Source: Clostridium sp. Marseille-Q2269 (GTDB lineage Bacteria > Bacillota > Clostridia > Clostridiales > Clostridiaceae). Taken from it: DNA of 64,000 nucleotides. The DNA lies in assembly GCF_943736985.1 (NCBI RefSeq), contig NZ_CALSFS010000003.1, forward strand, positions 124,001 through 188,000. The letters are read 5' to 3'. A program made the translations under genes and the position numbers. The notes under the pieces were generated by a model that made no database searches, had not been told where the DNA came from, and worked only from the letters and a program-made list of their open reading frames with translations. Within the stretch, counting starts at the first letter, position 1. Every line of letters starts with the position of its first letter. Below are positions 1-64,000 of the stretch, piece by piece.

Positions 1-65
1 AGTCTATAGATAATGCTCTTCAAAGGGTAAAAAGAAAATTGGAAAAATGCTTGAATAATAAATAA
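1..65 (+). CDS. sigH: RNA polymerase sigma factor SigH, C-terminal end (partial)
   Basis: Only the last 20 codons are in the window (reading frame from base 3, TAA at 63-65). The peptide reads SIDNALQRVKRKLEKCLNNK, which resembles the end of region 4 of the sporulation sigma factor SigH (Spo0H). The position just upstream of tRNA, tuf, rpmG, secE and nusG agrees with the Bacillota order sigH-rpmG-secE-nusG. The call rests on this short tail plus gene order, so it is good but not certain. Confidence 0.75.
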   Translation, partial: SIDNALQRVKRKLEKCLNNK

Positions 66-74
66 TTTTACATA

Positions 75-103
75 TTGACAATAAAAACCGATTTTACTAT
101 AAT
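75..103 (+). promoter_or_regulatory. Sigma-A promoter of the tRNA-tuf unit
   Basis: TTGACA (75-80), a 17-base spacer and TATAAT (98-103) form a perfect consensus vegetative promoter. It lies 27 bases before the first tRNA and is the only strong promoter seen ahead of tuf copy 1. Confidence 0.85.
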
Positions 104-129
104 TAATAATTGGTATATGATTATTTTCA

Positions 130-204
130 GCGAGAGTAGTTCAGTGGTAGAACACTAGCTTCCCAAGCTAGTTGCCGCGGGTTCGATCCCCGTTTCTCGC
201 TCCA
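130..204 (+). tRNA. tRNA-Gly (anticodon CCC)
   Basis: A complete cloverleaf can be drawn: acceptor arm GCGAGAG/TTCTCGC, D stem GTTC/GAAC, anticodon stem CTAGC/GCTAG with loop TTCCCAA, T arm GCGGG-TTCGATC-CCCGT. The discriminator is T and CCA is encoded. The anticodon CCC reads GGG, and U73 is the usual bacterial glycine discriminator. Confidence 0.95.
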
Positions 205-221
205 GATTTAATGTTAAAGTT

Positions 222-297
222 GCCCATGTAGCTCAGTCGGCAGAGCGTCACCTTGGTAAGGTGGAGGTCACCGGTTCAATCCCGGTCATGGGCTCCA
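222..297 (+). tRNA. tRNA-Thr (anticodon GGT)
   Basis: The acceptor arm GCCCATG pairs with CATGGGC. The anticodon loop is TTGGTAA inside the stem TCACC/GGTGG, and the T arm is CCGG-TTCAATC-CCGG. The discriminator is T, followed by encoded CCA. The anticodon GGT reads ACC. It lies 17 bases after tRNA-Gly and is probably co-transcribed with it and tuf. Confidence 0.95.
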
Positions 298-352
298 GAA
301 ATTACAAGGAACACAACACACCAGGATGAGTTTACTTGTAGAAATAAATAAT

Positions 353-1595
353 ATAATAATTATACAAACACAAAAAAGGAGGAAATAAAAAATGGCAAAA
401 GCAAAATTTGAAAGAAGCAAACCTCATGTAAACATAGGAACAATAGGTCACGTAGACCACGGTAAGACAACATTAACAGCAGCTATAACAACAGTATTAG
501 CACAAAAAGGAGGAGCTTCAGCAACAAAGTATGACGAAATAGATAAAGCTCCAGAAGAAAAAGAAAGAGGAATCACAATCAATACATCACACGTAGAGTA
601 TGAAACAGCAAACAGACACTACGCACACGTAGATTGTCCAGGACATGCGGATTATGTAAAGAACATGATCACAGGAGCAGCACAAATGGATGGAGCGATC
701 TTAGTTGTATCAGCAGCAGATGGTCCAATGCCACAAACAAGAGAACACATACTACTAGCATCAAGAGTTGGAGTACAATATATAGTAGTATTCTTAAATA
801 AAGCAGACCAAGTAGATGATCCAGAATTAATTGAATTAGTTGAAATGGAAGTAAGAGAATTATTAAATGAATATGGATTCCCAGGAGATGATACTCCAAT
901 CGTAGTAGGATCAGCATTAGAAGTATTAGAAAACCAAGACAATGCAGAAAAGACAAAATGCATAGATGAATTAATGGAAGCAATAGACAGCTATATTCCA
1001 ACACCAGAAAGAGCAACAGATCAACCATTCTTAATGCCAGTAGAAGACGTATTGACAATCACAGGAAGAGGAACAGTTGCAACAGGAAGAGTTGAAACAG
1101 GAGTTCTACATACTGGAGATGAAGTAGAATTAGTAGGAATGAAAGAAGAAATATCAAAAACAGTATGTACAGGAATAGAAATGTTCAGAAAAATACTTGA
1201 TGAAGCAATGGCAGGAGACAACATTGGAGCATTATTAAGAGGTATTCAAAGAGACGAAATCCAAAGAGGTCAAGTATTAGCAAAACCAGGTTCAGTAACA
1301 CCACACAAAAAATTCGTAGGTCAAGTATACGTATTAAAGAAAGAAGAAGGCGGAAGACATACACCATTCTTCAACGGATATAGACCACAATTTTATTTCA
1401 GAACAACAGACGTTACAGGATCAATCAACTTACCAGAAGGCGTAGAAATGGTAATGCCAGGAGATCATATAGATATGGCAGTAGAATTAATCACACCAGT
1501 AGCAATGCACGAAAACTTAAGATTCGCTATAAGAGAAGGTGGAAGAACAGTAGGTTCAGGAGTTGTTACAACTATATCTGAATAATTCTAAATTA
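353..1595 (+). repeat. tuf direct repeat, copy 1
   Basis: A 1243-base block that matches 16270-17512 (offset 15917). It includes 39 bases of leader with the Shine-Dalgarno, the whole gene and 10 bases after the stop. I see one base difference, G at 1054 versus T at 16971. Its left edge contains the TAA that terminates fusA in the other copy, so this copy probably arose from the fusA-tuf junction. Confidence 0.9.
392..1585 (+). CDS. tuf: Elongation factor Tu, copy 1
   Basis: EF-Tu is the cytoplasmic GTPase that delivers aminoacyl-tRNA to the ribosomal A site. The 397-residue product has the G-domain motifs GHVDHGKT (19-26), DCPGH (81-85) and NKAD (136-139), followed by beta-barrel domains 2 and 3. 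The start follows AAAGGAGG at a good distance. It is expressed from the tRNA promoter and has its own terminator. It differs from the second copy only at residue 221, which is Leu here (TTG) in [11 protein letters not shown]. Phe is the usual residue in this domain 2 motif and is present in the other copy. The gene looks intact and functional. Confidence 0.98.
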
Positions 1596-1598
1596 TAG

Positions 1599-1626
1599 GG
1601 ACTGGGTTTCTAGACCTAGTCCTTTT
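1599..1626 (+). terminator. Rho-independent terminator after tuf copy 1
   Basis: A 9-bp stem GGACTGGGT / ACCTAGTCC with one G-T pair and a 6-base loop is followed by TTTT. It separates tuf from rpmG. Confidence 0.85.
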
Positions 1627-1687
1627 AAGAATTATAAAAATATATATTATATTAGGTATATGATTAATGATGCTGGCATCAAAATTA

Positions 1688-1716
1688 TTGACATATGCCC
1701 TTAGTTATGATAAAGT
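1688..1716 (+). promoter_or_regulatory. Sigma-A promoter of rpmG-secE-nusG
   Basis: TTGACA (1688-1693), a 17-base spacer and TAAAGT (1711-1716). It lies downstream of the tuf terminator and 75 bases before rpmG. Confidence 0.65.
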
Positions 1717-1790
1717 GAGTAAGTGATGCAAAAAATAAAAAATAGAAGTAGAACCTACACAAATAGGTTATGTACTAGGAGGTGTAGATC

Positions 1791-1940
1791 ATGAGAGTAA
1801 AAGTAACACTAGCTTGTACAGAGTGCAAACAAAGAAATTATAATACAATGAAAAACAAGAAAAATGATCCAGATAGATTAGAAATGAACAAATACTGCCC
1901 ACATTGCCATAAACATACAGCTCATAAGGAAACAAAATAA
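1791..1940 (+). CDS. rpmG: 50S ribosomal protein L33
   Basis: A 49-residue protein of the large subunit near the E site. Start ATG follows AGGAGGTG. Cys9, Cys12, Cys36 and Cys39 form two CxxC pairs, so this is the zinc-binding (C+) paralogue. Bacillota often also carry a Cys-free L33 used in zinc limitation. It lies directly before secE and nusG, the usual place for rpmG. Short, but the motif pattern and neighbours make the call secure. Confidence 0.95.
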
Positions 1941-1989
1941 TCTGTTTTGGATTTGATATCCTTTATAATGTTGTAAGGATGTGAGTTAA

Positions 1990-2217
1990 ATGGCCACAGG
2001 TAAAACTACAAATAATATCGCTTCAGCCAAAAAAAAGAGTTCAGTAGGTTTCTTTAAAGATTTAAAGCTTGAATTCAAAAGAATAACATGGGCTCCTAAA
2101 AAGGATGTAAAAAAAGCAACTGAAACAGTATTAGTATTTTGCTTGATTTATATGATTGTTGTTGGAGTGTTTGACTATGGATTTAACAACCTATTTAAAC
2201 TAATATTTAGGCTGTAA
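1990..2217 (+). CDS. secE: Preprotein translocase subunit SecE
   Basis: A 75-residue membrane protein that clamps SecY in the SecYEG export channel. It has a basic amphipathic N-terminal part with the family motif FKRITWAPKKDVKKAT and a single membrane span near residues 46-68. This is the short single-span form typical of Gram-positive bacteria. It starts at ATG after AAGGATGTGAG. It is co-transcribed with nusG, as in most bacteria. The partner secY lies at 27141 in this window. Confidence 0.95.
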   Translation: MATGKTTNNIASAKKKSSVGFFKDLKLEFKRITWAPKKDVKKATETVLVFCLIYMIVVGVFDYGFNNLFKLIFRL

Positions 2218-2226
2218 AAGTGAATA

Positions 2227-2263
2227 AAAGGAGGGAAATAGGGATATCCTAATCCCTGAAATT
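2227..2263 (+). promoter_or_regulatory. nusG translation start: Shine-Dalgarno separated from ATG by a small hairpin
   Basis: The only strong Shine-Dalgarno, AAAGGAGGG (2227-2235), lies 28 bases before the nusG ATG, too far for direct use. Between them AGGGAT (2240-2245) and ATCCCT (2252-2257) form a perfect 6-bp hairpin with a 6-base loop. Folding it would cut the effective spacing to about 10 bases. I find no ATG, GTG or TTG in frame nearer to the Shine-Dalgarno. Confidence 0.6.
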
Positions 2264-2788
2264 ATGTCAGAAGAAAAAGCGAAATGGTATGTGGTTCATA
2301 CATATTCAGGATATGAAAATAAGGTTAAAGTTAATCTTCAAAAAACTGTGGATAACAGAAATTTGCATGATTGGATTCTTGATATACAAGTTCCTATGGA
2401 AGAGCAGGTTGAAGTTAAAGATGGTAAAAAGAAAATAACTTTAAAGAAAACTTTCCCGGGATATGTATTAGTTAAGATGTTAATGACAGATGATTCATGG
2501 TACATAGTTAGAAATACTAGAGGGGTAACAGGATTTGTAGGTCCAGGATCTAAACCAGTACCTCTTACAGAAAACGAAGTATTGTCCATGGGAATAAAAG
2601 AAAAACAACCAGAAGTAGATATTGAGGTTGGAGAAAATGTAAAGGTAGTATCAGGACCTTTAGAGGGATTCCCAGCGGCTATACAAGAAATCAATGTAGA
2701 AAAAGGCAAAATAAAAGCTTTAGTTAACATGTTTGGCAGGGAAACCCCTGTTGAACTTGATTTTAATCAGATAGAAAAACTTGATTAG
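2264..2788 (+). CDS. nusG: Transcription termination/antitermination factor NusG
   Basis: NusG binds the RNA polymerase clamp and modulates pausing, Rho action and transcription-translation coupling. The 174-residue protein has the N-terminal NGN domain (about 5-110, beginning KWYVVHTYSGYENKV). It also has a C-terminal KOW domain with the motif VKVVSGPLEGFPA. Length is normal. Its start has an unusually distant Shine-Dalgarno bridged by a hairpin (see that entry). The gene is followed by the L1-type regulatory element and rplK. Confidence 0.97.
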   Translation: MSEEKAKWYVVHTYSGYENKVKVNLQKTVDNRNLHDWILDIQVPMEEQVEVKDGKKKITLKKTFPGYVLVKMLMTDDSWYIVRNTRGVTGFVGPGSKPVPLTENEVLSMGIKEKQPEVDIEVGENVKVVSGPLEGFPAAIQEINVEKGKIKALVNMFGRETPVELDFNQIEKLD

Positions 2789-2812
2789 CTATTAAGACAA
2801 TTGTTTTAATGA

Positions 2813-2840
2813 GTGGGAGGATTTTAATCCGTATAACCAC
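2813..2840 (+). promoter_or_regulatory. Probable L1-binding mRNA site ahead of rplK
   Basis: GTGG-GA-GGAT..ATCC-GTATAA-CCAC folds into an outer stem GTGG/CCAC and an inner stem GGAT/ATCC separated by an asymmetric internal loop. From general knowledge, the base of the L1 stalk in 23S rRNA has GGTGGGAGG on one strand and ATACCACC on the other. The element therefore mimics the rRNA target of L1, the classic autoregulator of the rplK-rplA operon. It ends 18 bases before the rplK ATG. Confidence 0.75.
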
Positions 2841-2858
2841 ATATAGGAGGTGTAAAAC

Positions 2859-3284
2859 ATGGCTAAAAAAGTAGTAGGAATGATAAAACTTCAACTTCCA
2901 GCAGGAAAGGCAAGCCCAGCGCCACCAGTAGGTCCAGCTTTAGGACAACACGGTGTTAACATTATGGGATTCTGTAAAGAATTTAATGCTAAAACTGCTA
3001 AACAAGCAGGATTAATAATTCCTGTAGTTATTACTGTATATCAGGATAGATCTTTTAGTTTCATACTAAAGACTCCACCAGCAGCTGTATTATTAAAGAA
3101 AGCAGCTGGAATAGAAAGTGGATCTGGTGTTCCTAACAAAACTAAAGTAGCAAAGGTTACAAAAGACCAAGTTAGAGAAATAGCAGAAACAAAAATGCCT
3201 GATTTAAATGCAGGATCTATAGAAACAGCTATGAGCATGATAGCTGGAACAGCTAGAAGTATGGGCATAACTGTAGAAGAATAA
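2859..3284 (+). CDS. rplK: 50S ribosomal protein L11
   Basis: L11 forms the GTPase-associated centre with 23S rRNA and L10. The 141-residue protein has the N-terminal signature [20 protein letters not shown] and a C-terminal RNA-binding domain ending [13 protein letters not shown]. It starts at ATG after AGGAGGTG. It is first of the L11-L1 pair and is preceded by an L1-site mimic, so its translation is probably repressed by free L1. Confidence 0.98.
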
Positions 3285-3298
3285 TAACTACTAAAATA

Positions 3299-3325
3299 GT
3301 GGGAGGTATATACCGTTAATACCAC
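3299..3325 (+). promoter_or_regulatory. Second probable L1-binding mRNA site, ahead of rplA
   Basis: GTGGGAGGTATATACCGTTAATACCAC has the same architecture as the element at 2813: outer stem GTGG/CCAC, inner stem GGTA/TACC, and the same GA / GTTAATA internal loop. The right strand, TTAATACCAC, is even closer to the 23S rRNA L1-stalk sequence. It sits directly before the rplA Shine-Dalgarno, AAAGGAGG. Confidence 0.75.
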
Positions 3326-3340
3326 AAAGGAGGAATTAGA

Positions 3341-4030
3341 ATGGGAAAAAAATACACTGAAAGTGTAAAATTAGTTGATAAAAACATATTATATACAGTT
3401 AAAGAAGCTATAGAGCTTGTTACAAAAACATCAAAAGCTAAATTTGATGAAACTGTAGAATTAGCTGTTAGACTTGGAGTAGATCCAAGACATGCAGACC
3501 AACAAGTAAGAGGTGCTGTTGTACTTCCTCATGGAACTGGTAAAAAAGTTAGAGTTTTAGTTTTTGCTAAAGGTGACAAAGTTACTGAAGCAGAAGAAGC
3601 TGGTGCTGACTTTGTTGGAGCAGAAGAATTAGTACAAAAGATACAAAAAGAAAACTGGTTTGATTTTGACGTAGTTGTTGCTACACCAGATATGATGGGA
3701 GTAGTAGGAAGACTAGGAAGAGTATTAGGACCTAAGGGATTAATGCCAAATCCAAAATCAGGCACAGTAACTTTTGATGTTGCTAAAGCTATAGCAGACA
3801 TCAAAGCTGGTAAAGTTGAATATAGAGTAGATAAAACTGCTATAATTCACGTTCCAATAGGAAAATCTTCTTTTGGAGAAGAAAAATTATCAGATAACTT
3901 CCATGTACTAATGGAAGCTGTTGTAAAGGCTAAGCCATCAGCAGCAAAAGGACAATATATAAAATCAGTTGCTATCTCAAGTACTATGGGACCAGGAATA
4001 AAAATTAATCCAGGTAAAGTATTAGAATAG
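3341..4030 (+). CDS. rplA: 50S ribosomal protein L1
   Basis: L1 builds the mobile stalk that helps release E-site tRNA, and it represses its own operon. The 229-residue protein has the family motifs [26 protein letters not shown] and [15 protein letters not shown]. It starts at ATG after AAAGGAGG, 15 bases beyond the L1-like hairpin at 3299. It is followed by a separate promoter for rplJL. Confidence 0.98.
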
Positions 4031-4032
4031 TA

Positions 4033-4061
4033 TTGACAAAGCAATAATTTGTTGATATACT
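4033..4061 (+). promoter_or_regulatory. Sigma-A promoter of rplJ-rplL
   Basis: TTGACA (4033-4038), a 17-base spacer and TATACT (4056-4061). It is placed just after the rplA stop and upstream of the L10 leader. Confidence 0.85.
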
Positions 4062-4067
4062 AATGGA

Positions 4068-4200
4068 AGTTGTAAAAATGAATATATCTCCGTAGACAGT
4101 GGGTGTTTAACATAATTAGTATAATCTAAGCCTACCTAGGAGTCTGATATAAAGTATATTAGGTCTCTCTGTCTAACGGAGAGACCTTTATTATTATAAA
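4068..4200 (+). ncRNA. L10 (rplJ) leader RNA
   Basis: The leader contains the L10-leader hallmarks CCGTAGACAGTGGGTG and, further on, TAAGCCTACCTAGG, the segments that form the L10(L12)4 binding fold. It is followed by a strong terminator hairpin. In this Rfam-type element, L10 binding favours termination before rplJ. Boundaries are approximate. Confidence 0.85.
4162..4192 (+). terminator. Attenuator terminator of the L10 leader
   Basis: GGTCTCTCTG / CGGAGAGACC is a 10-bp stem (one T-G pair) with a TCTAA loop, followed by TTTATTATTAT. It lies inside the leader, 40 bases before the rplJ start. Confidence 0.85.
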
Positions 4201-4231
4201 TCACGGTAAACTGTGAGGAGGTGGACACACA

Positions 4232-4732
4232 GTGGGACAAAATAGACAAATAAAAGAAGTTAAAGTTAAAGAAATACAAGAAAAAATGGAGAAAGCTCAA
4301 GCTATAGTATTTGTTAAATATCAAGGTTTAACTGTTGAAGAAGATACTATGCTAAGAAAAGAGTTAAGAGAAGCAGGTGTTGAATATAAAGTTTACAAAA
4401 ATACTTTATCAACTATAGCTGCTAAAAATTTAGGCTATGAAGGTTGCGTAGATTTATTAGAAGGACCTGTTTCAGTAGCTTTTGGTTACGATGACGTAAC
4501 AGCTCCAGCTAGAGTTCTTAATGATTTCGCTAAGAAGAATAAGAACTTAGAATTAAAAGGCGGAATAATAGATGGAGAATTATATGATGTAGATAAAATT
4601 AAAAAAATCGCATCAATACCATCAAAAGATATTCTTATTGCAAAATTACTTGGAAGCTTCAAAGCTCCAGTATCAAACTTTGCATATTTAATTAAAGCTA
4701 TTCAAGATAAGAAAGAATCAGAAGAAGCTTAA
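4232..4732 (+). CDS. rplJ: 50S ribosomal protein L10
   Basis: L10 anchors the L7/L12 dimers on the ribosome and autoregulates rplJL. The 166-residue product starts with GTG, 10 bases after GAGGAGG. It has the N-terminal rRNA/L11-binding domain with the motif [16 protein letters not shown], and a C-terminal helix that carries L12. It is controlled by the leader and attenuator just upstream. Confidence 0.97.
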
Positions 4733-4779
4733 AATAAACTAAAAGAAAATTAGAAAGAAAATTTGGAGGTGCCTAAACA

Positions 4780-5148
4780 ATGAAAAAAGAAGAAATCATT
4801 CAAGCTATAAAAGATATGACTGTTTTAGAATTAAACGAATTAGTAGAAGCATGTGAAGAAGAATTCGGAGTAAGCGCAGCTGCACCAGTAGCTGTAGCTG
4901 GAGCTGCTGCTGCAGGAGCAGGAGTTGCTGAAGAAAAAACTGAATTTGATGTAATATTAGCTGACGCAGGTTCAGAAAAAATCAAAGTTATCAAAGCAGT
5001 AAGAGAAGTAACTGGATTAGGATTAAAAGAAGCTAAAGCTTTAGTTGATGGAGCTCCTAAAACATTAAAAGAAGCTGCATCTAAAGAAGATGGAGAAGCT
5101 ATAAAAGCTAAACTAGAAGAAGTTGGAGCTAAAGTAGAATTAAAATAG
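4780..5148 (+). CDS. rplL: 50S ribosomal protein L7/L12
   Basis: This is the acidic stalk protein that recruits translational GTPases. The 122-residue protein has an N-terminal dimerisation domain. An Ala-rich flexible hinge spans about residues 33-50. The C-terminal domain carries [21 protein letters not shown]. It starts at ATG after TTGGAGGTG and is followed by a strong terminator. Confidence 0.98.
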
Positions 5149-5163
5149 TTTTACTCTACATAG

Positions 5164-5192
5164 AGGGGTACTAAAGTAAGTACCCCTTTTTT
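5164..5192 (+). terminator. Terminator after rplL
   Basis: A perfect 9-bp stem AGGGGTACT / AGTACCCCT with a 6-base loop is followed by six T. It separates rplJL from rpoBC. Confidence 0.9.
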
Positions 5193-5208
5193 AGTATATT
5201 TATAAGTA

Positions 5209-5237
5209 TTGACAAAGTGCAAGTAATATGATAGTAT
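5209..5237 (+). promoter_or_regulatory. Probable promoter of rpoB-rpoC
   Basis: TTGACA (5209-5214) is followed after 17 bases by TAGTAT (5232-5237). A better TATAAT at 5235-5240 has a 20-base spacer, so the exact -10 is uncertain. It lies downstream of the rplL terminator, about 165 bases before rpoB. Confidence 0.6.
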
Positions 5238-5327
5238 AATGAATTGCATTGATTATGTATAAATACAGAAAAATATGAATTAATTGTATTTATATGGTTA
5301 TACTAATTTGATAATAATGTGTGAAAT

Positions 5328-5379
5328 CCAAAAACACAATATTAAATTAAATTTTAAAAGAGTGTTTTTGGTTATTTTA
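5328..5379 (+). promoter_or_regulatory. Hairpin in the rpoB leader, possible attenuator
   Basis: CCAAAAACAC (5328-5337) and GTGTTTTTGG (5362-5371) form a perfect 10-bp stem with a 24-base A/T loop, followed by TTATTTTAG. The stem has few GC pairs, so it may be a weak terminator or an RNA-stability element. It lies 31 bases before the rpoB ATG. Confidence 0.5.
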
Positions 5380-5402
5380 GTTTATACAAGGGGTGAAATT
5401 AT

Positions 5403-8400
5403 ATGGTACATCCTGTCCAAGTTGGCAAAAGGACTCGTATGAGCTTTTCTAGGCTTAAAGAGGTTGGACATATGCCTAATCTTATTGAAGTTCAGTTAGA
5501 CTCATATGATTGGTTTTTAAAAGAAGGGTTACAAGAAGTTTTTGAAGACATTAACCCGATTCAAGATTATACAGGTAATCTAAATTTAGAATTTGTAGGA
5601 TACAAACTAGATTTAGACAGTATTAAATACTCTGTTGAAGAGTGTAAAGAAAGAGACTCTACTTATGCAGCACCATTAAAAGTTAAAGTTAGACTTTTAA
5701 ATAAGGAAACTGGTGAAATAAAAGAACAAGAAGTCTTTATGGGAGATTTCCCTTTAATGACAGAACAAGGTACTTTTATAATAAACGGTGCAGAGAGAGT
5801 TATAGTAAGCCAATTAGTTAGATCACCAGGTGTTTACTATGATATGACCGTAGATAAAACAGGAAACAAATTGTTTTCAGCTACAGTTATACCTAACAGA
5901 GGTGCGTGGCTAGAATATGAGACAGATTCAAACAACATAATATATGTAAGAATTGACAAAACAAGAAAATTACCAATTACTATACTAGCAAGGGCATTAG
6001 GTTATGGAACAGATGCTGAAATAATAGAATTTTTCGGAGAAGATGAAAGATTAAAAGCTACAATAGAAAAAGATAACACTAAAACTAGAGAAGAAGCTTT
6101 ACTAGAGATATATAAAAGGTTAAGACCAGGTGAACCACCTACTGTAGATAGTGCAGAATCTTTAATTGAATCTTTATTCTTTGATGCTAAAAGATATGAT
6201 TTATCAAGAGTTGGAAGATATAAATTTAATAAGAAATTAGCAATCCATCTAAGAATAACAAATCAAATTGCAGATCAAGATATAGTTAATTTACAAACAG
6301 GAGAAATTTTAGTACAAAAAGGTGAAAAGATAGATAAAGATAAAGCTATTGAAATACAGAACTGTGGTATTAACGAAGTATATATTAAAATAGATGATAA
6401 GTCATTTAAAGTAATTGGTAATCACTTTGTAGACATACATAGTTTGATTTCATTCGATATAAGTGATTTAAATATTAAAGAATATGTATTCTATCCTGTT
6501 TTGAAAGAAATACTAGACAATTATGATGATGAAGAAAGCATAAAAGAGGAAATAAGAAAGAATATATATAGATTAATACCTAAACATATTATAAGAGAAG
6601 ATATATATGCTACTATAAATTATGAATTAGGATTAAGTTATGCTATTGGTTATAAAGATGATATAGATCATTTAGGAAACAGAAGATTGAGATCAGTAGG
6701 AGAATTACTACAAAATCAATTTAGAATTGGTTTATCCAGAATGGAGAGAGTTGTTAAAGAAAGAATGACAATTCAAGATCAAGAAGTAATAACTCCACAA
6801 GCCTTAATAAATATCAGACCTGTAGCAGCGTCCATTAAAGAATTTTTTGGTAGTTCACAATTATCACAATTTATGGATCAAACAAACCCATTATCAGAGT
6901 TAACACATAAAAGAAGGTTATCAGCTTTAGGACCAGGAGGACTTTCAAGAGAAAGAGCTGGTTTTGAAGTAAGAGACGTTCACCATTCACATTATGGAAG
7001 AATGTGTCCTATAGAAACTCCAGAAGGGCCAAACATAGGTCTTATAAACTCTTTAGCTACATTTGCTAAGGTGAATGAATATGGATTTATAGAGACCCCA
7101 TATAGAAGAATAGACCCTAAAAATAAAAGGGCTACAAATGATATAGTATATATGACAGCAGATGAAGAAGATTTGTATGTAATAGCTAGATCAGATGAGC
7201 CAATTGATGATGATGGATATTTTTTAGATGATAAAGTTACAGTTAGAGCTAAAGAGGAAGTATTAGTAGTTCCAGTTAGCGAAGTTGAATATATGGATAT
7301 ATCACCAAGACAGTTGGTTTCTGTTGCAACTGCAATGATACCATTCCTTGAAAATGATGACGCCAGCCGTGCTCTTATGGGATCAAACATGCAACGTCAA
7401 GCAGTACCACTATTAAAGCCACAAGCTCCAATAGTGGGAACAGGTATAGAGTATAAAGCTGCTACTGATTCAGGGGTTCTTCCAAAAGCTAAAAATGCAG
7501 GAACAGTAGTATATGTTTCAGCAGATGAAATAAGAGTAAGAAGAGATAGCGATGGAGGAATAGATAAATACAAATTATTAAAATTCAAAAGATCTAACCA
7601 AGGAACATGCATAAATCAAAGACCAATTGTTTCTAAAGATGAGGTAGTAGCTAAAGGAACTTTATTAGCAGACGGACCTTCTACAGATCTTGGAGAAATA
7701 GCACTTGGTAAAAATATTCTTATGGGCTTTATAACCTGGGAAGGATATAATTACGAGGATGCTATGCTAATCTCAGAACAATTAGTTAGAGAAGATGTAT
7801 TTACATCTATACACATAGAAGAATATGAGGCAGAAGCTAGAGATACAAAACTAGGACCAGAAGAGATAACAAGAGATATACCTAATGTAGGTGAAGAAGC
7901 TCTTAAGGATATAGATGAAAGAGGCATTATAAGAATTGGTGCTGAAGTTAGATCTGGAGATATATTAGTAGGTAAAGTTACTCCAAAGGGAGAAACTGAA
8001 TTGACTGCTGAAGAAAGACTACTTCGTGCTATATTCGGAGAAAAAGCAAGAGAAGTTAGAGACACATCACTCAGAGTTCCTCACGGAGAAGCGGGAATCA
8101 TAGTTGATGTTAAAATATTTACAAGAGAAAATGGTGATGAATTACCACCAGGCGTTAATAAATTAGTTCGATGTTATATAGCCCAAAAGAGAAAAATATC
8201 TGTGGGAGATAAGATGGCAGGAAGACATGGTAACAAAGGGGTTATCTCTAGAGTATTACCAGAGGAAGATATGCCATTCTTACCAGATGGAAGACCACTT
8301 CAGATATGTTTAAATCCTCTAGGGGTACCATCACGTATGAATATAGGTCAGGTATTAGAGGTTCATTTAGGATTAGCTGCTAGCAAATTAGGTTGGCATA

Positions 8401-9128
8401 TAGCTACACCAGTTTTTGATGGAGCAATAGAATCTGATATAGTAGAATGTTTGAAAAAGGCCGGTTATTCTCAAGATGGAAAAACTCTTCTATATGATGG
8501 AAGAACAGGAGAACCGTTTGATAGTAGGGTAACAGTTGGATATATGTACATTCTAAAACTAGCTCATTTAGTTGACGATAAAATACATGCTAGATCTACA
8601 GGGCCATACTCACTAGTAACTCAACAACCTCTAGGAGGTAAAGCTCAATTTGGAGGACAAAGATTTGGTGAGATGGAAGTATGGGCTTTAGAAGCTTATG
8701 GAGCAGCTCATACTCTTCAAGAAATATTAACAGTAAAATCAGATGATGTAGTTGGAAGAGTTAAGACTTATGAAGCTATAGTAAAAGGAGAAAATATTCC
8801 AGAACCTGGAGTTCCTGAATCTTTCAAAGTTTTAATAAAAGAACTACAAGCATTATGTTTAGATGTTAAAGTATTGAATGATGATAATCAAGAAATAAAA
8901 TTGAAGGAATCTGTAGATGAAGATACAGACGAATTAGAAGTGAACATAGAAGGTAATGAAAATCAATCAGAAGGCAAAGAAGAAAAAGAAGGCAAAGAAG
9001 AAAAAGAAGAAAATTACGAAGAAGATAATAATGACTGTGATGACTTGAAAAAAGATGACGTAGAGCCAAATTTAGAAGAGTTATCATTAGATGACTTAGA
9101 TTTAGATGATTTTGGTGATGAACATTAA
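5403..9128 (+). CDS. rpoB: DNA-directed RNA polymerase subunit beta
   Basis: Beta forms half of the RNA polymerase active-site cleft. The 1241-residue protein starts at ATG after AAGGGGTG. The rifampicin-pocket region is wild-type in appearance: [27 protein letters not shown] begins at 487. Asp492, His502 and Ser507 correspond to E. coli D516, H526 and S531. The [12 protein letters not shown] active-site motif follows. The last 70 or so residues form a Glu/Asp/Lys-rich tail with [10 protein letters not shown]-type repeats ending [13 protein letters not shown]. Such acidic tails are common in clostridial beta. rpoC follows 20 bases later. Confidence 0.99.
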
Positions 9129-9148
9129 TTTGAAGGGAGGATATACCC

Positions 9149-12100
9149 TTGTTTGAGTTAAATAATTTTGATGCTTTACAAATAGGTTTAGCTTCACCAG
9201 AAAAGATAAGAGAATGGTCAAGAGGTGAAGTGAAAAAGCCAGAGACTATAAATTATAGAACATTAAAGCCAGAAAGAGACGGTTTGTTCTGTGAAAGAAT
9301 TTTTGGTCCTATGAAGGACTGGGAATGTCATTGTGGTAAGTATAAAAGAATAAGATATAAGGGCATAGTTTGTGATAGGTGCGGAGTAGAGGTTACTAAG
9401 GCTAAAGTAAGACGTGAGAGAATGGGGCATATAGAACTTGCTGCCCCTGTATCTCATATATGGTATTTCAAAGGAATTCCATCAAGAATGGGATTAATAC
9501 TAGATATGTCGCCAAGAGCTTTAGAAAAAGTTTTATATTTTGCTTCATATGTAGTACTAGATCCAAAGGAAACACCTCTTTTGAAGAAGCAGCTATTAAA
9601 TGAAAAAGAATATAGAGAATCCATAGATAAATATGGAGATGATAGCTTTGTTGCTGCAATGGGTGCAGAAGCTGTAAAGAATCTTTTAGAAGAGATAGAC
9701 TTAGAACAAACGTCTATTGAACTTAAAGAAGACTTAAAAACAAGTACAGGACAAAAGAAAATTAGAATAATAAGAAGATTAGAGGTAGTAGAATCTTTTA
9801 GAAAATCAGGAAATAGACCAGATTGGATGGTTATAGATGTTATACCAGTAATTCCACCTGATTTAAGACCAATGGTTCAACTAGATGGTGGAAGATTTGC
9901 TACATCTGATTTAAATGATTTATATAGAAGAGTTATAAACAGAAATAACAGATTGAAGAAGTTATTGGACTTAGGTGCTCCAGACATAATTGTAAGAAAT
10001 GAAAAGAGAATGCTTCAAGAAGCAGTAGATGCATTAATAGACAATGGTAGAAGAGGAAGACCAGTAACAGGTCCAGGAAATAGACCTCTTAAATCATTAT
10101 CAGATATGTTAAAAGGTAAGCAAGGTAGATTTAGACAAAACCTACTAGGAAAACGTGTTGACTATTCAGGACGTTCAGTTATAGTAGTAGGTCCAGAATT
10201 AAAAATGTACCAATGTGGTTTGCCAAAAGAAATGGCTCTTGAATTATTCAAACCATTTGTTATGAAGAAACTTGTTCAAAATGGGTTAGCACATAATATA
10301 AAGAGTGCTAAGAGAATGGTAGAAAGAGTTCAACCACAAGTATGGGATGTATTAGAAGAAGTTATTTCTGATCATCCAGTGTTATTAAACCGTGCCCCTA
10401 CTCTTCATAGATTGGGAATTCAAGCTTTCCAACCTGTATTAGTAGAAGGAAGAGCAATAAAACTTCACCCACTTGTATGTACAGCTTATAATGCAGACTT
10501 TGACGGAGACCAAATGGCTGTTCACGTACCTTTATCAGTTGAGGCTCAAGCAGAAGCTAGATTCTTAATGCTAGCAGCACATAATATATTAAAACCATCT
10601 GATGGTAAACCAGTATCTGTGCCTACACAGGATATGGTTTTAGGTTCTTATTACTTAACAATGGATAAAGACGGAGTAAAAGGTGAAGGAAAAGTATTTT
10701 CTTGTCCAGAAGAAGTGCTTATGGCATATCAATGCAAAGCTGTTGATATACACGCTAAAATAAGAGTAAGATTAAAGAAAGTTATAGATGGAGAAATTAT
10801 AGAAGGATTGATACAAACAACACCAGGAAAAATTATATTCAATGAATCTATACCACAAGATTTAGGATATATTGATAGAACAATTCCTGAAAATAAATTA
10901 AAACTAGAAGTAGATTTTCTTGTATCTAAAAAAACACTAGGCGGAATAATTAACAGATGTTATATGAAACATGGTGCAACAAAGACATCTATAATGCTAG
11001 ATAAGATAAAAGCAAAAGGATATCATTATTCTACTATAGGAGCTATTACTATTTCTACTTCAGATATGGTGGTTCCAGCAGCTAAAAGAGAATTACTGGA
11101 AAATACAGAAAAGCAAGTAGAAAAAATACAAAAAATGTATCGTAGAGGATTTATATCTGAAGATGAGAGATATGAAAAAGTTATAGATCTTTGGACTAAA
11201 ACAACAGAAGATGTAGCTAATGCTCTTATGGAAAGTTTGGATAGTTTTAATCCTATATACATGATGGCAGATTCAGGAGCCAGAGGTTCAAAAAGCCAGA
11301 TAAAACAATTAGCTGGTATGAGAGGTCTTATGGCCAATCCATCAGGTAAAATAATAGAGTTACCAATAAAAGCTTCATTTAGAGAAGGCTTAGATGTGTT
11401 AGAATACTTTATATCAACACATGGTGCAAGAAAAGGTAACGCCGATACAGCATTAAAAACAGCGGATTCAGGATACCTAACTAGAAGACTTGTTGACGTT
11501 TCACAAGATGTTATAGTAAGAGAAGAAGATTGTGGAACAGAAGAAGGATATGAAGTATCTGAAATAAAAGAAGGAAATGAAGTTATAGAACCTTTAGTTG
11601 AAAGATTATCAGGAAGATACCCTTCAGAAGATATTATTCATCCTGAGACAGGAGAAATAATAGTAAAAAGAAACACATATATGAATGAGGATATAGCTAA
11701 GAAAGTGTCAGATGCTGGAATCAAAAAAGTTAAGATAAGATCTGTATTTACTTGTAGATCAAAACATGGTGTTTGCGCTAAATGTTATGGTATGAACATG
11801 GCTACATCACAAAAAATTCATATAGGTGAAGCTGTTGGTATTGTTGCTGCTCAAAGTATAGGTGAACCAGGAACTCAGCTTACAATGAGAACATTCCATA
11901 CAGGGGGAGTTGCTGGAGCAGATATAACTCAAGGTCTTCCAAGGGTTGAAGAGCTTTTTGAAGCTAGAAAGCCTAAAGGATTGGCTATTGTAAGTGAAGT
12001 TTCAGGAACAGTAAAAATGGAAGAAACTAAGAAAAAGAGAACAATAATAATTGTAACTAATGACGGTGAAGAAGTTTCATATGATATTCCATTTGGTTCA

Positions 12101-12685
12101 AGAATAAAAGTTAAAAATGGAGATATTATATCAGCAGGAGATGAAATAACAGAAGGTTCAATAAATCCACACGATATTTTAAGAATAAAAGGTGTTGACG
12201 GAGTTAAGAATTATCTTCTATCAGAAGTTCAAAAAGTTTATAGATTACAAGGTGTTGATATAAATGATAAGCATCTTGAAGTGGTTGTTAGACAAATGAC
12301 AAGAAAAATAAAAATTGAGGATTCAGGAGACACTGAATTATTACCAGGAACTATGATAGATATTTTTGACTTTGAAGATGCCAATAAAAAAATATTAGAA
12401 AAAGGTAAAGAACCAGCAGTAGGTAGAATAGCCTTATTGGGAATAACAAAGGCTGCCTTAGCTACAGATTCTTTCTTATCAGCTGCATCATTCCAAGAAA
12501 CAACAAGAGTTCTTACAGATGCTGCTATTAAAGGGAAAATTGATCCGTTATTGGGATTAAAGGAAAATGTAATTATCGGTAAATTAATACCTGCAGGTAC
12601 AGGTATGACAAGATATAGATCTATTCAAATAAATACCGATGATGAAAATATGGAAGAAGATTTAGCAGATTCAGTAGAAGTATAG
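9149..12685 (+). CDS. rpoC: DNA-directed RNA polymerase subunit beta'
   Basis: Beta' carries the catalytic magnesium site. The 1178-residue protein uses a TTG start, 8 bases after AAGGGAGG. It has the zinc finger Cys60, Cys62, Cys75, Cys78. The catalytic NADFDGD spans 448-454 (Asp450, Asp452 and Asp454 bind Mg2+). The trigger-loop/bridge-helix region has [19 protein letters not shown] second Cys cluster near [13 protein letters not shown] is also present. Length is normal for Bacillota without large insertions. Confidence 0.99.
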
Positions 12686-12699
12686 ACTATATAAATTTA

Positions 12700-12728
12700 T
12701 TGACATTGTAGTTTCAAAATGATAAAAT
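12700..12728 (+). promoter_or_regulatory. Sigma-A promoter of the L7Ae-like/str operon
   Basis: TTGACA (12700-12705), a 17-base spacer and TAAAAT (12723-12728) lie just after rpoC and ahead of the L7Ae-like gene, rpsL, rpsG, fusA and tuf. Confidence 0.8.
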
Positions 12729-12750
12729 ACACCTGTTATATGTTTTAATG

Positions 12751-12780
12751 AAGGAAGCAAAGTTATTACTTTGTTTCCTT
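12751..12780 (+). promoter_or_regulatory. Strong hairpin in the leader of the L7Ae-like gene
   Basis: AAGGAAGCAAAGT / ACTTTGTTTCCTT is a 13-bp stem with one G-T pair and a TATT loop. Only ATTA follows, so the T tract is poor. It begins about 15 bases after the predicted transcription start and ends 13 bases before the Shine-Dalgarno. It could be a 5' stabiliser or a weak attenuator. Confidence 0.55.
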
Positions 12781-12808
12781 ATTAATGGAATTTAGGAGGA
12801 AGTCAACG

Positions 12809-13048
12809 ATGATTGACAGACTTAAAGGCAATAAAGTTGTAGGGGTTAAACAAACAGTTAAAGCTTTAAAGAACAGTACTGTTAAAACTTTATATGTATC
12901 TAATGATGCTGACGAAAGTTTAATAAAACCACTTATAGAATTAGCTGAAGAAAATTCCATAGATATAATAAAGGTTGATACAATGAAGGAATTAGGAAAA
13001 CTTTGTGGTATTGATGTAAGTGCTGCTACAGCAGCATTACTAAAATAA
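12809..13048 (+). CDS. rplGB: L7Ae-like ribosomal protein (YbxF family)
   Basis: A 79-residue L7Ae/L30e-fold protein. Members of this family in Bacillota (YbxF, YlxQ) bind kink-turn RNA. The sequence begins MIDRLKGNKVVGVKQTVKAL and ends in the family-like LGKLCGIDVSAATAALLK. I chose the ATG at 12809, which has AGGAGG nine bases upstream. An in-frame ATG at 12785 lacks a Shine-Dalgarno and would add eight unusual residues. It sits between rpoC and rpsL, exactly where ybxF lies in Bacillus. Whether it is a ribosome component or an RNA regulator is not shown by the sequence. Confidence 0.9.
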   Translation: MIDRLKGNKVVGVKQTVKALKNSTVKTLYVSNDADESLIKPLIELAEENSIDIIKVDTMKELGKLCGIDVSAATAALLK

Positions 13049-13123
13049 TCATTAGCTAATAAGTAGCCAATTTGGCGTATTTATAGAATAATTTATTTAT
13101 CTAATTATGAAGGAGGTGCAAGT

Positions 13124-13501
13124 ATGCCAACAATTAGCCAATTAGTAAGAAAAGGCAGAAAGACATTAGCATCAGCATCAGACTCACCAGCATTAAAAGA
13201 ATGCCCACAAAAAAGAGGAGTTTGTACAGTAGTAAAAACAACAACTCCTAAAAAACCTAACTCAGCCTTAAGAAAAGTTGCAAGGGTTAGACTTACAAAT
13301 GGATATGAAGTTACAGCTTACATACCAGGAGTAGGACATAACTTACAAGAGCACAGTGTTGTTCTTATAAGAGGCGGAAGAGTTAAGGACTTACCAGGTG
13401 TAAGATACCATATCGTAAGAGGGGCATTAGATGCAGCTGGAGTAGCTAATAGAATGCAATCCAGATCAAAGTATGGTGCTAAAAAGCCAAAACAAAAATA
13501 G
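13124..13501 (+). CDS. rpsL: 30S ribosomal protein S12
   Basis: S12 lies at the decoding centre and controls accuracy. The 125-residue protein begins [12 protein letters not shown] and has the [21 protein letters not shown] stretch (from residue 40) with Lys43. It also has [14 protein letters not shown], both loops hit by streptomycin-resistance mutations and both normal here. It starts at ATG after AAGGAGGTG. It is first gene of the classical str set rpsL-rpsG-fusA-tuf. Confidence 0.98.
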
Positions 13502-13609
13502 TACACTGTATTTGATGTAATTTTTTAGAATGATAGTGCTATGTCTTCAGCGTTTATATAGATTATAGTTTATATTAATTTGCAGAAGTTCAGAGCGCTT
13601 TGCGGCTAG

Positions 13610-14131
<522 letters not shown>

Positions 14132-14132
14132 T

Positions 14133-14167
14133 ACAAAACTGTTTTGGCTGTGCCAAAACAGTTTTGT
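14133..14167 (+). promoter_or_regulatory. Perfect 16-bp hairpin between rpsG and fusA
   Basis: ACAAAACTGTTTTGGC / GCCAAAACAGTTTTGT with a TGT loop is perfectly paired. No T tract follows (CAAATTTG), so it is not a typical intrinsic terminator. It starts two bases after the rpsG stop and ends 22 bases before the fusA Shine-Dalgarno. Likely roles are mRNA processing, stability or partial attenuation. Confidence 0.7.
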
Positions 14168-14203
14168 CAAATTTGAATTCGAAAACGATGGGAGGAAAAG
14201 TAA

Positions 14204-16273
14204 TTGGCGAACAAAGAATATCCTTTGGCAAAATTCCGTAACATTGGGATTATGGCCCATATAGATGCGGGAAAAACTACAGCAACAGAACGTATATTAT
14301 TCTATACAGGAAAAACTCATAAAATAGGTGAAACCCATGAAGGTGCAGCAACAATGGACTGGATGGCACAAGAGCAAGAAAGAGGTATAACAATTACATC
14401 TGCAGCAACAACTTGTTTTTGGAAAGATCATCAAATAAACATAATAGATACACCAGGACACGTAGATTTTACTGTTGAAGTTGAAAGATCTCTAAGAGTA
14501 CTAGATGGTGCTGTAACAATATTAGATGCTAAAAGTGGTGTTGAACCACAAACTGAAACAGTATGGAGACAGGCAGATAATTATAAAGTACCAAGAATGG
14601 TATTTATAAATAAAATGGATAAATTAGGTGCAGACTTCTTAATGTCTGTAGGAACATTAAGAGAAAGATTACATGCAAATGCAATTCCACTTCAATTACC
14701 AATAGGTGCAGAAGATTCATTTGCTGGAATCATAGATCTTGTTAAAAATGATGCTGTTATCTACAAAGATGACTTAGGAACAGTAATGGATGAAACAGAA
14801 ATTCCAGAAGATATGAAAGAAATGGCTGAAGAATATAGAACAATGTTATTAGAAGCTGTGTCTGAAGTAGACGAAGACATAATGATGAAATACCTAGAAG
14901 GTGAAGAAATTTCTGTAGAAGAAATAAAAGCAGCTTTAAGAAAAGGTGTTTTAGCAAATAAAATAGTACCAGTTCTTTGCGGATCAGCTTATAAAAATAA
15001 AGGTGTTCAATTATTGTTAGATGCTGTAGTTGAATTTATGCCTTCACCATTAGATATAGAAGACGTTAAAGGAACAGAACCTACAACAGGTGAAGAACTT
15101 ACAAGACCTGCAGATGCAAAAGCTCCATTAGCAGCGTTAGCATTTAAAATAGCTACAGATCCATTTATAGGTAAACTAGCATTTACTAGAATTTACTCTG
15201 GAGTAATGAAGAGTGGTACATATGTATTTAACTCTAATAAAGGTAAGAGAGAAAGAGTTGGAAGACTAGTTAAAATGCATGCTAATCATAGAGAAGATGT
15301 TGAAGAGTTAAAGGCTGGAGAATTAGGTGCTATAGTTGGTCTTAAAGATACAACTACAGGAGATACACTTTGTGATGATGCAGATCCAATCATACTTGAA
15401 AACATGGAATTCCCAGAACCAGTTATAGACGTATCAATAGAACCTAAAACAAAAGCTGGTCAAGAAAAAATGGGTATAGCTCTAGCAAAACTTGCAGAAG
15501 AAGATCCGACATTTAGAACATATACAAATCAAGAAACAGGTCAAACAATTATAGCAGGTATGGGAGAACTTCATCTTGAAATAATCGTTGACAGACTTGT
15601 AAGAGAATTTAAAGTTGAATGTAATGTAGGTCAACCACAAGTTGCTTACAAAGAAACTATCAGAAAGCATGTAAAAGCTGAAGGTAAGTTTGTAAGACAA
15701 TCAGGTGGACGTGGACAATACGGACATTGTTGGATAGAAATGATGCCAACTGAAGGAGAATATGAATTCGAAAACGCTGTAGTTGGGGGAGCAATACCAA
15801 AAGAATATATCCCAGCTATTGACAATGGTATTCGAGAAGCTTGTCAAAGCGGTATAATCGCAGGATATCCTGTTATTAACTTTAAAGTTAAATTATTTGA
15901 TGGATCATACCATGATGTGGATTCATCAGAAATGGCCTTCAAAATTGCAGGTTCTATGGCATTCAAAAACGCTATGGCAAAAGCAGACGCTGTATTATTA
16001 GAACCTTCAATGAAAGTTGAAGTAGTTGTACCAGAAGAATATATGGGCGATGTAATAGGTGACATCAACTCAAGAAGAGGTAGAATAGAAGGAATGACTC
16101 CAAGAGCAGGTGCAGAAGTAATAAGAGCATTTGTACCACTTTCAGAAATGTTTGGATATGCTACTACATTAAGATCTAAAACTCAAGGTAGAGGAAATTA
16201 TGTAATGCAATTTGATCATTATGAAGAAGTTCCAAAGAGCATTCAGGATAAAGTAGTTGGAGATAGAAAATAA
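14204..16273 (+). CDS. fusA: Elongation factor G
   Basis: EF-G is the GTPase that drives ribosomal translocation. The 689-residue protein uses a TTG start, 8 bases after GGGAGG. The G domain has AHIDAGKTT (18-26), DTPGHVDF and NKMDK. Domains II to V follow, with [26 protein letters not shown] in domain IV. It ends in TAA at 16271, the base where the second tuf repeat begins. tuf copy 2 follows after 35 bases with no terminator. Confidence 0.99.
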
Positions 16274-17512
16274 TAATTATACAAACACAAAAAAGGAGGA
16301 AATAAAAAATGGCAAAAGCAAAATTTGAAAGAAGCAAACCTCATGTAAACATAGGAACAATAGGTCACGTAGACCACGGTAAGACAACATTAACAGCAGC
16401 TATAACAACAGTATTAGCACAAAAAGGAGGAGCTTCAGCAACAAAGTATGACGAAATAGATAAAGCTCCAGAAGAAAAAGAAAGAGGAATCACAATCAAT
16501 ACATCACACGTAGAGTATGAAACAGCAAACAGACACTACGCACACGTAGATTGTCCAGGACATGCGGATTATGTAAAGAACATGATCACAGGAGCAGCAC
16601 AAATGGATGGAGCGATCTTAGTTGTATCAGCAGCAGATGGTCCAATGCCACAAACAAGAGAACACATACTACTAGCATCAAGAGTTGGAGTACAATATAT
16701 AGTAGTATTCTTAAATAAAGCAGACCAAGTAGATGATCCAGAATTAATTGAATTAGTTGAAATGGAAGTAAGAGAATTATTAAATGAATATGGATTCCCA
16801 GGAGATGATACTCCAATCGTAGTAGGATCAGCATTAGAAGTATTAGAAAACCAAGACAATGCAGAAAAGACAAAATGCATAGATGAATTAATGGAAGCAA
16901 TAGACAGCTATATTCCAACACCAGAAAGAGCAACAGATCAACCATTCTTAATGCCAGTAGAAGACGTATTTACAATCACAGGAAGAGGAACAGTTGCAAC
17001 AGGAAGAGTTGAAACAGGAGTTCTACATACTGGAGATGAAGTAGAATTAGTAGGAATGAAAGAAGAAATATCAAAAACAGTATGTACAGGAATAGAAATG
17101 TTCAGAAAAATACTTGATGAAGCAATGGCAGGAGACAACATTGGAGCATTATTAAGAGGTATTCAAAGAGACGAAATCCAAAGAGGTCAAGTATTAGCAA
17201 AACCAGGTTCAGTAACACCACACAAAAAATTCGTAGGTCAAGTATACGTATTAAAGAAAGAAGAAGGCGGAAGACATACACCATTCTTCAACGGATATAG
17301 ACCACAATTTTATTTCAGAACAACAGACGTTACAGGATCAATCAACTTACCAGAAGGCGTAGAAATGGTAATGCCAGGAGATCATATAGATATGGCAGTA
17401 GAATTAATCACACCAGTAGCAATGCACGAAAACTTAAGATTCGCTATAAGAGAAGGTGGAAGAACAGTAGGTTCAGGAGTTGTTACAACTATATCTGAAT
17501 AATTCTAAATTA
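16270..17512 (+). repeat. tuf direct repeat, copy 2
   Basis: Partner of the block at 353-1595. Identity begins at the last base of the fusA sense codons and ends 10 bases beyond the tuf stop. The flanks on both sides are unrelated. Confidence 0.9.
16309..17502 (+). CDS. tuf: Elongation factor Tu, copy 2
   Basis: The str-operon EF-Tu, 397 residues, co-transcribed with rpsL-rpsG-fusA. Motifs are as in copy 1 (GHVDHGKT 19-26, DCPGH 81-85, NKAD 136-139). Residue 221 is Phe (TTT), giving [11 protein letters not shown], the common form of this motif, whereas copy 1 has Leu. The near-complete DNA identity of the two genes, including silent positions, points to recent duplication or ongoing gene conversion. 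Confidence 0.99.
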
Positions 17513-17552
17513 GCTGGCTAATATTTTTAAACATACAGTGTATACAGTGTAT

Positions 17553-17580
17553 AAAAGGAAAGAGGACGCTCTTTCCTTTT
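17553..17580 (+). terminator. Terminator after tuf copy 2
   Basis: AAAAGGAAAGA / TCTTTCCTTTT is an 11-bp stem with a 6-base loop. The right arm ends in TTTT and is followed by ACTATTTA. It ends the str operon. Confidence 0.8.
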
Positions 17581-17648
17581 ACTATTTATAAAAATAAATT
17601 ATATATAATATGTAGTAATATATTTCAAAAGTTTAAAATTAAAAATAC

Positions 17649-17677
17649 TTGTCAAAATAAAAAAAATAGTGTATACT
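17649..17677 (+). promoter_or_regulatory. Promoter of the S10-spc-alpha superoperon
   Basis: TTGTCA (17649-17654), 17 bases and TATACT (17672-17677). This is the only strong promoter seen before rpsJ, about 225 bases upstream of its ATG. Confidence 0.8.
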
Positions 17678-17683
17678 GTAGAG

Positions 17684-17890
17684 GTTGTAATGTAATAACA
17701 GCGATAATTCAAGAGGTTGCCGCACTTACGGGAAATTCTTGATTAAGCAAGCTAAGGTTTAGAACCTGGCGACGGTTATTCTGTTAATCATAATTCCGAT
17801 GCTGTGTTCATAAAAAAATATGGAACACCTGGAACAGTTTACAGAATATTTCCGCTGTTGTGCGTAATAAGTGAAACGTACCAGAAAAGG
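17684..17890 (+). ncRNA. Structured 5' leader of the S10 operon
   Basis: About 205 bases of leader with several possible helices. An outer pairing is AACAG (17697-17701) with CTGTT (17781-17785), extended by ATAA/TTAT. An inner hairpin is TCAAGA (17709-17714) with TCTTGA (17737-17742). Later GTGTTC pairs with GAACAC, and AACAG with CTGTT. It is locally richer in G+C than typical intergenic DNA here. r-protein control (L4-like) is known for S10 leaders in other bacteria. Which protein acts here is unknown, and the boundaries are approximate. Confidence 0.55.
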
Positions 17891-17902
17891 AGGGAACACT
17901 AA

Positions 17903-18211
17903 ATGGCAAAACAAAAAATAAGAATAAGATTAAAAGCATTTGATCATAGTTTGTTAGATCAATCAGCTTTAAAAATCGTAGAAACTGCTAAGACAACAGG
18001 AGCTAAGGTTGCAGGTCCAGTACCTCTACCAACAGAAAAAGATGTTGTTACTATCTTAAGAGCTCCACATAAATACAAAGACTCTAGAGAACAGTTCGAA
18101 ATAAGAACTCATAAAAGACTAATCGACATAATTAGTCCATCACCAAAAACTGTTGATGCATTAATGAGATTAGACTTACCAGCTGGAGTAGATATAGAAA
18201 TAAAACTATAA
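17903..18211 (+). CDS. rpsJ: 30S ribosomal protein S10
   Basis: S10 is a 30S head protein and, with NusB, an antitermination factor. The 102-residue protein has the motifs [24 protein letters not shown] and [15 protein letters not shown]. It starts at ATG after AAAAGGAGGG. It is first gene of the S10 cluster, behind a long structured leader. Confidence 0.98.
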
Positions 18212-18296
18212 TTTAGGTAATAGAGAAATCTATTACTAACTATTATGATTGCATTAATAGATGTGATCCGCTAATATGTTGAGGAGGTGCAAAGAA

Positions 18297-18926
18297 ATGA
18301 AAAAAGCTATATTAGGTAAAAAACTTGGTATGACTCAAATATTCAATGAAAATGGTAAGGTTATACCAGTTACTGTAATAGAAGCAGGTCCATGTACAGT
18401 TATCCAAAAGAAAACTGTAGAAAAGGACGGCTACGAAGCAATACAAGTTGCTTTTGGTGATATAAGAGAAAAATTAAGAAGCAAACCAGTAAAAGGACAC
18501 TTTGCAAAAGCAGGTGTTTCACTTAAAAGACATATAAAAGAATTTAAACTAGAAGATTCAAACAGCTTTGAAATAGGTCAAGAAATAAAAGCAGACGTTT
18601 TTCAAGCAGGAGAAAGAGTTGACATATCAGGAGTTTCTAAAGGTAAGGGATTCCAAGGAACAATAAGAAGATGGAATGCTCACAGAGGACCAATGAGTCA
18701 CGGTTCAAAATTCCATAGAGCAGTTGGTTCAATGGGTGCGTCTTCAGATCCATCAAGAACATTTAAAAATAAGAGAATGCCAGGACATATGGGTAATGTT
18801 AAAACAACAGTTTTAAATCTTGAAGTTGTTAGAATAATACCTGAAAAAAATCTAATATTAATAAAAGGCGGAGTACCAGGACCAAATAAAGGTTTAGTAC
18901 AAATAAGAAATACAGTTAAGGCTTAA
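18297..18926 (+). CDS. rplC: 50S ribosomal protein L3
   Basis: L3 is an early assembly protein near the peptidyl-transferase centre. The 209-residue protein begins [16 protein letters not shown] and has the loop [22 protein letters not shown] use the ATG at 18297, which follows GAGGAGGTG. The in-frame codon at 18276 would add seven residues ahead of the family N-terminus. rplD follows after 24 bases. Confidence 0.98.
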
Positions 18927-18950
18927 TTTAAGTAGAAAGGAGGATGCAGA

Positions 18951-19571
18951 ATGCCTAAAGTAGATTTATTTAACCAAAACGGAGAAAAAGTTGGAGATTT
19001 ACAATTAGCAGATAGCGTATTTGGTGTAGAGGTAAATACATATGCTATGCATCAAGTAGTAAAAGCATTGCTAGCAAATAAAAGACAAGGAACTCAATCA
19101 GCTAAAACAAGAGCTGAGGTTTCAGGAGGCGGAATAAAGCCTTGGAGACAAAAGGGAACAGGTAGAGCAAGACAAGGTTCTATAAGAGCACCACAATGGA
19201 TACATGGTGGAGTTGTTTTTGCACCAAAGCCAAGAAACTACAGAATGTCAATCCCTAAATCAATGAAGAAGGTTGCTATAAAATCAGCATTAACTTCAAA
19301 AGTTAACGAAAATTTAATGGTAGTTGTTGATAATATAAAATTAGAAACACCAAAAACTAAAGAAGTAGTTAAAATGCTTAATGGGTTTGATGCAAAGAAA
19401 ACTTTAATTATTACAAACAATGCTGAAGAAAATGTTTATAAATCAGCAAGAAACATTGAAGGAGTACAGATTATTCCAGTAAACAACATTAACGTATATG
19501 ATGTATTAAAATATGATAAAGTTGTTATAACTAAGGATGCTGTATCCAAAATTGAGGAGGTGTATGCATAA
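18951..19571 (+). CDS. rplD: 50S ribosomal protein L4
   Basis: L4 lines the nascent-peptide tunnel, and in some bacteria it represses the S10 operon. The 206-residue protein has the tunnel loop [23 protein letters not shown], where macrolide-resistance changes occur, and it appears normal. It starts at ATG after AAAGGAGG. Its TAA overlaps the rplW ATG by one base, suggesting translational coupling. Confidence 0.98.
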
Positions 19572-19864
19572 TGAAGCTAACTAACTACGATATAATAAGA
19601 AGACCTCTTATTACTGAAAAAACAATGGCTTCAATGTCTGATAAAAAGTACACCTTTGTAGTGGATATACATGCCAACAAATCTCAAATTAAAAATGCTA
19701 TTGAAACAATATTCGATGTTAAAGTTGAAGATGTTAAAACAGCTAGAATTATGGGAAAAACTAAAAGAGTTGGTGTCCATATAGGAAAAAGACCAGATTA
19801 TAAAAAAGCTATTGTTAAGTTAACAGAAGATAGTAAAACAATTGAATTCTTCGAAGGACTATAA
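19571..19864 (+). CDS. rplW: 50S ribosomal protein L23
   Basis: L23 sits at the tunnel exit and docks trigger factor and SRP. The 97-residue protein has the family motif [12 protein letters not shown] and [18 protein letters not shown]. It overlaps rplD by one base (TAATG), with the Shine-Dalgarno GAGGAGG inside the end of rplD. Confidence 0.97.
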
Positions 19865-19918
19865 ACAATAAAGCCGTTATTGGTGAGAGCCAGATAAGCT
19901 GAAGAAGGAGGGAAACAA

Positions 19919-20752
19919 ATGGCTGTTAAAGGTTTTAGACCTACCACTCCTACAAGAAGAGAAATGACTATGTGTACTTTTGAAGAAATAACAACAAGCA
20001 CACCAGAAAAGTCACTTCTTGTTTCATTAAAGAAAAGTGGTGGAAGAAACGCAAATGGTAAAATAACAGTTCGTCATATTGGTGGCGGAGCTAAAAGAAA
20101 ATATAGAATAATAGATTTTAAGAGAAATAAGGACAATATTCCAGCTAAAGTTGTTAGTGTAGAATATGATCCAAATAGAACAGCATTTATAGCGCTTGTA
20201 GTATACTCTGATGGTGAAAAGAAATATATCATAGCGCCAGTTGGATTAAAAGTAGGAGATACAGTAGTATCTGGATCAGAATCAGATATAAAAGTAGGTA
20301 ACTGTTTACCTATAAAAAATATTCCAGTAGGTACTGTTATCCACAACATAGAGTTAGCACCTGGAAAAGGAGCTCAACTTGTTAGATCAGCAGGTAACTC
20401 AGCACAACTTATGGCTAAAGAAGGAGACTATTCTCAAGTAAGATTACCTAGTGGAGAAGTTAGATACATAAGAGTTGAATGTAGAGCAACTATAGGTGTT
20501 GTGTCTAACCAAACAAACGAAATTGTTAACATAGGTAAAGCGGGAAGAAAAAGACATATGGGAACAAGACCTACAGTAAGAGGTTCTGTAATGAACCCTA
20601 ATGACCATCCACACGGTGGTGGTGAAGGTAGATCTCCTATCGGACATCCAAGTCCACGTACTCCATGGGGTAAACCAGCTCTTGGATACAAAACAAGAAA
20701 GAATAAGAAATACTCTGATAGATTTATTGTTAAGAGAAGAAATGATAAATAG
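19919..20752 (+). CDS. rplB: 50S ribosomal protein L2
   Basis: L2 is essential for peptidyl-transferase activity and subunit joining. The 277-residue protein begins [14 protein letters not shown]. It ends with the signature [23 protein letters not shown], which includes the conserved His of HPHGGGEG. It starts at ATG after AAGGAGGG and is followed by an unusual perfect hairpin. Confidence 0.98.
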
Positions 20753-20781
20753 ATTGAAGAGAATATGATATTCTCTTCAAT
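20753..20781 (+). promoter_or_regulatory. Perfect 14-bp inverted repeat between rplB and rpsS
   Basis: ATTGAAGAGAATAT and its exact complement flank a single G, starting at the base after the rplB stop. No T tract follows, so it is probably not a simple terminator. It may be a processing or stability hairpin, like the one after rpsG. Confidence 0.65.
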
Positions 20782-20819
20782 CTTGTAATCATATGATTGC
20801 GCGAAGGGAGGCAAATATA

Positions 20820-21104
20820 GTGAGTAGATCAGTTAAAAAAGGACCATACATTCAAGAGGTACTTTTAAAGAGAATAAACGAAATGAACAAAAATGGAGAA
20901 AAGAAAGTTTTAAAGACTTGGTCAAGAACTTCAACAATATTTCCACAAATGATCGGTCATACTATTGCTGTTCATGATGGAAGAAAACATGTTCCTGTTT
21001 ATGTAAGTGAAGACATGGTAGGACACAAATTAGGAGAATTTGTTCTTACTAGAACTTACAGAGGACATGATGACAAGTCAGAAAAATCATCTCGTTTAAG
21101 ATAA
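20820..21104 (+). CDS. rpsS: 30S ribosomal protein S19
   Basis: S19 binds 16S rRNA in the 30S head near the A site. The GTG at 20820 follows GGGAGG and gives the 94-residue family length with the N-terminus [12 protein letters not shown]. An in-frame start at 20793 would add nine foreign residues and overlap the region after the hairpin. Family motifs are [30 protein letters not shown]. Confidence 0.97.
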
Positions 21105-21125
21105 GCCGAAAGGAGGTAAAGATCA

Positions 21126-21461
21126 ATGGAAGCTAAGGCTATAGTTAGATATGTGAGAATGTCTCCAAGCAAGATTGGGGTTGTTCTTGACTTAGTAAGA
21201 GGAAAAGATGTTAATGAAGCATTTGCTATATTAAAGTATACTCCAAAGGATGCAGCTGAAGTAATTTACAAAGCTTTAAAATCAGCTGTTGCAAATGCAG
21301 AAAATAATTTAAGCTTAGATGCTAATAATTTATATATATCAGAAACACATGTAGGTCCAGGACCAACATTAAAAAGATATCAACCACATGCTCAAGGTAG
21401 AGCATTTAGAATAAGAAAGAGAACAAGTCATTTAACTTTAGTTGTTAAAGAGAGAATTTAA
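21126..21461 (+). CDS. rplV: 50S ribosomal protein L22
   Basis: L22 contacts all 23S domains and forms the tunnel constriction with L4. The 111-residue protein has [20 protein letters not shown] and, at the beta-hairpin tip, [22 protein letters not shown]. It starts at ATG after AAAGGAGG, 21 bases after rpsS. Confidence 0.98.
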
Positions 21462-21478
21462 GAAGAGGAGGGAATTCG

Positions 21479-22150
21479 ATGGGTCAAAAAGTACATCCAC
21501 ACGGCCTAAGAGTCGGCGTAATTAAAGAATGGGATGCTAAATGGTATGCTGATAAGAAAAATTTTGCTGATAACCTAATAGAAGACCACAAGATAAGAAA
21601 TTTTGTTAAGAAACATTCTTATGCAGCTGGGGTATCTAGGATAGAAATCGAAAGAGCAGCAAAAAGAATAAAATTAAATATATATACTGCTAAACCAGGT
21701 ATGATTATAGGAAAAGGTGGTCAAGGAATTGAATCACTAAAGAATAAACTACAACAAATAGTTTCAAGCAAAAATATTTTAATTAATATTGTAGAAGTAA
21801 AAAGACCTGAAGCAGATGCTCAATTAGTAGCTGAAAATATAGCTCAACAATTAGAAAAAAGAATAGCTTTCAGAAGAGCTATGAAACAATCTATACAAAG
21901 ATCAATGAGAACAGGTATTAAAGGTATAAAAACATCTTGTTCAGGAAGACTTGGTGGAGCAGAAATTGCTAGAACAGAGCAATATCATGAAGGAACAATT
22001 CCACTACAAACTTTAAGAGCAGATATCGATTATGGATTTGCTGAAGCTGATACTACTTATGGTAAAATTGGAGTTAAAGTTTGGATATATAAAGGAGAAG
22101 TTCTTCCAGCTAGAAAGAATATCAATGAAAAGGAAGAAGCTAACGCATAG
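21479..22150 (+). CDS. rpsC: 30S ribosomal protein S3
   Basis: S3 forms part of the mRNA entry channel. The 223-residue protein has an N-terminal KH domain with the GKGGQGIE motif and a C-terminal domain with [23 protein letters not shown]. It starts at ATG after GAGGAGGG, 17 bases after rplV. Confidence 0.98.
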
Positions 22151-22167
22151 GGAAGGAGGAATAACAT

Positions 22168-22611
22168 ATGTTAATGCCTAAAAGAGTTAAGCGTCGTAAA
22201 GTACAACGTGGCAGAATGAAGGGTAAAGCTACAAGAGGTAACTTCATAGCATACGGTGATTTCGGAATACAAGCAACTGAATGTGGTTGGATTACAAGCA
22301 ACCAAATTGAAGCTGCTAGAATAGCTATCAATAGATACGTTAAAAGAGGAGGAAAGGTTTGGATAAAAATCTTCCCAGATAAGCCTGTAACAGAAAAACC
22401 AGCAGAAACACGTATGGGTTCTGGTAAAGGTTCACCAGAATACTGGGTAGCTGTTGTAAAACCAGGTAGAGTTTTATTTGAAATCTCCGGTGTAAGTGAG
22501 GCCGTTGCAAGAGAAGCTATGAGACTTGCTTCACACAAACTACCAGTTAAAACTAAGTTTGTAACAAGAAGAGATTTTGAAGAAATGGGTGGTGAAGTAA
22601 ATGAAGGCTAG
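22168..22611 (+). CDS. rplP: 50S ribosomal protein L16
   Basis: L16 helps position A-site tRNA on the 50S subunit. The 147-residue protein begins [19 protein letters not shown] and has [21 protein letters not shown], including the conserved Arg hydroxylated in some bacteria. It starts at ATG after AAGGAGG. It overlaps rpmC by 11 bases. Confidence 0.98.
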
Positions 22612-22813
22612 AGAATTACAAGAATTAAGAAAAAGCAGCCCACAAGAGTTACAATCAAAGTTGAATGATCTAAAAGCGGAATTATTTAATTTAAGATTTC
22701 AATTAGCTACAGGTCAGTTAGAAAATCCAATGAGAATTAGAGAAGTAAAGAAATCAATAGCTCAAATTAAAACTATCTTAAGAGAAGAAGAAATAAGAGC
22801 ATATCAACAGTAA
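22601..22813 (+). CDS. rpmC: 50S ribosomal protein L29
   Basis: A small helical protein at the tunnel exit beside L23. The 70-residue product has the family pattern [23 protein letters not shown] followed by [10 protein letters not shown]. Its ATG lies inside the last codons of rplP, so translation of the two is probably coupled. Confidence 0.96.
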
Positions 22814-22834
22814 AACTGAAGGGAGGTAAATCCT

Positions 22835-23089
22835 GTGGAAAGATCAAATAGAAAGACAAGAATCGGTAGAGTAGTTTCAAATAAAATGGATAAGACAATA
22901 GTTGTTGCAGTAGAAACAAAAGTTCGCCATCCATTATATGGAAAAACAATGAATAGAACTACTAAATTTAAGGCTCATGATGAAAACAATGAAGCTAATA
23001 TAAATGATAGAGTATCAATAATGGAAACAAGACCATTATCAAAACAAAAAAGATGGAGACTTGTTGAAATAGTAGAAAAAGCTAAATAG
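22835..23089 (+). CDS. rpsQ: 30S ribosomal protein S17
   Basis: An early 30S assembly protein with an OB fold. The 84-residue protein uses a GTG start after AGGGAGG. It has [19 protein letters not shown] and the motif [16 protein letters not shown]. It lies 21 bases after rpmC. Confidence 0.97.
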
Positions 23090-23123
23090 TTTGTAGCAAG
23101 AAGCCGAAAGGAGGGTATTTTAC

Positions 23124-23492
23124 ATGATTCAGCAACAAACAAAATTAAAGGTAGCAGATAATTCCGGAGCAAAGGAAATTATGTGTATAAGAGTTTTAGG
23201 TGGTTCCCACAGAAAATGGGGAAATATCGGAGATGTAATAGTTGCTAGTGTTAAAAGTGCAACACCAGGCGGTGTTGTTAAAAAAGGTGAAGTTGTAAAG
23301 GCTGTTATCGTAAGATCAGTTAAAGGATTGAGAAGAGCAGATGGTTCTTACATAAAATTTGATGAAAATGCAGCAGTTATAATAAAAGATGATAAAAACC
23401 CAAAAGGAACTCGTATTTTTGGACCAGTTGCAAGGGAGCTAAGAGATAAAGAGTTCAATAAAATACTATCATTAGCACCTGAAGTTTTATAA
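23124..23492 (+). CDS. rplN: 50S ribosomal protein L14
   Basis: L14 forms intersubunit bridges with 16S rRNA. The 122-residue protein begins [19 protein letters not shown] and has [27 protein letters not shown]. Length and motifs are canonical. It starts at ATG after AAAGGAGGG. Confidence 0.98.
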
Positions 23493-23515
23493 TAATACAA
23501 GGAGGTGGCTAAATA

Positions 23516-23833
23516 ATGAGCAAAATACATGTAAGAAAAAAAGATACAGTTGTTGTTATATCTGGTAAAGATAAAGGCAAAATTGGAGAAGTTTTATCTG
23601 TAATACCAAAAAAAGGTAAAGTAGTAGTTAAAGATGTAAATGTAGTAACTAAACATCAAAAACCAAATAGAGAAAATATGCAGGGTGGAATAATACATAA
23701 AGAAGCCCCAATATTTAGCTCAAAAGTAATGCTATATTGCGATAAATGCAAAACAGCTACTAGAATCAGTAACAAGATTTTAGAAGATGGAACAAAGGTA
23801 AGAATATGCAAAAAGTGCGGAGAAACATTTTAA
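23516..23833 (+). CDS. rplX: 50S ribosomal protein L24
   Basis: A 50S assembly initiator near the tunnel exit. The 105-residue protein has a KOW motif ([13 protein letters not shown]). It ends in a Cys4 ribbon (Cys75, Cys78, Cys98, Cys101) that could bind zinc. It starts at ATG after AAGGAGGTG. Confidence 0.97.
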
Positions 23834-23855
23834 TTCTTGAAAGGAGGTATAAAGG

Positions 23856-24398
23856 ATGATGCCAAGATTACAAGAAAAGTATGAAAAAGAAGTAGTTTCA
23901 GCTTTAATGGATAAGTTCGGATATAAAAATATAATGGAAGTACCAAAACTTGAAAAAATAGTTATCAACATGGGTGTTGGTGAAGCTAAAGAGAACCAAA
24001 AATCTCTTGAAGCAGCAGTAGAAGATTTAGCTAAAATAACTGGTCAAAAGCCAATATTAACTAAGGCCAAAAAATCAGTAGCTAATTTTAAAATAAGAGA
24101 AAACATGCCACTAGGATGCAAGGTTACATTAAGAAAGCAAAACATGTATGAATTTGCAGATAAGTTAATAAATGTAGCTCTACCTAGAGTTAGAGATTTC
24201 AGCGGAGTTTCAAGCAAATCATTTGATGGAAGAGGAAACTATGCAATAGGAATAAAAGAACAATTAATATTTCCAGAAATAGAATATGATAAGATTGATA
24301 AAATTAGAGGTATGGATATAATTTTTGTAACAACTGCAAAGACTGACGAGGAAGCAACAGAACTATTAAGATTCCTTGGAATGCCATTTGTTCGTTAA
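23856..24398 (+). CDS. rplE: 50S ribosomal protein L5
   Basis: L5 binds 5S rRNA in the central protuberance. The 180-residue protein has [19 protein letters not shown] and [30 protein letters not shown]. The ATG at 23856 is eight bases after AAGGAGG. The next codon is also ATG, so the true length could be 179. Confidence 0.98.
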
Positions 24399-24414
24399 TT
24401 AAGGAGGGAAATCT

Positions 24415-24600
24415 ATGGCACGTAAAGCTTTAATAGAAAAATGGAATAAAACACCTAAATATTCAAGTAGAGCTTATACAAGATGCAGAATTTGTGGAAG
24501 ACCACATGCGGTATTAAAAAAATACGGTATCTGTCGTATATGTTTTAGAGAGCTTGCTTACAAAGGTGAGATACCTGGATGCAAAAAAGCCAGCTGGTAA
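24415..24600 (+). CDS. rpsZ: 30S ribosomal protein S14, zinc-binding type (S14Z)
   Basis: The short, 61-residue S14 form found in Bacillota. Cys24, Cys27, Cys40 and Cys43 (CRIC...CRIC) form the zinc site. The family N-terminus is [10 protein letters not shown]. It starts at ATG after AAGGAGGG. Some species carry a second, zinc-free rpsN, which is not in this window. Confidence 0.97.
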
Positions 24601-24629
24601 TATTTGAAAAGCGAAAGGAGGCAAAATAA

Positions 24630-25028
24630 ATGGTAATGTCTGATCCAATAGCAGATTTATTAACACGTATAAGAAATGCAAATATAGTTAGACATGAAGT
24701 AGTAGAAGTTCCTTCATCTAACATAAAAAAAGCCATAGCAAATATATTGCTTACAGAAGGTTATATAAGAGATTTAGAAGAATATAGAGATGGTTCTGTA
24801 GATATGTTAAGAATCACAATGAAATACGGACAAAATAAAGAAAGAATAATAACTGGTCTTAAGAGAATATCAAAACCAGGTTTGAGAGTTTATTGTAGAA
24901 AAGATGAAACTCCTAAAGTTTTAAACGGTCTAGGAGTAGCTATAGTTTCTACTTCTAAAGGAATTGTTACAGATAGAGAAGCAAGAAAATTAAGCGTTGG
25001 CGGAGAAGTACTTTGCTACATATGGTAA
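24630..25028 (+). CDS. rpsH: 30S ribosomal protein S8
   Basis: S8 is a primary 16S rRNA binder and represses the spc genes in E. coli. The 132-residue protein begins [17 protein letters not shown] and ends with the signature [26 protein letters not shown]. The ATG at 24630 is eight bases after AAAGGAGG. The in-frame ATG at 24636 is a less well spaced alternative. Confidence 0.97.
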
Positions 25029-25051
25029 TTGGAGAATAGGAGGTGCAATAA

Positions 25052-25594
25052 ATGTCAAGAGTAGGAAAACTTCCAGTAGCTATCCCTAATGGAGTAACTG
25101 TTACAGTAACACCAGATAACGTTGTTACTGTAAAAGGACCAAAGGGTGAGTTAGTAAAAGCTATGAATAAAAAAGTAAACATAGCAGTAGAAGATAATTC
25201 AGTAGTTGTAACTAGAGATAATGACCATAAGGATGTAAGAGCTCTTCATGGTTTAACAAGAGCTTTAATAAACAATATGGTAACAGGAGTTAACGAAGGT
25301 TACATTAAAGCATTAGAATTAGTAGGTGTTGGTTATAGAGCACAATTACAAGGAAAGAAATTAGTGCTTAACCTTGGATTCTCACATCCAGTTGAAATAG
25401 AAGCAGTTCCAGGCGTTGATTTTGAAGTTGAAGGTGGAACTAAAGTAAAAGTAAAAGGTATAGATAAAGAATTAGTAGGTGCTGTAGCCGCAGATATAAG
25501 AAAATGGAGAAAACCTGAACCTTACAAAGGAAAAGGAATTAAATACGAAAATGAAGTTATAAGACGTAAGGAAGGTAAGACTGGTAAGAAATAA
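25052..25594 (+). CDS. rplF: 50S ribosomal protein L6
   Basis: L6 lies near the factor-binding site. The 180-residue protein consists of two similar domains. It ends with the signature [26 protein letters not shown]. It starts at ATG after AGGAGGTG. Confidence 0.98.
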
Positions 25595-25612
25595 CAGAAA
25601 GGAGTGAAATCT

Positions 25613-25972
25613 ATGTTTAAGAAGAATGATAGATCTAAATCAAGATCAAGACGTCATATGAGAGTTCGTAAAAAGATTTTTGGAACAGCTGAACGTCCAA
25701 GACTATCAGTATATAGAAGTGAAAAACATATATATGCTCAATTAATAGATGATGTAGATGGAAAAACATTGGTTGCTGCATCAAGTTCAGAAAAAGGATT
25801 CGATGCTTTAGGAAGCAACAAAGAAGGCGCTAAATTAGTTGGAAAAATGGTAGCTGAAAAAGCGTTAGAAAAAGGAATCAAATCTGTTGTATTTGACAGA
25901 GGCGGATTTATATATCACGGAAGAGTTAAAGAACTTGCTGAAGGTGCAAGAGAAGCGGGTCTTGATTTTTAA
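25613..25972 (+). CDS. rplR: 50S ribosomal protein L18
   Basis: A 5S rRNA-binding protein. I start at the ATG at 25613 (119 residues, [15 protein letters not shown]), nine bases after AAAGGAG. An in-frame GTG at 25604 overlaps that Shine-Dalgarno and is unlikely. Family motifs are [20 protein letters not shown] and [23 protein letters not shown]. Confidence 0.97.
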
Positions 25973-25989
25973 AAAAAGGAGGGAAATAA

Positions 25990-26487
25990 ATGAGAATTGA
26001 TCCTAGCACTTTAAATTTAAAAGAAAAAGTTGTTCATATAAACAGAGTTGCTAAGGTTGTTAAAGGTGGTAGAAACTTTAGATTTAGCGTACTAGTTGTT
26101 GTTGGAGACGAAGCAGGACACGTTGGTGTTGGTACAGGAAAATCTATAGAAATACCTGAAGCAATAAGAAAAGCAATAGAAGATGCTAAAAAGAACATAG
26201 TTGAAGTTAAAACAGTAGGAACTACAGTACCACACGATATAATCGGAAGATTCGGTAAGGGAGAAGTTCTTATAATGACAGCTAATGAAGGTACAGGAGT
26301 TATAGCAGGTGGTCCTGTTAGAGCCGTACTAGAACTTGCTGGATTAAAAGACGTTAGAGCTAAATCAAAAGGTTCTAACAATCCAAGAAATATGGTTAAT
26401 GCTACAATAGACGGATTAGCAAGATTAAGAACAGTTGAAGACATAGCTAAACTTAGAGGTAAGACTGTAGAAGAGATTTTAGGTTAG
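25990..26487 (+). CDS. rpsE: 30S ribosomal protein S5
   Basis: S5 helps translational fidelity and the mRNA helicase activity of the ribosome. The 165-residue protein has [29 protein letters not shown], the loop hit by spectinomycin resistance. It also has [17 protein letters not shown]. It starts at ATG after AAGGAGGG. Confidence 0.98.
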
Positions 26488-26500
26488 GAGGTAACTGGCC

Positions 26501-26680
26501 GTGGGTAAAGTTAAAATAACATTAGTTAAGAGCTTAATAGGTAGAAAGAAAGATCAAATAGCTACTGTTAATGCTCTAGGACTAAAGAAAATTGGAAGCA
26601 TAGTTGAGCATGAGGAAACTCCTCAAATAAGTGGAATGATAAAAAAGGTAAGTTACTTATTAAAAGTAGAAGAAGCATAG
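26501..26680 (+). CDS. rpmD: 50S ribosomal protein L30
   Basis: A 59-residue protein starting at GTG after TTAGGAGG, which overlaps the rpsE stop codon. The sequence has the family pattern [30 protein letters not shown] and ends YLLKVEEA. It lies between rpsE and rplO, the standard place for rpmD. Confidence 0.95.
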
Positions 26681-26699
26681 TAAGAGGAGGTGTAATTAT

Positions 26700-27140
26700 A
26701 TGAAACTTCACGAATTAAAAGCAGCTGAAGGTGCAAGTAAAGCATCAAAAAGAGTAGGTAGAGGAACAGGTTCTGGACTAGGCAAAACAAGTGCAAGAGG
26801 TCAAAACGGACAAAATTCTAGAAGTGGTGGTGGAGTAAGACCAGGCTTCGAAGGTGGTCAAATGCCTTTATATAGAAGACTTCCTAAAAGAGGTTTCAAA
26901 AATATATTTGCTAAAGAATATGCAGCAATAAATCTTGATAGATTAAATTGCTTTGAAGATGGAACAGTTGTAACACCAGAACTTTTAGTTGAAAAAAGAG
27001 TAGTAAAAAAAGTTAAAGACGGAGTTAAGATTTTAGGAAATGGAAACATAGAAAAAAAATTAACTGTTAAAGCAGCAAAATTCTCTAAATCAGCTATTGA
27101 AAAGATAGAAGCAGCAGGAGGAAAAGTTGAGGTGATATAA
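26700..27140 (+). CDS. rplO: 50S ribosomal protein L15
   Basis: A late 50S assembly protein. The 146-residue protein begins [22 protein letters not shown]. It has the Gly/Arg-rich stretch [39 protein letters not shown]. It starts at ATG after GAGGAGGTG. Its stop codon is immediately followed by the secY ATG. Confidence 0.98.
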
Positions 27141-28418
27141 ATGCTATCAACCCTACGTAATGCTTGGAAAGTTGCCGATTTAAGAAAAAGATTGATTTTT
27201 ACTTTATTTATGATAGCAATTTTCAGGATGGGAAACTACATCCCAGTTCCTGGGATTGATACTTCTAAATTAGCTAACCTGACACAAAATGGATCATTAT
27301 TTGGATTCTATGATTTAATATCAGGGGGAGCTTTTAGTAGATTTAGTATATTTGCTATGGGCGTTGTGCCGTATATTAACTCCTCAATAATAATGCAATT
27401 ACTTACAATTGCAATACCTTCTTTAGAAAGTCTTTCAAAAGAAGGGGAAGAAGGAAGAAAAAAAATTCAGCAATATACTAGATATGGTGCAGTTATACTT
27501 GGTGTTATTCAAGCATTCAGTACATATGCTATAATTGGTCGTGCTGGAGCACTTAGAGATGGATCAAAGTTAGATTTATTCATAATTATAATAACATTAA
27601 CTACTGCATCAACCTTTTTAATGTGGTTCGGTGATAAAATAACAGAAAAAGGTATAGGTAATGGAATATCACTAATAATATTTGTTAACATAGTGTCTAG
27701 ATTTCCATCAACTATATATAGTATAGCTGGACTTCAAAAGGCTGAAACAGTAAACTTTGTGGAAGTTATAATGTTTATAGTAATAGCTTTAGCATTATTC
27801 TTATTAGTTGTAATAATGAATTTAGGAGAAAGAAGAATACCTGTACAATATGCTGGAAAAGCAGTAGGAAATAAGATTTATAAAGGGCAATCTACACACA
27901 TACCAATAAATGTTAATTCTTCTGCCGTTATAGGTATTATATTTGCTATATCAGTAATGCAATTTCCACTTACTATTGGTCAATTTTGGCCAGAATCAGC
28001 TTTTTATAAATTTATTACTTTAAATAAATTTAGTCCTTTTAGAGATAAAAGTATTGCTTATATTATATTGTATTTTGTACTAACAGTGTTTTTTACTTGG
28101 TTTTATACAGTGGTAACTTTTAAACCAGATGAAATGGCAGAAAATATGCATAAGTCATCTGGATTTATACCAGGAATAAGACCAGGAGAGCCTACAGCAG
28201 AATATATAGAAAGAGTAATAACAAAAAGCTCTATAATTGGTGGAACTTTTGCAGCTATTATAGCAATATTCCCAATAATTATGGCAACATATAGTAAGTT
28301 CCAAGGTATATCCTTTGGAGGAACAAGTATGCTTATCATGGTTGGATTTGCATTAGATACTATAAGACAAATGGAATCTCAATTAGTTATGCGTCACTAT
28401 CAAGGTTTCTTAAAATAA
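27141..28418 (+). CDS. secY: Preprotein translocase subunit SecY
   Basis: The channel-forming subunit of the Sec export machinery. The 425-residue protein has ten predicted membrane segments. Motifs are FRMGNYIPVPGIDTS near the first span, MGVVPYINSSIIMQLL (plug/lateral gate region), and GIRPGEPTAEYIERVI in a cytosolic loop. It begins at the base after the rplO stop, with GAGGTGAT as Shine-Dalgarno inside rplO. It is followed by adk and map, the common spc arrangement. Confidence 0.98.
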   Translation: MLSTLRNAWKVADLRKRLIFTLFMIAIFRMGNYIPVPGIDTSKLANLTQNGSLFGFYDLISGGAFSRFSIFAMGVVPYINSSIIMQLLTIAIPSLESLSKEGEEGRKKIQQYTRYGAVILGVIQAFSTYAIIGRAGALRDGSKLDLFIIIITLTTASTFLMWFGDKITEKGIGNGISLIIFVNIVSRFPSTIYSIAGLQKAETVNFVEVIMFIVIALALFLLVVIMNLGERRIPVQYAGKAVGNKIYKGQSTHIPINVNSSAVIGIIFAISVMQFPLTIGQFWPESAFYKFITLNKFSPFRDKSIAYIILYFVLTVFFTWFYTVVTFKPDEMAENMHKSSGFIPGIRPGEPTAEYIERVITKSSIIGGTFAAIIAIFPIIMATYSKFQGISFGGTSMLIMVGFALDTIRQMESQLVMRHYQGFLK

Positions 28419-28441
28419 AAATGTTTTGGAGATGATTATGG

Positions 28442-29092
28442 ATGCGTGTAATTTTGTTAGGTCCTCCAGGAGCAGGTAAAGGAACTCAAGCAAAATTAAT
28501 AAGTGAAAAATTCTCTATTCCGCATATATCAACAGGCGATATATTTAGAGCAAATATAAAGGAGAAAACTCCTTTAGGAATAGAAGCAAAGAAATATATA
28601 GATAATGGTCAATTAGTGCCAGACAAGGTAACTATAGGGATAGTTAAAGATAGACTAACAAAAGATGATTGTGATAATGGTTTCCTTTTAGATGGTTTTC
28701 CAAGAACAGTTGCTCAAGCAGAAGCTTTAGATGAATTTTTAAAGGGAATAAATAAAGATTTAGATGTGGCATTATTAATTAAGATGCCTGAAGAATTTAT
28801 CTTGGAAAGAATGACTGGTAGAAGAGTTTGTACATCTTGTGGTGCAAGTTATCATATAAGATTTAATCCTCCTAAAGTAGAAGGAAAATGTGATATATGT
28901 GATAATGAGTTAATTCAAAGGAAAGATGATACAGAAGCAACAGTAAAAGAAAGATTAGAAGTTTACAGCAAACAAACTTATCCGCTTATAAATTATTATA
29001 AAGACAATGGTATAATCTCAGAGATTAATGGGACTGAATCAATTGATAAGGTATTTGGAAATATTTCAAATATCTTGGGGAGAGATAAATAA
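28442..29092 (+). CDS. adk: Adenylate kinase
   Basis: Catalyses ATP + AMP to 2 ADP in the cytoplasm. The 216-residue protein has the P-loop GPPGAGKGT (7-15), the AMP-site motif LDGFPRT and the long LID. The LID carries a structural zinc site Cys130, Cys133, Cys150, Cys153, typical of Gram-positive enzymes. Its TAA overlaps the map ATG by one base. Confidence 0.98.
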
Positions 29093-29841
29093 TGATAACA
29101 ATAAAAACCGATTCTGAAATAGAATATATGGTAAAAGCAGGTAGAGTTGTTGCTGAGGCCTTGGAAACTTTAGAAAAACATATAAAACCAGGTGTAAGTA
29201 CTGGATATTTAGATAAGATTGCAGAAGATATTATATTAAGCAAAAATGCTAAGCCATCTTTTAAAGGATATTATGGTTTTCCAGCATCTATATGTGCATC
29301 TGTAAATAATGAAGTAGTTCATGGAATACCAAGTAAAGATATAATCTTAAATGAAGGAGACATAATAAGTATAGATTGTGGGGCTGTTTTAAATGGATAT
29401 CAGGGTGATGCAGCTAGAACATTTCCAGTAGGAAATGTATCAGAAGAAGCTGCTAAACTAATAGAAGTCACAAAAAATAGTTTTTTTAAAGGTATAGAAA
29501 AAGCTAAAGTTGGCAATAGATTAACTGATATATCTGCAGCTATCCAACAATATGTTGAAAGTTATGGATTCTCTGTTGTAAGAGATTATGTGGGGCATGG
29601 TATAGGAAAAGATATGCACGAAGATCCGGAAGTACCTAACTTTGGTAGACCAGGAAGGGGACCTAAATTATCAAAAGGAATGTGTTTAGCTATTGAACCT
29701 ATGGTTAATATAGGGGACTTCAACGTAAAAGTTCAACCTAATAAGTGGACTGTAGTTACTGTAGATGGTAGTTTATCTGCTCATTATGAAAATACTGTGG
29801 CTATACTAGATGATGGACCTAAAATAACCACTTTGATTTAA
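29092..29841 (+). CDS. map: Methionine aminopeptidase, type I
   Basis: Removes initiator Met from new proteins. The 249-residue protein has the five metal ligands Asp95, Asp106, His169, Glu202 and Glu233, and His77 of the substrate pocket. It has no N-terminal extension, so it is the short type Ia form. It overlaps adk by one base, and a KOW protein follows after 14 bases. Confidence 0.98.
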   Translation: MITIKTDSEIEYMVKAGRVVAEALETLEKHIKPGVSTGYLDKIAEDIILSKNAKPSFKGYYGFPASICASVNNEVVHGIPSKDIILNEGDIISIDCGAVLNGYQGDAARTFPVGNVSEEAAKLIEVTKNSFFKGIEKAKVGNRLTDISAAIQQYVESYGFSVVRDYVGHGIGKDMHEDPEVPNFGRPGRGPKLSKGMCLAIEPMVNIGDFNVKVQPNKWTVVTVDGSLSAHYENTVAILDDGPKITTLI

Positions 29842-29855
29842 TAGAGGTGAATATA

Positions 29856-30137
29856 TTGGCTAAAGAGTGCCAGATTGGTAGATTAGTTTTATCAAAAGCG
29901 GGTAGGGATAAAGATAATAGTTTCATTATAATAGATGTACTAGATGAAAATTATGTATACATTTGTGATGGAGATATTCATTCTTTAGATAAGCCCAAGA
30001 AGAAAAAAATTAAACATTTGATATTTACCAATATTATTTGTGAAGATATAGTAAATCTAAAGGCAACAGGTGACAACATCAAAAATTCTGTAATAAAAAA
30101 AATTATACAGTCTCATCAAGTTAATAAGGAGGTTTGA
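29856..30137 (+). CDS. KOW-domain RNA-binding protein (L14E-like)
   Basis: A 93-residue protein of the KOW/L14e-like family found between map and infA in many Bacillota. It begins [29 protein letters not shown], where the KOW-like turn lies. It continues with a basic [10 protein letters not shown] segment. I use the TTG at 29856, seven bases after AGAGGTG. The in-frame GTG at 29847 overlaps that Shine-Dalgarno. The precise role is unknown. The location inside the spc/alpha region suggests ribosome or rRNA association. Confidence 0.85.
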
Positions 30138-30144
30138 ATACCTT

Positions 30145-30493
<349 letters not shown>

Positions 30494-30499
30494 TAAATG

Positions 30500-30549
30500 G
30501 TTTTGGGAGCGGCTGACTATGGTATAACAATATATCATTGGCCTAAAAC
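30500..30549 (+). promoter_or_regulatory. Possible structured leader before rpsM
   Basis: In the 108-base gap between rpmJ and rpsM, GTTTTGGG (30500-30507) pairs with CCTAAAAC (30542-30549) around a 34-base loop. In E. coli this position carries the S4-binding alpha-operon site, but sequence resemblance is not evident here. Confidence 0.3.
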
Positions 30550-30601
30550 TTTAATATAAATATAAATTAAATAAGTAGGTATTCAGGAGGTGTAAACTTT
30601 A

Positions 30602-30973
30602 ATGGCAAGAATTTCAGGTATAGACCTACCAAAAGAAAAAAGAGTAGAGATCGGTCTAACATATATATACGGAATTGGCTTACCAACTTCTCAAGAAATA
30701 TTAAAAGCTACTGGAGTAAATCCAGATACAAGAGTTAAAGACTTATCAGAAGAAGAAGTTAATGCAATCAGAGATTACGTTAATAAAAGCGTAAAAGTTG
30801 AAGGTGACTTAAGAAGAGAAATCAAACTTAACATAAAGAGATTAGTTGAAATTGGATCTTACAGAGGAATAAGACATAGAAGAAATCTTCCAGTTAGAGG
30901 TCAAAAGACTAAAACTAACGCTAGAACAAGAAAAGGTCCAAAGAGAGCTATAGGTGGAAAGAAGAAAAAATAA
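30602..30973 (+). CDS. rpsM: 30S ribosomal protein S13
   Basis: S13 lies in the 30S head and forms bridges to the 50S. The 123-residue protein has the H2TH-like N-terminus [26 protein letters not shown]. It ends with [26 protein letters not shown] and a basic tail. It starts at ATG after AGGAGGTG. Confidence 0.98.
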
Positions 30974-30990
30974 AGTAAGGAGGGAAAAAC

Positions 30991-31389
30991 ATGGCAGCAG
31001 GAATTAAAGGTAAAAGAAGCAGAAGAAAAAAAGAGAGAAAAAATGTTGAACACGGTTGTGCACATATAAAATCAACTTTCAACAATTCAATAGTTACAAT
31101 TACTGACAGCGTTGGTAATACTTTATCTTGGGCAAGTGCAGGTGGATTAGGTTTTAGAGGTTCAAGAAAAAGCACACCATTCGCAGCTCAAATGGCTGCA
31201 GAAACAGCAGCTAAAGCAGCTATGGAACATGGTTTAAAAAGCATAGAAGTTTATGTAAAAGGACCGGGCTCAGGAAGAGAAGCTGCTATAAGATCTTTAC
31301 AAGCAGCAGGTCTAGAAGTTACTTTAATAAAAGATGTAACTCCAATACCACATAATGGTTGTAGACCACCAAAGAGAAGAAGAGTATAG
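30991..31389 (+). CDS. rpsK: 30S ribosomal protein S11
   Basis: S11 is a platform protein near the E site. The 132-residue protein has [35 protein letters not shown] and the C-terminal [18 protein letters not shown]. It starts at ATG after AAGGAGGG, 17 bases after rpsM. Confidence 0.98.
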
Positions 31390-31422
31390 TAATATAATAT
31401 AGTAATAGGAGGTGTAACTTTA

Positions 31423-32043
31423 ATGGCTAGATATACTGGAGCAACTTGCAGACTTTGCAGAAGAGAAGGATTAAAACTATTTCTTAAAGGAGATAGATGT
31501 TTTACAGATAAATGCGCATTCGCTAGAAGAGGATATGCGCCGGGACAACACGGTCAAAGTAGAAAAAAAGTATCTAACTATGGATTACAATTAAGAGAAA
31601 AACAAAAAGCTAAAAGAATTTATGGTATCTTAGAACGTCAATTTAGAGGATATTATGAAATAGCTGATACTAAAAAAGGAATAACAGGTGAAAATTTGTT
31701 AAGACTTTTAGAAATGAGATTAGATAACGTAGTATATAGACTAGGATATGGTAACTCAAGAACAGAAGCTAGACAATTAGTTACTCATGGACATTTCTTA
31801 GTTAACGGTAAAAAGGTAGATATACCATCATACCAAGTTTCTGTTAATGATGTTATAACTGTATGCGATAAGAGCAAAGCTACAGAAAAATTCAAAACTT
31901 TTGCAGAAAATCCAAAAACATTGCCTGTATGGTTATCAGGAAATGTAGAAGGATTTGAAGGAAAAGTAGAAAGACAACCAGCTAGAGAAGATATAGATGT
32001 ACCTGTTAACGAAACATTAATAGTTGAGTTATACAGTAAATAA
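31423..32043 (+). CDS. rpsD: 30S ribosomal protein S4
   Basis: S4 is a primary 16S rRNA binder important for fidelity. The 206-residue protein has a zinc site Cys9, Cys12, Cys26, Cys31, followed by [13 protein letters not shown]. The S4 RNA-binding domain is marked by [31 protein letters not shown]. Here it lies inside the alpha operon between rpsK and rpoA, unlike Bacillus subtilis, where rpsD is separate. Confidence 0.98.
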
Positions 32044-32110
32044 TAAATAATTTTATTTAGATCAGTTGCCCTCAAAAAGTATAAATATTATTAAATGAGG
32101 AGGGTTAAAA

Positions 32111-33058
32111 ATGTTAGAAATAGAAAAGCCAAAAATAGAATGTGTTGAAAATACTGAAGATGGTTCTTATGCTAAATTTGTAATTGAACCATTAGAAAGA
32201 GGTTATGGAATAACTCTTGGTAATGCTTTGAGAAGAATACTTTTATCATCATTACCTGGAGTTGCCGCAGACCATATAAAAATTGATAATGTTCTTCATG
32301 AATTTTCAACAGTACAAGGTGCGAAAGAAGATGTTACAGAATTAATTCTTAACATTAAATGTTTAGCACTTACTATGAATGGAGAAGGTCCAAAGACTAT
32401 ATATATAGATGAAGTTGGACCTAAAGAAGTTACTGCAGCTGATATCAAAACAGACGGAGATGTTGAAGTAATAAACAAAGATTTACATATAGCGACCCTT
32501 GACGAAAATGGTAAGATGTATATGGAAATCAACGTTAATCGGGGTAGGGGCTATGTAACTCAAAATAAGAACAAAACTAAGGATATGCCAATAGGGAGTA
32601 TAGCTGTAGATTCAATTTATACACCTGTTAAGAGGATTAACTTTTCAGTTGAAAATACTAGAGTTGGTCAAATAACAGACTATGATAAATTGACCATAGA
32701 AGTTTGGACAAATGGTACTATAAGACCAGAAGAAGCTGTAAGTCTATCAGCCAAAATTCTTATAGAGCACTTTAAGTTATTTATGACTTTAACTGACCAT
32801 GCAGATGATATGGAAATCATGGTTGAAAAAGAGGAAGATAAGAAAGAAAAAGTTCTAGAAATGACAATTGAAGAATTGGATCTTTCAGTAAGAAGTTATA
32901 ACTGCTTAAAGAGAGCTGGAATAAACACAGTTCAAGAACTATGTGAGAGAAGCATGGATGACATGATGAAGGTTAGAAATCTAGGTAAGAAATCCTTAGA
33001 AGAAGTGGAACAAAAGCTAGAAGCTTTGGGATTAGGTCTAAGAAAAAGTGAAGATTAG
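32111..33058 (+). CDS. rpoA: DNA-directed RNA polymerase subunit alpha
   Basis: Alpha dimerises to scaffold RNA polymerase, and its C-terminal domain contacts UP elements and activators. The 315-residue protein has the N-terminal domain (about 1-230) with [22 protein letters not shown]. It then has an acidic linker and a C-terminal domain (about 250-310) with [18 protein letters not shown] and [16 protein letters not shown]. It starts at ATG after GAGGAGGG. Confidence 0.98.
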
Positions 33059-33101
33059 TAAAGTTAATATAGGCAGTTTAAGGTAAGGAGGTATAGTAGA
33101 G

Positions 33102-33443
33102 ATGGCAGGATATCGTAAATTAGGTCGTCCAACTGATCAACGTAAAGCAATGCTAAGAAATCTTGTGACTAGTTTTTTAAAGCATGGTAAAATAGAAACT
33201 ACAGAAACTAGAGCAAAAGAAACTAGAAGTATCGCTGAAAAAATGATAACTCTTGCAAAGAGAGGAGATCTTCATGCGAGAAGACAAGTACTTTCTTTTG
33301 TAACAGAAGAAGCAGTAGTAAAAAGACTATTTGACGAAGTAGGTCCTAAATACGCTGAAAGAAATGGTGGATACACAAGAATATATAAAGTTGGCCCAAG
33401 AAGAGGCGACGGAGCTGAAGTAGTTATACTGGAATTAGTATAA
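33102..33443 (+). CDS. rplQ: 50S ribosomal protein L17
   Basis: A 113-residue large-subunit protein near the tunnel exit. Family motifs are [37 protein letters not shown] and [23 protein letters not shown]. It is last gene of the alpha cluster and is followed by a strong terminator. Confidence 0.98.
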
Positions 33444-33449
33444 TTGTTT

Positions 33450-33486
33450 GGGGATTAAGTATAAAATTAACTTAGTCCCCATTTTG
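33450..33486 (+). terminator. Terminator after rplQ
   Basis: GGGGATTAAGT / ACTTAGTCCCC is an 11-bp stem with one T-G pair and a 9-base loop, followed by ATTTTG. A TATAAT at 33488-33493 just beyond may serve ecfA1, but I see no good -35. Confidence 0.85.
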
Positions 33487-33533
33487 CTATAATACAAACT
33501 TTAATTTATAGCTTCATATTTGAGGTGTTTAGT

Positions 33534-34382
33534 ATGAATAAAATGATTAGATGTAATAATGTTACATATAGGTATGAATCCAATAAAGAAGATGAAAATA
33601 CTAATAAAATTGCATTAGATAATGTTAATTTAACTATAAAAAAAGGTGATTTTGTAGTTATTTTAGGTAGAAATGGATCAGGTAAATCAACTGTAGCTAA
33701 ACATATGAACGCTCTTTTAATACCTTCAGATGGAGAGGTATATGTTGACAATTTAGATACTAAAGATTTGAATAATACATGGGACATAAGAAATAGAGCA
33801 GGGATGGTTTTTCAAAATCCGGATAATCAAATTGTAGCTACTATAGTAGAAGAAGATGTAGCTTTTGGACCAGAAAATTTAGGAGTTCCTCAAAAGGAAA
33901 TAAGAACTAGGGTAGATGAATCACTTAAAAGAGTAAATATGTATGAATATAGACGCCATGCACCACATTTACTATCTGGAGGACAAAAACAAAGAGTAGC
34001 TATTGCTGGAGTATTAGCTATGAGACCAGAATGTATTATATTTGATGAACCTACAGCTATGTTAGATCCTTCAGGAAGATTAGAAGTAATAAATACAATA
34101 AAAGAAATAAATAAGACATATGGTATAACAATAGTTCTTATAACTCATTTTATGGAGGAAGCAGTAGAAGCAGATAAGGTCATAGTAATGGATTCTGCTA
34201 AAATAATAAAAGAAGGAACACCTAGAGAAATATTTAAAGAAGTAGAAATGATGAAAAAAATAGGGCTAGATGTACCTCAAATGACAGAAATAGCTTATTA
34301 TTTGAGACAACACAATGTGAAAATACCATCAGATATATTAACTATAGATGAAATGGTGGATGAATTATGTCAATTAAAATAG
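33534..34382 (+). CDS. ecfA1: ECF transporter ATPase EcfA1
   Basis: One of two ABC ATPases of the group II energy-coupling-factor module that powers uptake of vitamins or metal ions with separate S subunits. The 282-residue protein has Walker [11 protein letters not shown]-loop [26 protein letters not shown], signature LSGGQKQR and Walker [14 protein letters not shown] use the ATG at 33534. An in-frame GTG at 33525 overlaps the Shine-Dalgarno GAGGTG. It overlaps ecfA2 by 16 bases. Confidence 0.95.
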
Positions 34383-35233
34383 AGAATTTAACATATGTAT
34401 ATATGGAAGGAACACCTTTTGAAAAAAAGGCAATAGATAATGTAAATATAAACATAGAAGATGGAGAATTTGTTGCTTTGATTGGGCATACTGGTTCAGG
34501 TAAGTCCACATTAATTCAGCATATAAATGGTTTGTTGAAACCTAAATCTGGAAATATAATAATTGATGATATAAATATAGCTAATAAGGGAGTTAAATTA
34601 AGTTCTATAAGAAAAAAAGTTGGACTTGTATTTCAATATCCTGAATATCAGCTGTTTGAAGAAACTATAGAAAAAGATATCGCTTTTGGACCTATTAATT
34701 TAGGGTTAAGTCAAGAAGAAACTTTAAATAGAGTAAAAAGAGCAATGAATATAGTAGGATTAGACTACGAAGTTTATAAAGATAAATCTCCATTTGAATT
34801 AAGTGGAGGACAAAAGAGAAGAGTAGCCATAGCAGGGGTAGTAGCTATGGAACCTAGAGTATTGATATTAGATGAACCTACAGCAGGGTTAGATCCTAAA
34901 GCTAGAGATGACATATATAGTAAGGTTCAAGCATTAAGAAAAGAATATAATATGACCATAGTTCTTGTTTCACATAGTATGGAGGATGTTGCTAAATTTG
35001 CAGATAAAATATTGGTTATGGATAAAGGAAAATGCGTATTGCAAGGGAAGCCTTATGAAGTATTTAAACACATAGATGACCTTGAAAGTATAGGATTAGC
35101 AGCACCAGAAGTTACCTATTTAGTACAAAAGTTAAAGAAAAAAGGTTTTAATCTGCCTGATGATATTTATACTATAGAAGGTGCTAAGAAAGAATTATTA
35201 AAATCACTTAAAAATGAGGGAATTATTAAATGA
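34367..35233 (+). CDS. ecfA2: ECF transporter ATPase EcfA2
   Basis: The second ATPase of the ECF module, 288 residues. It has Walker [36 protein letters not shown], signature LSGGQKRR and Walker [13 protein letters not shown]. It is closely related to EcfA1. It starts inside the end of ecfA1 and overlaps ecfT by four bases (ATGA), so the three genes are tightly coupled. No S subunit lies nearby, as expected for the shared group II module. Confidence 0.95.
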
Positions 35234-36033
35234 TAAAGGATATAACAATAGGACAATACATACCAGGAGAGTCTTTTGTGCACAAGTTAGATCCAAGAGT
35301 TAAAATAATTATATCACTTATATATATAATTGACCTTTTCTTAGTGAATAATTTTAAAGGTTATATATTTGTAGTGTTATTTACTTTAACTGCCATACTA
35401 ATTTCACACATAAAATTTAAATATATATATAAGGGACTGAAACCTATACTTATATTAGTTATAATAACAGCTGTTCTAAATTTATTTTTAACACCAGGAA
35501 GTACATTAATATTTAAATGGAAGTTTATTACCATATATAAAGAGGGCTTAAAATTAGCTATTTTTATGGTGTTAAGATTAGTATTTTTAATAATAGGAAC
35601 ATCATTACTTACATTAACAACATCTCCTATAGAGCTTACAGATGGAATAGAAAAATTATTAAACCCGTTAAGAAAGATAGGAGTGCCAGCTCATGAACTG
35701 GCTATGATGATGACTATAGCATTAAGATTTATACCAACCCTTATGGATGAAACGGATAAAATTATGAAAGCACAGATGGCTAGAGGAGCAGATTTTGAAT
35801 CAGGAAATATAATACAAAGAGCTAAGAACTTAATCCCTTTACTAGTGCCACTTTTTATAAGTTCATTTAGAAGGGCAGATGAATTAGCTATGGCCATGGA
35901 AGCAAGATGCTATAGAGGAGGACAAGGAAGAACAAGAATGAAAGAACTTTCTTTCTCTTCAAGAGACTTTATAGCAACAACATTTACAGTTATTTTAGTT
36001 ATACTATCCATTTGGAGTAGGATGTGGATTTAG
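35230..36033 (+). CDS. ecfT: ECF transporter transmembrane subunit EcfT
   Basis: The 267-residue integral membrane subunit that couples EcfA1/A2 to interchangeable substrate-binding S proteins. It begins [26 protein letters not shown], and has several hydrophobic spans between about 25 and 130. The coupling-helix motifs [10 protein letters not shown] and [14 protein letters not shown] are present, with the Ala-Arg-Gly pattern that binds the ATPases. It overlaps ecfA2 and the following truA. Confidence 0.95.
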
Positions 36034-36773
36034 TGAAGAATATAAAATTAAAAATTGAGTATGATGGAACAAATTACTGTGGATGGCAAAAACAAAAAAA
36101 TGATAAATTTGTTACATTACAAGGCACTTTAGAAAAAGCTATAAGTAATGTAACTAAAGAAAAAGTAGAAGTCATAGGATCTAGTAGAACAGATTCAGGG
36201 GTTCATGCTAAAGGGTACATATGTAATTTTTTTACAAATACTAAAATACCATCTGAAAATTTATATAAGGTGATTAATAATAATTTACCACCAGATATAG
36301 TGGCTTTAAGTTCAGAAGAAGTAAATATGGAATTTAATTCTAGATATTGTAGTAAAGGTAAAACATATGAATATACAATTTTAAACAGTGCTCAGCCTGT
36401 AGCTATAGGTAGAAATTACGTATTTCATTTCAGAGATAAACTTAATATAGATAATATGAAAATAGCATCAAAATATATTTTAGGGACACATGATTTTTCT
36501 GCCTTTAGAACCCAAGGAAGTAGCGTAAAGACATCAGTAAGAACTATAAGTAATTTTGAAATAGATAAAAAAGATGACTTTATAAAGTTTACAATCACAG
36601 GAGATGGTTTTCTTTACAATATGGTAAGAATAATAGTAGGTACATTAATAATGGTTGGATTAGGTAAAAGGGAACCTGAATATATAAGGTATGTTATAGA
36701 AGCAAAAGATAGGAGAAAAGCAGGGCACTGCGCACCTTCATCTGGGTTGTGTTTGAAGGAAGTATTTTATTAA
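36033..36773 (+). CDS. truA: tRNA pseudouridine(38-40) synthase TruA
   Basis: Converts uridines 38-40 in the tRNA anticodon arm to pseudouridine. The protein has KIEYDGTNYCGWQKQ near the N-terminus. The catalytic motif SSRTDSGVHAKG carries Asp54 when counted from the GTG at 36033. The C-terminal motif is RRKAGHCAPSSGLCLKEVFY. I start at GTG 36033, which shares one base with the ecfT stop and gives the usual MKNIKLKIEYDG start. GTG 36024 (three residues longer) is an alternative with GGAG upstream. The location between ecfT and rplM is typical of Bacillota. Confidence 0.95.
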   Translation: MKNIKLKIEYDGTNYCGWQKQKNDKFVTLQGTLEKAISNVTKEKVEVIGSSRTDSGVHAKGYICNFFTNTKIPSENLYKVINNNLPPDIVALSSEEVNMEFNSRYCSKGKTYEYTILNSAQPVAIGRNYVFHFRDKLNIDNMKIASKYILGTHDFSAFRTQGSSVKTSVRTISNFEIDKKDDFIKFTITGDGFLYNMVRIIVGTLIMVGLGKREPEYIRYVIEAKDRRKAGHCAPSSGLCLKEVFY

Positions 36774-36778
36774 TGCTA

Positions 36779-36807
36779 TTGACACACCGGGCAGATTGTA
36801 TTATAAT
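36779..36807 (+). promoter_or_regulatory. Sigma-A promoter of rplM-rpsI
   Basis: TTGACA (36779-36784), exactly 17 bases and TATAAT (36802-36807) form a full consensus. It leaves an 80-base leader before rplM. That leader may contain an L13-type control element, but I could not assign its fold. Confidence 0.9.
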
Positions 36808-36895
36808 AACTTTGTTTGTATAGTATAATAGATTCACTAGCCCCGGATCTTTATATAGAAGAACGTTTTATGAAAATAGTTAGGGAGGGAAAATG

Positions 36896-37330
36896 ATGAA
36901 ATCATATATAGCTAAACCACATGAAGTTGAAAGAAAATGGTATATAGTTGACGCTGCTGATAAGCCATTAGGAAGAGTAGCTAGTCAAGTTGCATCAATA
37001 TTAAGAGGTAAACATAAACCTACATATACACCACATGTTGATACAGGTGATAACGTAATAGTTATAAATGCTGACAAAGTGGTTTTAACAGGTAAAAAAT
37101 TAGATCAAAAATTATTAAGACATCATTCATTATATCCAGGTGGATTAAAGGAAATACCATACAGAGAAGCATTAGCTAAGAAACCTGAATTTGTATTCCA
37201 AGAAGCAGTTAGAAGAATGCTTCCAAGCGGAATTTTAGGAAGAAAGATGTTAACTAAATTAAAGGTTTATAAAGGAGCAGAACACAATCACGAAGCTCAA
37301 AAACCAGAAGTATTAGAATTAAGATACTAA
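36896..37330 (+). CDS. rplM: 50S ribosomal protein L13
   Basis: An early 50S assembly protein. The 144-residue product begins [20 protein letters not shown] and has [29 protein letters not shown] prefer the ATG at 36896, seven bases after GGGAGG, to the adjacent ATG at 36893, which has a four-base spacing. rpsI follows in the same transcript. Confidence 0.97.
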
Positions 37331-37356
37331 TTGTAGGCTGAAGGGAGGATAAAAAA

Positions 37357-37749
37357 ATGGCTAAAGTACAGTATTTTGGAACTGGAAGAAGAAAAAAATC
37401 AGTAGCAAGGGTAAGACTTGTAGCTGGAGATGGAAAAGTAATAGTAAACAATAGAGATATAGAAAACTATTTCCCAATTGAAACATTAAGAGTGATAGTT
37501 AACCAACCATTAGTGTTAACAGAAACAAAAGATAAGTATGATGTATTAGTAAATGTTCACGGCGGTGGATTTACAGGTCAAGCAGGAGCAGTAAGACATG
37601 GTATAGCTAGAGCTCTTGTAAAGGCTGATGAAAACATGAAACCATCATTAAAGAGAGCTGGTTTCTTAACAAGAGATTCAAGAATGACAGAAAGAAAGAA
37701 ATACGGATTAAAGAAAGCAAGAAGATCTCCACAATTCTCAAAAAGATAA
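37357..37749 (+). CDS. rpsI: 30S ribosomal protein S9
   Basis: S9's C-terminal tail reaches P-site tRNA. The 130-residue protein begins [21 protein letters not shown] and ends with the canonical [17 protein letters not shown]. It starts at ATG after AAGGGAGG, and a terminator follows. Confidence 0.98.
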
Positions 37750-37758
37750 TATGGAATC

Positions 37759-37793
37759 AAAAGGAAAGACTATATTTGTCTTTCCTTTTTTAT
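37759..37793 (+). terminator. Terminator after rpsI
   Basis: AAAAGGAAAGAC / GTCTTTCCTTTT is a 12-bp stem with an 8-base loop, ending in TTTTTTTA. It closes the ribosomal region. Confidence 0.9.
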
Positions 37794-37952
37794 TGCTAAA
37801 AATTCTATTAAACATAATAAGATTCTGATTATACAATTTTTACAAGAATAACAAAGGTTCAAGTATATATAATATATACCTTTATTTTAATAATATTGAG
37901 ACAAATGTGAAAATTTTAAAAAATATAACTTTAAATATGAAAAAGTTTTCTA

Positions 37953-38003
37953 TGTTAATTCTATGTTAAAACTATTTTAAATTATCTTAATATCTACTAT
38001 AAT
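37953..38003 (+). promoter_or_regulatory. Pho-box-like direct repeats and -10 box upstream of the phosphate symporter
   Basis: TGTTAA (37953-37958), TGTTAA (37964-37969) and TTTTAA (37975-37980) recur with an exact 11-base period, and TCTTAA (37985-37990) follows at 10. Read on the other strand, the core is TTAACA-N5-TTAACA, the form of the PhoP/PhoB box known from Bacillota. TATAAT lies at 37998-38003 and the -35 position is occupied by the repeats, as expected for an activated promoter. The rest of 37794-38069 is A/T-rich with no gene. Confidence 0.7.
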
Positions 38004-38069
38004 AATAAAGTATGGGATGACAATAATAATACAGTATTGCATGACAGTACTTAAATTAGGAGGACAAAT

Positions 38070-39686
38070 ATGAATATATTTGCTATGTTAACAGGTCTTA
38101 TTGGTGGGTTAGGTTTATTCATCTATGGCATGAACTTAATGGGAGATGGATTGCAAAATGTAGCAGGAGAGAAAGTAAAGGTTTTTTTTGAAAAAGTAAC
38201 TTCTAACCCTGTAAAAGGGGTATTAACAGGAGTAATAGTAACAGGAGTAATTCAAAGTAGTAGTGCCACTACGGTTATGGTTGTTGGATTTGTAAATGCA
38301 GGTTTAATGACTCTAACACAAGCAGCGGGAGTAATAATGGGAGCTAATATAGGTACTACTGTTACAGGTCAATTGGTTGCTTTTAATGTTACTGCAGCAG
38401 CTCCATTATTTGTAGGAGTAGGAACTGCAATAGTTTTATTTGCTAAGAAGAAAAGAACCAAAGAGATAGGCAATATAATATTAGGTTTTGGTATATTGTT
38501 TATGGGAATGGATATAATGAAAAACGCTATGTATCCATTAGGTAAAAGTGAAGCATTTAAAAGTTTAGCTTTATCACTATCACATAATGTATTTTTAGGA
38601 ATAGTTGTAGGTATGGGAATGACAGCTATAGTACAAAGTTCCTCTGCTACTATAGGTATATTGATAGCTTTGTCAAGTAATGGAGTACTTCCACTATCAG
38701 CAGCGTTACCAATATTATTTGGGGATAACATAGGTACTTGTGTAACAGCATTATTAGCTAGTATTGGTGCGTCCAAAAATGCAAGAAAAGCAGCTTTATT
38801 TCACTTAACCTTTAATGTTATAGGAACAGTACTATTTGCATTTATCTTAGTTCCATTGACTCCATTTGTTAAAATAATTACTAATTTAACACCGGGACAA
38901 GTACCAAGACAAATTGCTAATGCACATACAGCGTTTAACTTAATTAATACATTTATACAGATATGGTTTATAAAATATATTGTTGCATTTGTTAATAAGA
39001 TGATACCAGGTAGTGATCCATATGAAAAAATGGCTCCTAAATACATAGATGAAAGATTATTAGAAAACCCTACAATAGCTGTTAATCAAACTATAAAAGA
39101 AGTTGTAAGAATGGCTAACAAGGCTAGAGAAAATTTGCAATTATCTATAGATGCATTTGCAAATAATGATTTAGAATTAGTAAGTAAAGTGTATGATAAC
39201 GAAAAGCTTATTAATATACTAAACAAAAGCATAACTACATATTTGGTAAAGTTAAATAACTTAAAATTATCTGACAAACAATTAAATTTAGTAGGTTCTA
39301 TGTTCCACGTGGTTAATGATATAGAAAGAATAGGAGACCATGCGGAAAATATAATAGATTTAACTAGCGAAAAAATAGAAAAAAGAATTAAATTTTCAGA
39401 TGACGCTATATATGATATAAAGCACTTATTTAATTATACATTGGATTCTTTAACAAGAACTATTGAAGGTTTTGAAAATAATGACGTAGAAAGATCTCAG
39501 AGTGTTATGTATATTGAAGAGAAAATCGATAGTTTAGAAGTTGAATTAAGAGAAACTAATATAAAGAGATTGAATAAAGGAACTTGTAATGCCAATGCTA
39601 GTGCTATATTTTTAGATATTATAAATAACTTTGAAAGAGTTGGAGATCACTGTACTAACATAGCACAAACTGTTATAAATAGATAA
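38070..39686 (+). CDS. nptA: Na/Pi cotransporter family protein with PhoU-like tail
   Basis: A predicted sodium-dependent phosphate transporter of the NptA/YjbB type, 538 residues. Hydrophobic spans fill about residues 1-310. They contain the duplicated family motif QSSSAT at 62-67 and 189-194. A helical PhoU-like cytoplasmic domain occupies about 340-535, with two internal parts each holding an IERIGDHAENI or FERVGDHCTNI motif. It starts at ATG after TTAGGAGG. The upstream repeats suggest induction by phosphate limitation. Direction of transport (import or efflux) cannot be read from sequence. Confidence 0.92.
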   Translation: MNIFAMLTGLIGGLGLFIYGMNLMGDGLQNVAGEKVKVFFEKVTSNPVKGVLTGVIVTGVIQSSSATTVMVVGFVNAGLMTLTQAAGVIMGANIGTTVTGQLVAFNVTAAAPLFVGVGTAIVLFAKKKRTKEIGNIILGFGILFMGMDIMKNAMYPLGKSEAFKSLALSLSHNVFLGIVVGMGMTAIVQSSSATIGILIALSSNGVLPLSAALPILFGDNIGTCVTALLASIGASKNARKAALFHLTFNVIGTVLFAFILVPLTPFVKIITNLTPGQVPRQIANAHTAFNLINTFIQIWFIKYIVAFVNKMIPGSDPYEKMAPKYIDERLLENPTIAVNQTIKEVVRMANKARENLQLSIDAFANNDLELVSKVYDNEKLINILNKSITTYLVKLNNLKLSDKQLNLVGSMFHVVNDIERIGDHAENIIDLTSEKIEKRIKFSDDAIYDIKHLFNYTLDSLTRTIEGFENNDVERSQSVMYIEEKIDSLEVELRETNIKRLNKGTCNANASAIFLDIINNFERVGDHCTNIAQTVINR

Positions 39687-39746
39687 TATATTAATTATTT
39701 AATTGAAAACATTATATTAAGAATAATAATTTAAATTTGATATTAT

Positions 39747-39777
39747 AAAAACTCTGCTTAGTTATGCAGAGTTTTTT
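39747..39777 (+). terminator. Terminator after the Na/Pi symporter
   Basis: AAAACTCTGC / GCAGAGTTTT is a perfect 10-bp stem with a TTAGTTAT-type loop, running into six T. The remaining 170 bases before cwlD are A/T-rich with no clear element beyond the Shine-Dalgarno. Confidence 0.88.
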
Positions 39778-39946
39778 ATTTATATAAAATTATTAAGAAA
39801 TTAAGTTAAGGATATATCTTCATAGTTTATCTCTATAACTTATTTAATTTTTATAAGGTTCCAATAAGAACTATATGAAATTATATTATAAATCCTAATT
39901 ATATAGCATAGTATTAAATGAAGCATTATTATATAAGGAGGAAGCT

Positions 39947-40651
39947 TTGAAGACTTATAATAAGAAATTGATATTAGTAACTATTATAATACTTGTGAGC
40001 TTTAGTTTTATAATGAGTATTAATGTATTTAATAATTCAAATAAGATTGAGGATAAAAAAATTATTCTTATAGACCCAGGACATGGAGGAATGGATGGAG
40101 GAGCTGTAGCTAAAGATGGCACTTTAGAAAAAGAGATAAATTTAAATATAAGTAAAATACTAAGAGATGAGCTTCAAAAAAAAGGATATAAGGTTTTAAT
40201 GACACGAGAAGATGATAGAGGCCTGTATTCAGAGGATAAAGGAAAGAAAATTAGGCAAAAGAAAATAGAGGATCTAAATAAAAGATGTGAAATAAAGAAA
40301 ACTAGCAAGTGCGATATGTTTATGAGTATACATTTAAATATGTTTGATCAGACACAATATTATGGAGCTCAAGTATGGTACTCAAATAATGAGGATAGCA
40401 AAAAGTTAGCCAATATATTACAGAATAATTTAATAGAAGAATTAGATAAAAATAATGAAAGAAAAGAAAAACCAGCAAAAAATAGTTATAAAATATTGAG
40501 GAATAATGACGATATGCCTTCAGTAATTATAGAATGTGGTTTTTTATCTAATCCTAGAGAATTAGATAAATTAAAGGATATAGAGTATCAAAAGAAAATA
40601 TCAAAAGCTATAATAAAATCAGTGGATGATTATTTTAATGATGAAAAATAA
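39947..40651 (+). CDS. cwlD: N-acetylmuramoyl-L-alanine amidase CwlD
   Basis: A 234-residue zinc amidase (Amidase_3) that trims peptides from muramic acid, the first step towards muramic-delta-lactam in spore cortex. An N-terminal membrane segment or uncleaved signal covers about residues 8-27. The catalytic domain has DPGHGGMDGGA (zinc His), EKEINLNISK (zinc Glu), SIHLNMF (zinc His) and the catalytic Glu in IIECGFLSNPRELD. The start is TTG, six bases after AAGGAGG. Family and size match CwlD, including the truncated short form. A sporulation-sigma promoter would be expected but is not clearly visible. Confidence 0.88.
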   Translation: MKTYNKKLILVTIIILVSFSFIMSINVFNNSNKIEDKKIILIDPGHGGMDGGAVAKDGTLEKEINLNISKILRDELQKKGYKVLMTREDDRGLYSEDKGKKIRQKKIEDLNKRCEIKKTSKCDMFMSIHLNMFDQTQYYGAQVWYSNNEDSKKLANILQNNLIEELDKNNERKEKPAKNSYKILRNNDDMPSVIIECGFLSNPRELDKLKDIEYQKKISKAIIKSVDDYFNDEK

Positions 40652-40695
40652 AAAAAGAGTTCATATATTTCCAAGGAAATATATGAACTCTTTTT
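40652..40695. terminator. Strong terminator after cwlD
   Basis: AAAAAGAGTTCATATATTTCC and its exact complement are separated by two bases, giving a stem of about 20 bp that ends in TTTTT. The A tract on the left arm would also allow termination from the other side. Confidence 0.88.
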
Positions 40696-40789
40696 AAGGG
40701 CTACTGTAAATTGATGTAGAAAAAAACATATAATTAAACTATAATATTCATAAGTATATGTTTTAAAATATTGTATTTTGGAGGATGAA

Positions 40790-41632
40790 ATGAGGGAAAT
40801 ATCAGTGAATACCATAAAAGAGATAGTAAAAAATTTATGCATAGAAGCTAATTATTATTTACCTAAGGACATTCATAATAAAATATCACAATGTAGGAAA
40901 GAAGAAACTTGGGATATAGCTGATAAGGTATTAGAATCTATAGAAAAAAATATATACATAGCTGGTGATGAAAAGATACCTTTATGTCAGGATACTGGTA
41001 TGGCGTGTGTATTTATTGAAATGGGTCAAAATGTTCACATAACTGAAGGACTATTACAAGAGGCTATTAATGAAGGGGTAGCACAAGGGTATAAAGAAGG
41101 ATATTTAAGAAAATCTGTAGTTAGTGATCCCATAGAAAGAATAAATACAAGAAATAATACTCCGGCAATAATATACTATAATATAGTTCAAGGAGATAAA
41201 ATAAAGGTAACTGTGGCCCCAAAAGGATTTGGATCAGAAAATATGAGTAAAATAGCTATGTTGAAACCAGCAGATGGATTAGAAGGAGTAAAAAAATTTA
41301 TTTTAGACGTGGTTAAAGAAGCGGGACCTAATCCATGTCCACCCATAGTTGTAGGAGTAGGAATAGGAGGAACTTTTGATAAATGTGCATATTTGTCTAA
41401 AAAGGCACTTTTAAGACCTGTAGATTTGAGAAATGAAAATGAATTTTATAGAGATCTGGAAAATGAGTTGCTACAAAGCATTAACGATTTAGGCATAGGA
41501 CCCCAAGGATTTGGAGGAAAGACAACCGCATTAGCAGTTAATATAGAAACTTTTCCAACTCATATAGCAGGATTACCTGTAGCAGTAAATATAAGTTGCC
41601 ATGTTACTAGGCACAAAGAGCAAATAATATAA
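40790..41632 (+). CDS. Fumarate hydratase (class I) alpha subunit
   Basis: The Fe-S subunit of a two-subunit class I hydro-lyase that interconverts fumarate and malate in the cytoplasm. The 280-residue protein has IPLCQDTGMACVFIEMG (a cluster-binding Cys), VAPKGFGSENMSKIAMLKPADG and GVGIGGTFDKCAYLSKKALLRP. It ends with INISCHVTRH-type residues (NISCHVTRHKEQ). I start at ATG 40790 after GGAGG. The in-frame TTG at 40778 precedes that Shine-Dalgarno. L-tartrate dehydratase is a close homologue and cannot be excluded. The beta subunit follows 99 bases later. Confidence 0.9.
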   Translation: MREISVNTIKEIVKNLCIEANYYLPKDIHNKISQCRKEETWDIADKVLESIEKNIYIAGDEKIPLCQDTGMACVFIEMGQNVHITEGLLQEAINEGVAQGYKEGYLRKSVVSDPIERINTRNNTPAIIYYNIVQGDKIKVTVAPKGFGSENMSKIAMLKPADGLEGVKKFILDVVKEAGPNPCPPIVVGVGIGGTFDKCAYLSKKALLRPVDLRNENEFYRDLENELLQSINDLGIGPQGFGGKTTALAVNIETFPTHIAGLPVAVNISCHVTRHKEQII

Positions 41633-41731
41633 AGCTTATAGGCATGATAAATTATAGGCTACATTATTTTTCAAGTAAATAGATATAATTTTTTTATTAT
41701 AATTAAAGGATATATAAAGAAGGTGGATTTA

Positions 41732-42280
41732 ATGAAAATAAATACTCCATTAACTGAGGATAAAATTAAAAACTTAAAATCTGGAGACATGATTTTAATT
41801 ACAGGTACAATATATACAGCTAGAGATGCTGCACATAAAAGATTACTTAATGCTTTAGAAAAAGGGGATACGTTACCTTTTGATGTGAAAGATTCCATAA
41901 TATATTATGTAGGACCTACCCCTGCTAAGCCAAGTGATGAAATAGGAGCAGCAGGTCCAACTACAAGTTATAGGATGGATACATATGCTCCAAAACTATT
42001 GGATTTAGGATTGAAAGGAATGATAGGTAAAGGTAAAAGATCTAAAGAAGTTATAGAATCAATAGTAAAAAACAAGGCAGTATATTTTGGAGCTATAGGT
42101 GGAGCGGCAGCGTTGATATCTAAAAGTATAAAAAAATCAGAAGTAATAGCTTATGAAGATTTAGATTCAGAAGCTATTAGAAAATTAGAAGTAGAGGATT
42201 TCCCAGTTACTGTTATAATAGATTCTAAAGGCAATAATCTATATGAAACTGGTGTAGAAAATTATTTGAAAAGTTTATAA
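41732..42280 (+). CDS. Fumarate hydratase (class I) beta subunit
   Basis: The 182-residue C-terminal-type subunit pairing with the alpha subunit above. It has the signatures SGDMILITGTIYTARDAAHKRL and YYVGPTPAKPSDEIGAAGPTTSYRMD, the substrate-binding region. Later it has FGAIGGAAALISKSIK. The ATG at 41732 is preferred over the GTG at 41723, which overlaps AAGGTGG. In many anaerobes, including clostridia, class I fumarase is split this way. Confidence 0.9.
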   Translation: MKINTPLTEDKIKNLKSGDMILITGTIYTARDAAHKRLLNALEKGDTLPFDVKDSIIYYVGPTPAKPSDEIGAAGPTTSYRMDTYAPKLLDLGLKGMIGKGKRSKEVIESIVKNKAVYFGAIGGAAALISKSIKKSEVIAYEDLDSEAIRKLEVEDFPVTVIIDSKGNNLYETGVENYLKSL

Positions 42281-42349
42281 TAATAGAGAAAGTTAAGAGT
42301 TAATAATAATAGATATCTACCTTTCAGTTATATGATAGAGGAGAGTATA

Positions 42350-43033
42350 ATGAGAAAAGATAATAAATTTGGAAAGATTTTTTTGAGTAAATTTTCAGTA
42401 AAAACTAAAGTAATTATATTTATAGTATTATCTGTAGTGGCTATATTTAGTGTTTATTGTAGTAACTTAAAACAATCTAAAAACAATGTCAAAGTAAATA
42501 TTAATAGGGAAAATTCTGTAAATTTAGAAGCTGAAGATAAAAATCATAAAAAGATAGAGGAAAAATGCGACAAAGGGAAAAAATTATTTTTTGACAAAAA
42601 GTACAAAGAAGCTATAAAAATTGAAGATGAAGTTATAAAAGAAGATAAAAACTTTTATAAAGCATATAACATAAAAGGTATAACTTTGTGTTATAGCGGG
42701 GACTTTGAACAGGGAATGAAAAACATAGACAAGTCACTAAATATAAATCCTAATTATGGATATGCTAGGTTCAATAAAGCATTAGCTTATGAATTATACG
42801 AAAAATTTGATGAATCTTTGAAATGGTACGATAAAGCGTTGGAAATAGAGCAGTATGAGTGGAGCTATTATGGTAAAGCAAGTATTTATGGAAGAAAAGG
42901 AGATGTAAAAAATACAGTTGAGAATTTGAAAAAGGCTATACGCATTTCCCCAGGAGTAAAAGAGGAAGCTAAGCATGAAGATGATTTTGATCCAGTAAAA
43001 GATTCAAAAGAATTTAAGGATTTGATAAAATAG
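42350..43033 (+). CDS. Membrane-anchored TPR-repeat protein
   Basis: I do not recognise a specific family. The 227-residue protein starts at ATG 42350 after AGAGGAG. It has a hydrophobic span at about residues 18-38 ending near VYCSNLKQ. The Cys there is preceded by Tyr, so it does not fit a lipobox well. The outer part carries three or so TPR units (for example AYNIKGITLCYSGDFEQGMKNIDKSLNINPNYG and ARFNKALAYELYEKFDESLKWYDKALEIE). It is probably an extracytoplasmic scaffold with no enzymatic motif. It stands alone between fumarase and the terminator at 43159. Confidence 0.7.
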   Translation: MRKDNKFGKIFLSKFSVKTKVIIFIVLSVVAIFSVYCSNLKQSKNNVKVNINRENSVNLEAEDKNHKKIEEKCDKGKKLFFDKKYKEAIKIEDEVIKEDKNFYKAYNIKGITLCYSGDFEQGMKNIDKSLNINPNYGYARFNKALAYELYEKFDESLKWYDKALEIEQYEWSYYGKASIYGRKGDVKNTVENLKKAIRISPGVKEEAKHEDDFDPVKDSKEFKDLIK

Positions 43034-43158
43034 TAAGATCCTCAAAATTCATAAATAATATTATTATGGTTTTTATTTGTAAATTTTAAATGATAAATGA
43101 ATTTATATTCATATATTATAAAAAATTATTATTTAATATAAAATAATAAAAGTTTAAT

Positions 43159-43205
43159 AAAATAGATTTAATTTTAACATGTGAAAATTAAATCTATTTT
43201 ATTTT
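43159..43205. terminator. Bidirectional terminator between convergent genes
   Basis: AAAATAGATTTAATTTT pairs perfectly with AAAATTAAATCTATTTT (17 bp, 8-base loop), with A and T tracts at the outer ends. It sits between the TPR gene (+) and the sigma-54 regulator (-). The right arm sequence AAAATTAAATCTATTT recurs unpaired at 43251-43266. The remaining gap is A/T-rich. Confidence 0.85.
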
Positions 43206-43296
43206 CTCAATATATTAGTTTATTAAGGATATTTTTATAGCTACACTTTTAAAATTAAATCTATTTATAAATAATTTAATTTTTATAATTGTTGAA

Positions 43297-45306
43297 TTAT
43301 TTATAAATTTCCGGAGTTATATTATATTTTTTACATTTTAACGAAACAGTTCTGTGAGTTATCCCCAAGGCTTTACCTGCTTTATTAAAACTTTTATATT
43401 TTTTCATTGCTAAAGTAATTATTTCTTTTTCATACTCTTCTAGTGTTTTTAGTTTATCTTGGCTTATATTAAGATTATAGCTATCATCAAGAGCGTTGTT
43501 AGATATATAAAATGGTAAATCCTTAAATGTTATTATGGATTTATCACACATATTCATAGCTCTTTCAACAATATTTTCTAGTTCACGTATATTTCCAGGC
43601 CAGTCATATTCCTGTAGTTTTAAAAGAGCTTCTTTATTTATACCTAATATATTTTTGTTAAGTTTAGGATTAATCTTGTTTATAAAATGTTCTACTAAAA
43701 GATTTATATCTTGCTTTCTATGGCGAAGAGGTGGTAACGAGATATTTAAAACGTTTAGTCTGTAATATAGATCTTCTCTAAATGTGTTATCCTTAATCAT
43801 ATTTTCTAAATTTCTATTAGTGGCAGCAATTATTCTAACATCCACCTTTTGAGTTTTAATACCGCCTACACTTTCAAATTCTTTTTCTTGAAGAACTCTT
43901 AATAGTTTTACTTGCATAGAAATGGGCAAATCTCCTATTTCATCTAAAAAGATCGTTCCACCATCTGCAATGTTAAATTTCCCAGGTTTCTTTTTTATGG
44001 CTCCTGTAAAAGCTCCTTTTTCAAAACCAAAAAGCTCACTTTCTAAAAGATTCTCTGGTATGGCTGCGCAGTTTACTCTAACAAAAGACTTATTCTTTCT
44101 AGGACTATTATCATGTATAGCATTAGCTATTATCTCTTTACCGGTACCACTTTCTCCCCTAATAAGAACAGTAGATGTTGACTTAGAAGCTTTTTCTGCT
44201 ATAGATAAGCAATCTTTTAAAGAGCTATTCCATCCTATTATAGATTTAAAAGAAGAACTTAAAGGAAGATGTCTAGTCAATTCGTTTTTATAATACATAA
44301 GCTTTTCTTCAGACTCTGTTAGTCTTAATGTAAGATCCTTTAATTCATCTACAGTTTTAGATATAGAAATAACCCCTTTAAATTCATTATCAATAAAAAT
44401 AGGTTCTATAGTAGAGATAATATTTATATTATCTTTATTGTATATTATATTTTCCTTTGACTGCTTAGTTGTGAATACTTCCATTAATAAATTATTTGGG
44501 GAGGCTTCCTTTATGTCTTTACCGATAATATCTTTATAATCTATAGAAAAATGTTTTTGGTATGAAGGATTAACATATACTATTTTCGCATCTTCGTCTA
44601 TGAAACAAATTAAATCATGGGAAGATTCTAATATTTTTTTGAATTTTTCATTTAGTTCTTTTATACCGATTAGTTCAGAAACGTCTTGAAATACACTTAT
44701 GCCACCTAGAAGTTTATTATTAAAATATATAGGAGATCTGTTAGTTATTAATATTCTATTACCCATATACTGGGTTTTACCTTTATGATAGCATTGATTT
44801 TTAACTACATCAGGTAATTCAGAGCTTGGTATTATATCTTTAATATTTTTGCCTAGTATATCTTCTAAGGAAGAACCAATAATTTTTAAAGAATAATTAT
44901 TGGCCATAGTAATTTTATTATTCTTATCTATTACTAATATCCCCACAGGTATATTAGTAAATATCTGATCATAGGCTATAGTATTCTCCTCTATGATATA
45001 ATCTAATTTGGAAGCAGGATTTTCCTTAGATATATCATAATTAATAAAATTGCATAATTCTAAAACTGCGTTTTGAGCTTTAGAAGAATTGCTATTACAA
45101 GATATTTCTATTATTTCATGTTGTTTTATTTTTAAAGAAATTAAAGCTAACATACTTATAGCTAAGGGTTCTTTGGAGTCCATTCTTTTTATATAGAGAT
45201 CTAGACCATATTTATTTTTTATTTCTGTAGCCTTATGAACTATCATAGCAGCGATTCTTGTATGTATACCATTAGTTATAGGAACTACTATATTATTTTT
45301 ATACAT
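43297..45306 (-). CDS. Sigma-54-dependent transcriptional activator with N-terminal HPr-like domain
   Basis: A 669-residue bacterial enhancer-binding protein. Residues 1-90 resemble the PTS phosphocarrier HPr: NGIHTRIA keeps the phospho-acceptor His (His15) and Arg17. The segment LAISMLALISL aligns with the regulatory-Ser region (Ser51). Two PAS domains follow, about 110-220 and 228-335. The AAA+ domain (about 355-590) has Walker A GESGTGKE near 384 and an intact GAFTGA loop at 431-436, needed to contact sigma-54. A Fis-type helix-turn-helix ends the protein (about 625-665). Its Shine-Dalgarno AAGGAG is adjacent to a palindrome (45320-45334). It is divergent from ptsI, which has a sigma-54 promoter, so ptsI is the likely target. 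Confidence 0.93.
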   Translation of the reverse strand: MYKNNIVVPITNGIHTRIAAMIVHKATEIKNKYGLDLYIKRMDSKEPLAISMLALISLKIKQHEIIEISCNSNSSKAQNAVLELCNFINYDISKENPASKLDYIIEENTIAYDQIFTNIPVGILVIDKNNKITMANNYSLKIIGSSLEDILGKNIKDIIPSSELPDVVKNQCYHKGKTQYMGNRILITNRSPIYFNNKLLGGISVFQDVSELIGIKELNEKFKKILESSHDLICFIDEDAKIVYVNPSYQKHFSIDYKDIIGKDIKEASPNNLLMEVFTTKQSKENIIYNKDNINIISTIEPIFIDNEFKGVISISKTVDELKDLTLRLTESEEKLMYYKNELTRHLPLSSSFKSIIGWNSSLKDCLSIAEKASKSTSTVLIRGESGTGKEIIANAIHDNSPRKNKSFVRVNCAAIPENLLESELFGFEKGAFTGAIKKKPGKFNIADGGTIFLDEIGDLPISMQVKLLRVLQEKEFESVGGIKTQKVDVRIIAATNRNLENMIKDNTFREDLYYRLNVLNISLPPLRHRKQDINLLVEHFINKINPKLNKNILGINKEALLKLQEYDWPGNIRELENIVERAMNMCDKSIITFKDLPFYISNNALDDSYNLNISQDKLKTLEEYEKEIITLAMKKYKSFNKAGKALGITHRTVSLKCKKYNITPEIYK

Positions 45307-45319
45307 AAAAACATCTCCT

Positions 45320-45334
45320 TGATAAAAAATATCA
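45320..45334. promoter_or_regulatory. Palindromic operator/UAS copy 1 (TGATA-N5-TATCA)
   Basis: TGATAAAAAATATCA, 13 bases upstream of the regulator ATG (- strand) and next to its Shine-Dalgarno. It is one of three near-identical 15-base palindromes in the regulator-ptsI gap. Binding here could also repress the regulator gene. Confidence 0.75.
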
Positions 45335-45349
45335 AAAAATACTATAATA

Positions 45350-45364
45350 TGATAAAAAATATCA
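45350..45364. promoter_or_regulatory. Palindromic operator/UAS copy 2
   Basis: TGATAAAAAATATCA, identical to copy 1 and exactly 30 bases further on, about three helical turns, so the two sites are on the same face of DNA. Confidence 0.75.
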
Positions 45365-45422
45365 ATTCTTTACTACTATAATTATACACCATAGAGTATA
45401 ATAAATATATACCACTTTAAGT

Positions 45423-45437
45423 TGATAAAAAGTATCA
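45423..45437. promoter_or_regulatory. Palindromic operator/UAS copy 3
   Basis: TGATAAAAAGTATCA, one base different from copies 1 and 2. It ends 100 bases before the -24 element of the sigma-54 promoter, a normal enhancer distance. Confidence 0.75.
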
Positions 45438-45537
45438 GCTTTTTTATTAATATCTAAAAAATATAAAAAAGAGCATACTATAATTATTAGTATATTAAAA
45501 ATAATTATGAAGAATATGCAAAAAAAATATATTTTTA

Positions 45538-45553
45538 TGGCATGATTTTTGCT
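45538..45553 (+). promoter_or_regulatory. Sigma-54 (-24/-12) promoter of ptsI
   Basis: TGGCATGATTTTTGCT matches the consensus TGGCAC-R-N4-TTGCW at all positions except one (T for C), with the invariant GG and GC in correct spacing. It lies about 73 bases before the ptsI start. No good sigma-A promoter is apparent in the 316-base gap. Confidence 0.85.
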
Positions 45554-45625
45554 AATTAATTATTATAAGGTTATATTTTAAATAAGAAAATTATATGTAT
45601 CGGTTATTATTAAGGAGGAAAAATG

Positions 45626-47242
45626 ATGAAAAAAGGGATAGCTGCTTCAAAGGGATATGCTATAGGAAAAGTTTTTATTAAGGAAGATGTAAATATAGAG
45701 GTTGTAGAAAAAAATATAGATAATGTAGAGGAAGAAAAAGCAAGATTTAAAACTTCCTTAAGCACTACTAGAGAACAGCTTAAAAAAATAAAAGAAAAAG
45801 CTCAAAAAGAAGTAGGAGAAGAAAAAGCAGCGGTATTTGATAGCCATATTATGCTATTAGATGATCCAGAATTTGCTGGAGCTGTAGAAATGAATATAGA
45901 ATCTAATAAAGTTAATTCAGAAAAAGCACTTGATGAAGTAATTGACATGTATAGTGCTATATTTGCTTCAATGGAAGATGAATATATGAAAGAAAGAGGA
46001 GCAGATATAAAAGACGTAGGTAAAAGAATAATGTTAAATCTTATGGGTAAATCAACAGGTAGTATGGATGATTTAGATAAAGACACCATAATAGTAGCCC
46101 AAGATTTAACTCCATCTGATACTGCTCAATTAGATAAAGAAAAAGTAATAGCTTTTTTAACTAATATAGGTGGAAGAACTTCTCACAGTGCTATAATGGC
46201 TAGAACCTTAGAAATACCAGCTATAGTTGGTATGAAAGATATAACTGAATATGTTAAAAATGGCGATGTGGTAATAGTTGATGGATCAGAAGGAACAGTA
46301 ATAATAAACCCAGATGAAGAAACTATAGAAAAATATGAAGAAAGAAAGAAAGCTTTCTTAAAAGAAAAGGAAGAATTAAAGAAACTTATAAATGTTGCAA
46401 CAATTACTAAAGCAGGAAAAACAGTAGAAGTTTGTGGAAATATAGGAAAACCTCAAGATGTTCATCAAGTGTTAGAAAATGGTGGAGAAGGGGTAGGCCT
46501 TTTCAGAACAGAATTTTTATATATGGATAGAGACAATATGCCATCAGAAGATGAACAATTTGAGTCTTATAAATATGCAGTAGAAAAAATGGATGGCAGA
46601 CCTGTAGTTATAAGAACTTTAGATATAGGTGGAGATAAAAAACTACCATATTTACAAATGCCTGAAGAAATGAATCCTTTCTTAGGATATAGAGCTATAA
46701 GATTATGTCTTGATAGAACAGAATTATTTAAAGTTCAATTAAGAGCATTACTTAGAGCATCTGCTTTTGGAAATTTAAAAATAATGTTTCCAATGATATC
46801 ATCTTTATCAGAATTTAAGGCCGCTAAAGAATTATTAAAAGAATGTATGGATGAACTTAAAGTAGAAGGAAAAGAATTTAATGAAAATTTAGAAACAGGT
46901 ATAATGGTAGAAATACCAGCAGCTGCTGTATGTGCCGATGAACTTGCTAAATATGTAGATTTCTTTAGTATAGGGACTAATGATTTAATACAATATACAT
47001 TAGCAGCAGATAGAATGAATGAAAAAATATCATATCTTTATAATCCAATGCATCCTGCAGTATTAAGATTAATAAAAATGACTATAGATGCAGCACACAA
47101 AGAAGGAAAATGGTGTGGAATGTGCGGAGAAATGGCGGGAGATGAAACTGCTATAGCAACTCTTGTAGAATATGGATTAGATGAGTATTCTATGAGTGCA
47201 TCTTCTATATTAACAGCAAAAAAATTAATAATGAATTCTTAA
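45626..47242 (+). CDS. ptsI: Phosphoenolpyruvate-protein phosphotransferase (PTS Enzyme I)
   Basis: Enzyme I transfers phosphate from PEP to HPr to start sugar uptake by the PTS. The 538-residue protein has the swivelling domain with the phospho-His in GGRTSHSAIMARTLEIPAIVG (His187). The PEP-binding barrel has FLYMDRDNMPSEDEQ, MVEIPAA and SIGTNDLIQYTLAADRMNE, plus Cys in GMCGEMAG. ATG 45626 has seven-base spacing from AAGGAGG, and ATG 45623 immediately before it is an alternative. ptsH is not adjacent. Upstream sigma-54 elements and the divergent HPr-domain activator indicate unusual control. Confidence 0.97.
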   Translation: MKKGIAASKGYAIGKVFIKEDVNIEVVEKNIDNVEEEKARFKTSLSTTREQLKKIKEKAQKEVGEEKAAVFDSHIMLLDDPEFAGAVEMNIESNKVNSEKALDEVIDMYSAIFASMEDEYMKERGADIKDVGKRIMLNLMGKSTGSMDDLDKDTIIVAQDLTPSDTAQLDKEKVIAFLTNIGGRTSHSAIMARTLEIPAIVGMKDITEYVKNGDVVIVDGSEGTVIINPDEETIEKYEERKKAFLKEKEELKKLINVATITKAGKTVEVCGNIGKPQDVHQVLENGGEGVGLFRTEFLYMDRDNMPSEDEQFESYKYAVEKMDGRPVVIRTLDIGGDKKLPYLQMPEEMNPFLGYRAIRLCLDRTELFKVQLRALLRASAFGNLKIMFPMISSLSEFKAAKELLKECMDELKVEGKEFNENLETGIMVEIPAAAVCADELAKYVDFFSIGTNDLIQYTLAADRMNEKISYLYNPMHPAVLRLIKMTIDAAHKEGKWCGMCGEMAGDETAIATLVEYGLDEYSMSASSILTAKKLIMNS

Positions 47243-47249
47243 TAAAAAG

Positions 47250-47286
47250 CTTCATGTTAACATTAAGTTAACATGAAGTTTTTTTA
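47250..47286 (+). terminator. Terminator after ptsI
   Basis: CTTCATGTTAAC / GTTAACATGAAG is a perfect 12-bp stem with an ATTAA loop followed by eight T-rich bases. Confidence 0.9.
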
Positions 47287-47348
47287 CACAATTGATATTT
47301 TTAGATATAATTATGTATATATATATTTTTTTCTTGGGAGGGAATAAT

Positions 47349-48089
47349 ATGGTAAAAAATAAGAAAATAGGTTTAATATTATTTGTGTTAATTATATTTA
47401 GTTTATCAGTGGGATGTTCTAAGACCAATAAACCTTCAGTTGAAAATAATAAACAGGAAGAAAAGAAGGTAGAATCTAATAATAGTCAAAAGGAAGATAA
47501 AGAAAAAAAAGTAGACATAGAAAACAAAAAAGAAGATAATAAACCTAAAAAAGAACAGTTTAAAAAATATAATTTTGCTAACATAGAAAAGAAAGAAATA
47601 GTAGATAAAAAATTACAAGAAAAAATAAATGGTAAATGGAAAGAAAGTGAACAAAAAAAATACTCAGTTGTTGTAGAAGGAAAAGGGGATTCAGGAGAAG
47701 AAGAAGGAATAGGTGAAATTTATTTGAAAGAGAACAATACTAATAAAATATGGGAATTAAAAGCTAATGAAATAAAAGATCAAAAAAGTCCTAAGTTTTC
47801 AGAATGGATAGATAATAAAAATTTATTAGTTGTTATAGGTCATGGATATGGCACAGTGTCTAAAGGTGGAAATTTATATTGCATAAATGTAGAAAATAAT
47901 ACTATTATTCCAGTATATGAAGCAAAGGATGATAAGCATGAAGTTATGTCCTTTGAAAAGGTGAAAGATAATTCAGATAGAACAAGTTTAATATTGAAAT
48001 TAAATGTATATGAAGACGATAATTTTATTAAATCACATACAGAAAAAATGACAATATCAAATGATGAGGTAAAAGAATTTACTAAATAA
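47349..48089 (+). CDS. Predicted lipoprotein of unknown function
   Basis: I do not recognise a family. The 246-residue product starts at ATG 47349 after GGGAGGG. Residues 1-23 form a lipoprotein signal with lipobox LSVGC (Cys23), so it should be anchored outside the membrane. A Lys/Glu/Asn-rich linker (about 24-75) follows, then a globular part with KENNTNKIWELKANE and VVIGHGYGTVSKGGNLYCINVENNTIIPVYEA. The latter looks like a beta-rich sensor or propeller-like fold, but no catalytic motif is evident. A longer in-frame start at 47292 has no Shine-Dalgarno. It lies 26 bases before a TPR membrane protein. Confidence 0.7.
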   Translation: MVKNKKIGLILFVLIIFSLSVGCSKTNKPSVENNKQEEKKVESNNSQKEDKEKKVDIENKKEDNKPKKEQFKKYNFANIEKKEIVDKKLQEKINGKWKESEQKKYSVVVEGKGDSGEEEGIGEIYLKENNTNKIWELKANEIKDQKSPKFSEWIDNKNLLVVIGHGYGTVSKGGNLYCINVENNTIIPVYEAKDDKHEVMSFEKVKDNSDRTSLILKLNVYEDDNFIKSHTEKMTISNDEVKEFTK

Positions 48090-48115
48090 GAACTATACTA
48101 AGTGAGGAATGTCAA

Positions 48116-49354
48116 ATGAATAAGGAAGCTAAATCTAGAAAAATATATACTCAGGCTTTAAATAGTTTCAATGATGGGAAAATAGATAAAGCTCTAGATT
48201 TGTGTGAAAAAAGTATATCAATGGACTTAAAAAATGGTTCAGCTATAAATTTAAAGGGATTATTATATTATTTAAAAGGCGATTTAATAAGCTGCAAAAA
48301 TTTATGGAAAATAAATTGTAACACAAATAAGAATACAGTATCACAAAAATATTTACAAGATATCCAGTACGATGAGCAATTTTTAAAAAAATATGCCAAT
48401 TCTATATCGTTAATTAAAAACAATGATATAGAAGGTGCCATAGATTTATTAAAACAGTGCGAAAAAACAGATTTTAATAGTATAAATGTTTGTAATAACT
48501 TAGCTATGTGTTATATAAAATTGGGCAAATATAATAATGCTCTACAATATTATGAAAAGGTATTAGCTAGAGATAAAAATAATAAGTTATGTTTAAAAAT
48601 AAAAAAACAACTATGTAAAAATGGATTAATAAAAAATAACATAGGTAAAAAAATATTAGTAGCAGTGTTGATTATCGCTATTATATCCTCTGTTTCTGTA
48701 TATTTATTTATTAGGAGCAATAATATAAAAGAGGTTCATAAAATAAACAATAATAAAATATCATCTAAAAATCACACAAATAAGACAAGCACACCTAAGA
48801 AAGAACCAGTAAAAAAACCAAATATAAAAAAGGAAGAAAAAATGAATGTACAAGAATTAAATAATTTTATAGATAAGAAAAATTTTGTAGAATTATATAA
48901 CATATATTCAAACTATAAAGATAAAAATTTAGATGTTAACAGTAAAAGTGTGCTGATAAAGGCAGAGAAATTTTTGAAAGAAGAAGGAATAGAGTATTTT
49001 TATAATACAGCTATGGAAAATGCCAATAATAAAAAGTACAAGGAAAGTAATGAATTTCTTTTAAAAGCATATAGTTTTGGTAATATTAATTATTTGTATC
49101 CACATATAATATATTTATTAGCTACAAATTATGAAGGGCTAAATAATATAAGTGAATGTTTAAAATATTATGAAATATATGCTAATAAGTTTACTAATAG
49201 CGATTATGGAGATTTAGCGTTATATAAGTTAGCTATATTAAATGAAAAGATAGATGATAATAAATCTAGAAATTATGCTGAAAAATTATCAGAAACATAT
49301 CCTGAATCTATGTACAATAACTCTAATATAAATAGAATTTTAAACAAACAATAA
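48116..49354 (+). CDS. TPR-repeat membrane protein
   Basis: A 412-residue protein with cytoplasmic TPR units in about residues 1-160 (for example NNLAMCYIKLGKYNNALQYYEKVLARD). One membrane span lies near 180-202 (ILVAVLIIAIISSVSVYLFI). A basic Pro/Lys linker with KKEPVKKPNIKKEEK and an outer helical domain, probably also TPR-like, follow (NINYLYPHIIYLLATNYEGLNNISECLKYYE). It thus may connect both sides of the membrane. It starts at ATG after GTGAGGA-type Shine-Dalgarno. It may be co-transcribed with the preceding lipoprotein. The function is unknown. Confidence 0.7.
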   Translation: MNKEAKSRKIYTQALNSFNDGKIDKALDLCEKSISMDLKNGSAINLKGLLYYLKGDLISCKNLWKINCNTNKNTVSQKYLQDIQYDEQFLKKYANSISLIKNNDIEGAIDLLKQCEKTDFNSINVCNNLAMCYIKLGKYNNALQYYEKVLARDKNNKLCLKIKKQLCKNGLIKNNIGKKILVAVLIIAIISSVSVYLFIRSNNIKEVHKINNNKISSKNHTNKTSTPKKEPVKKPNIKKEEKMNVQELNNFIDKKNFVELYNIYSNYKDKNLDVNSKSVLIKAEKFLKEEGIEYFYNTAMENANNKKYKESNEFLLKAYSFGNINYLYPHIIYLLATNYEGLNNISECLKYYEIYANKFTNSDYGDLALYKLAILNEKIDDNKSRNYAEKLSETYPESMYNNSNINRILNKQ

Positions 49355-49436
49355 TATTTAGAATATTTTATTTAGAATGTAAAACAATAATATTAGTAGT
49401 TTAATATTATTGTTATTTTACAGGAGAGAGCAAAAA

Positions 49437-50612
49437 ATGATTATAATTATAAAAAATGGATATGTATATTCCCCAAAATTTTTAGGAAAAAAGGATGTTT
49501 TAATAACTTCCAATAAGATAGAAGGAATATATAATGATTTAAAGATACCAAAGGATTTTGGTGATATAAAAGTTATAGATGCTAAAGAAAATATAGTTGT
49601 ACCAGGATTTATAGATTCTCATGTACATTTAATCGGTGGAGGGGGAGAAGGTGGATTTAGTACTAGAACACCTGAAATACAATTATCAAATATAATAAGT
49701 TCTGGTATAACTACTGTGGTAGGTTGTATGGGAACAGATGGTATATGTAGAAGTATGGAATCTCTGCTAGCTAAAGCTAATGGTTTAGAGGAAGAAGGAA
49801 TAACCACATATATATATACAGGATCATATAGCATACCTGTTAATAACATTACAGGTTGTTCAAAGTCAGATATTATGCTAATAGATAAAGTAATAGGCAT
49901 AGGAGAAATAGCTTTGTCAGATCATAGATCTTCTCAGCCTAGTTATGAGGACTTTATAAAAATTTGTGCAGAAGGAAGAGTTGGAGGTCTGTTAGCTAAT
50001 AAAGCCGGAATTATTCATGTTCATATTGGTAGTGGTAAAAGAGGAATAGATTATATACTTAAAGCAATAGAAGATACAGAAATACCACCATCTCAAATTA
50101 TACCTACTCATATGGGAAGAAATGAATATTTGTTTAATCAAGGAATTGAATATATAAAAAAAGGTGGAGTTATTGATTTAACTACAAGTTCTGATCCTAA
50201 TTTTTTAGAAGAAGGAGAAATAAAAGCTAGTACAGGACTTAAAAGGATATTAGATAGTGGATTAGATATAGAAAAAATTCATTTTTCTTCTGATGGACAG
50301 GGAAGTTTACCTATATTTAATGAAAAAAGACAGTATATAGGATTAGGTATAGGATCAGTTAATTCGTTGTATAGGGAATTTAAGGATTGTGTTATAAAAG
50401 AAAAAATAGAAATTGAAGATGCTTTGAAAGTGGTTACATCAAATATAGCTGATTATTTAAAATTAAAAAACAAAGGGTATATAGAAAAAGATAGAGATGC
50501 AGATATAGTGATATTAGACAAACAAAATTTAGATGTATTAGATGTATTTTGTAAAGGAAAACAATTACTTAAAGAAGGTAAAATATTGAAAAAAGGCACA
50601 TTTGAAGGATAA
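49437..50612 (+). CDS. iadA: Beta-aspartyl (isoaspartyl) dipeptidase
   Basis: A metal-dependent amidohydrolase, 391 residues, that cleaves isoaspartyl dipeptides left by degradation of damaged proteins. It has the entry motif PGFIDSHVHLIGGGGEGG with the His-x-His metal ligands. Later features are IGEIALSDHRSSQPS, IHVHIGSGKRGIDY and PTHMGRNEYL (further ligands), then HFSSDGQGSLP (metal Asp). I use the ATG at 49437 after AGGAGAG. An upstream in-frame start at 49410 would add nine unlikely residues. Fits a peptide-fermenting lifestyle. Confidence 0.9.
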   Translation: MIIIIKNGYVYSPKFLGKKDVLITSNKIEGIYNDLKIPKDFGDIKVIDAKENIVVPGFIDSHVHLIGGGGEGGFSTRTPEIQLSNIISSGITTVVGCMGTDGICRSMESLLAKANGLEEEGITTYIYTGSYSIPVNNITGCSKSDIMLIDKVIGIGEIALSDHRSSQPSYEDFIKICAEGRVGGLLANKAGIIHVHIGSGKRGIDYILKAIEDTEIPPSQIIPTHMGRNEYLFNQGIEYIKKGGVIDLTTSSDPNFLEEGEIKASTGLKRILDSGLDIEKIHFSSDGQGSLPIFNEKRQYIGLGIGSVNSLYREFKDCVIKEKIEIEDALKVVTSNIADYLKLKNKGYIEKDRDADIVILDKQNLDVLDVFCKGKQLLKEGKILKKGTFEG

Positions 50613-50645
50613 ATAATAAATTATTATAATAAGTTTTTAAAACTG

Positions 50646-50674
50646 TTGACTAATATAGTTTCATATATTAGAAT
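50646..50674 (+). promoter_or_regulatory. Promoter of trxA
   Basis: TTGACT (50646-50651), 17 bases and TAGAAT (50669-50674). A small perfect hairpin ATACCCT-GCA-AGGGTAT (50687-50703) lies in the leader just before the Shine-Dalgarno CGGAGGG, perhaps a 5' stabiliser. Confidence 0.75.
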
Positions 50675-50721
50675 ATAAATAAACACATACCCTGCAAGGG
50701 TATATCGGAGGGTGATTAATT

Positions 50722-51039
50722 ATGGCTAAAGAAATAAATGAAAGCGCATTCGGTGCAGAAGTATTAAATTCTGATGTTCCTGTAGTAGTAGATTTTTGGG
50801 CAACATGGTGCGGACCTTGTAAAATGCTTGCTCCTGTAGTAGAAGAAATATCTGAAGAATTACTTGGCAAAGCAAAATTTGTTAAAGTTAATGTAGATGA
50901 TAATCCTGTTATATCAACACAATATAAAATAGCTAGTATACCAACACTTATGGTATTTAAAGCAGGTGAAGCTGTTGAAACATTAGTTGGATTTAGACCA
51001 AAAGAATCTATAAAATCAACACTAGAAAAATACATTTAA
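50722..51039 (+). CDS. trxA: Thioredoxin
   Basis: A 105-residue cytoplasmic protein-disulfide reductant. The active site WCGPC lies in VVVDFWATWCGPCKMLAPVVEE. The conserved cis-Pro segment is IASIPTLMVFKAGE. It starts at ATG after CGGAGGGTG. Its reductase gene follows after a hairpin that could attenuate read-through, giving more thioredoxin than reductase. Confidence 0.97.
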   Translation: MAKEINESAFGAEVLNSDVPVVVDFWATWCGPCKMLAPVVEEISEELLGKAKFVKVNVDDNPVISTQYKIASIPTLMVFKAGEAVETLVGFRPKESIKSTLEKYI

Positions 51040-51044
51040 TATAA

Positions 51045-51087
51045 AAAATTGAGAATAACTTAATGTTATTCTCAATTTTAGATTTTT
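51045..51087 (+). terminator. Intercistronic terminator/attenuator between trxA and the reductase
   Basis: AAAATTGAGAATAAC / GTTATTCTCAATTTT is a perfect 15-bp stem with a 5-base loop, followed by AGATTTTTT. It lies between two genes of one pathway, with the downstream Shine-Dalgarno starting right after the T tract. Confidence 0.8.
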
Positions 51088-51101
51088 TAGGAGGAAAGTT
51101 T

Positions 51102-51983
51102 ATGGGGAAAAGATATGATATAGCTATAATAGGAAGTGGCCCAGCAGGACTAGAAGCAGCTATAAATGCCAAGATAAGAAATAAAGATATAATAATATTT
51201 GGGAATAGGGATCTAAGTTCAAAATTGGTAAAGGCTCCCAAAATAAATAATTACCTTGGATTTCATGATATTTCTGGTAGCCAATTGAAAGATAAATTCA
51301 TAGATCATATAAATAATATGGGAATAGAAATAACTTATGAAAGAATAAATAACGTTTATGCCATGGGAGAGTATTTTGCTTTAATGGTTAATGAAAAAAT
51401 GTATGAGTCTAAAACAGTTATATTAGCTACTGGAGTTGAATATGGTAAAGCATTAAAAGGTGAAGAAGAGCTTTTAGGTAAAGGGGTAGGATACTGTGCT
51501 ACTTGTGATGCACCACTTTATAAAAATAAAACAGTGGCTATAATAGGTTACAATAAGGAAGCGGAAGAAGAAGCTAATTTTGTAAGTGAATTAGTTTCAA
51601 AACTTTATTACATACCTATGTATAGAGGAGATTATTCCTTAAACCATAAAATTCAAGTTGTTAATGATAAACCTGTAGAAATATTAGGAGATGAGCATGT
51701 AGAAAAATTATTGCTTAAAAATTCACAATTAGAAGCAGATGGTATTTTTGTTTTAAAAGATAGTGTATCTCCTTCACAACTAGTTCCAGGATTAGAAATG
51801 GAAGATGAGCATATAAAGGTTGATAGAAAAATGCAAACTAATATATCAGGATGTTTTGCTGCAGGAGATTGTACTGGAAAACCATATCAATATATAAAAT
51901 CTTCAGGAGAAGGTCAAGTTGCAGCATTGAATGCAGTTTCTTATTTAGACAATATTAAGTTACAAACCCCAAATAGTAAATAA
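51102..51983 (+). CDS. Thioredoxin reductase-like flavoprotein, probably ferredoxin-dependent type
   Basis: A 293-residue flavoprotein with FAD motif IIGSGPAG (9-16), redox-active CATC (Cys132, Cys135) and C-terminal FAD motif CFAAGDCTGKPYQYIKSSGEGQVAA. The second Rossmann region reads AIIGYNKEAEEEA instead of the usual GGGNSA pattern. The NADPH-phosphate-binding HRR motif is missing from the shortened LYYIPMYRGDYS segment. This pattern resembles the ferredoxin-dependent flavin thioredoxin reductases described in clostridia. ATG 51102 follows TAGGAGG. It lies beside trxA, its likely substrate. The electron donor is inferred, not shown. Confidence 0.85.
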   Translation: MGKRYDIAIIGSGPAGLEAAINAKIRNKDIIIFGNRDLSSKLVKAPKINNYLGFHDISGSQLKDKFIDHINNMGIEITYERINNVYAMGEYFALMVNEKMYESKTVILATGVEYGKALKGEEELLGKGVGYCATCDAPLYKNKTVAIIGYNKEAEEEANFVSELVSKLYYIPMYRGDYSLNHKIQVVNDKPVEILGDEHVEKLLLKNSQLEADGIFVLKDSVSPSQLVPGLEMEDEHIKVDRKMQTNISGCFAAGDCTGKPYQYIKSSGEGQVAALNAVSYLDNIKLQTPNSK

Positions 51984-51998
51984 ATTTATAAATAGTAT

Positions 51999-52057
51999 AA
52001 TAATAGGATTTAGTACATAATTGAAATTTCATGTATATACTAAATCCTATTATTTTA
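51999..52057. terminator. Bidirectional terminator between the reductase and the SleB-type gene
   Basis: AATAATAGGATTTAGTA (51999-52015) pairs perfectly with TACTAAATCCTATTATT (52038-52054), a 17-bp stem with a 22-base loop. A and T tracts allow use from both convergent genes. Confidence 0.85.
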
Positions 52058-52067
52058 TGAAATATAT

Positions 52068-52601
52068 TTAATTTGTTTTAAAAAACACATGATTGCCTAT
52101 TGTCTTTCTATCATTTTTAGATACATTAATCATCCAGTTACATGTAGATATTTTAGGGTTATAAAAATAAAGAGAGCTATTTGTAGGATCTTTTCCTTTT
52201 AAAGCTTCTTCCACTGCTCGAAAACTTGATTCATCTGGTATTCTAGATATTGATCCATTTTTATTTAAACAAGAAAAAGCGTTTTTTTGCTTAATTACGC
52301 TATCTATACTTTTAGGAAAGCCAGGTGATACAGTTCTATTTAAAATCACAGAAGCTACGGCTACTTTACCTTCAAAAGGTTCTGATTCACTTTCAGCTTG
52401 AACCACTTGAGCCATTAAATATATGTCGTCTTTTGTAAGATATATATTTTTATTTATATGTTTTATAACTTGAACATCTTCAGAATTATTAATATTTGGA
52501 TCATCCATATAAGAAAAAGCTGATATGGACTTATTCCAAGATGAACTAAAAATAATTATAGTTAAAACTATAATTACATTAAATAAAAAATACTTTTTCA
52601 T
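52068..52601 (-). CDS. SleB/CwlJ-type cell wall hydrolase
   Basis: A 177-residue exported hydrolase of the Hydrolase_2 (SleB catalytic) family, acting as a peptidoglycan glycosidase, probably lytic transglycosylase-like. Residues 1-28 form a signal peptide or anchor. The catalytic domain (about 55-175) has LMAQVVQAESESEPFEGKVAVASVILNR with the catalytic Glu70. No N-terminal peptidoglycan-binding domain is present, so it is shorter than SleB itself. Its leader carries a c-di-AMP riboswitch, which points to a role in wall growth or turnover rather than only germination. The Shine-Dalgarno AAAAGGAG abuts the aptamer. Confidence 0.9.
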   Translation of the reverse strand: MKKYFLFNVIIVLTIIIFSSSWNKSISAFSYMDDPNINNSEDVQVIKHINKNIYLTKDDIYLMAQVVQAESESEPFEGKVAVASVILNRTVSPGFPKSIDSVIKQKNAFSCLNKNGSISRIPDESSFRAVEEALKGKDPTNSSLYFYNPKISTCNWMINVSKNDRKTIGNHVFFKTN

Positions 52602-52613
52602 TTGCTCACTCCT

Positions 52614-52736
52614 TTTGCCTACGAGGTTAGCTGACGGGTTCGGAAAAGGTATAACCTACGTAATTTAATTTTACGATTCACCCCAAAGTATGGTTTCCCC
52701 GTGTTTTTGTAAACTTAGGCTAATACTAGTGTAACC
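52614..52736 (-). ncRNA. Cyclic-di-AMP riboswitch (ydaO/yuaA type)
   Basis: On the - strand the leader contains ACGGGGAAACC, TTTGGGGTGAATC and the highly conserved CCGAACCCGTCAGCTAACC followed by TCGTAGGC, the hallmarks of the ydaO class. The terminal stem can be made from GCCT near 52720 and AGGC near 52617. The Shine-Dalgarno of the hydrolase gene begins one or two bases after the aptamer, and no terminator hairpin separates them. That suggests control of translation. In this class, ligand normally lowers expression of wall hydrolases. Ends are approximate. Confidence 0.93.
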
Positions 52737-52857
52737 ATAAAAATTATTTTAATACTTAAAAATATAAAAAAATTATAAATTTGTTTCAAGTGTGATATAA
52801 AAACAATTAAATAGTGTATAATTGAGATATATACTTATTCTAAGGGGTGACTTTTAA

Positions 52858-53706
52858 TTGGAATTTTTGGATATGATAGTTAATTCTATAAAAAATATTA
52901 GTATATATTCTATATTAGATATATTAGTAGTATCTTATATTTTTTATAAAAGTTATATGTTAATAAAGGAAACTAGAGCAGAACAATTATTAAAAGGTAT
53001 AATACTTATAATAATATTAATACCAATAAGTGGTTTTTTAAATTTAACTATGTTAAGTTGGATATTAACCAAAACACTTACTATAGGGGTTCTATCCTTC
53101 GTTATAATTTTCCAACCAGAAATACGAAGGGCTCTTGAGCATATAGGAAGAAGTGCATTTACAGAGAAACACTTATTGCAAGATGAAGAGGTAATGAGTA
53201 AAGTTATAGATAACATTGTAGTATCAGTGGATAATCTTTCAAAAAGTAAAACTGGTGCTTTAATAGTTATTGAACAATTTACTGGATTAGGAGAAATAAT
53301 AAATACAGGAACTAAATTAGATGCTATGGTATCATCAGCGCTATTAGAAAATATATTTGTTGTAAATACCCCATTACATGATGGGGCTACAATTATAAGA
53401 AATGATAGAATAGTATCTGCAGGATGTTTTTTGCCCTTAACACAAAATACAGATATAAATAAAAAATTAGGAACAAGACACAGAGCTGCCATAGGTATAT
53501 CAGAAAATTCGGATGCTATAACTATAGTTGTATCTGAAGAAACTGGTATGATTTCTTTGGCTGTTAATGGTCAATTAACAAGAGGATATGATAAAGAGAA
53601 ATTAAAGGATATTATGATAAAAATAATAAAAAAAGGATTTAGTGAAGATAGTACTTTTAGGGGGCAGGTGGTAGAATGGGCAAAAAAAGTAAAACAGAAA
53701 ATATAA
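52858..53706 (+). CDS. cdaA: Diadenylate cyclase CdaA
   Basis: Makes c-di-AMP from two ATP at the membrane. The 282-residue protein has three membrane spans in about residues 17-85. The DAC domain has the catalytic motifs DGA (175-177, in PLHDGATII) and RHR (207-209, in GTRHRAAIG). The start is TTG, eight bases after AAGGGGTG. TATAAT at 52817-52822 could be its -10, though no good -35 is seen. It overlaps cdaR by 31 bases. It is divergent from a gene carrying the c-di-AMP riboswitch. Confidence 0.96.
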   Translation: MEFLDMIVNSIKNISIYSILDILVVSYIFYKSYMLIKETRAEQLLKGIILIIILIPISGFLNLTMLSWILTKTLTIGVLSFVIIFQPEIRRALEHIGRSAFTEKHLLQDEEVMSKVIDNIVVSVDNLSKSKTGALIVIEQFTGLGEIINTGTKLDAMVSSALLENIFVVNTPLHDGATIIRNDRIVSAGCFLPLTQNTDINKKLGTRHRAAIGISENSDAITIVVSEETGMISLAVNGQLTRGYDKEKLKDIMIKIIKKGFSEDSTFRGQVVEWAKKVKQKI

Positions 53707-54956
53707 TAGTGAAAATTTGTTGTATAATAGCTTCCTTATCTTTATGGTTATATATTTTTAATATAGAGAATCCAATAAAAGAGCAAAAGATAACTGTACC
53801 AGTAAATATAGTTAATAAAGGAAGTATGAATGATCTTGATTTAGCTCTAGTGCCAAAAGAAATCAACACTGTAACATTAATAATTAAAGGAAATGTAAAA
53901 GATATTTATTCTGTAAAACCAGATGATTTTAAATTAGAAGCAGATTTAAGCTCTTTTGGGCTAAAAAAAGGCGAAAATAAAATACCTGTTAAAATAAAGA
54001 AAAAGCCCAATAATATTAATATAATCAATGAAGAAAATTTATGGACTAAAATTGTTTTAGATAAAGTACAATCTAGAACAGTACCAATTAATATAAAAGT
54101 CACAGGTACTCCCAAAGAAGGCTATGCAGCTTTAAATCCAATTTTAGCAAAGGAAACAGCTACAATTTATGGAACAGAAACCTATATTAAGAATGTAAAA
54201 GAAGTAGTAGGAACATGTAACATAGAAGGCAAGTCTTCAGAGATAAAAACCAATATATCTCTCCAAGCTAGAAGCTATGATGGGAATATAATCAATGAGG
54301 TTTTAGTACAACCTGATAAAGTGTATATTGAAATACATTTAAAAAGAATTAAAAAGGTACCAATAAACATGAGACTTAGTGAGGACATATCAAATAATAA
54401 AAATATAGAATCTATAACACCATTACAAAATGAAGTTGAAATTTCTGGTGAGGAACAGATAGTACAAAATATAAAGAGTATAGATACAGAAACTATCAAT
54501 GTAAGTTCTATAAAGGTAGGACAGGAAGATATAGAGAGTAAATTAATATTACCCAAAGGAGTAATATTGGTAAATAGCAATGACAGTATAAAGGTTAAAA
54601 TTAAGTTTAAAGTGGTAGAAGGAAAAAAAGAAGAACCCCAAAATAAAGAAAAAGAACAAAATAAAGAAGAAAAACCTATTGAGAAAAAAATAACAAAAAA
54701 TATTAATATGTTAAATTTACCTAATGATAAAGAAGCTGTATTGGCTCAATCTAATATAACTATAAATATAAAAGGTAACAAGGATATCATAGATAAAATT
54801 AATGAAAATAATATAAATTGTTCTGTAGATTTAAAAAATGTTAAAGTAGGAGAAAATACAGTAAAAGTTATGGTAGATATGGGAGACAATAAAGTAGATT
54901 ACAGTGCTAATATAGATAGCGTGAAAGTAACAGTAAAACAAAAGCAGGAGGAATAG
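53676..54956 (+). CDS. cdaR: CdaA regulator CdaR (YbbR-domain protein)
   Basis: A 426-residue protein with an N-terminal membrane anchor (about 10-27, IIVKICCIIASLSLWLYIF) and several extracytoplasmic YbbR repeats. A Lys/Glu-rich linker lies near 310-345. In Bacillota it binds CdaA and modulates c-di-AMP synthesis. The ATG at 53676 lies within the end of cdaA after GGTGG, so the pair is translationally coupled. The next gene starts two bases after its stop. Confidence 0.93.
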   Translation: MGKKSKTENIIVKICCIIASLSLWLYIFNIENPIKEQKITVPVNIVNKGSMNDLDLALVPKEINTVTLIIKGNVKDIYSVKPDDFKLEADLSSFGLKKGENKIPVKIKKKPNNINIINEENLWTKIVLDKVQSRTVPINIKVTGTPKEGYAALNPILAKETATIYGTETYIKNVKEVVGTCNIEGKSSEIKTNISLQARSYDGNIINEVLVQPDKVYIEIHLKRIKKVPINMRLSEDISNNKNIESITPLQNEVEISGEEQIVQNIKSIDTETINVSSIKVGQEDIESKLILPKGVILVNSNDSIKVKIKFKVVEGKKEEPQNKEKEQNKEEKPIEKKITKNINMLNLPNDKEAVLAQSNITINIKGNKDIIDKINENNINCSVDLKNVKVGENTVKVMVDMGDNKVDYSANIDSVKVTVKQKQEE

Positions 54957-54957
54957 C

Positions 54958-56556
54958 ATGTCATTAAGAATTAATAATTTAGCTTTAGAAATAGATGAAG
55001 ATTTAGACTTATTAAAAAATAAGGCTTGTAAAAAATTGAATATATCTCCAAAGCATATAAAGGATCTTAGAATATTAAGAGAATCTATAGATGCTAGAAG
55101 AAATTCTATAAAATTTAACTACTCCGTTGAGGTATTTTGTGAAAATGAGAAAAGACTAGTTAAAAATATAAGAGACAAAAATATAATTGTTCAAGATGAT
55201 GAATATGAAGAAAAAATACAATTGGGAACTAAAGATATGAAAGAAAGACCTATAATAGTAGGTATGGGGCCAGCAGGTATGTTTGCTGGTCTTATGCTGG
55301 CTAAAAATGGATATAAACCTATAATTATAGAAAGAGGAGAATCAGTAGAACAAAGGAGTAAAACCGTAGAAAAATTTTGGGACTCAGGGGTTTTAAACAC
55401 AGAGTCCAATGTACAATTTGGTGAAGGTGGTGCAGGTACTTTTTCAGATGGAAAGTTGACAACTAGAATAAAGGATAAAAGATGTTCTTTTATTTTAGAA
55501 GAGATGATTAAAGCTGGAGCACCAAATGAAATAATATATTCTGGAAAACCTCATATTGGGACAGATATATTAAAAAATGTGGTTAAGAATATAAGGAATA
55601 CTATAATTTCTCTTGGAGGAGAAATCAGATTCAATAGCAAATTAGAAGATATAAAAATTAAAAATGGAAATGTAAGTGCTATAATAGTAAATAAAGAAGA
55701 AATTCCATGTACCAATCTAATATTAGCCATAGGCCATAGTTCCAGAGATACCTACCAGATGCTTTATAGAAATAATATTTTTATGGAAAGCAAACCTTTT
55801 GCAATAGGAGTTAGAGTAGAGCATTTAAAGGAAATGATAGATGAAAATCAATATGGAAAATATGCAGGACATCCTAGACTTAAGGCTGCAGATTATAGAT
55901 TGACCTATAGAACTAAAAATAGCAATAGATCAGTGTATAGTTTTTGTATGTGTCCCGGTGGAGAGGTAGTAGCTGCCGCTTCTGAAGAAGGACTATTAGT
56001 TACAAATGGTATGAGCTATTATTCAAGAGATGAGAAAAATTCAAATTCAGCTATAGTAGTGTCTATAAAACCTGAAGATTTTCAAGGGAATACGCCTTTA
56101 AAGGGAATGGAATTCCAAAGATACTACGAAAGATTAGCTTATAAATTAGGGGGAGAAAATTATAATGCTCCGGTCCAATTAGTAGAGGATTTTTTGAAAG
56201 ATAAGGTTTCTTTATCACTAGGAGAAGTGCAACCATCTTATAAACCGGGATATGAGTTTAAAAATTTATCACAATGTTTACCAGATTATGTAGTAGATTC
56301 TTTAAAAGAAGGTTTTATAAGTTTTGATAATAAAATAAAAGGATTTGCTAGTAATGGTGCTGTTTTAACGGGAATAGAAACTAGAACTTCAGCTCCTGTA
56401 ACGGTGAGTAGAAATGAAAATTTAGAAAGCATATCATTAAAAGGTTTATACCCAGCAGGAGAAGGGGCTGGATACGCAGGAGGCATAATTTCAGCAGCAG
56501 TTGATGGAGTAAAAGTTGCAGAAAATATAATAAAAATATATAGGCCAATAGAATAA
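54958..56556 (+). CDS. FAD-dependent oxidoreductase of unknown substrate (COG2509 type)
   Basis: A 532-residue flavoprotein. It has an N-terminal small domain (about 1-90), then the dinucleotide motif VGMGPAGMFAGLMLAKNG (about 101-118) and FGEGGAGTFSDGKLTTR. A C-terminal FAD motif GLYPAGEGAGYAGGIISAAVDG follows. The family is annotated as an uncharacterised FAD/NAD-utilising dehydrogenase and its substrate is not known. ATG 54958 is preceded by AGGAGG at the end of cdaR, so it is in the cdaA operon. A link with c-di-AMP or GlmM is not evident from sequence. Confidence 0.88.
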   Translation: MSLRINNLALEIDEDLDLLKNKACKKLNISPKHIKDLRILRESIDARRNSIKFNYSVEVFCENEKRLVKNIRDKNIIVQDDEYEEKIQLGTKDMKERPIIVGMGPAGMFAGLMLAKNGYKPIIIERGESVEQRSKTVEKFWDSGVLNTESNVQFGEGGAGTFSDGKLTTRIKDKRCSFILEEMIKAGAPNEIIYSGKPHIGTDILKNVVKNIRNTIISLGGEIRFNSKLEDIKIKNGNVSAIIVNKEEIPCTNLILAIGHSSRDTYQMLYRNNIFMESKPFAIGVRVEHLKEMIDENQYGKYAGHPRLKAADYRLTYRTKNSNRSVYSFCMCPGGEVVAAASEEGLLVTNGMSYYSRDEKNSNSAIVVSIKPEDFQGNTPLKGMEFQRYYERLAYKLGGENYNAPVQLVEDFLKDKVSLSLGEVQPSYKPGYEFKNLSQCLPDYVVDSLKEGFISFDNKIKGFASNGAVLTGIETRTSAPVTVSRNENLESISLKGLYPAGEGAGYAGGIISAAVDGVKVAENIIKIYRPIE

Positions 56557-56637
56557 AATTTTTGAAAAAACGTTGCGTTGTATCTTAATTTTGTTAAAAT
56601 ATAAAGTAAAGAATAATATAAATATGGGAGATTTAAA

Positions 56638-57732
56638 ATGAGGTATAATGATCTTATATTAGTAATTAATCCAGGATCTACGTCTACCAAAATTGCTTTA
56701 TTTAATAAAGAAGATCCTATAATTATAGACAACTTATTTCATTCACTAGATGAGATAAATAAATATGATACAATATATGAACAAAAGAATATGAGAGAGA
56801 AACTAATAATGAAATGGCTAAAAGAAAAGGGCGTAGATTTAAATAGACTAACCTCTATAGTTGGTAGAGGTGGTCTGCTACGCCCTATGCCAGGTGGTAC
56901 TTATAAAGTAACACAAAAAATGTTAGAGGATTTAAAAATAGGTTATCAAGGTCAGCATGCTTCTAATCTTGGACCAGTTATAGCCTATGATATCTCAGAA
57001 AAATTAAATATACCTTCTTTTACAGTGGATCCAGTTGCAGTAGATGAAATATTAGATGAAGCAAGAATATCAGGTATACCTGAAATAAAAAGAAGATCTT
57101 TAGTTCATGCTTTAAATATAAAAGCTGTAACAAGAAAAGTATGTAAAAAACTCAATAAAAAATTTTATGACAGTTCATTTGTAGTAGCTCACTTAGGTGG
57201 GGGTATATCAGTATGTCCAATTAAAAATGGCAACATATTGGATGTGAATAATGCTAATGAAGAAGGTCCATTTTCTCCTGAAAGGACAGGCAGTCTACCT
57301 GTAGGAGATTTGATAAAAATAGCTTATAGTAATAGATATAGTTATAAGGAAATGAAGAAAAAAATTATAGGCAAAGGTGGACTAATAGCATACTTAGATA
57401 CAAATGATGGAAGAGTGGTAGATAGAATGATTGAGGAAGGTAATGAAAAAGCTAAGATTATTTTTGAAAGTATGGCGTATCAAATCTCGAAAGAAATAGG
57501 TGCTATGGCAACAGTATTAAAAGGTGATATAGATGCTATAATTCTTACAGGAGGGTTAGCTTATAATAAAAGATTAACTACCTGGATAAAAGAAAGAGTT
57601 CAATTCATATCTCCAATTGAATTAGTGGCTGGAGAAGAAGAAATGTTAGCTTTAGCTCAAGGTGCATTAAGAATTTTAAACAAAGAAGAGAGTGCTAAAA
57701 TTTACGAGGAAGAGGTGTGTTTCAATGATTAA
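56638..57732 (+). CDS. buk: Butyrate kinase (copy 1)
   Basis: Converts acyl-phosphate plus ADP to short-chain fatty acid plus ATP. The 364-residue ASKHA-fold protein has [57 protein letters not shown] and GGLAYNKRLT. It overlaps ptb by eight bases. It is clearly a paralogue of the second kinase (58666), about half-identical by eye, so the two are not recent duplicates and may prefer different chain types. Confidence 0.95.
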   Translation: MRYNDLILVINPGSTSTKIALFNKEDPIIIDNLFHSLDEINKYDTIYEQKNMREKLIMKWLKEKGVDLNRLTSIVGRGGLLRPMPGGTYKVTQKMLEDLKIGYQGQHASNLGPVIAYDISEKLNIPSFTVDPVAVDEILDEARISGIPEIKRRSLVHALNIKAVTRKVCKKLNKKFYDSSFVVAHLGGGISVCPIKNGNILDVNNANEEGPFSPERTGSLPVGDLIKIAYSNRYSYKEMKKKIIGKGGLIAYLDTNDGRVVDRMIEEGNEKAKIIFESMAYQISKEIGAMATVLKGDIDAIILTGGLAYNKRLTTWIKERVQFISPIELVAGEEEMLALAQGALRILNKEESAKIYEEEVCFND

Positions 57733-58636
57733 AAGTTTTGATGAAATATTACAAAGGGCAAAGGAACAAGAAAAAAGAACTATATCTGTAGCAGTTGCTC
57801 AAGATAAACACGTATTAGAAGCTGTAAAGGATGCCAAAGATCAAGGTCTTGTTAATGGAATACTTGTAGGAAACTTATCTAAGATACAGGAAATAGCAAA
57901 AGAAATTGGAATGAATTTAATGGATTATAAGGTAATACATGTAAACGATGACAAAAAAGCTGCATTAAAAGCTGTTGAAGTAGTTTCAACAGGTGAAGCA
58001 GATATGGTTATGAAGGGACTAATAGATACAGCAAGTTTCTTAAGAGCTGTGTTAAATAAAGAAATAGGATTAAGAACAGGGACTTTAATGTCTCATATTG
58101 GAGTTTTTGAAGTTAAGAAGCTAGAGAAAATAGTAATGATTACAGATTCAGCTTTTAATATGTATCCTGAATTACAAGAAAAAGTTCAGATTGTTAAAAA
58201 TGCAGTTACAGTTGCTCATGCAATAGGTATTGAAAATCCAAAAGTTGCACCTATTTGTGCAGTTGAGGTAGTTAATCCTAAAATGCCTGCTACATTAGAT
58301 GCTGCAGCACTTTCTAAAATGAGTGATAGAGGACAAATAAAAGGATGCATAATTGATGGACCATTAGCGTTAGATAATGCTATATCAGAAGAAGCTGCGG
58401 CACATAAAGGAATAAAGAGCCCAGTGGCAGGTAATGCTAACATTTTCTTAATGCCTAACATAGAAGCAGGAAATGTAATGTACAAGTCATTAACATATGC
58501 AGCAGATTGCAAAAATGGTGGATTATTAGTAGGAACATCAGCACCAGTTGTATTAACTTCAAGAAGTGATAGCCATGAATCAAAATTAAATGCCATTGCC
58601 TTAGCAGCATTAGTTGCTAGTCAACTAAAGAAATAA
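57725..58636 (+). CDS. ptb: Phosphate butyryltransferase
   Basis: Converts butyryl-CoA (or branched acyl-CoA) and phosphate to acyl-phosphate and CoA. The 303-residue protein begins MIKSFDEILQRAKEQEKRTISVAVAQDKHVLEAV. It has MKGLIDTASFLRAVLNKEIGLRTG and GCIIDGPLALDNAISEEAAAHKGI, typical of the Pta/Ptb family. The ATG at 57725 follows GAAGAGGTG. An in-frame start at 57692 lies deep in buk and is rejected. It is sandwiched between two kinases. Confidence 0.96.
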   Translation: MIKSFDEILQRAKEQEKRTISVAVAQDKHVLEAVKDAKDQGLVNGILVGNLSKIQEIAKEIGMNLMDYKVIHVNDDKKAALKAVEVVSTGEADMVMKGLIDTASFLRAVLNKEIGLRTGTLMSHIGVFEVKKLEKIVMITDSAFNMYPELQEKVQIVKNAVTVAHAIGIENPKVAPICAVEVVNPKMPATLDAAALSKMSDRGQIKGCIIDGPLALDNAISEEAAAHKGIKSPVAGNANIFLMPNIEAGNVMYKSLTYAADCKNGGLLVGTSAPVVLTSRSDSHESKLNAIALAALVASQLKK

Positions 58637-58665
58637 ATATATTTTAAATTAGGGAGGACGTCAAT

Positions 58666-59736
58666 ATGGGTTACAAATTATTAATAATAAATCCTGGATC
58701 AACATCAACAAAAATAGGGGTGTATGATGATGAAAACCAAATATTAGAAGAAACATTAAGACACCCTTCAAAAGAAATTGAGAGTTATAAAACTATATTT
58801 GATCAATTTGAATTTAGAAAAGAAGTTATATTAAATGTTCTGAAAGAAAAGAATTTTGATGTAAATGAATTAGATGCTATTGTAGGTAGAGGTGGGCTTT
58901 TAAAGCCAATTGAAGGGGGAACCTATGGAGTAAATGATGCTATGATTGAAGATTTAAAAATAGGAGTTCAAGGTCAGCATGCATCTAATCTTGGTGGAAT
59001 AATAGCAAATGAAATAGCAAGAGGTCTTAACGTACCTTCATTTATAGTGGACCCTGTAGTTGTTGACGAAATGAATGATATAGCAAGAATATCAGGTATG
59101 CCTGAAATAAAAAGGAAAAGTATATTTCATGCATTAAATCAAAAAGCAGTTGCTAAAAGATATGCAAAAGAAAATAATAAAAATTATGAACATCTTAACT
59201 TAATAGTAGTTCATATGGGTGGAGGAGTTTCTGTAGGAACTCATGAAAAAGGAAAGGTAGTAGATGTAAACAATGCTTTAGATGGTGAAGGGGCATTCTC
59301 ACCAGAAAGATCAGGAGGAGTTCCAATAGGAGACCTAGTTAAATTATGCTACAGCGGTAAGTACACTTATGAAGAAATGAAAAAGAAAATAAGTGGAAAA
59401 GGAGGAGTAGTAGCATATTTAAATACAAATGATTTTAGAGAAGTAGAGGAAAATGCTGAAAAAGGTAATAAAGATGCTAAATTAATTGTAGATGCGTTTA
59501 TATTCCAAGTTGCCAAAGATATAGGGCAAAATGCGGCAGTTTTATGTGGAAAAGTGGATGCTATATTATTAACAGGTGGAATAGCATATAGTAAAGCTAT
59601 ATGTGAAGGTATAAAGGAAAGAGTATCATTTATAGCACCAATAGTTAGATTCCCAGGTGAGGATGAATTATTAGCATTAACTCAAGGAGCTCTAAGAGTA
59701 TTAAAAGGAGAAGAAGAAGCCAAGGAATACAAATAA
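58666..59736 (+). CDS. buk: Butyrate kinase (copy 2)
   Basis: A second acyl kinase, 356 residues, starting at ATG after GGGAGGACG. It has [56 protein letters not shown] and [11 protein letters not shown], closer to the classical butyrate kinase pattern. It forms buk-ptb-buk with the two preceding genes. The 265 bases after it contain a promoter and hairpin for the next gene but no clear terminator. Confidence 0.95.
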
Positions 59737-59836
59737 TATCAATGGTTATTAAATATAGATATAAATAGGACAAATAGAAAAATAAAGCAAATTTTTTATG
59801 ATAAAATTATAACAATTAAAAAAACGACAAAATACT

Positions 59837-59866
59837 TTACAACTGCAAGTATTTTTATGATATAAT
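59837..59866 (+). promoter_or_regulatory. Promoter and leader hairpin before the P-loop ATPase gene
   Basis: TTTACA (59837-59842), 18 bases and TATAAT (59861-59866). Just downstream, TTCATCTAT (59878-59886) and ATAGATGAA (59896-59904) form a perfect 9-bp hairpin. The leader of about 130 bases also contains an AAAGGAG at 59909 followed by a nine-codon mini reading frame at 59930-59956. Confidence 0.6.
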
Positions 59867-60001
59867 GAAATTGCAAATTCATCTATAATTTGTTCATAGA
59901 TGAAAATTAAAGGAGTTATTTCATAGAGCATGAAAAAAAAATTTTCCATATTATGAAAAGGGTTTCAATCTGTGGAAGTACTTTCTTTTGGAGTGATGAT
60001 A

Positions 60002-60664
60002 ATGAGTAGAATAAATGTTTTCACAGGACATTTTGGTAGTGGGAAAACAGAAATTGCTGTAAATTATGCTATGAAGTTAGCAAAGGAAGGTAAAAAAGTA
60101 GCTTTAGTAGATATTGATATTGTAAATCCATATTTCTGCTCAAGAAGTTTAAAGGAAGAGTTCGACAAGTTAGGTATAAGATTAATAGCTTCCGATCCTA
60201 AACTTATGAATGCAGAGTTAATGGTGGTGCCCGGAGAAGTTATGTCCGTGTTCAATGACAAAAGCTATGAGGTAGTTATGGATATAGGTGGTGATGATCA
60301 AGGAGCAACAGTACTTGGTCAATACAACAAATATTTTAATGAAGAAGACTATGACATGTATTTTGTTATTAACAACAATAGGCCCCTTACATCTAATGAA
60401 AAAGAAACAGAGGATTATATAAATGCAATAGAAATTTCATCAAGATTGAAGGTTAAGTATCTTATATCTAATACAAATCTTTCATATGAAACTTCAGTGA
60501 ATCATATATTAAAAGGAGATGACATAGTTTTAGAGCTTTCTAAAAAAACAGGTCTTCCTTATAAATATATTGTGTGTAGAAAAGAATTTGTAGATGATAT
60601 AAAGGGAAAAGTTCATGCAGAAATATTGACGATAGATATATACATGAAACCACCTTGGAGGTAA
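60002..60664 (+). CDS. P-loop ATPase of the ParA/MinD/CbiA-like type
   Basis: A 220-residue cytoplasmic protein with Walker A GHFGSGKTE near the N-terminus, VDIDIVNPYFCSR (a deviant switch I-like motif) and VVMDIGGDDQGATVLGQY (Walker B region). The precise function is unknown. Members occur next to 2-oxoacid:ferredoxin oxidoreductase genes in anaerobes, as here, so it may help maturation or regulation of that complex. ATG 60002 follows TTGGAG at eight bases, and GTG 59972 and ATG 59996 are weaker alternatives. Confidence 0.8.
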   Translation: MSRINVFTGHFGSGKTEIAVNYAMKLAKEGKKVALVDIDIVNPYFCSRSLKEEFDKLGIRLIASDPKLMNAELMVVPGEVMSVFNDKSYEVVMDIGGDDQGATVLGQYNKYFNEEDYDMYFVINNNRPLTSNEKETEDYINAIEISSRLKVKYLISNTNLSYETSVNHILKGDDIVLELSKKTGLPYKYIVCRKEFVDDIKGKVHAEILTIDIYMKPPWR

Positions 60665-60785
60665 TTTTACACTCAAAATTGTCGAAATATTGTAATTTGT
60701 CAATAAATAAAAATTTATCAATAAATTTAAACAGAATATAGACTTACAAGGCATTGTTATTATTAAAACTTAAGGAGGGGTTGTA

Positions 60786-60995
60786 ATGCCAAAAGTAATA
60801 TTTAGGGAAGAAAGATGTAAGGGCTGTGGTCACTGCATTCAAGTGTGCCCTAAAAAAATAATTAGCTTTTCAGACAAGCTAAATGTAAAAGGATATAATC
60901 CAGCTACAATAGTTGATGAGAAGAAAGATGATTGTATAGCTTGTGCTTCATGTGCAAGAATATGCCCAGATTGTGTAATAACAGTAGAAAAGTAA
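60786..60995 (+). CDS. 2-oxoacid:ferredoxin oxidoreductase, ferredoxin-like (delta) subunit
   Basis: A 69-residue 2[4Fe-4S] protein with CKGCGHCIQVCP and CIACASCARICPDC, each a CxxCxxCxxxC cluster motif. It transfers electrons from the TPP subunit to free ferredoxin. It starts at ATG after AAGGAGGGG. It is first of four subunit genes spaced 0-15 bases apart. A possible promoter upstream is TTATCA (60715) with TATAGA (60737). Confidence 0.92.
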   Translation: MPKVIFREERCKGCGHCIQVCPKKIISFSDKLNVKGYNPATIVDEKKDDCIACASCARICPDCVITVEK

Positions 60996-61010
60996 AAAGG
61001 AGGGGTTATG

Positions 61011-62081
61011 ATGGGTGAAAAAGTTTTAATGAAAGGTAACGAGGCTATAGGAGAAGCTGCTATTCAAGCAGGATGTGAATGTTTCTTTGGATATCCAATT
61101 ACTCCACAAACAGAAGTAGCAGCCTATATGTCAAAGAAAATGCCTAAAATAGGAAAGACATTCGTTCAAGCTGAAAGTGAAATATCAGCTGTAAATATGG
61201 TATATGGTGCAGCAGGAACAGGAATAAGATGTATGACTTCTTCAAGCTCACCAGGAATAAGTTTAAAATCAGAAGGACTTTCATATATAGCGGCAGCAGA
61301 GTTGCCATGTGTCATAATAAACATTGTTAGGGGAGGTCCAGGTCTAGGAAGTATCCAACCTGCACAGTCAGACTATTTCCAAGCAACAAAAGCAAGTGGA
61401 CATGGTGATTTCAACATGCCAGTATTTGCACCAGCTTCTATACAAGAAATGGTTGATTTAATTCAAAATGCGTTCGATCTAGCTGACATATACAGAACAC
61501 CATGTATGATTATGGGTGATGGAATGCTTGGACAAATGATGGAACCTGTTGAATTTAAAGAAAGATCATCTAAAAAACTTCCACCAAAAGATTGGGCTGC
61601 TAATGGCTTACATGGGAGAGAGAAACATAATATAATAAACTCCTTATATTTACAACCAGAAATATTAGAAAAGCATAATATGCATTTACAAGATAAATAT
61701 GCTCAAATCAAAGAAAATGAAGTTAAATATGAGTTATATAATTGTGACCAAGAATGTGATTTAATATTAGTTGCATATGGCACAACTTCAAGAATATGTA
61801 AAAATGTTGTTGAAATTGCAAGAGAACAAGGTTTAACACTAGGCTTAATAAGACCTATAACAATATGGCCTTTCCCATTTGAAGCCTTCGAGAAAACTGT
61901 AGATCTTACTAAACATGGATATTTATCTGTAGAAATGAGTTGTGGTCAAATGGTTTATGATGTTAAGTTAGCATCTAACGGAAGAAAACCAGTAGATTTC
62001 TATGGAAGATCTGGTGGAATGGTTCCAGATCCATCAGATATCCTAGAAAAAGTTAAATCTATAGTAGGAGGTGTTAAATAA
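61011..62081 (+). CDS. vorB: 2-oxoacid:ferredoxin oxidoreductase alpha subunit (VorB/KorA type)
   Basis: A 356-residue subunit combining the pyrimidine-binding and transketolase-C-like domains. It has KGNEAIGEAAIQAGCECFFGYPITPQTE, MTSSSSPGISLKSEGLSYIAAAELP and NIVRGGPGLGSIQPAQSDYFQA, typical of Vor/Kor enzymes. The oxidised substrate is either 2-oxoisovalerate-type branched acids or 2-oxoglutarate. Sequence alone does not decide. I use ATG 61011, which is better spaced from GGAGGGG than ATG 61008. The stop overlaps the beta ATG by one base (TAATG). Confidence 0.9.
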   Translation: MGEKVLMKGNEAIGEAAIQAGCECFFGYPITPQTEVAAYMSKKMPKIGKTFVQAESEISAVNMVYGAAGTGIRCMTSSSSPGISLKSEGLSYIAAAELPCVIINIVRGGPGLGSIQPAQSDYFQATKASGHGDFNMPVFAPASIQEMVDLIQNAFDLADIYRTPCMIMGDGMLGQMMEPVEFKERSSKKLPPKDWAANGLHGREKHNIINSLYLQPEILEKHNMHLQDKYAQIKENEVKYELYNCDQECDLILVAYGTTSRICKNVVEIAREQGLTLGLIRPITIWPFPFEAFEKTVDLTKHGYLSVEMSCGQMVYDVKLASNGRKPVDFYGRSGGMVPDPSDILEKVKSIVGGVK

Positions 62082-62830
62082 TGGCTATAGTATATCAACC
62101 ACCTAAAGCACTATTGGACGTTCCTACACATTATTGTCCAGGATGTACTCATGGTGTAATTCATAAATTAGTTGGAGAAGTAATTGACGAACTTGGAGTA
62201 TTAGATAAAACAATCGGTGTTGCTCCAGTTGGATGTTCAGTTTTAGCATATAATTATTTTACTTGTGATATGTTTGAAGCTGCTCATGGTAGAGCTCCAG
62301 CAGTTGCTACAGGTATAAAAAGAGCAAACCCAGATGCAGTGGTATTTACTTATCAAGGTGATGGAGACTTAGCTGCTATAGGTACAGCAGAAATAGTTCA
62401 CATTGCAACTAGAGGGGAAAATGTTACAACAATATTTGTAAATAACTGTATATATGGAATGACAGGTGGACAAATGGCACCTACTACATTACCAAATCAA
62501 GTAACAGAAACAACACCTTATGGAAGAGACACAAGCTATGCAGGATTCCCAATAAGAGTATCAGAAATGATAGCTACTTTAACAGGAGCTTGCTATGTAG
62601 AAAGAGTATCTGTAGATACAGTTCCAAACATATTAAAAGCTAAAAAAGCTATAAAGAAAGCTTTCCAAAATCAAATAGATAAAAAAGGATTCTCTTTAGT
62701 TGAAGTATTATCAATATGCCCAACTAACTGGGGGTTATCTCCTCAAGAATCTATGACTTGGTTAAGAGAAAACATGATTCCATACTATCCTCTTGGTGTT
62801 AAGAAGGATACAACTGAGGAGGTGAAATAA
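62081..62830 (+). CDS. 2-oxoacid:ferredoxin oxidoreductase beta subunit (TPP-binding)
   Basis: A 249-residue thiamine-diphosphate subunit. The TPP motif begins QGDGDLAAIG (92-101) and reaches NNCIYGMTGGQMAPTT (121-136). Cys19, Cys22 (CPGC) and Cys52 are placed to bind a [4Fe-4S] cluster near TPP. It has overlapping start with the alpha gene and a one-base gap to gamma. It oxidatively decarboxylates a 2-oxo acid to acyl-CoA. Confidence 0.92.
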   Translation: MAIVYQPPKALLDVPTHYCPGCTHGVIHKLVGEVIDELGVLDKTIGVAPVGCSVLAYNYFTCDMFEAAHGRAPAVATGIKRANPDAVVFTYQGDGDLAAIGTAEIVHIATRGENVTTIFVNNCIYGMTGGQMAPTTLPNQVTETTPYGRDTSYAGFPIRVSEMIATLTGACYVERVSVDTVPNILKAKKAIKKAFQNQIDKKGFSLVEVLSICPTNWGLSPQESMTWLRENMIPYYPLGVKKDTTEEVK

Positions 62831-62831
62831 T

Positions 62832-63362
62832 ATGGCAGCACAACAAATTATATTTGCAGGCTTTGGTGGCCAAGGTATATTATCAATGGGTAAATTTTTA
62901 GCTTATGCAGGAATGGACTCAAACATGGAAGTTTCATGGTTGCCATCTTATGGTCCAGAAATGAGAGGAGGTACAGCTAACTGTTCTGTAGTTCTATCTG
63001 ATACACCAGTTGGATCACCAATAGTAACTAAACCAGATACAATAGTTGTAATGAATAGACCTTCTCTAGATAAATTTGAAGACAAAGTAGCATCAGGTGG
63101 ATTAATTATATTAGATTCTGACTTAGTTGACAGAATGCCAAAGAGAGATGACGTGAAAGTTATAGCTATACCAGCTCAATCTGAAGGAGACAAAATAGGT
63201 AGCAAAAAAATAGCTAACATGGTTCTTTTAGGAGCTCTTGTAAAAGAAACAGGAATAGTTACTATGGACGAAATAACAGCATCATTAAAAGATCATGGTA
63301 AAGAAGCGTTCTTTGAATCAAATAAAGCAGCTCTTAAAGCTGGAGAAAAATACGTAAAATAA
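62832..63362 (+). CDS. 2-oxoacid:ferredoxin oxidoreductase gamma subunit
   Basis: A 176-residue CoA-binding subunit with FAGFGGQGILSMGKFLAYAG and WLPSYGPEMRGGTANCSVVLSD. It completes the four-subunit complex in the order delta, alpha, beta, gamma. It starts at ATG after GAGGAGGTG within the end of the beta gene. A terminator follows. Confidence 0.93.
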   Translation: MAAQQIIFAGFGGQGILSMGKFLAYAGMDSNMEVSWLPSYGPEMRGGTANCSVVLSDTPVGSPIVTKPDTIVVMNRPSLDKFEDKVASGGLIILDSDLVDRMPKRDDVKVIAIPAQSEGDKIGSKKIANMVLLGALVKETGIVTMDEITASLKDHGKEAFFESNKAALKAGEKYVK

Positions 63363-63375
63363 TAGATAAAATATT

Positions 63376-63407
63376 GCCAGTGAAGATGCTTTCTTCACTG
63401 GCTTTTT
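63376..63407 (+). terminator. Terminator after the oxidoreductase operon
   Basis: GCCAGTGAAGA / TCTTCACTGGC is a perfect 11-bp stem with a TGCTT loop, followed by TTTTT. Confidence 0.92.
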
Positions 63408-63429
63408 ATATTTTCACTTATGTTTCCTA

Positions 63430-63458
63430 TTGTTAGAAGTAGTAAACTATAATATAAT
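63430..63458 (+). promoter_or_regulatory. Promoter of glmM
   Basis: TTGTTA (63430-63435), 17 bases and TATAAT (63453-63458), so glmM here has its own promoter and is no longer in the cdaA-cdaR transcript. Confidence 0.8.
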
Positions 63459-63495
63459 ATCTATGTGTATTTAAAAAATAGGAGTGATGAATTAC

Positions 63496-64000
63496 ATGGG
63501 ACGAATATTCGGAACGGATGGAGTCAGAGGAATAGCCAATAAAGAACTAACAACTGACTTAGCATATAAATTAGGAAAAGCAGGAGCTTTTATATTAACT
63601 GAAGGGGCACATAGGCCCCAAATACTTGTAGGTATGGATACAAGAATATCAGGGGATATGCTAGAGAGTGCTTTAGTTGCAGGTATATTATCTGTAGGAG
63701 CAGAAGCCATTTGTGTAGGTGTAATACCCACACCAGCTATTGCATATTTAACAAGAAAATATAATGCAGATGCAGGAGTTGTTATTTCCGCATCACATAA
63801 TCCAGTAGAATACAACGGTATAAAATTTTTTAATAAAAATGGATATAAATTATCAGATCAATTAGAGGATAATATACAAGCTTTGATAGAAAGTAATTTC
63901 AAAGATGTTCCAATTTTAGTTGGAGAAAATATAGGAAGAAAAATTGAAGAAGAGGGAGAAGCTATAAGAGATTACATAGATTTTGCTAAATCAACTATAA
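63496..64000 (+). CDS. glmM: Phosphoglucosamine mutase (partial, runs off the window)
   Basis: Interconverts glucosamine-6-phosphate and glucosamine-1-phosphate for peptidoglycan synthesis. The first 168 codons are present. They have [13 protein letters not shown] at the start and the phospho-serine loop [13 protein letters not shown] with Ser100. The ATG at 63496 lies nine bases after AGGAGTG, and an in-frame ATG at 63487 is too close to it. In Bacillus cdaA-cdaR-glmM are adjacent. Here about 8.5 kb separates cdaR from glmM. Confidence 0.95.

What the first reader, a model, noticed from the sequence alone, without database searches (positions are those of the whole stretch)
43297..45626. HPr-domain sigma-54 activator divergent from a sigma-54-dependent ptsI: a possible PTS feedback circuit
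Seen: the - strand regulator has an HPr-like N-terminus keeping His15 and Arg17 (GIHTR), two PAS domains, an AAA+ domain with an intact GAFTGA loop, and a Fis helix-turn-helix. Between it and ptsI lie three TGATA-N5-TATCA palindromes and TGGCATGATTTTTGCT, a near-consensus -24/-12 promoter. Known: enhancer-binding proteins with PTS-related domains are usually of the LevR type, with PRD, EIIA and EIIB domains and control of sugar permeases. Inference: Enzyme I could phosphorylate the HPr-like domain, so the activator reads EI flux and sets ptsI expression. Putting the general PTS enzyme under sigma-54 control is unusual.
Basis: partly seen in the sequence, partly recalled or inferred. Interest (0 to 1): 0.75.

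Follow-up and report, generated by a model that had tools for sequence, protein, structure and literature searches.

The report
HPr-domain activator dedicated to ptsI
A regulator that carries a copy of a sugar-uptake phosphocarrier domain sits back to back with the gene for the first enzyme of that uptake system and very probably switches it on; the design was already known, and the comparison here shows how tightly it is tied to that one gene.

Summary

Comparison makes the case. In 70 loci with this regulator, ptsI is on the stretch in 68; it is divergent in 68 of 68, and 66 of 68 keep the -24/-12. The two without it have also lost rpoN and GAFTGA, yet keep palindromes and His15. The paired palindrome occurs once, at this locus, in 13 of 17 genomes and nowhere in 4. 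Of the relatives fetched, 38 of 38 with neighbours in view sit by dhaKLM or ptsHI; one more sits by adk. His15 is kept in 110 of 110 rows.

So: a dedicated sigma-54 activator of ptsI, probably reading Enzyme I phosphorylation; that step and its sign are untested. The kind is known: HPr-domain activators are cited from 1999, and a 2019 table lists ptsI under the activator DhaQ.

The parts
43297..45306 (-). HPr-PAS-PAS-AAA+-HTH sigma-54 activator (669 aa)
   Evidence: ORF, Pfam, 70 loci compared
45037..45306 (-). HPr-like domain, residues 1-90; His15 codon 45262-45264, Arg17 45256-45258, Ser46-equivalent Ser51 45154-45156
   Evidence: PF00381, profile comparison with clostridial PtsH, model and fold match, conservation
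44674..44973 (-). first PAS domain, about residues 112-211
   Evidence: Pfam PAS_8/PAS_9
44317..44646 (-). second PAS domain, from residue 221; the end near 330 is my estimate
   Evidence: Pfam PAS
43486..44241 (-). AAA+ sigma-54 interaction domain and lid, residues 356-607; GAFTGA 43999-44016
   Evidence: Pfam, alignment
43318..43443 (-). C-terminal helix-turn-helix, residues 622-663
   Evidence: Pfam HTH_50
45320..45334 (.). UAS1 TGATAAAAAATATCA, 13 bases before the regulator's ATG and touching its ribosome-binding site
   Evidence: kept in relatives
45350..45364 (.). UAS2 TGATAAAAAATATCA, 30 bases from UAS1
   Evidence: pair spacing 28-33 in 67 of 71 loci
45423..45437 (.). UAS3 TGATAAAAAGTATCA
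   Evidence: kept in relatives
45537..45553 (+). -24/-12 sigma-54 promoter element of ptsI, ATGGCATGATTTTTGCT
   Evidence: kept in 66 of 68 loci
45623..47242 (+). ptsI, Enzyme I of the phosphotransferase system (539 aa)
   Evidence: TIGR01417, 721.8 bits

Best explanation
The regulator is a dedicated sigma-54 activator of ptsI. It binds the TGATA-N5-TATCA sites, loops to RNA polymerase-sigma-54 at the -24/-12 element and drives transcription of ptsI, usually the cell's only Enzyme I gene (supported by conservation, not by experiment). Its N-terminal HPr-like domain is a sensor for Enzyme I: phospho-Enzyme I passes its phosphoryl group to His15 of the domain (inferred). I propose that the unphosphorylated domain leaves the ATPase active and the phosphorylated one shuts it off, so that when Enzyme I is scarce or drained by heavy sugar uptake more is made, a homeostatic loop (inferred). 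Occupied UAS1/UAS2 would also cover the regulator's own start and so hold down its own synthesis (inferred). Step probabilities: sigma-54 control of ptsI by this protein 0.93; domain is a substrate or direct partner of Enzyme I 0.75; unphosphorylated form active 0.5; self-repression 0.55.
For: Divergent from ptsI in 68 of 68 loci where ptsI is on the stretch (70 loci in all), 67 of them within 253-732 bp. At least two palindromes, one mismatch allowed, in 70 of 70; -24/-12 in 66 of 68. Control: of 52 ptsI loci without the regulator (48 with 300 bp or more upstream), palindrome and perfect -24/-12 occur only in L012, whose contig ends 203 bp upstream of ptsI; L029 has one poor -24/-12. Paired palindrome once per genome, at this locus, in 13 of 17 genomes. 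Co-loss: G114 and G115 lack rpoN, GAFTGA and -24/-12 together. A published laboratory mutation in what is almost certainly C. acetobutylicum (Table 2 of PMC4700727, NC_003030 position 3241117, G to T) falls on the C of the -12 GC of this promoter. His15 kept in 71 of 71 ptsI-type and 39 of 39 other HPr-activator rows. Of the relatives fetched, 38 of 38 with neighbours in view lie by dhaKLM or ptsHI. HPr fold. Sole Enzyme I gene in 15 of 16 genomes. For the sign, weakly: ptsI falls in a C. acetobutylicum ccpA mutant with slower glucose use and no CRE site at ptsI (PMC3507653, passage); its authors take the fall as a cause of the slow uptake, I suggest it could be an effect.
Against: No transcript, binding or phosphorylation data were found. 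Position 18, Pro in 21 of 22 PtsH-type rows, is Pro in none of 110 HPr-activator rows, and about four extra residues follow helix A, so transfer from Enzyme I may be altered. The strain with the -12 mutation was a consortium's working strain, so the mutation may be partial or another promoter may exist (inference). Sigma-A-like sequences score at least 10 of 12 in 45 of 68 of these AT-rich gaps, the window included, so a second promoter cannot be excluded. The PAS domains must sense something. One ptsI-type paralogue (L137) lies by adk. Three UAS plus -24/-12 matches lie elsewhere, in 3 of 60 genomes. 129 of 206 genomes of the family show neither type at E 1e-10, so the loop is dispensable.
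Confidence: 0.65

Rival explanations
1. The PAS domains are the true sensor (ligand, redox or energy state); the HPr-like domain is a structural relic, and its link with Enzyme I is only ancestry.
For: Two PAS domains in the window and in most rows; PAS is the commonest input of Clostridiales activators (PMC6615313). Pro18 is absent in 110 of 110.
Against: His15 is kept in 110 of 110 and Arg17 in 109 of 110, also where sigma-54 is gone. About 110 residues of the PAS region are missing in L010, L020 and L043, while the HPr-like domain is there. 38 of 38 relatives with neighbours in view sit by Enzyme I or Enzyme I-dependent genes.
Confidence: 0.2
2. The domain is read by HPr kinase at the Ser46-equivalent (Ser51), so the activator reports glycolytic state rather than Enzyme I.
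For: Ser in 70 of 71 ptsI-type rows; HPr kinase in 16 of 16 genomes; Ser51 aligns with Ser46 and precedes helix B.
Against: In the dha-type and outside relatives the position is often Ala or Thr while His15 stays. Ser at this helix start is also kept in HPr of bacteria without the kinase (recalled).
Confidence: 0.15
3. The unphosphorylated domain simply binds Enzyme I, so free Enzyme I titrates the activator without phosphoryl transfer.
For: The hydrophobic helix B surface is kept (M52 67 of 71, L53 69 of 71).
Against: Binding alone would not need an invariant His15-Arg17 pair; Crh keeps the fold with Gln for His (recalled).
Confidence: 0.15
4. ptsI is transcribed mainly from a sigma-A promoter, with sigma-54 adding a minor, conditional part.
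For: Sigma-A-like sequences in 45 of 68 gaps; in the window TTGATA-18-TATAAT overlaps UAS1 and ends just before UAS2, pointing at ptsI.
Against: No such element is kept in place: a perfect -10 at the right spacing from UAS1 in 4 of 67 loci (background about 2%), whereas -24/-12 is kept in 66 of 68.
Confidence: 0.25

Closest known systems
HPr-domain hybrid regulator (Reizer et al. 1999, Microbiology 145:987; title seen in the reference list of PMC3162934 only)
   Same: By title, a response regulator with a PEP-dependent phosphorylation domain; Francke 2011 cites it for activators with an HPr signal-domain in Clostridia.
   Different: Not held, so whether it is this gene, and whether ptsI is mentioned, is unknown to me.
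DhaQ group of Nie et al. 2019 (PMC6615313)
   Same: Sigma-54 activator group with targets dhaKLM and ptsI in Clostridium, Acetobacterium and Geosporobacter (Table 1); PTS-HPr domains noted among N-terminal domains.
   Different: Filed under dihydroxyacetone metabolism, with no mechanism in the parts read. Here the ptsI type is a clade apart from the dha type (quick tree). Its supplementary tables were not open to me.
LevR-type activators
   Same: PTS-linked sigma-54 activators.
   Different: Use PRD and EII domains (PMC3162934 passage); none is in the Pfam table of this protein.
E. coli TyrR (recalled)
   Same: NtrC-like protein that works without sigma-54, as the G114/G115 form must.
   Different: No HPr domain; regulates amino acid genes.

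Membership tests
Bacterial enhancer-binding protein (sigma-54 activator) | AAA+ domain with Walker motifs and GAFTGA loop | tested here: met
Bacterial enhancer-binding protein (sigma-54 activator) | C-terminal HTH and upstream palindromic sites | tested here: met
Bacterial enhancer-binding protein (sigma-54 activator) | -24/-12 promoter at the target | tested here: met
Bacterial enhancer-binding protein (sigma-54 activator) | rpoN in the same genome | not testable with these tools
   no genome held for the window and no rpoN in the window; rpoN in 67 of 69 genomes of the searched family that carry the ptsI-type regulator
HPr domain | HPr fold | tested here: met
HPr domain | His15 and Arg17 of the active centre | tested here: met
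   71 of 71
HPr domain | Pro18 of the active centre | tested here: not met
   Ile in the window, 0 of 71 Pro; so I call it HPr-like
HPr domain | phosphorylation by Enzyme I | not testable with these tools
   needs protein chemistry
DhaQ group (Nie 2019) | HPr-type activator beside ptsI or dhaKLM | tested here: met
   beside ptsI; no dhaKLM in the window. That DhaQ itself carries the HPr domain is my inference
DhaQ group (Nie 2019) | membership in their orthologue list | not tested
LevR-type activator | PRD, EIIA, EIIB domains | tested here: not met
   absent from the Pfam table at E 1

The most novel reading that the evidence does not exclude
Enzyme I controls its own gene through a phosphorylatable HPr copy built into the activator, a phosphoryl-flux homeostat that outlives its own output: in the Clostridium bornimense line sigma-54, the GAFTGA loop and the -24/-12 are all lost, yet the HPr-domain protein, its sites and its place beside ptsI stayed, so the same sensor now governs ptsI without sigma-54.
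Probability: 0.4. Interest if true: 0.72.

Novelty: new member of a known kind. Interest (0 to 1): 0.52.

Why it matters
To my knowledge the control of the general PTS enzymes themselves is little studied in clostridia. If true, this is a concrete, widely conserved loop from Enzyme I back to ptsI that can be tested in a harmless industrial species; it would give a meaning to a promoter mutation found in a C. acetobutylicum consortium strain and to the CRE-less drop of ptsI in a ccpA mutant; and it offers a natural experiment in how an enhancer-binding protein survives the loss of sigma-54.

Tried and rejected
The window's own genome is not held. A wider regulon: one palindrome followed by -24/-12 gave 18 places in 17 of 60 genomes, 15 at ptsI and 3 elsewhere (by eye, before ABC transporter genes in two and an amidohydrolase-like gene in one); I take these three as chance or other activators' sites. 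That pattern covers only part of the observed spacings (it misses ptsI itself in most of the 60), so its silence elsewhere means little. A conserved sigma-A promoter between UAS1 and UAS2 was sought and not found. The same palindrome (exact) is absent from the ten loci; in the 39 loci (two of them also) it lies between activator and next gene in L181 and L182 (dhaK) and L287 (ptsH). In one search some dha-type rows were misaligned; redid them with the best domain, and for those rows I use, except for the general remark on Ser46, which rests on both. Four of the 39 rows were missed by the regular expression and read by eye (L178, L290, L292, L293). Of 20 dha-type hits one (G148) was not fetched; of 23 outside hits three (G548, G460, G590) were not. 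Papers: no data on ptsI against sigma-54 turned up; PMC6510779 and PMC9130780 hold no ptsI mention; passages of PMC2405797, PMC3395874 and PMC6837493 did not bear on it, except that C. beijerinckii ptsI was said to be highly expressed throughout fermentation. A model of the full-length protein was wanted but never accepted.
Full report

Conservation. A ptsI scan returned 80 loci, 28 with the same divergent regulator. A profile of the HPr-like domain then searched 206 genomes of the family at E 1e-10: 77 have a match, 69 with the ptsI type (over 100 bits) and 8 with only a second type (46-79 bits). With one more genome not among the 206 (G016) I examined 70 ptsI-type loci. ptsI is on the stretch in 68 (in the other two the regulator lies at a contig edge) and divergent in 68 of 68; in one, G106, rpoN and ptsH lie between. 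At least two palindromes (one mismatch allowed) occur in 70 of 70 and the -24/-12 in 66 of 68. Two neighbouring palindromes lie 28-33 bases apart in 67 of 71 loci, 31 being commonest (34), about three helical turns. The first palindrome lies 9-26 bases from the regulator's start in 23 of the 29 loci, the window included.

Controls. Among the 52 of 80 ptsI loci without the regulator, only L012 has palindrome and perfect promoter, and its contig ends before a regulator could be seen; L029 has one poor -24/-12. In whole genomes the paired palindrome was found in 13 of 17, once each, always at this locus; the reversed pattern gave none. In the window alone the -24/-12 is not significant.

Natural loss of sigma-54. 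rpoN was found in 173 of 206 genomes (171 over the cut-off). Of the 69 ptsI-type genomes, two lack it: G114 and G115. They are also the two of 68 loci without a -24/-12, and their GAFTGA region is replaced while both Walker motifs, HTH, His15 and the palindromes remain. In each, this is the only strong match to the sigma-54 activator domain (216 and 219 bits; next best 51-52). Both share TGCTATAAT 53 bases before ptsI, though such extended -10 elements occur somewhere in 11 of 68 gaps. So the sigma-54 output is gone while sensor and target stayed.

A mutation already in print. G165 is almost certainly C. acetobutylicum ATCC 824. Its ptsI has TTGGCATGATAATTGCT at 3241132-3241116, minus strand. 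PMC4700727 (passages read) reports in the COSMIC laboratory strain a G to T change at NC_003030 3241117, 'promoter region of CA_C3087'; the base there is G on the plus strand and is the C of the -12 GC. The authors placed it within a predicted -35 region. Their text gives G to A at 3241095 and the table 3241092 for their corrected numbering; in the numbering used here the bases at those two places are C and A, so only 3241117 fits. PMC3507653 (passage) reports ptsI (CAC3087) down in a ccpA mutant without a CRE site.

The wider family. Of 20 second-type hits, 19 were fetched, and 19 of 19 lie directly upstream of dhaK or glpF-dhaK. Of 398 genomes drawn from the phylum, 23 not among the 206 carry a match in an ORF of activator size (552 aa or more); 20 were fetched: 6 lie by ptsH-ptsI, 13 by dha genes (four with ptsH-ptsI in the same run; in five of the 13 a gap of 1.7-1.9 kb lies between), and 1 is cut by the contig end. 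One further ptsI-type paralogue, in C. caldaquaticum, lies by adk with its own -24/-12 (L137). DhaKLM takes phosphate from Enzyme I and HPr (recalled), so nearly every member seen sits at genes that make or consume phospho-Enzyme I. The ptsI type separates from the rest at full support in a quick tree, the adk paralogue inside it; long branches meet near that split, so its depth is unsure.

What is read. His15 is kept in 71 of 71 ptsI-type rows including the window and 39 of 39 others; Arg17 in 71 of 71 and 38 of 39; position 18 is never Pro. The Ser46 equivalent is Ser in 70 of 71 ptsI-type rows but often Ala or Thr in the others. That favours the Enzyme I site over the HPr kinase site as the shared input, though the kinase is present in 16 of 16 genomes. 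ptsI is the only Enzyme I gene in 15 of 16. No dhaKLM, ptsH or rpoN lies in the window.

Mechanism. Supported by comparison: a dedicated ptsI regulator that works through sigma-54 wherever sigma-54 exists. Inferred: phosphoryl transfer to His15. Inferred with less weight: the unphosphorylated form is active. In the dha relatives the substrate drains phosphate, so induction by the unphosphorylated state is the simple reading, and it suits ptsI as supply following demand.

Novelty. HPr-domain activators in Clostridia are mentioned in PMC3162934 (passages), citing Reizer 1999 (title only). PMC6615313 (Results parts 1-2 of 3 read, other passages seen) lists DhaQ with targets dhaKLM, ptsI. No paper testing the loop was found in the searches named under Tried and rejected, in a library that lacks most subscription journals. 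I therefore call it a new member of a known kind, with a strong comparative case and a possibly new sigma-54-free offshoot.

Noticed in passing
window 392-1585 and 16309-17502: Two nearly identical 397-aa copies of what I recognise as the elongation factor Tu gene (tuf), 15.9 kb apart; ordinary.
   Followed up: partly
L137:2535-5407: A second ptsI-type HPr-activator in C. caldaquaticum lies upstream of what looks like an adenylate kinase gene, with ATGGCATGATAATTGCT just before it: an unexpected target for this family.
   Followed up: no
L219 (G106) and L287 (G384): rpoN lies between the HPr-activator and ptsH-ptsI in G106, and directly after ptsH-ptsI in G384: a physical link of sigma-54 and PTS genes.
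   Followed up: no
L218 (G179): The regulator is split over three reading frames while palindromes and a slightly off-consensus -24/-12 remain: decay or assembly error; described only.
   Followed up: no
L175 (G165), gap before ptsI: The published COSMIC-strain change in C. acetobutylicum falls on the -12 GC of the sigma-54 promoter of ptsI.
   Followed up: partly
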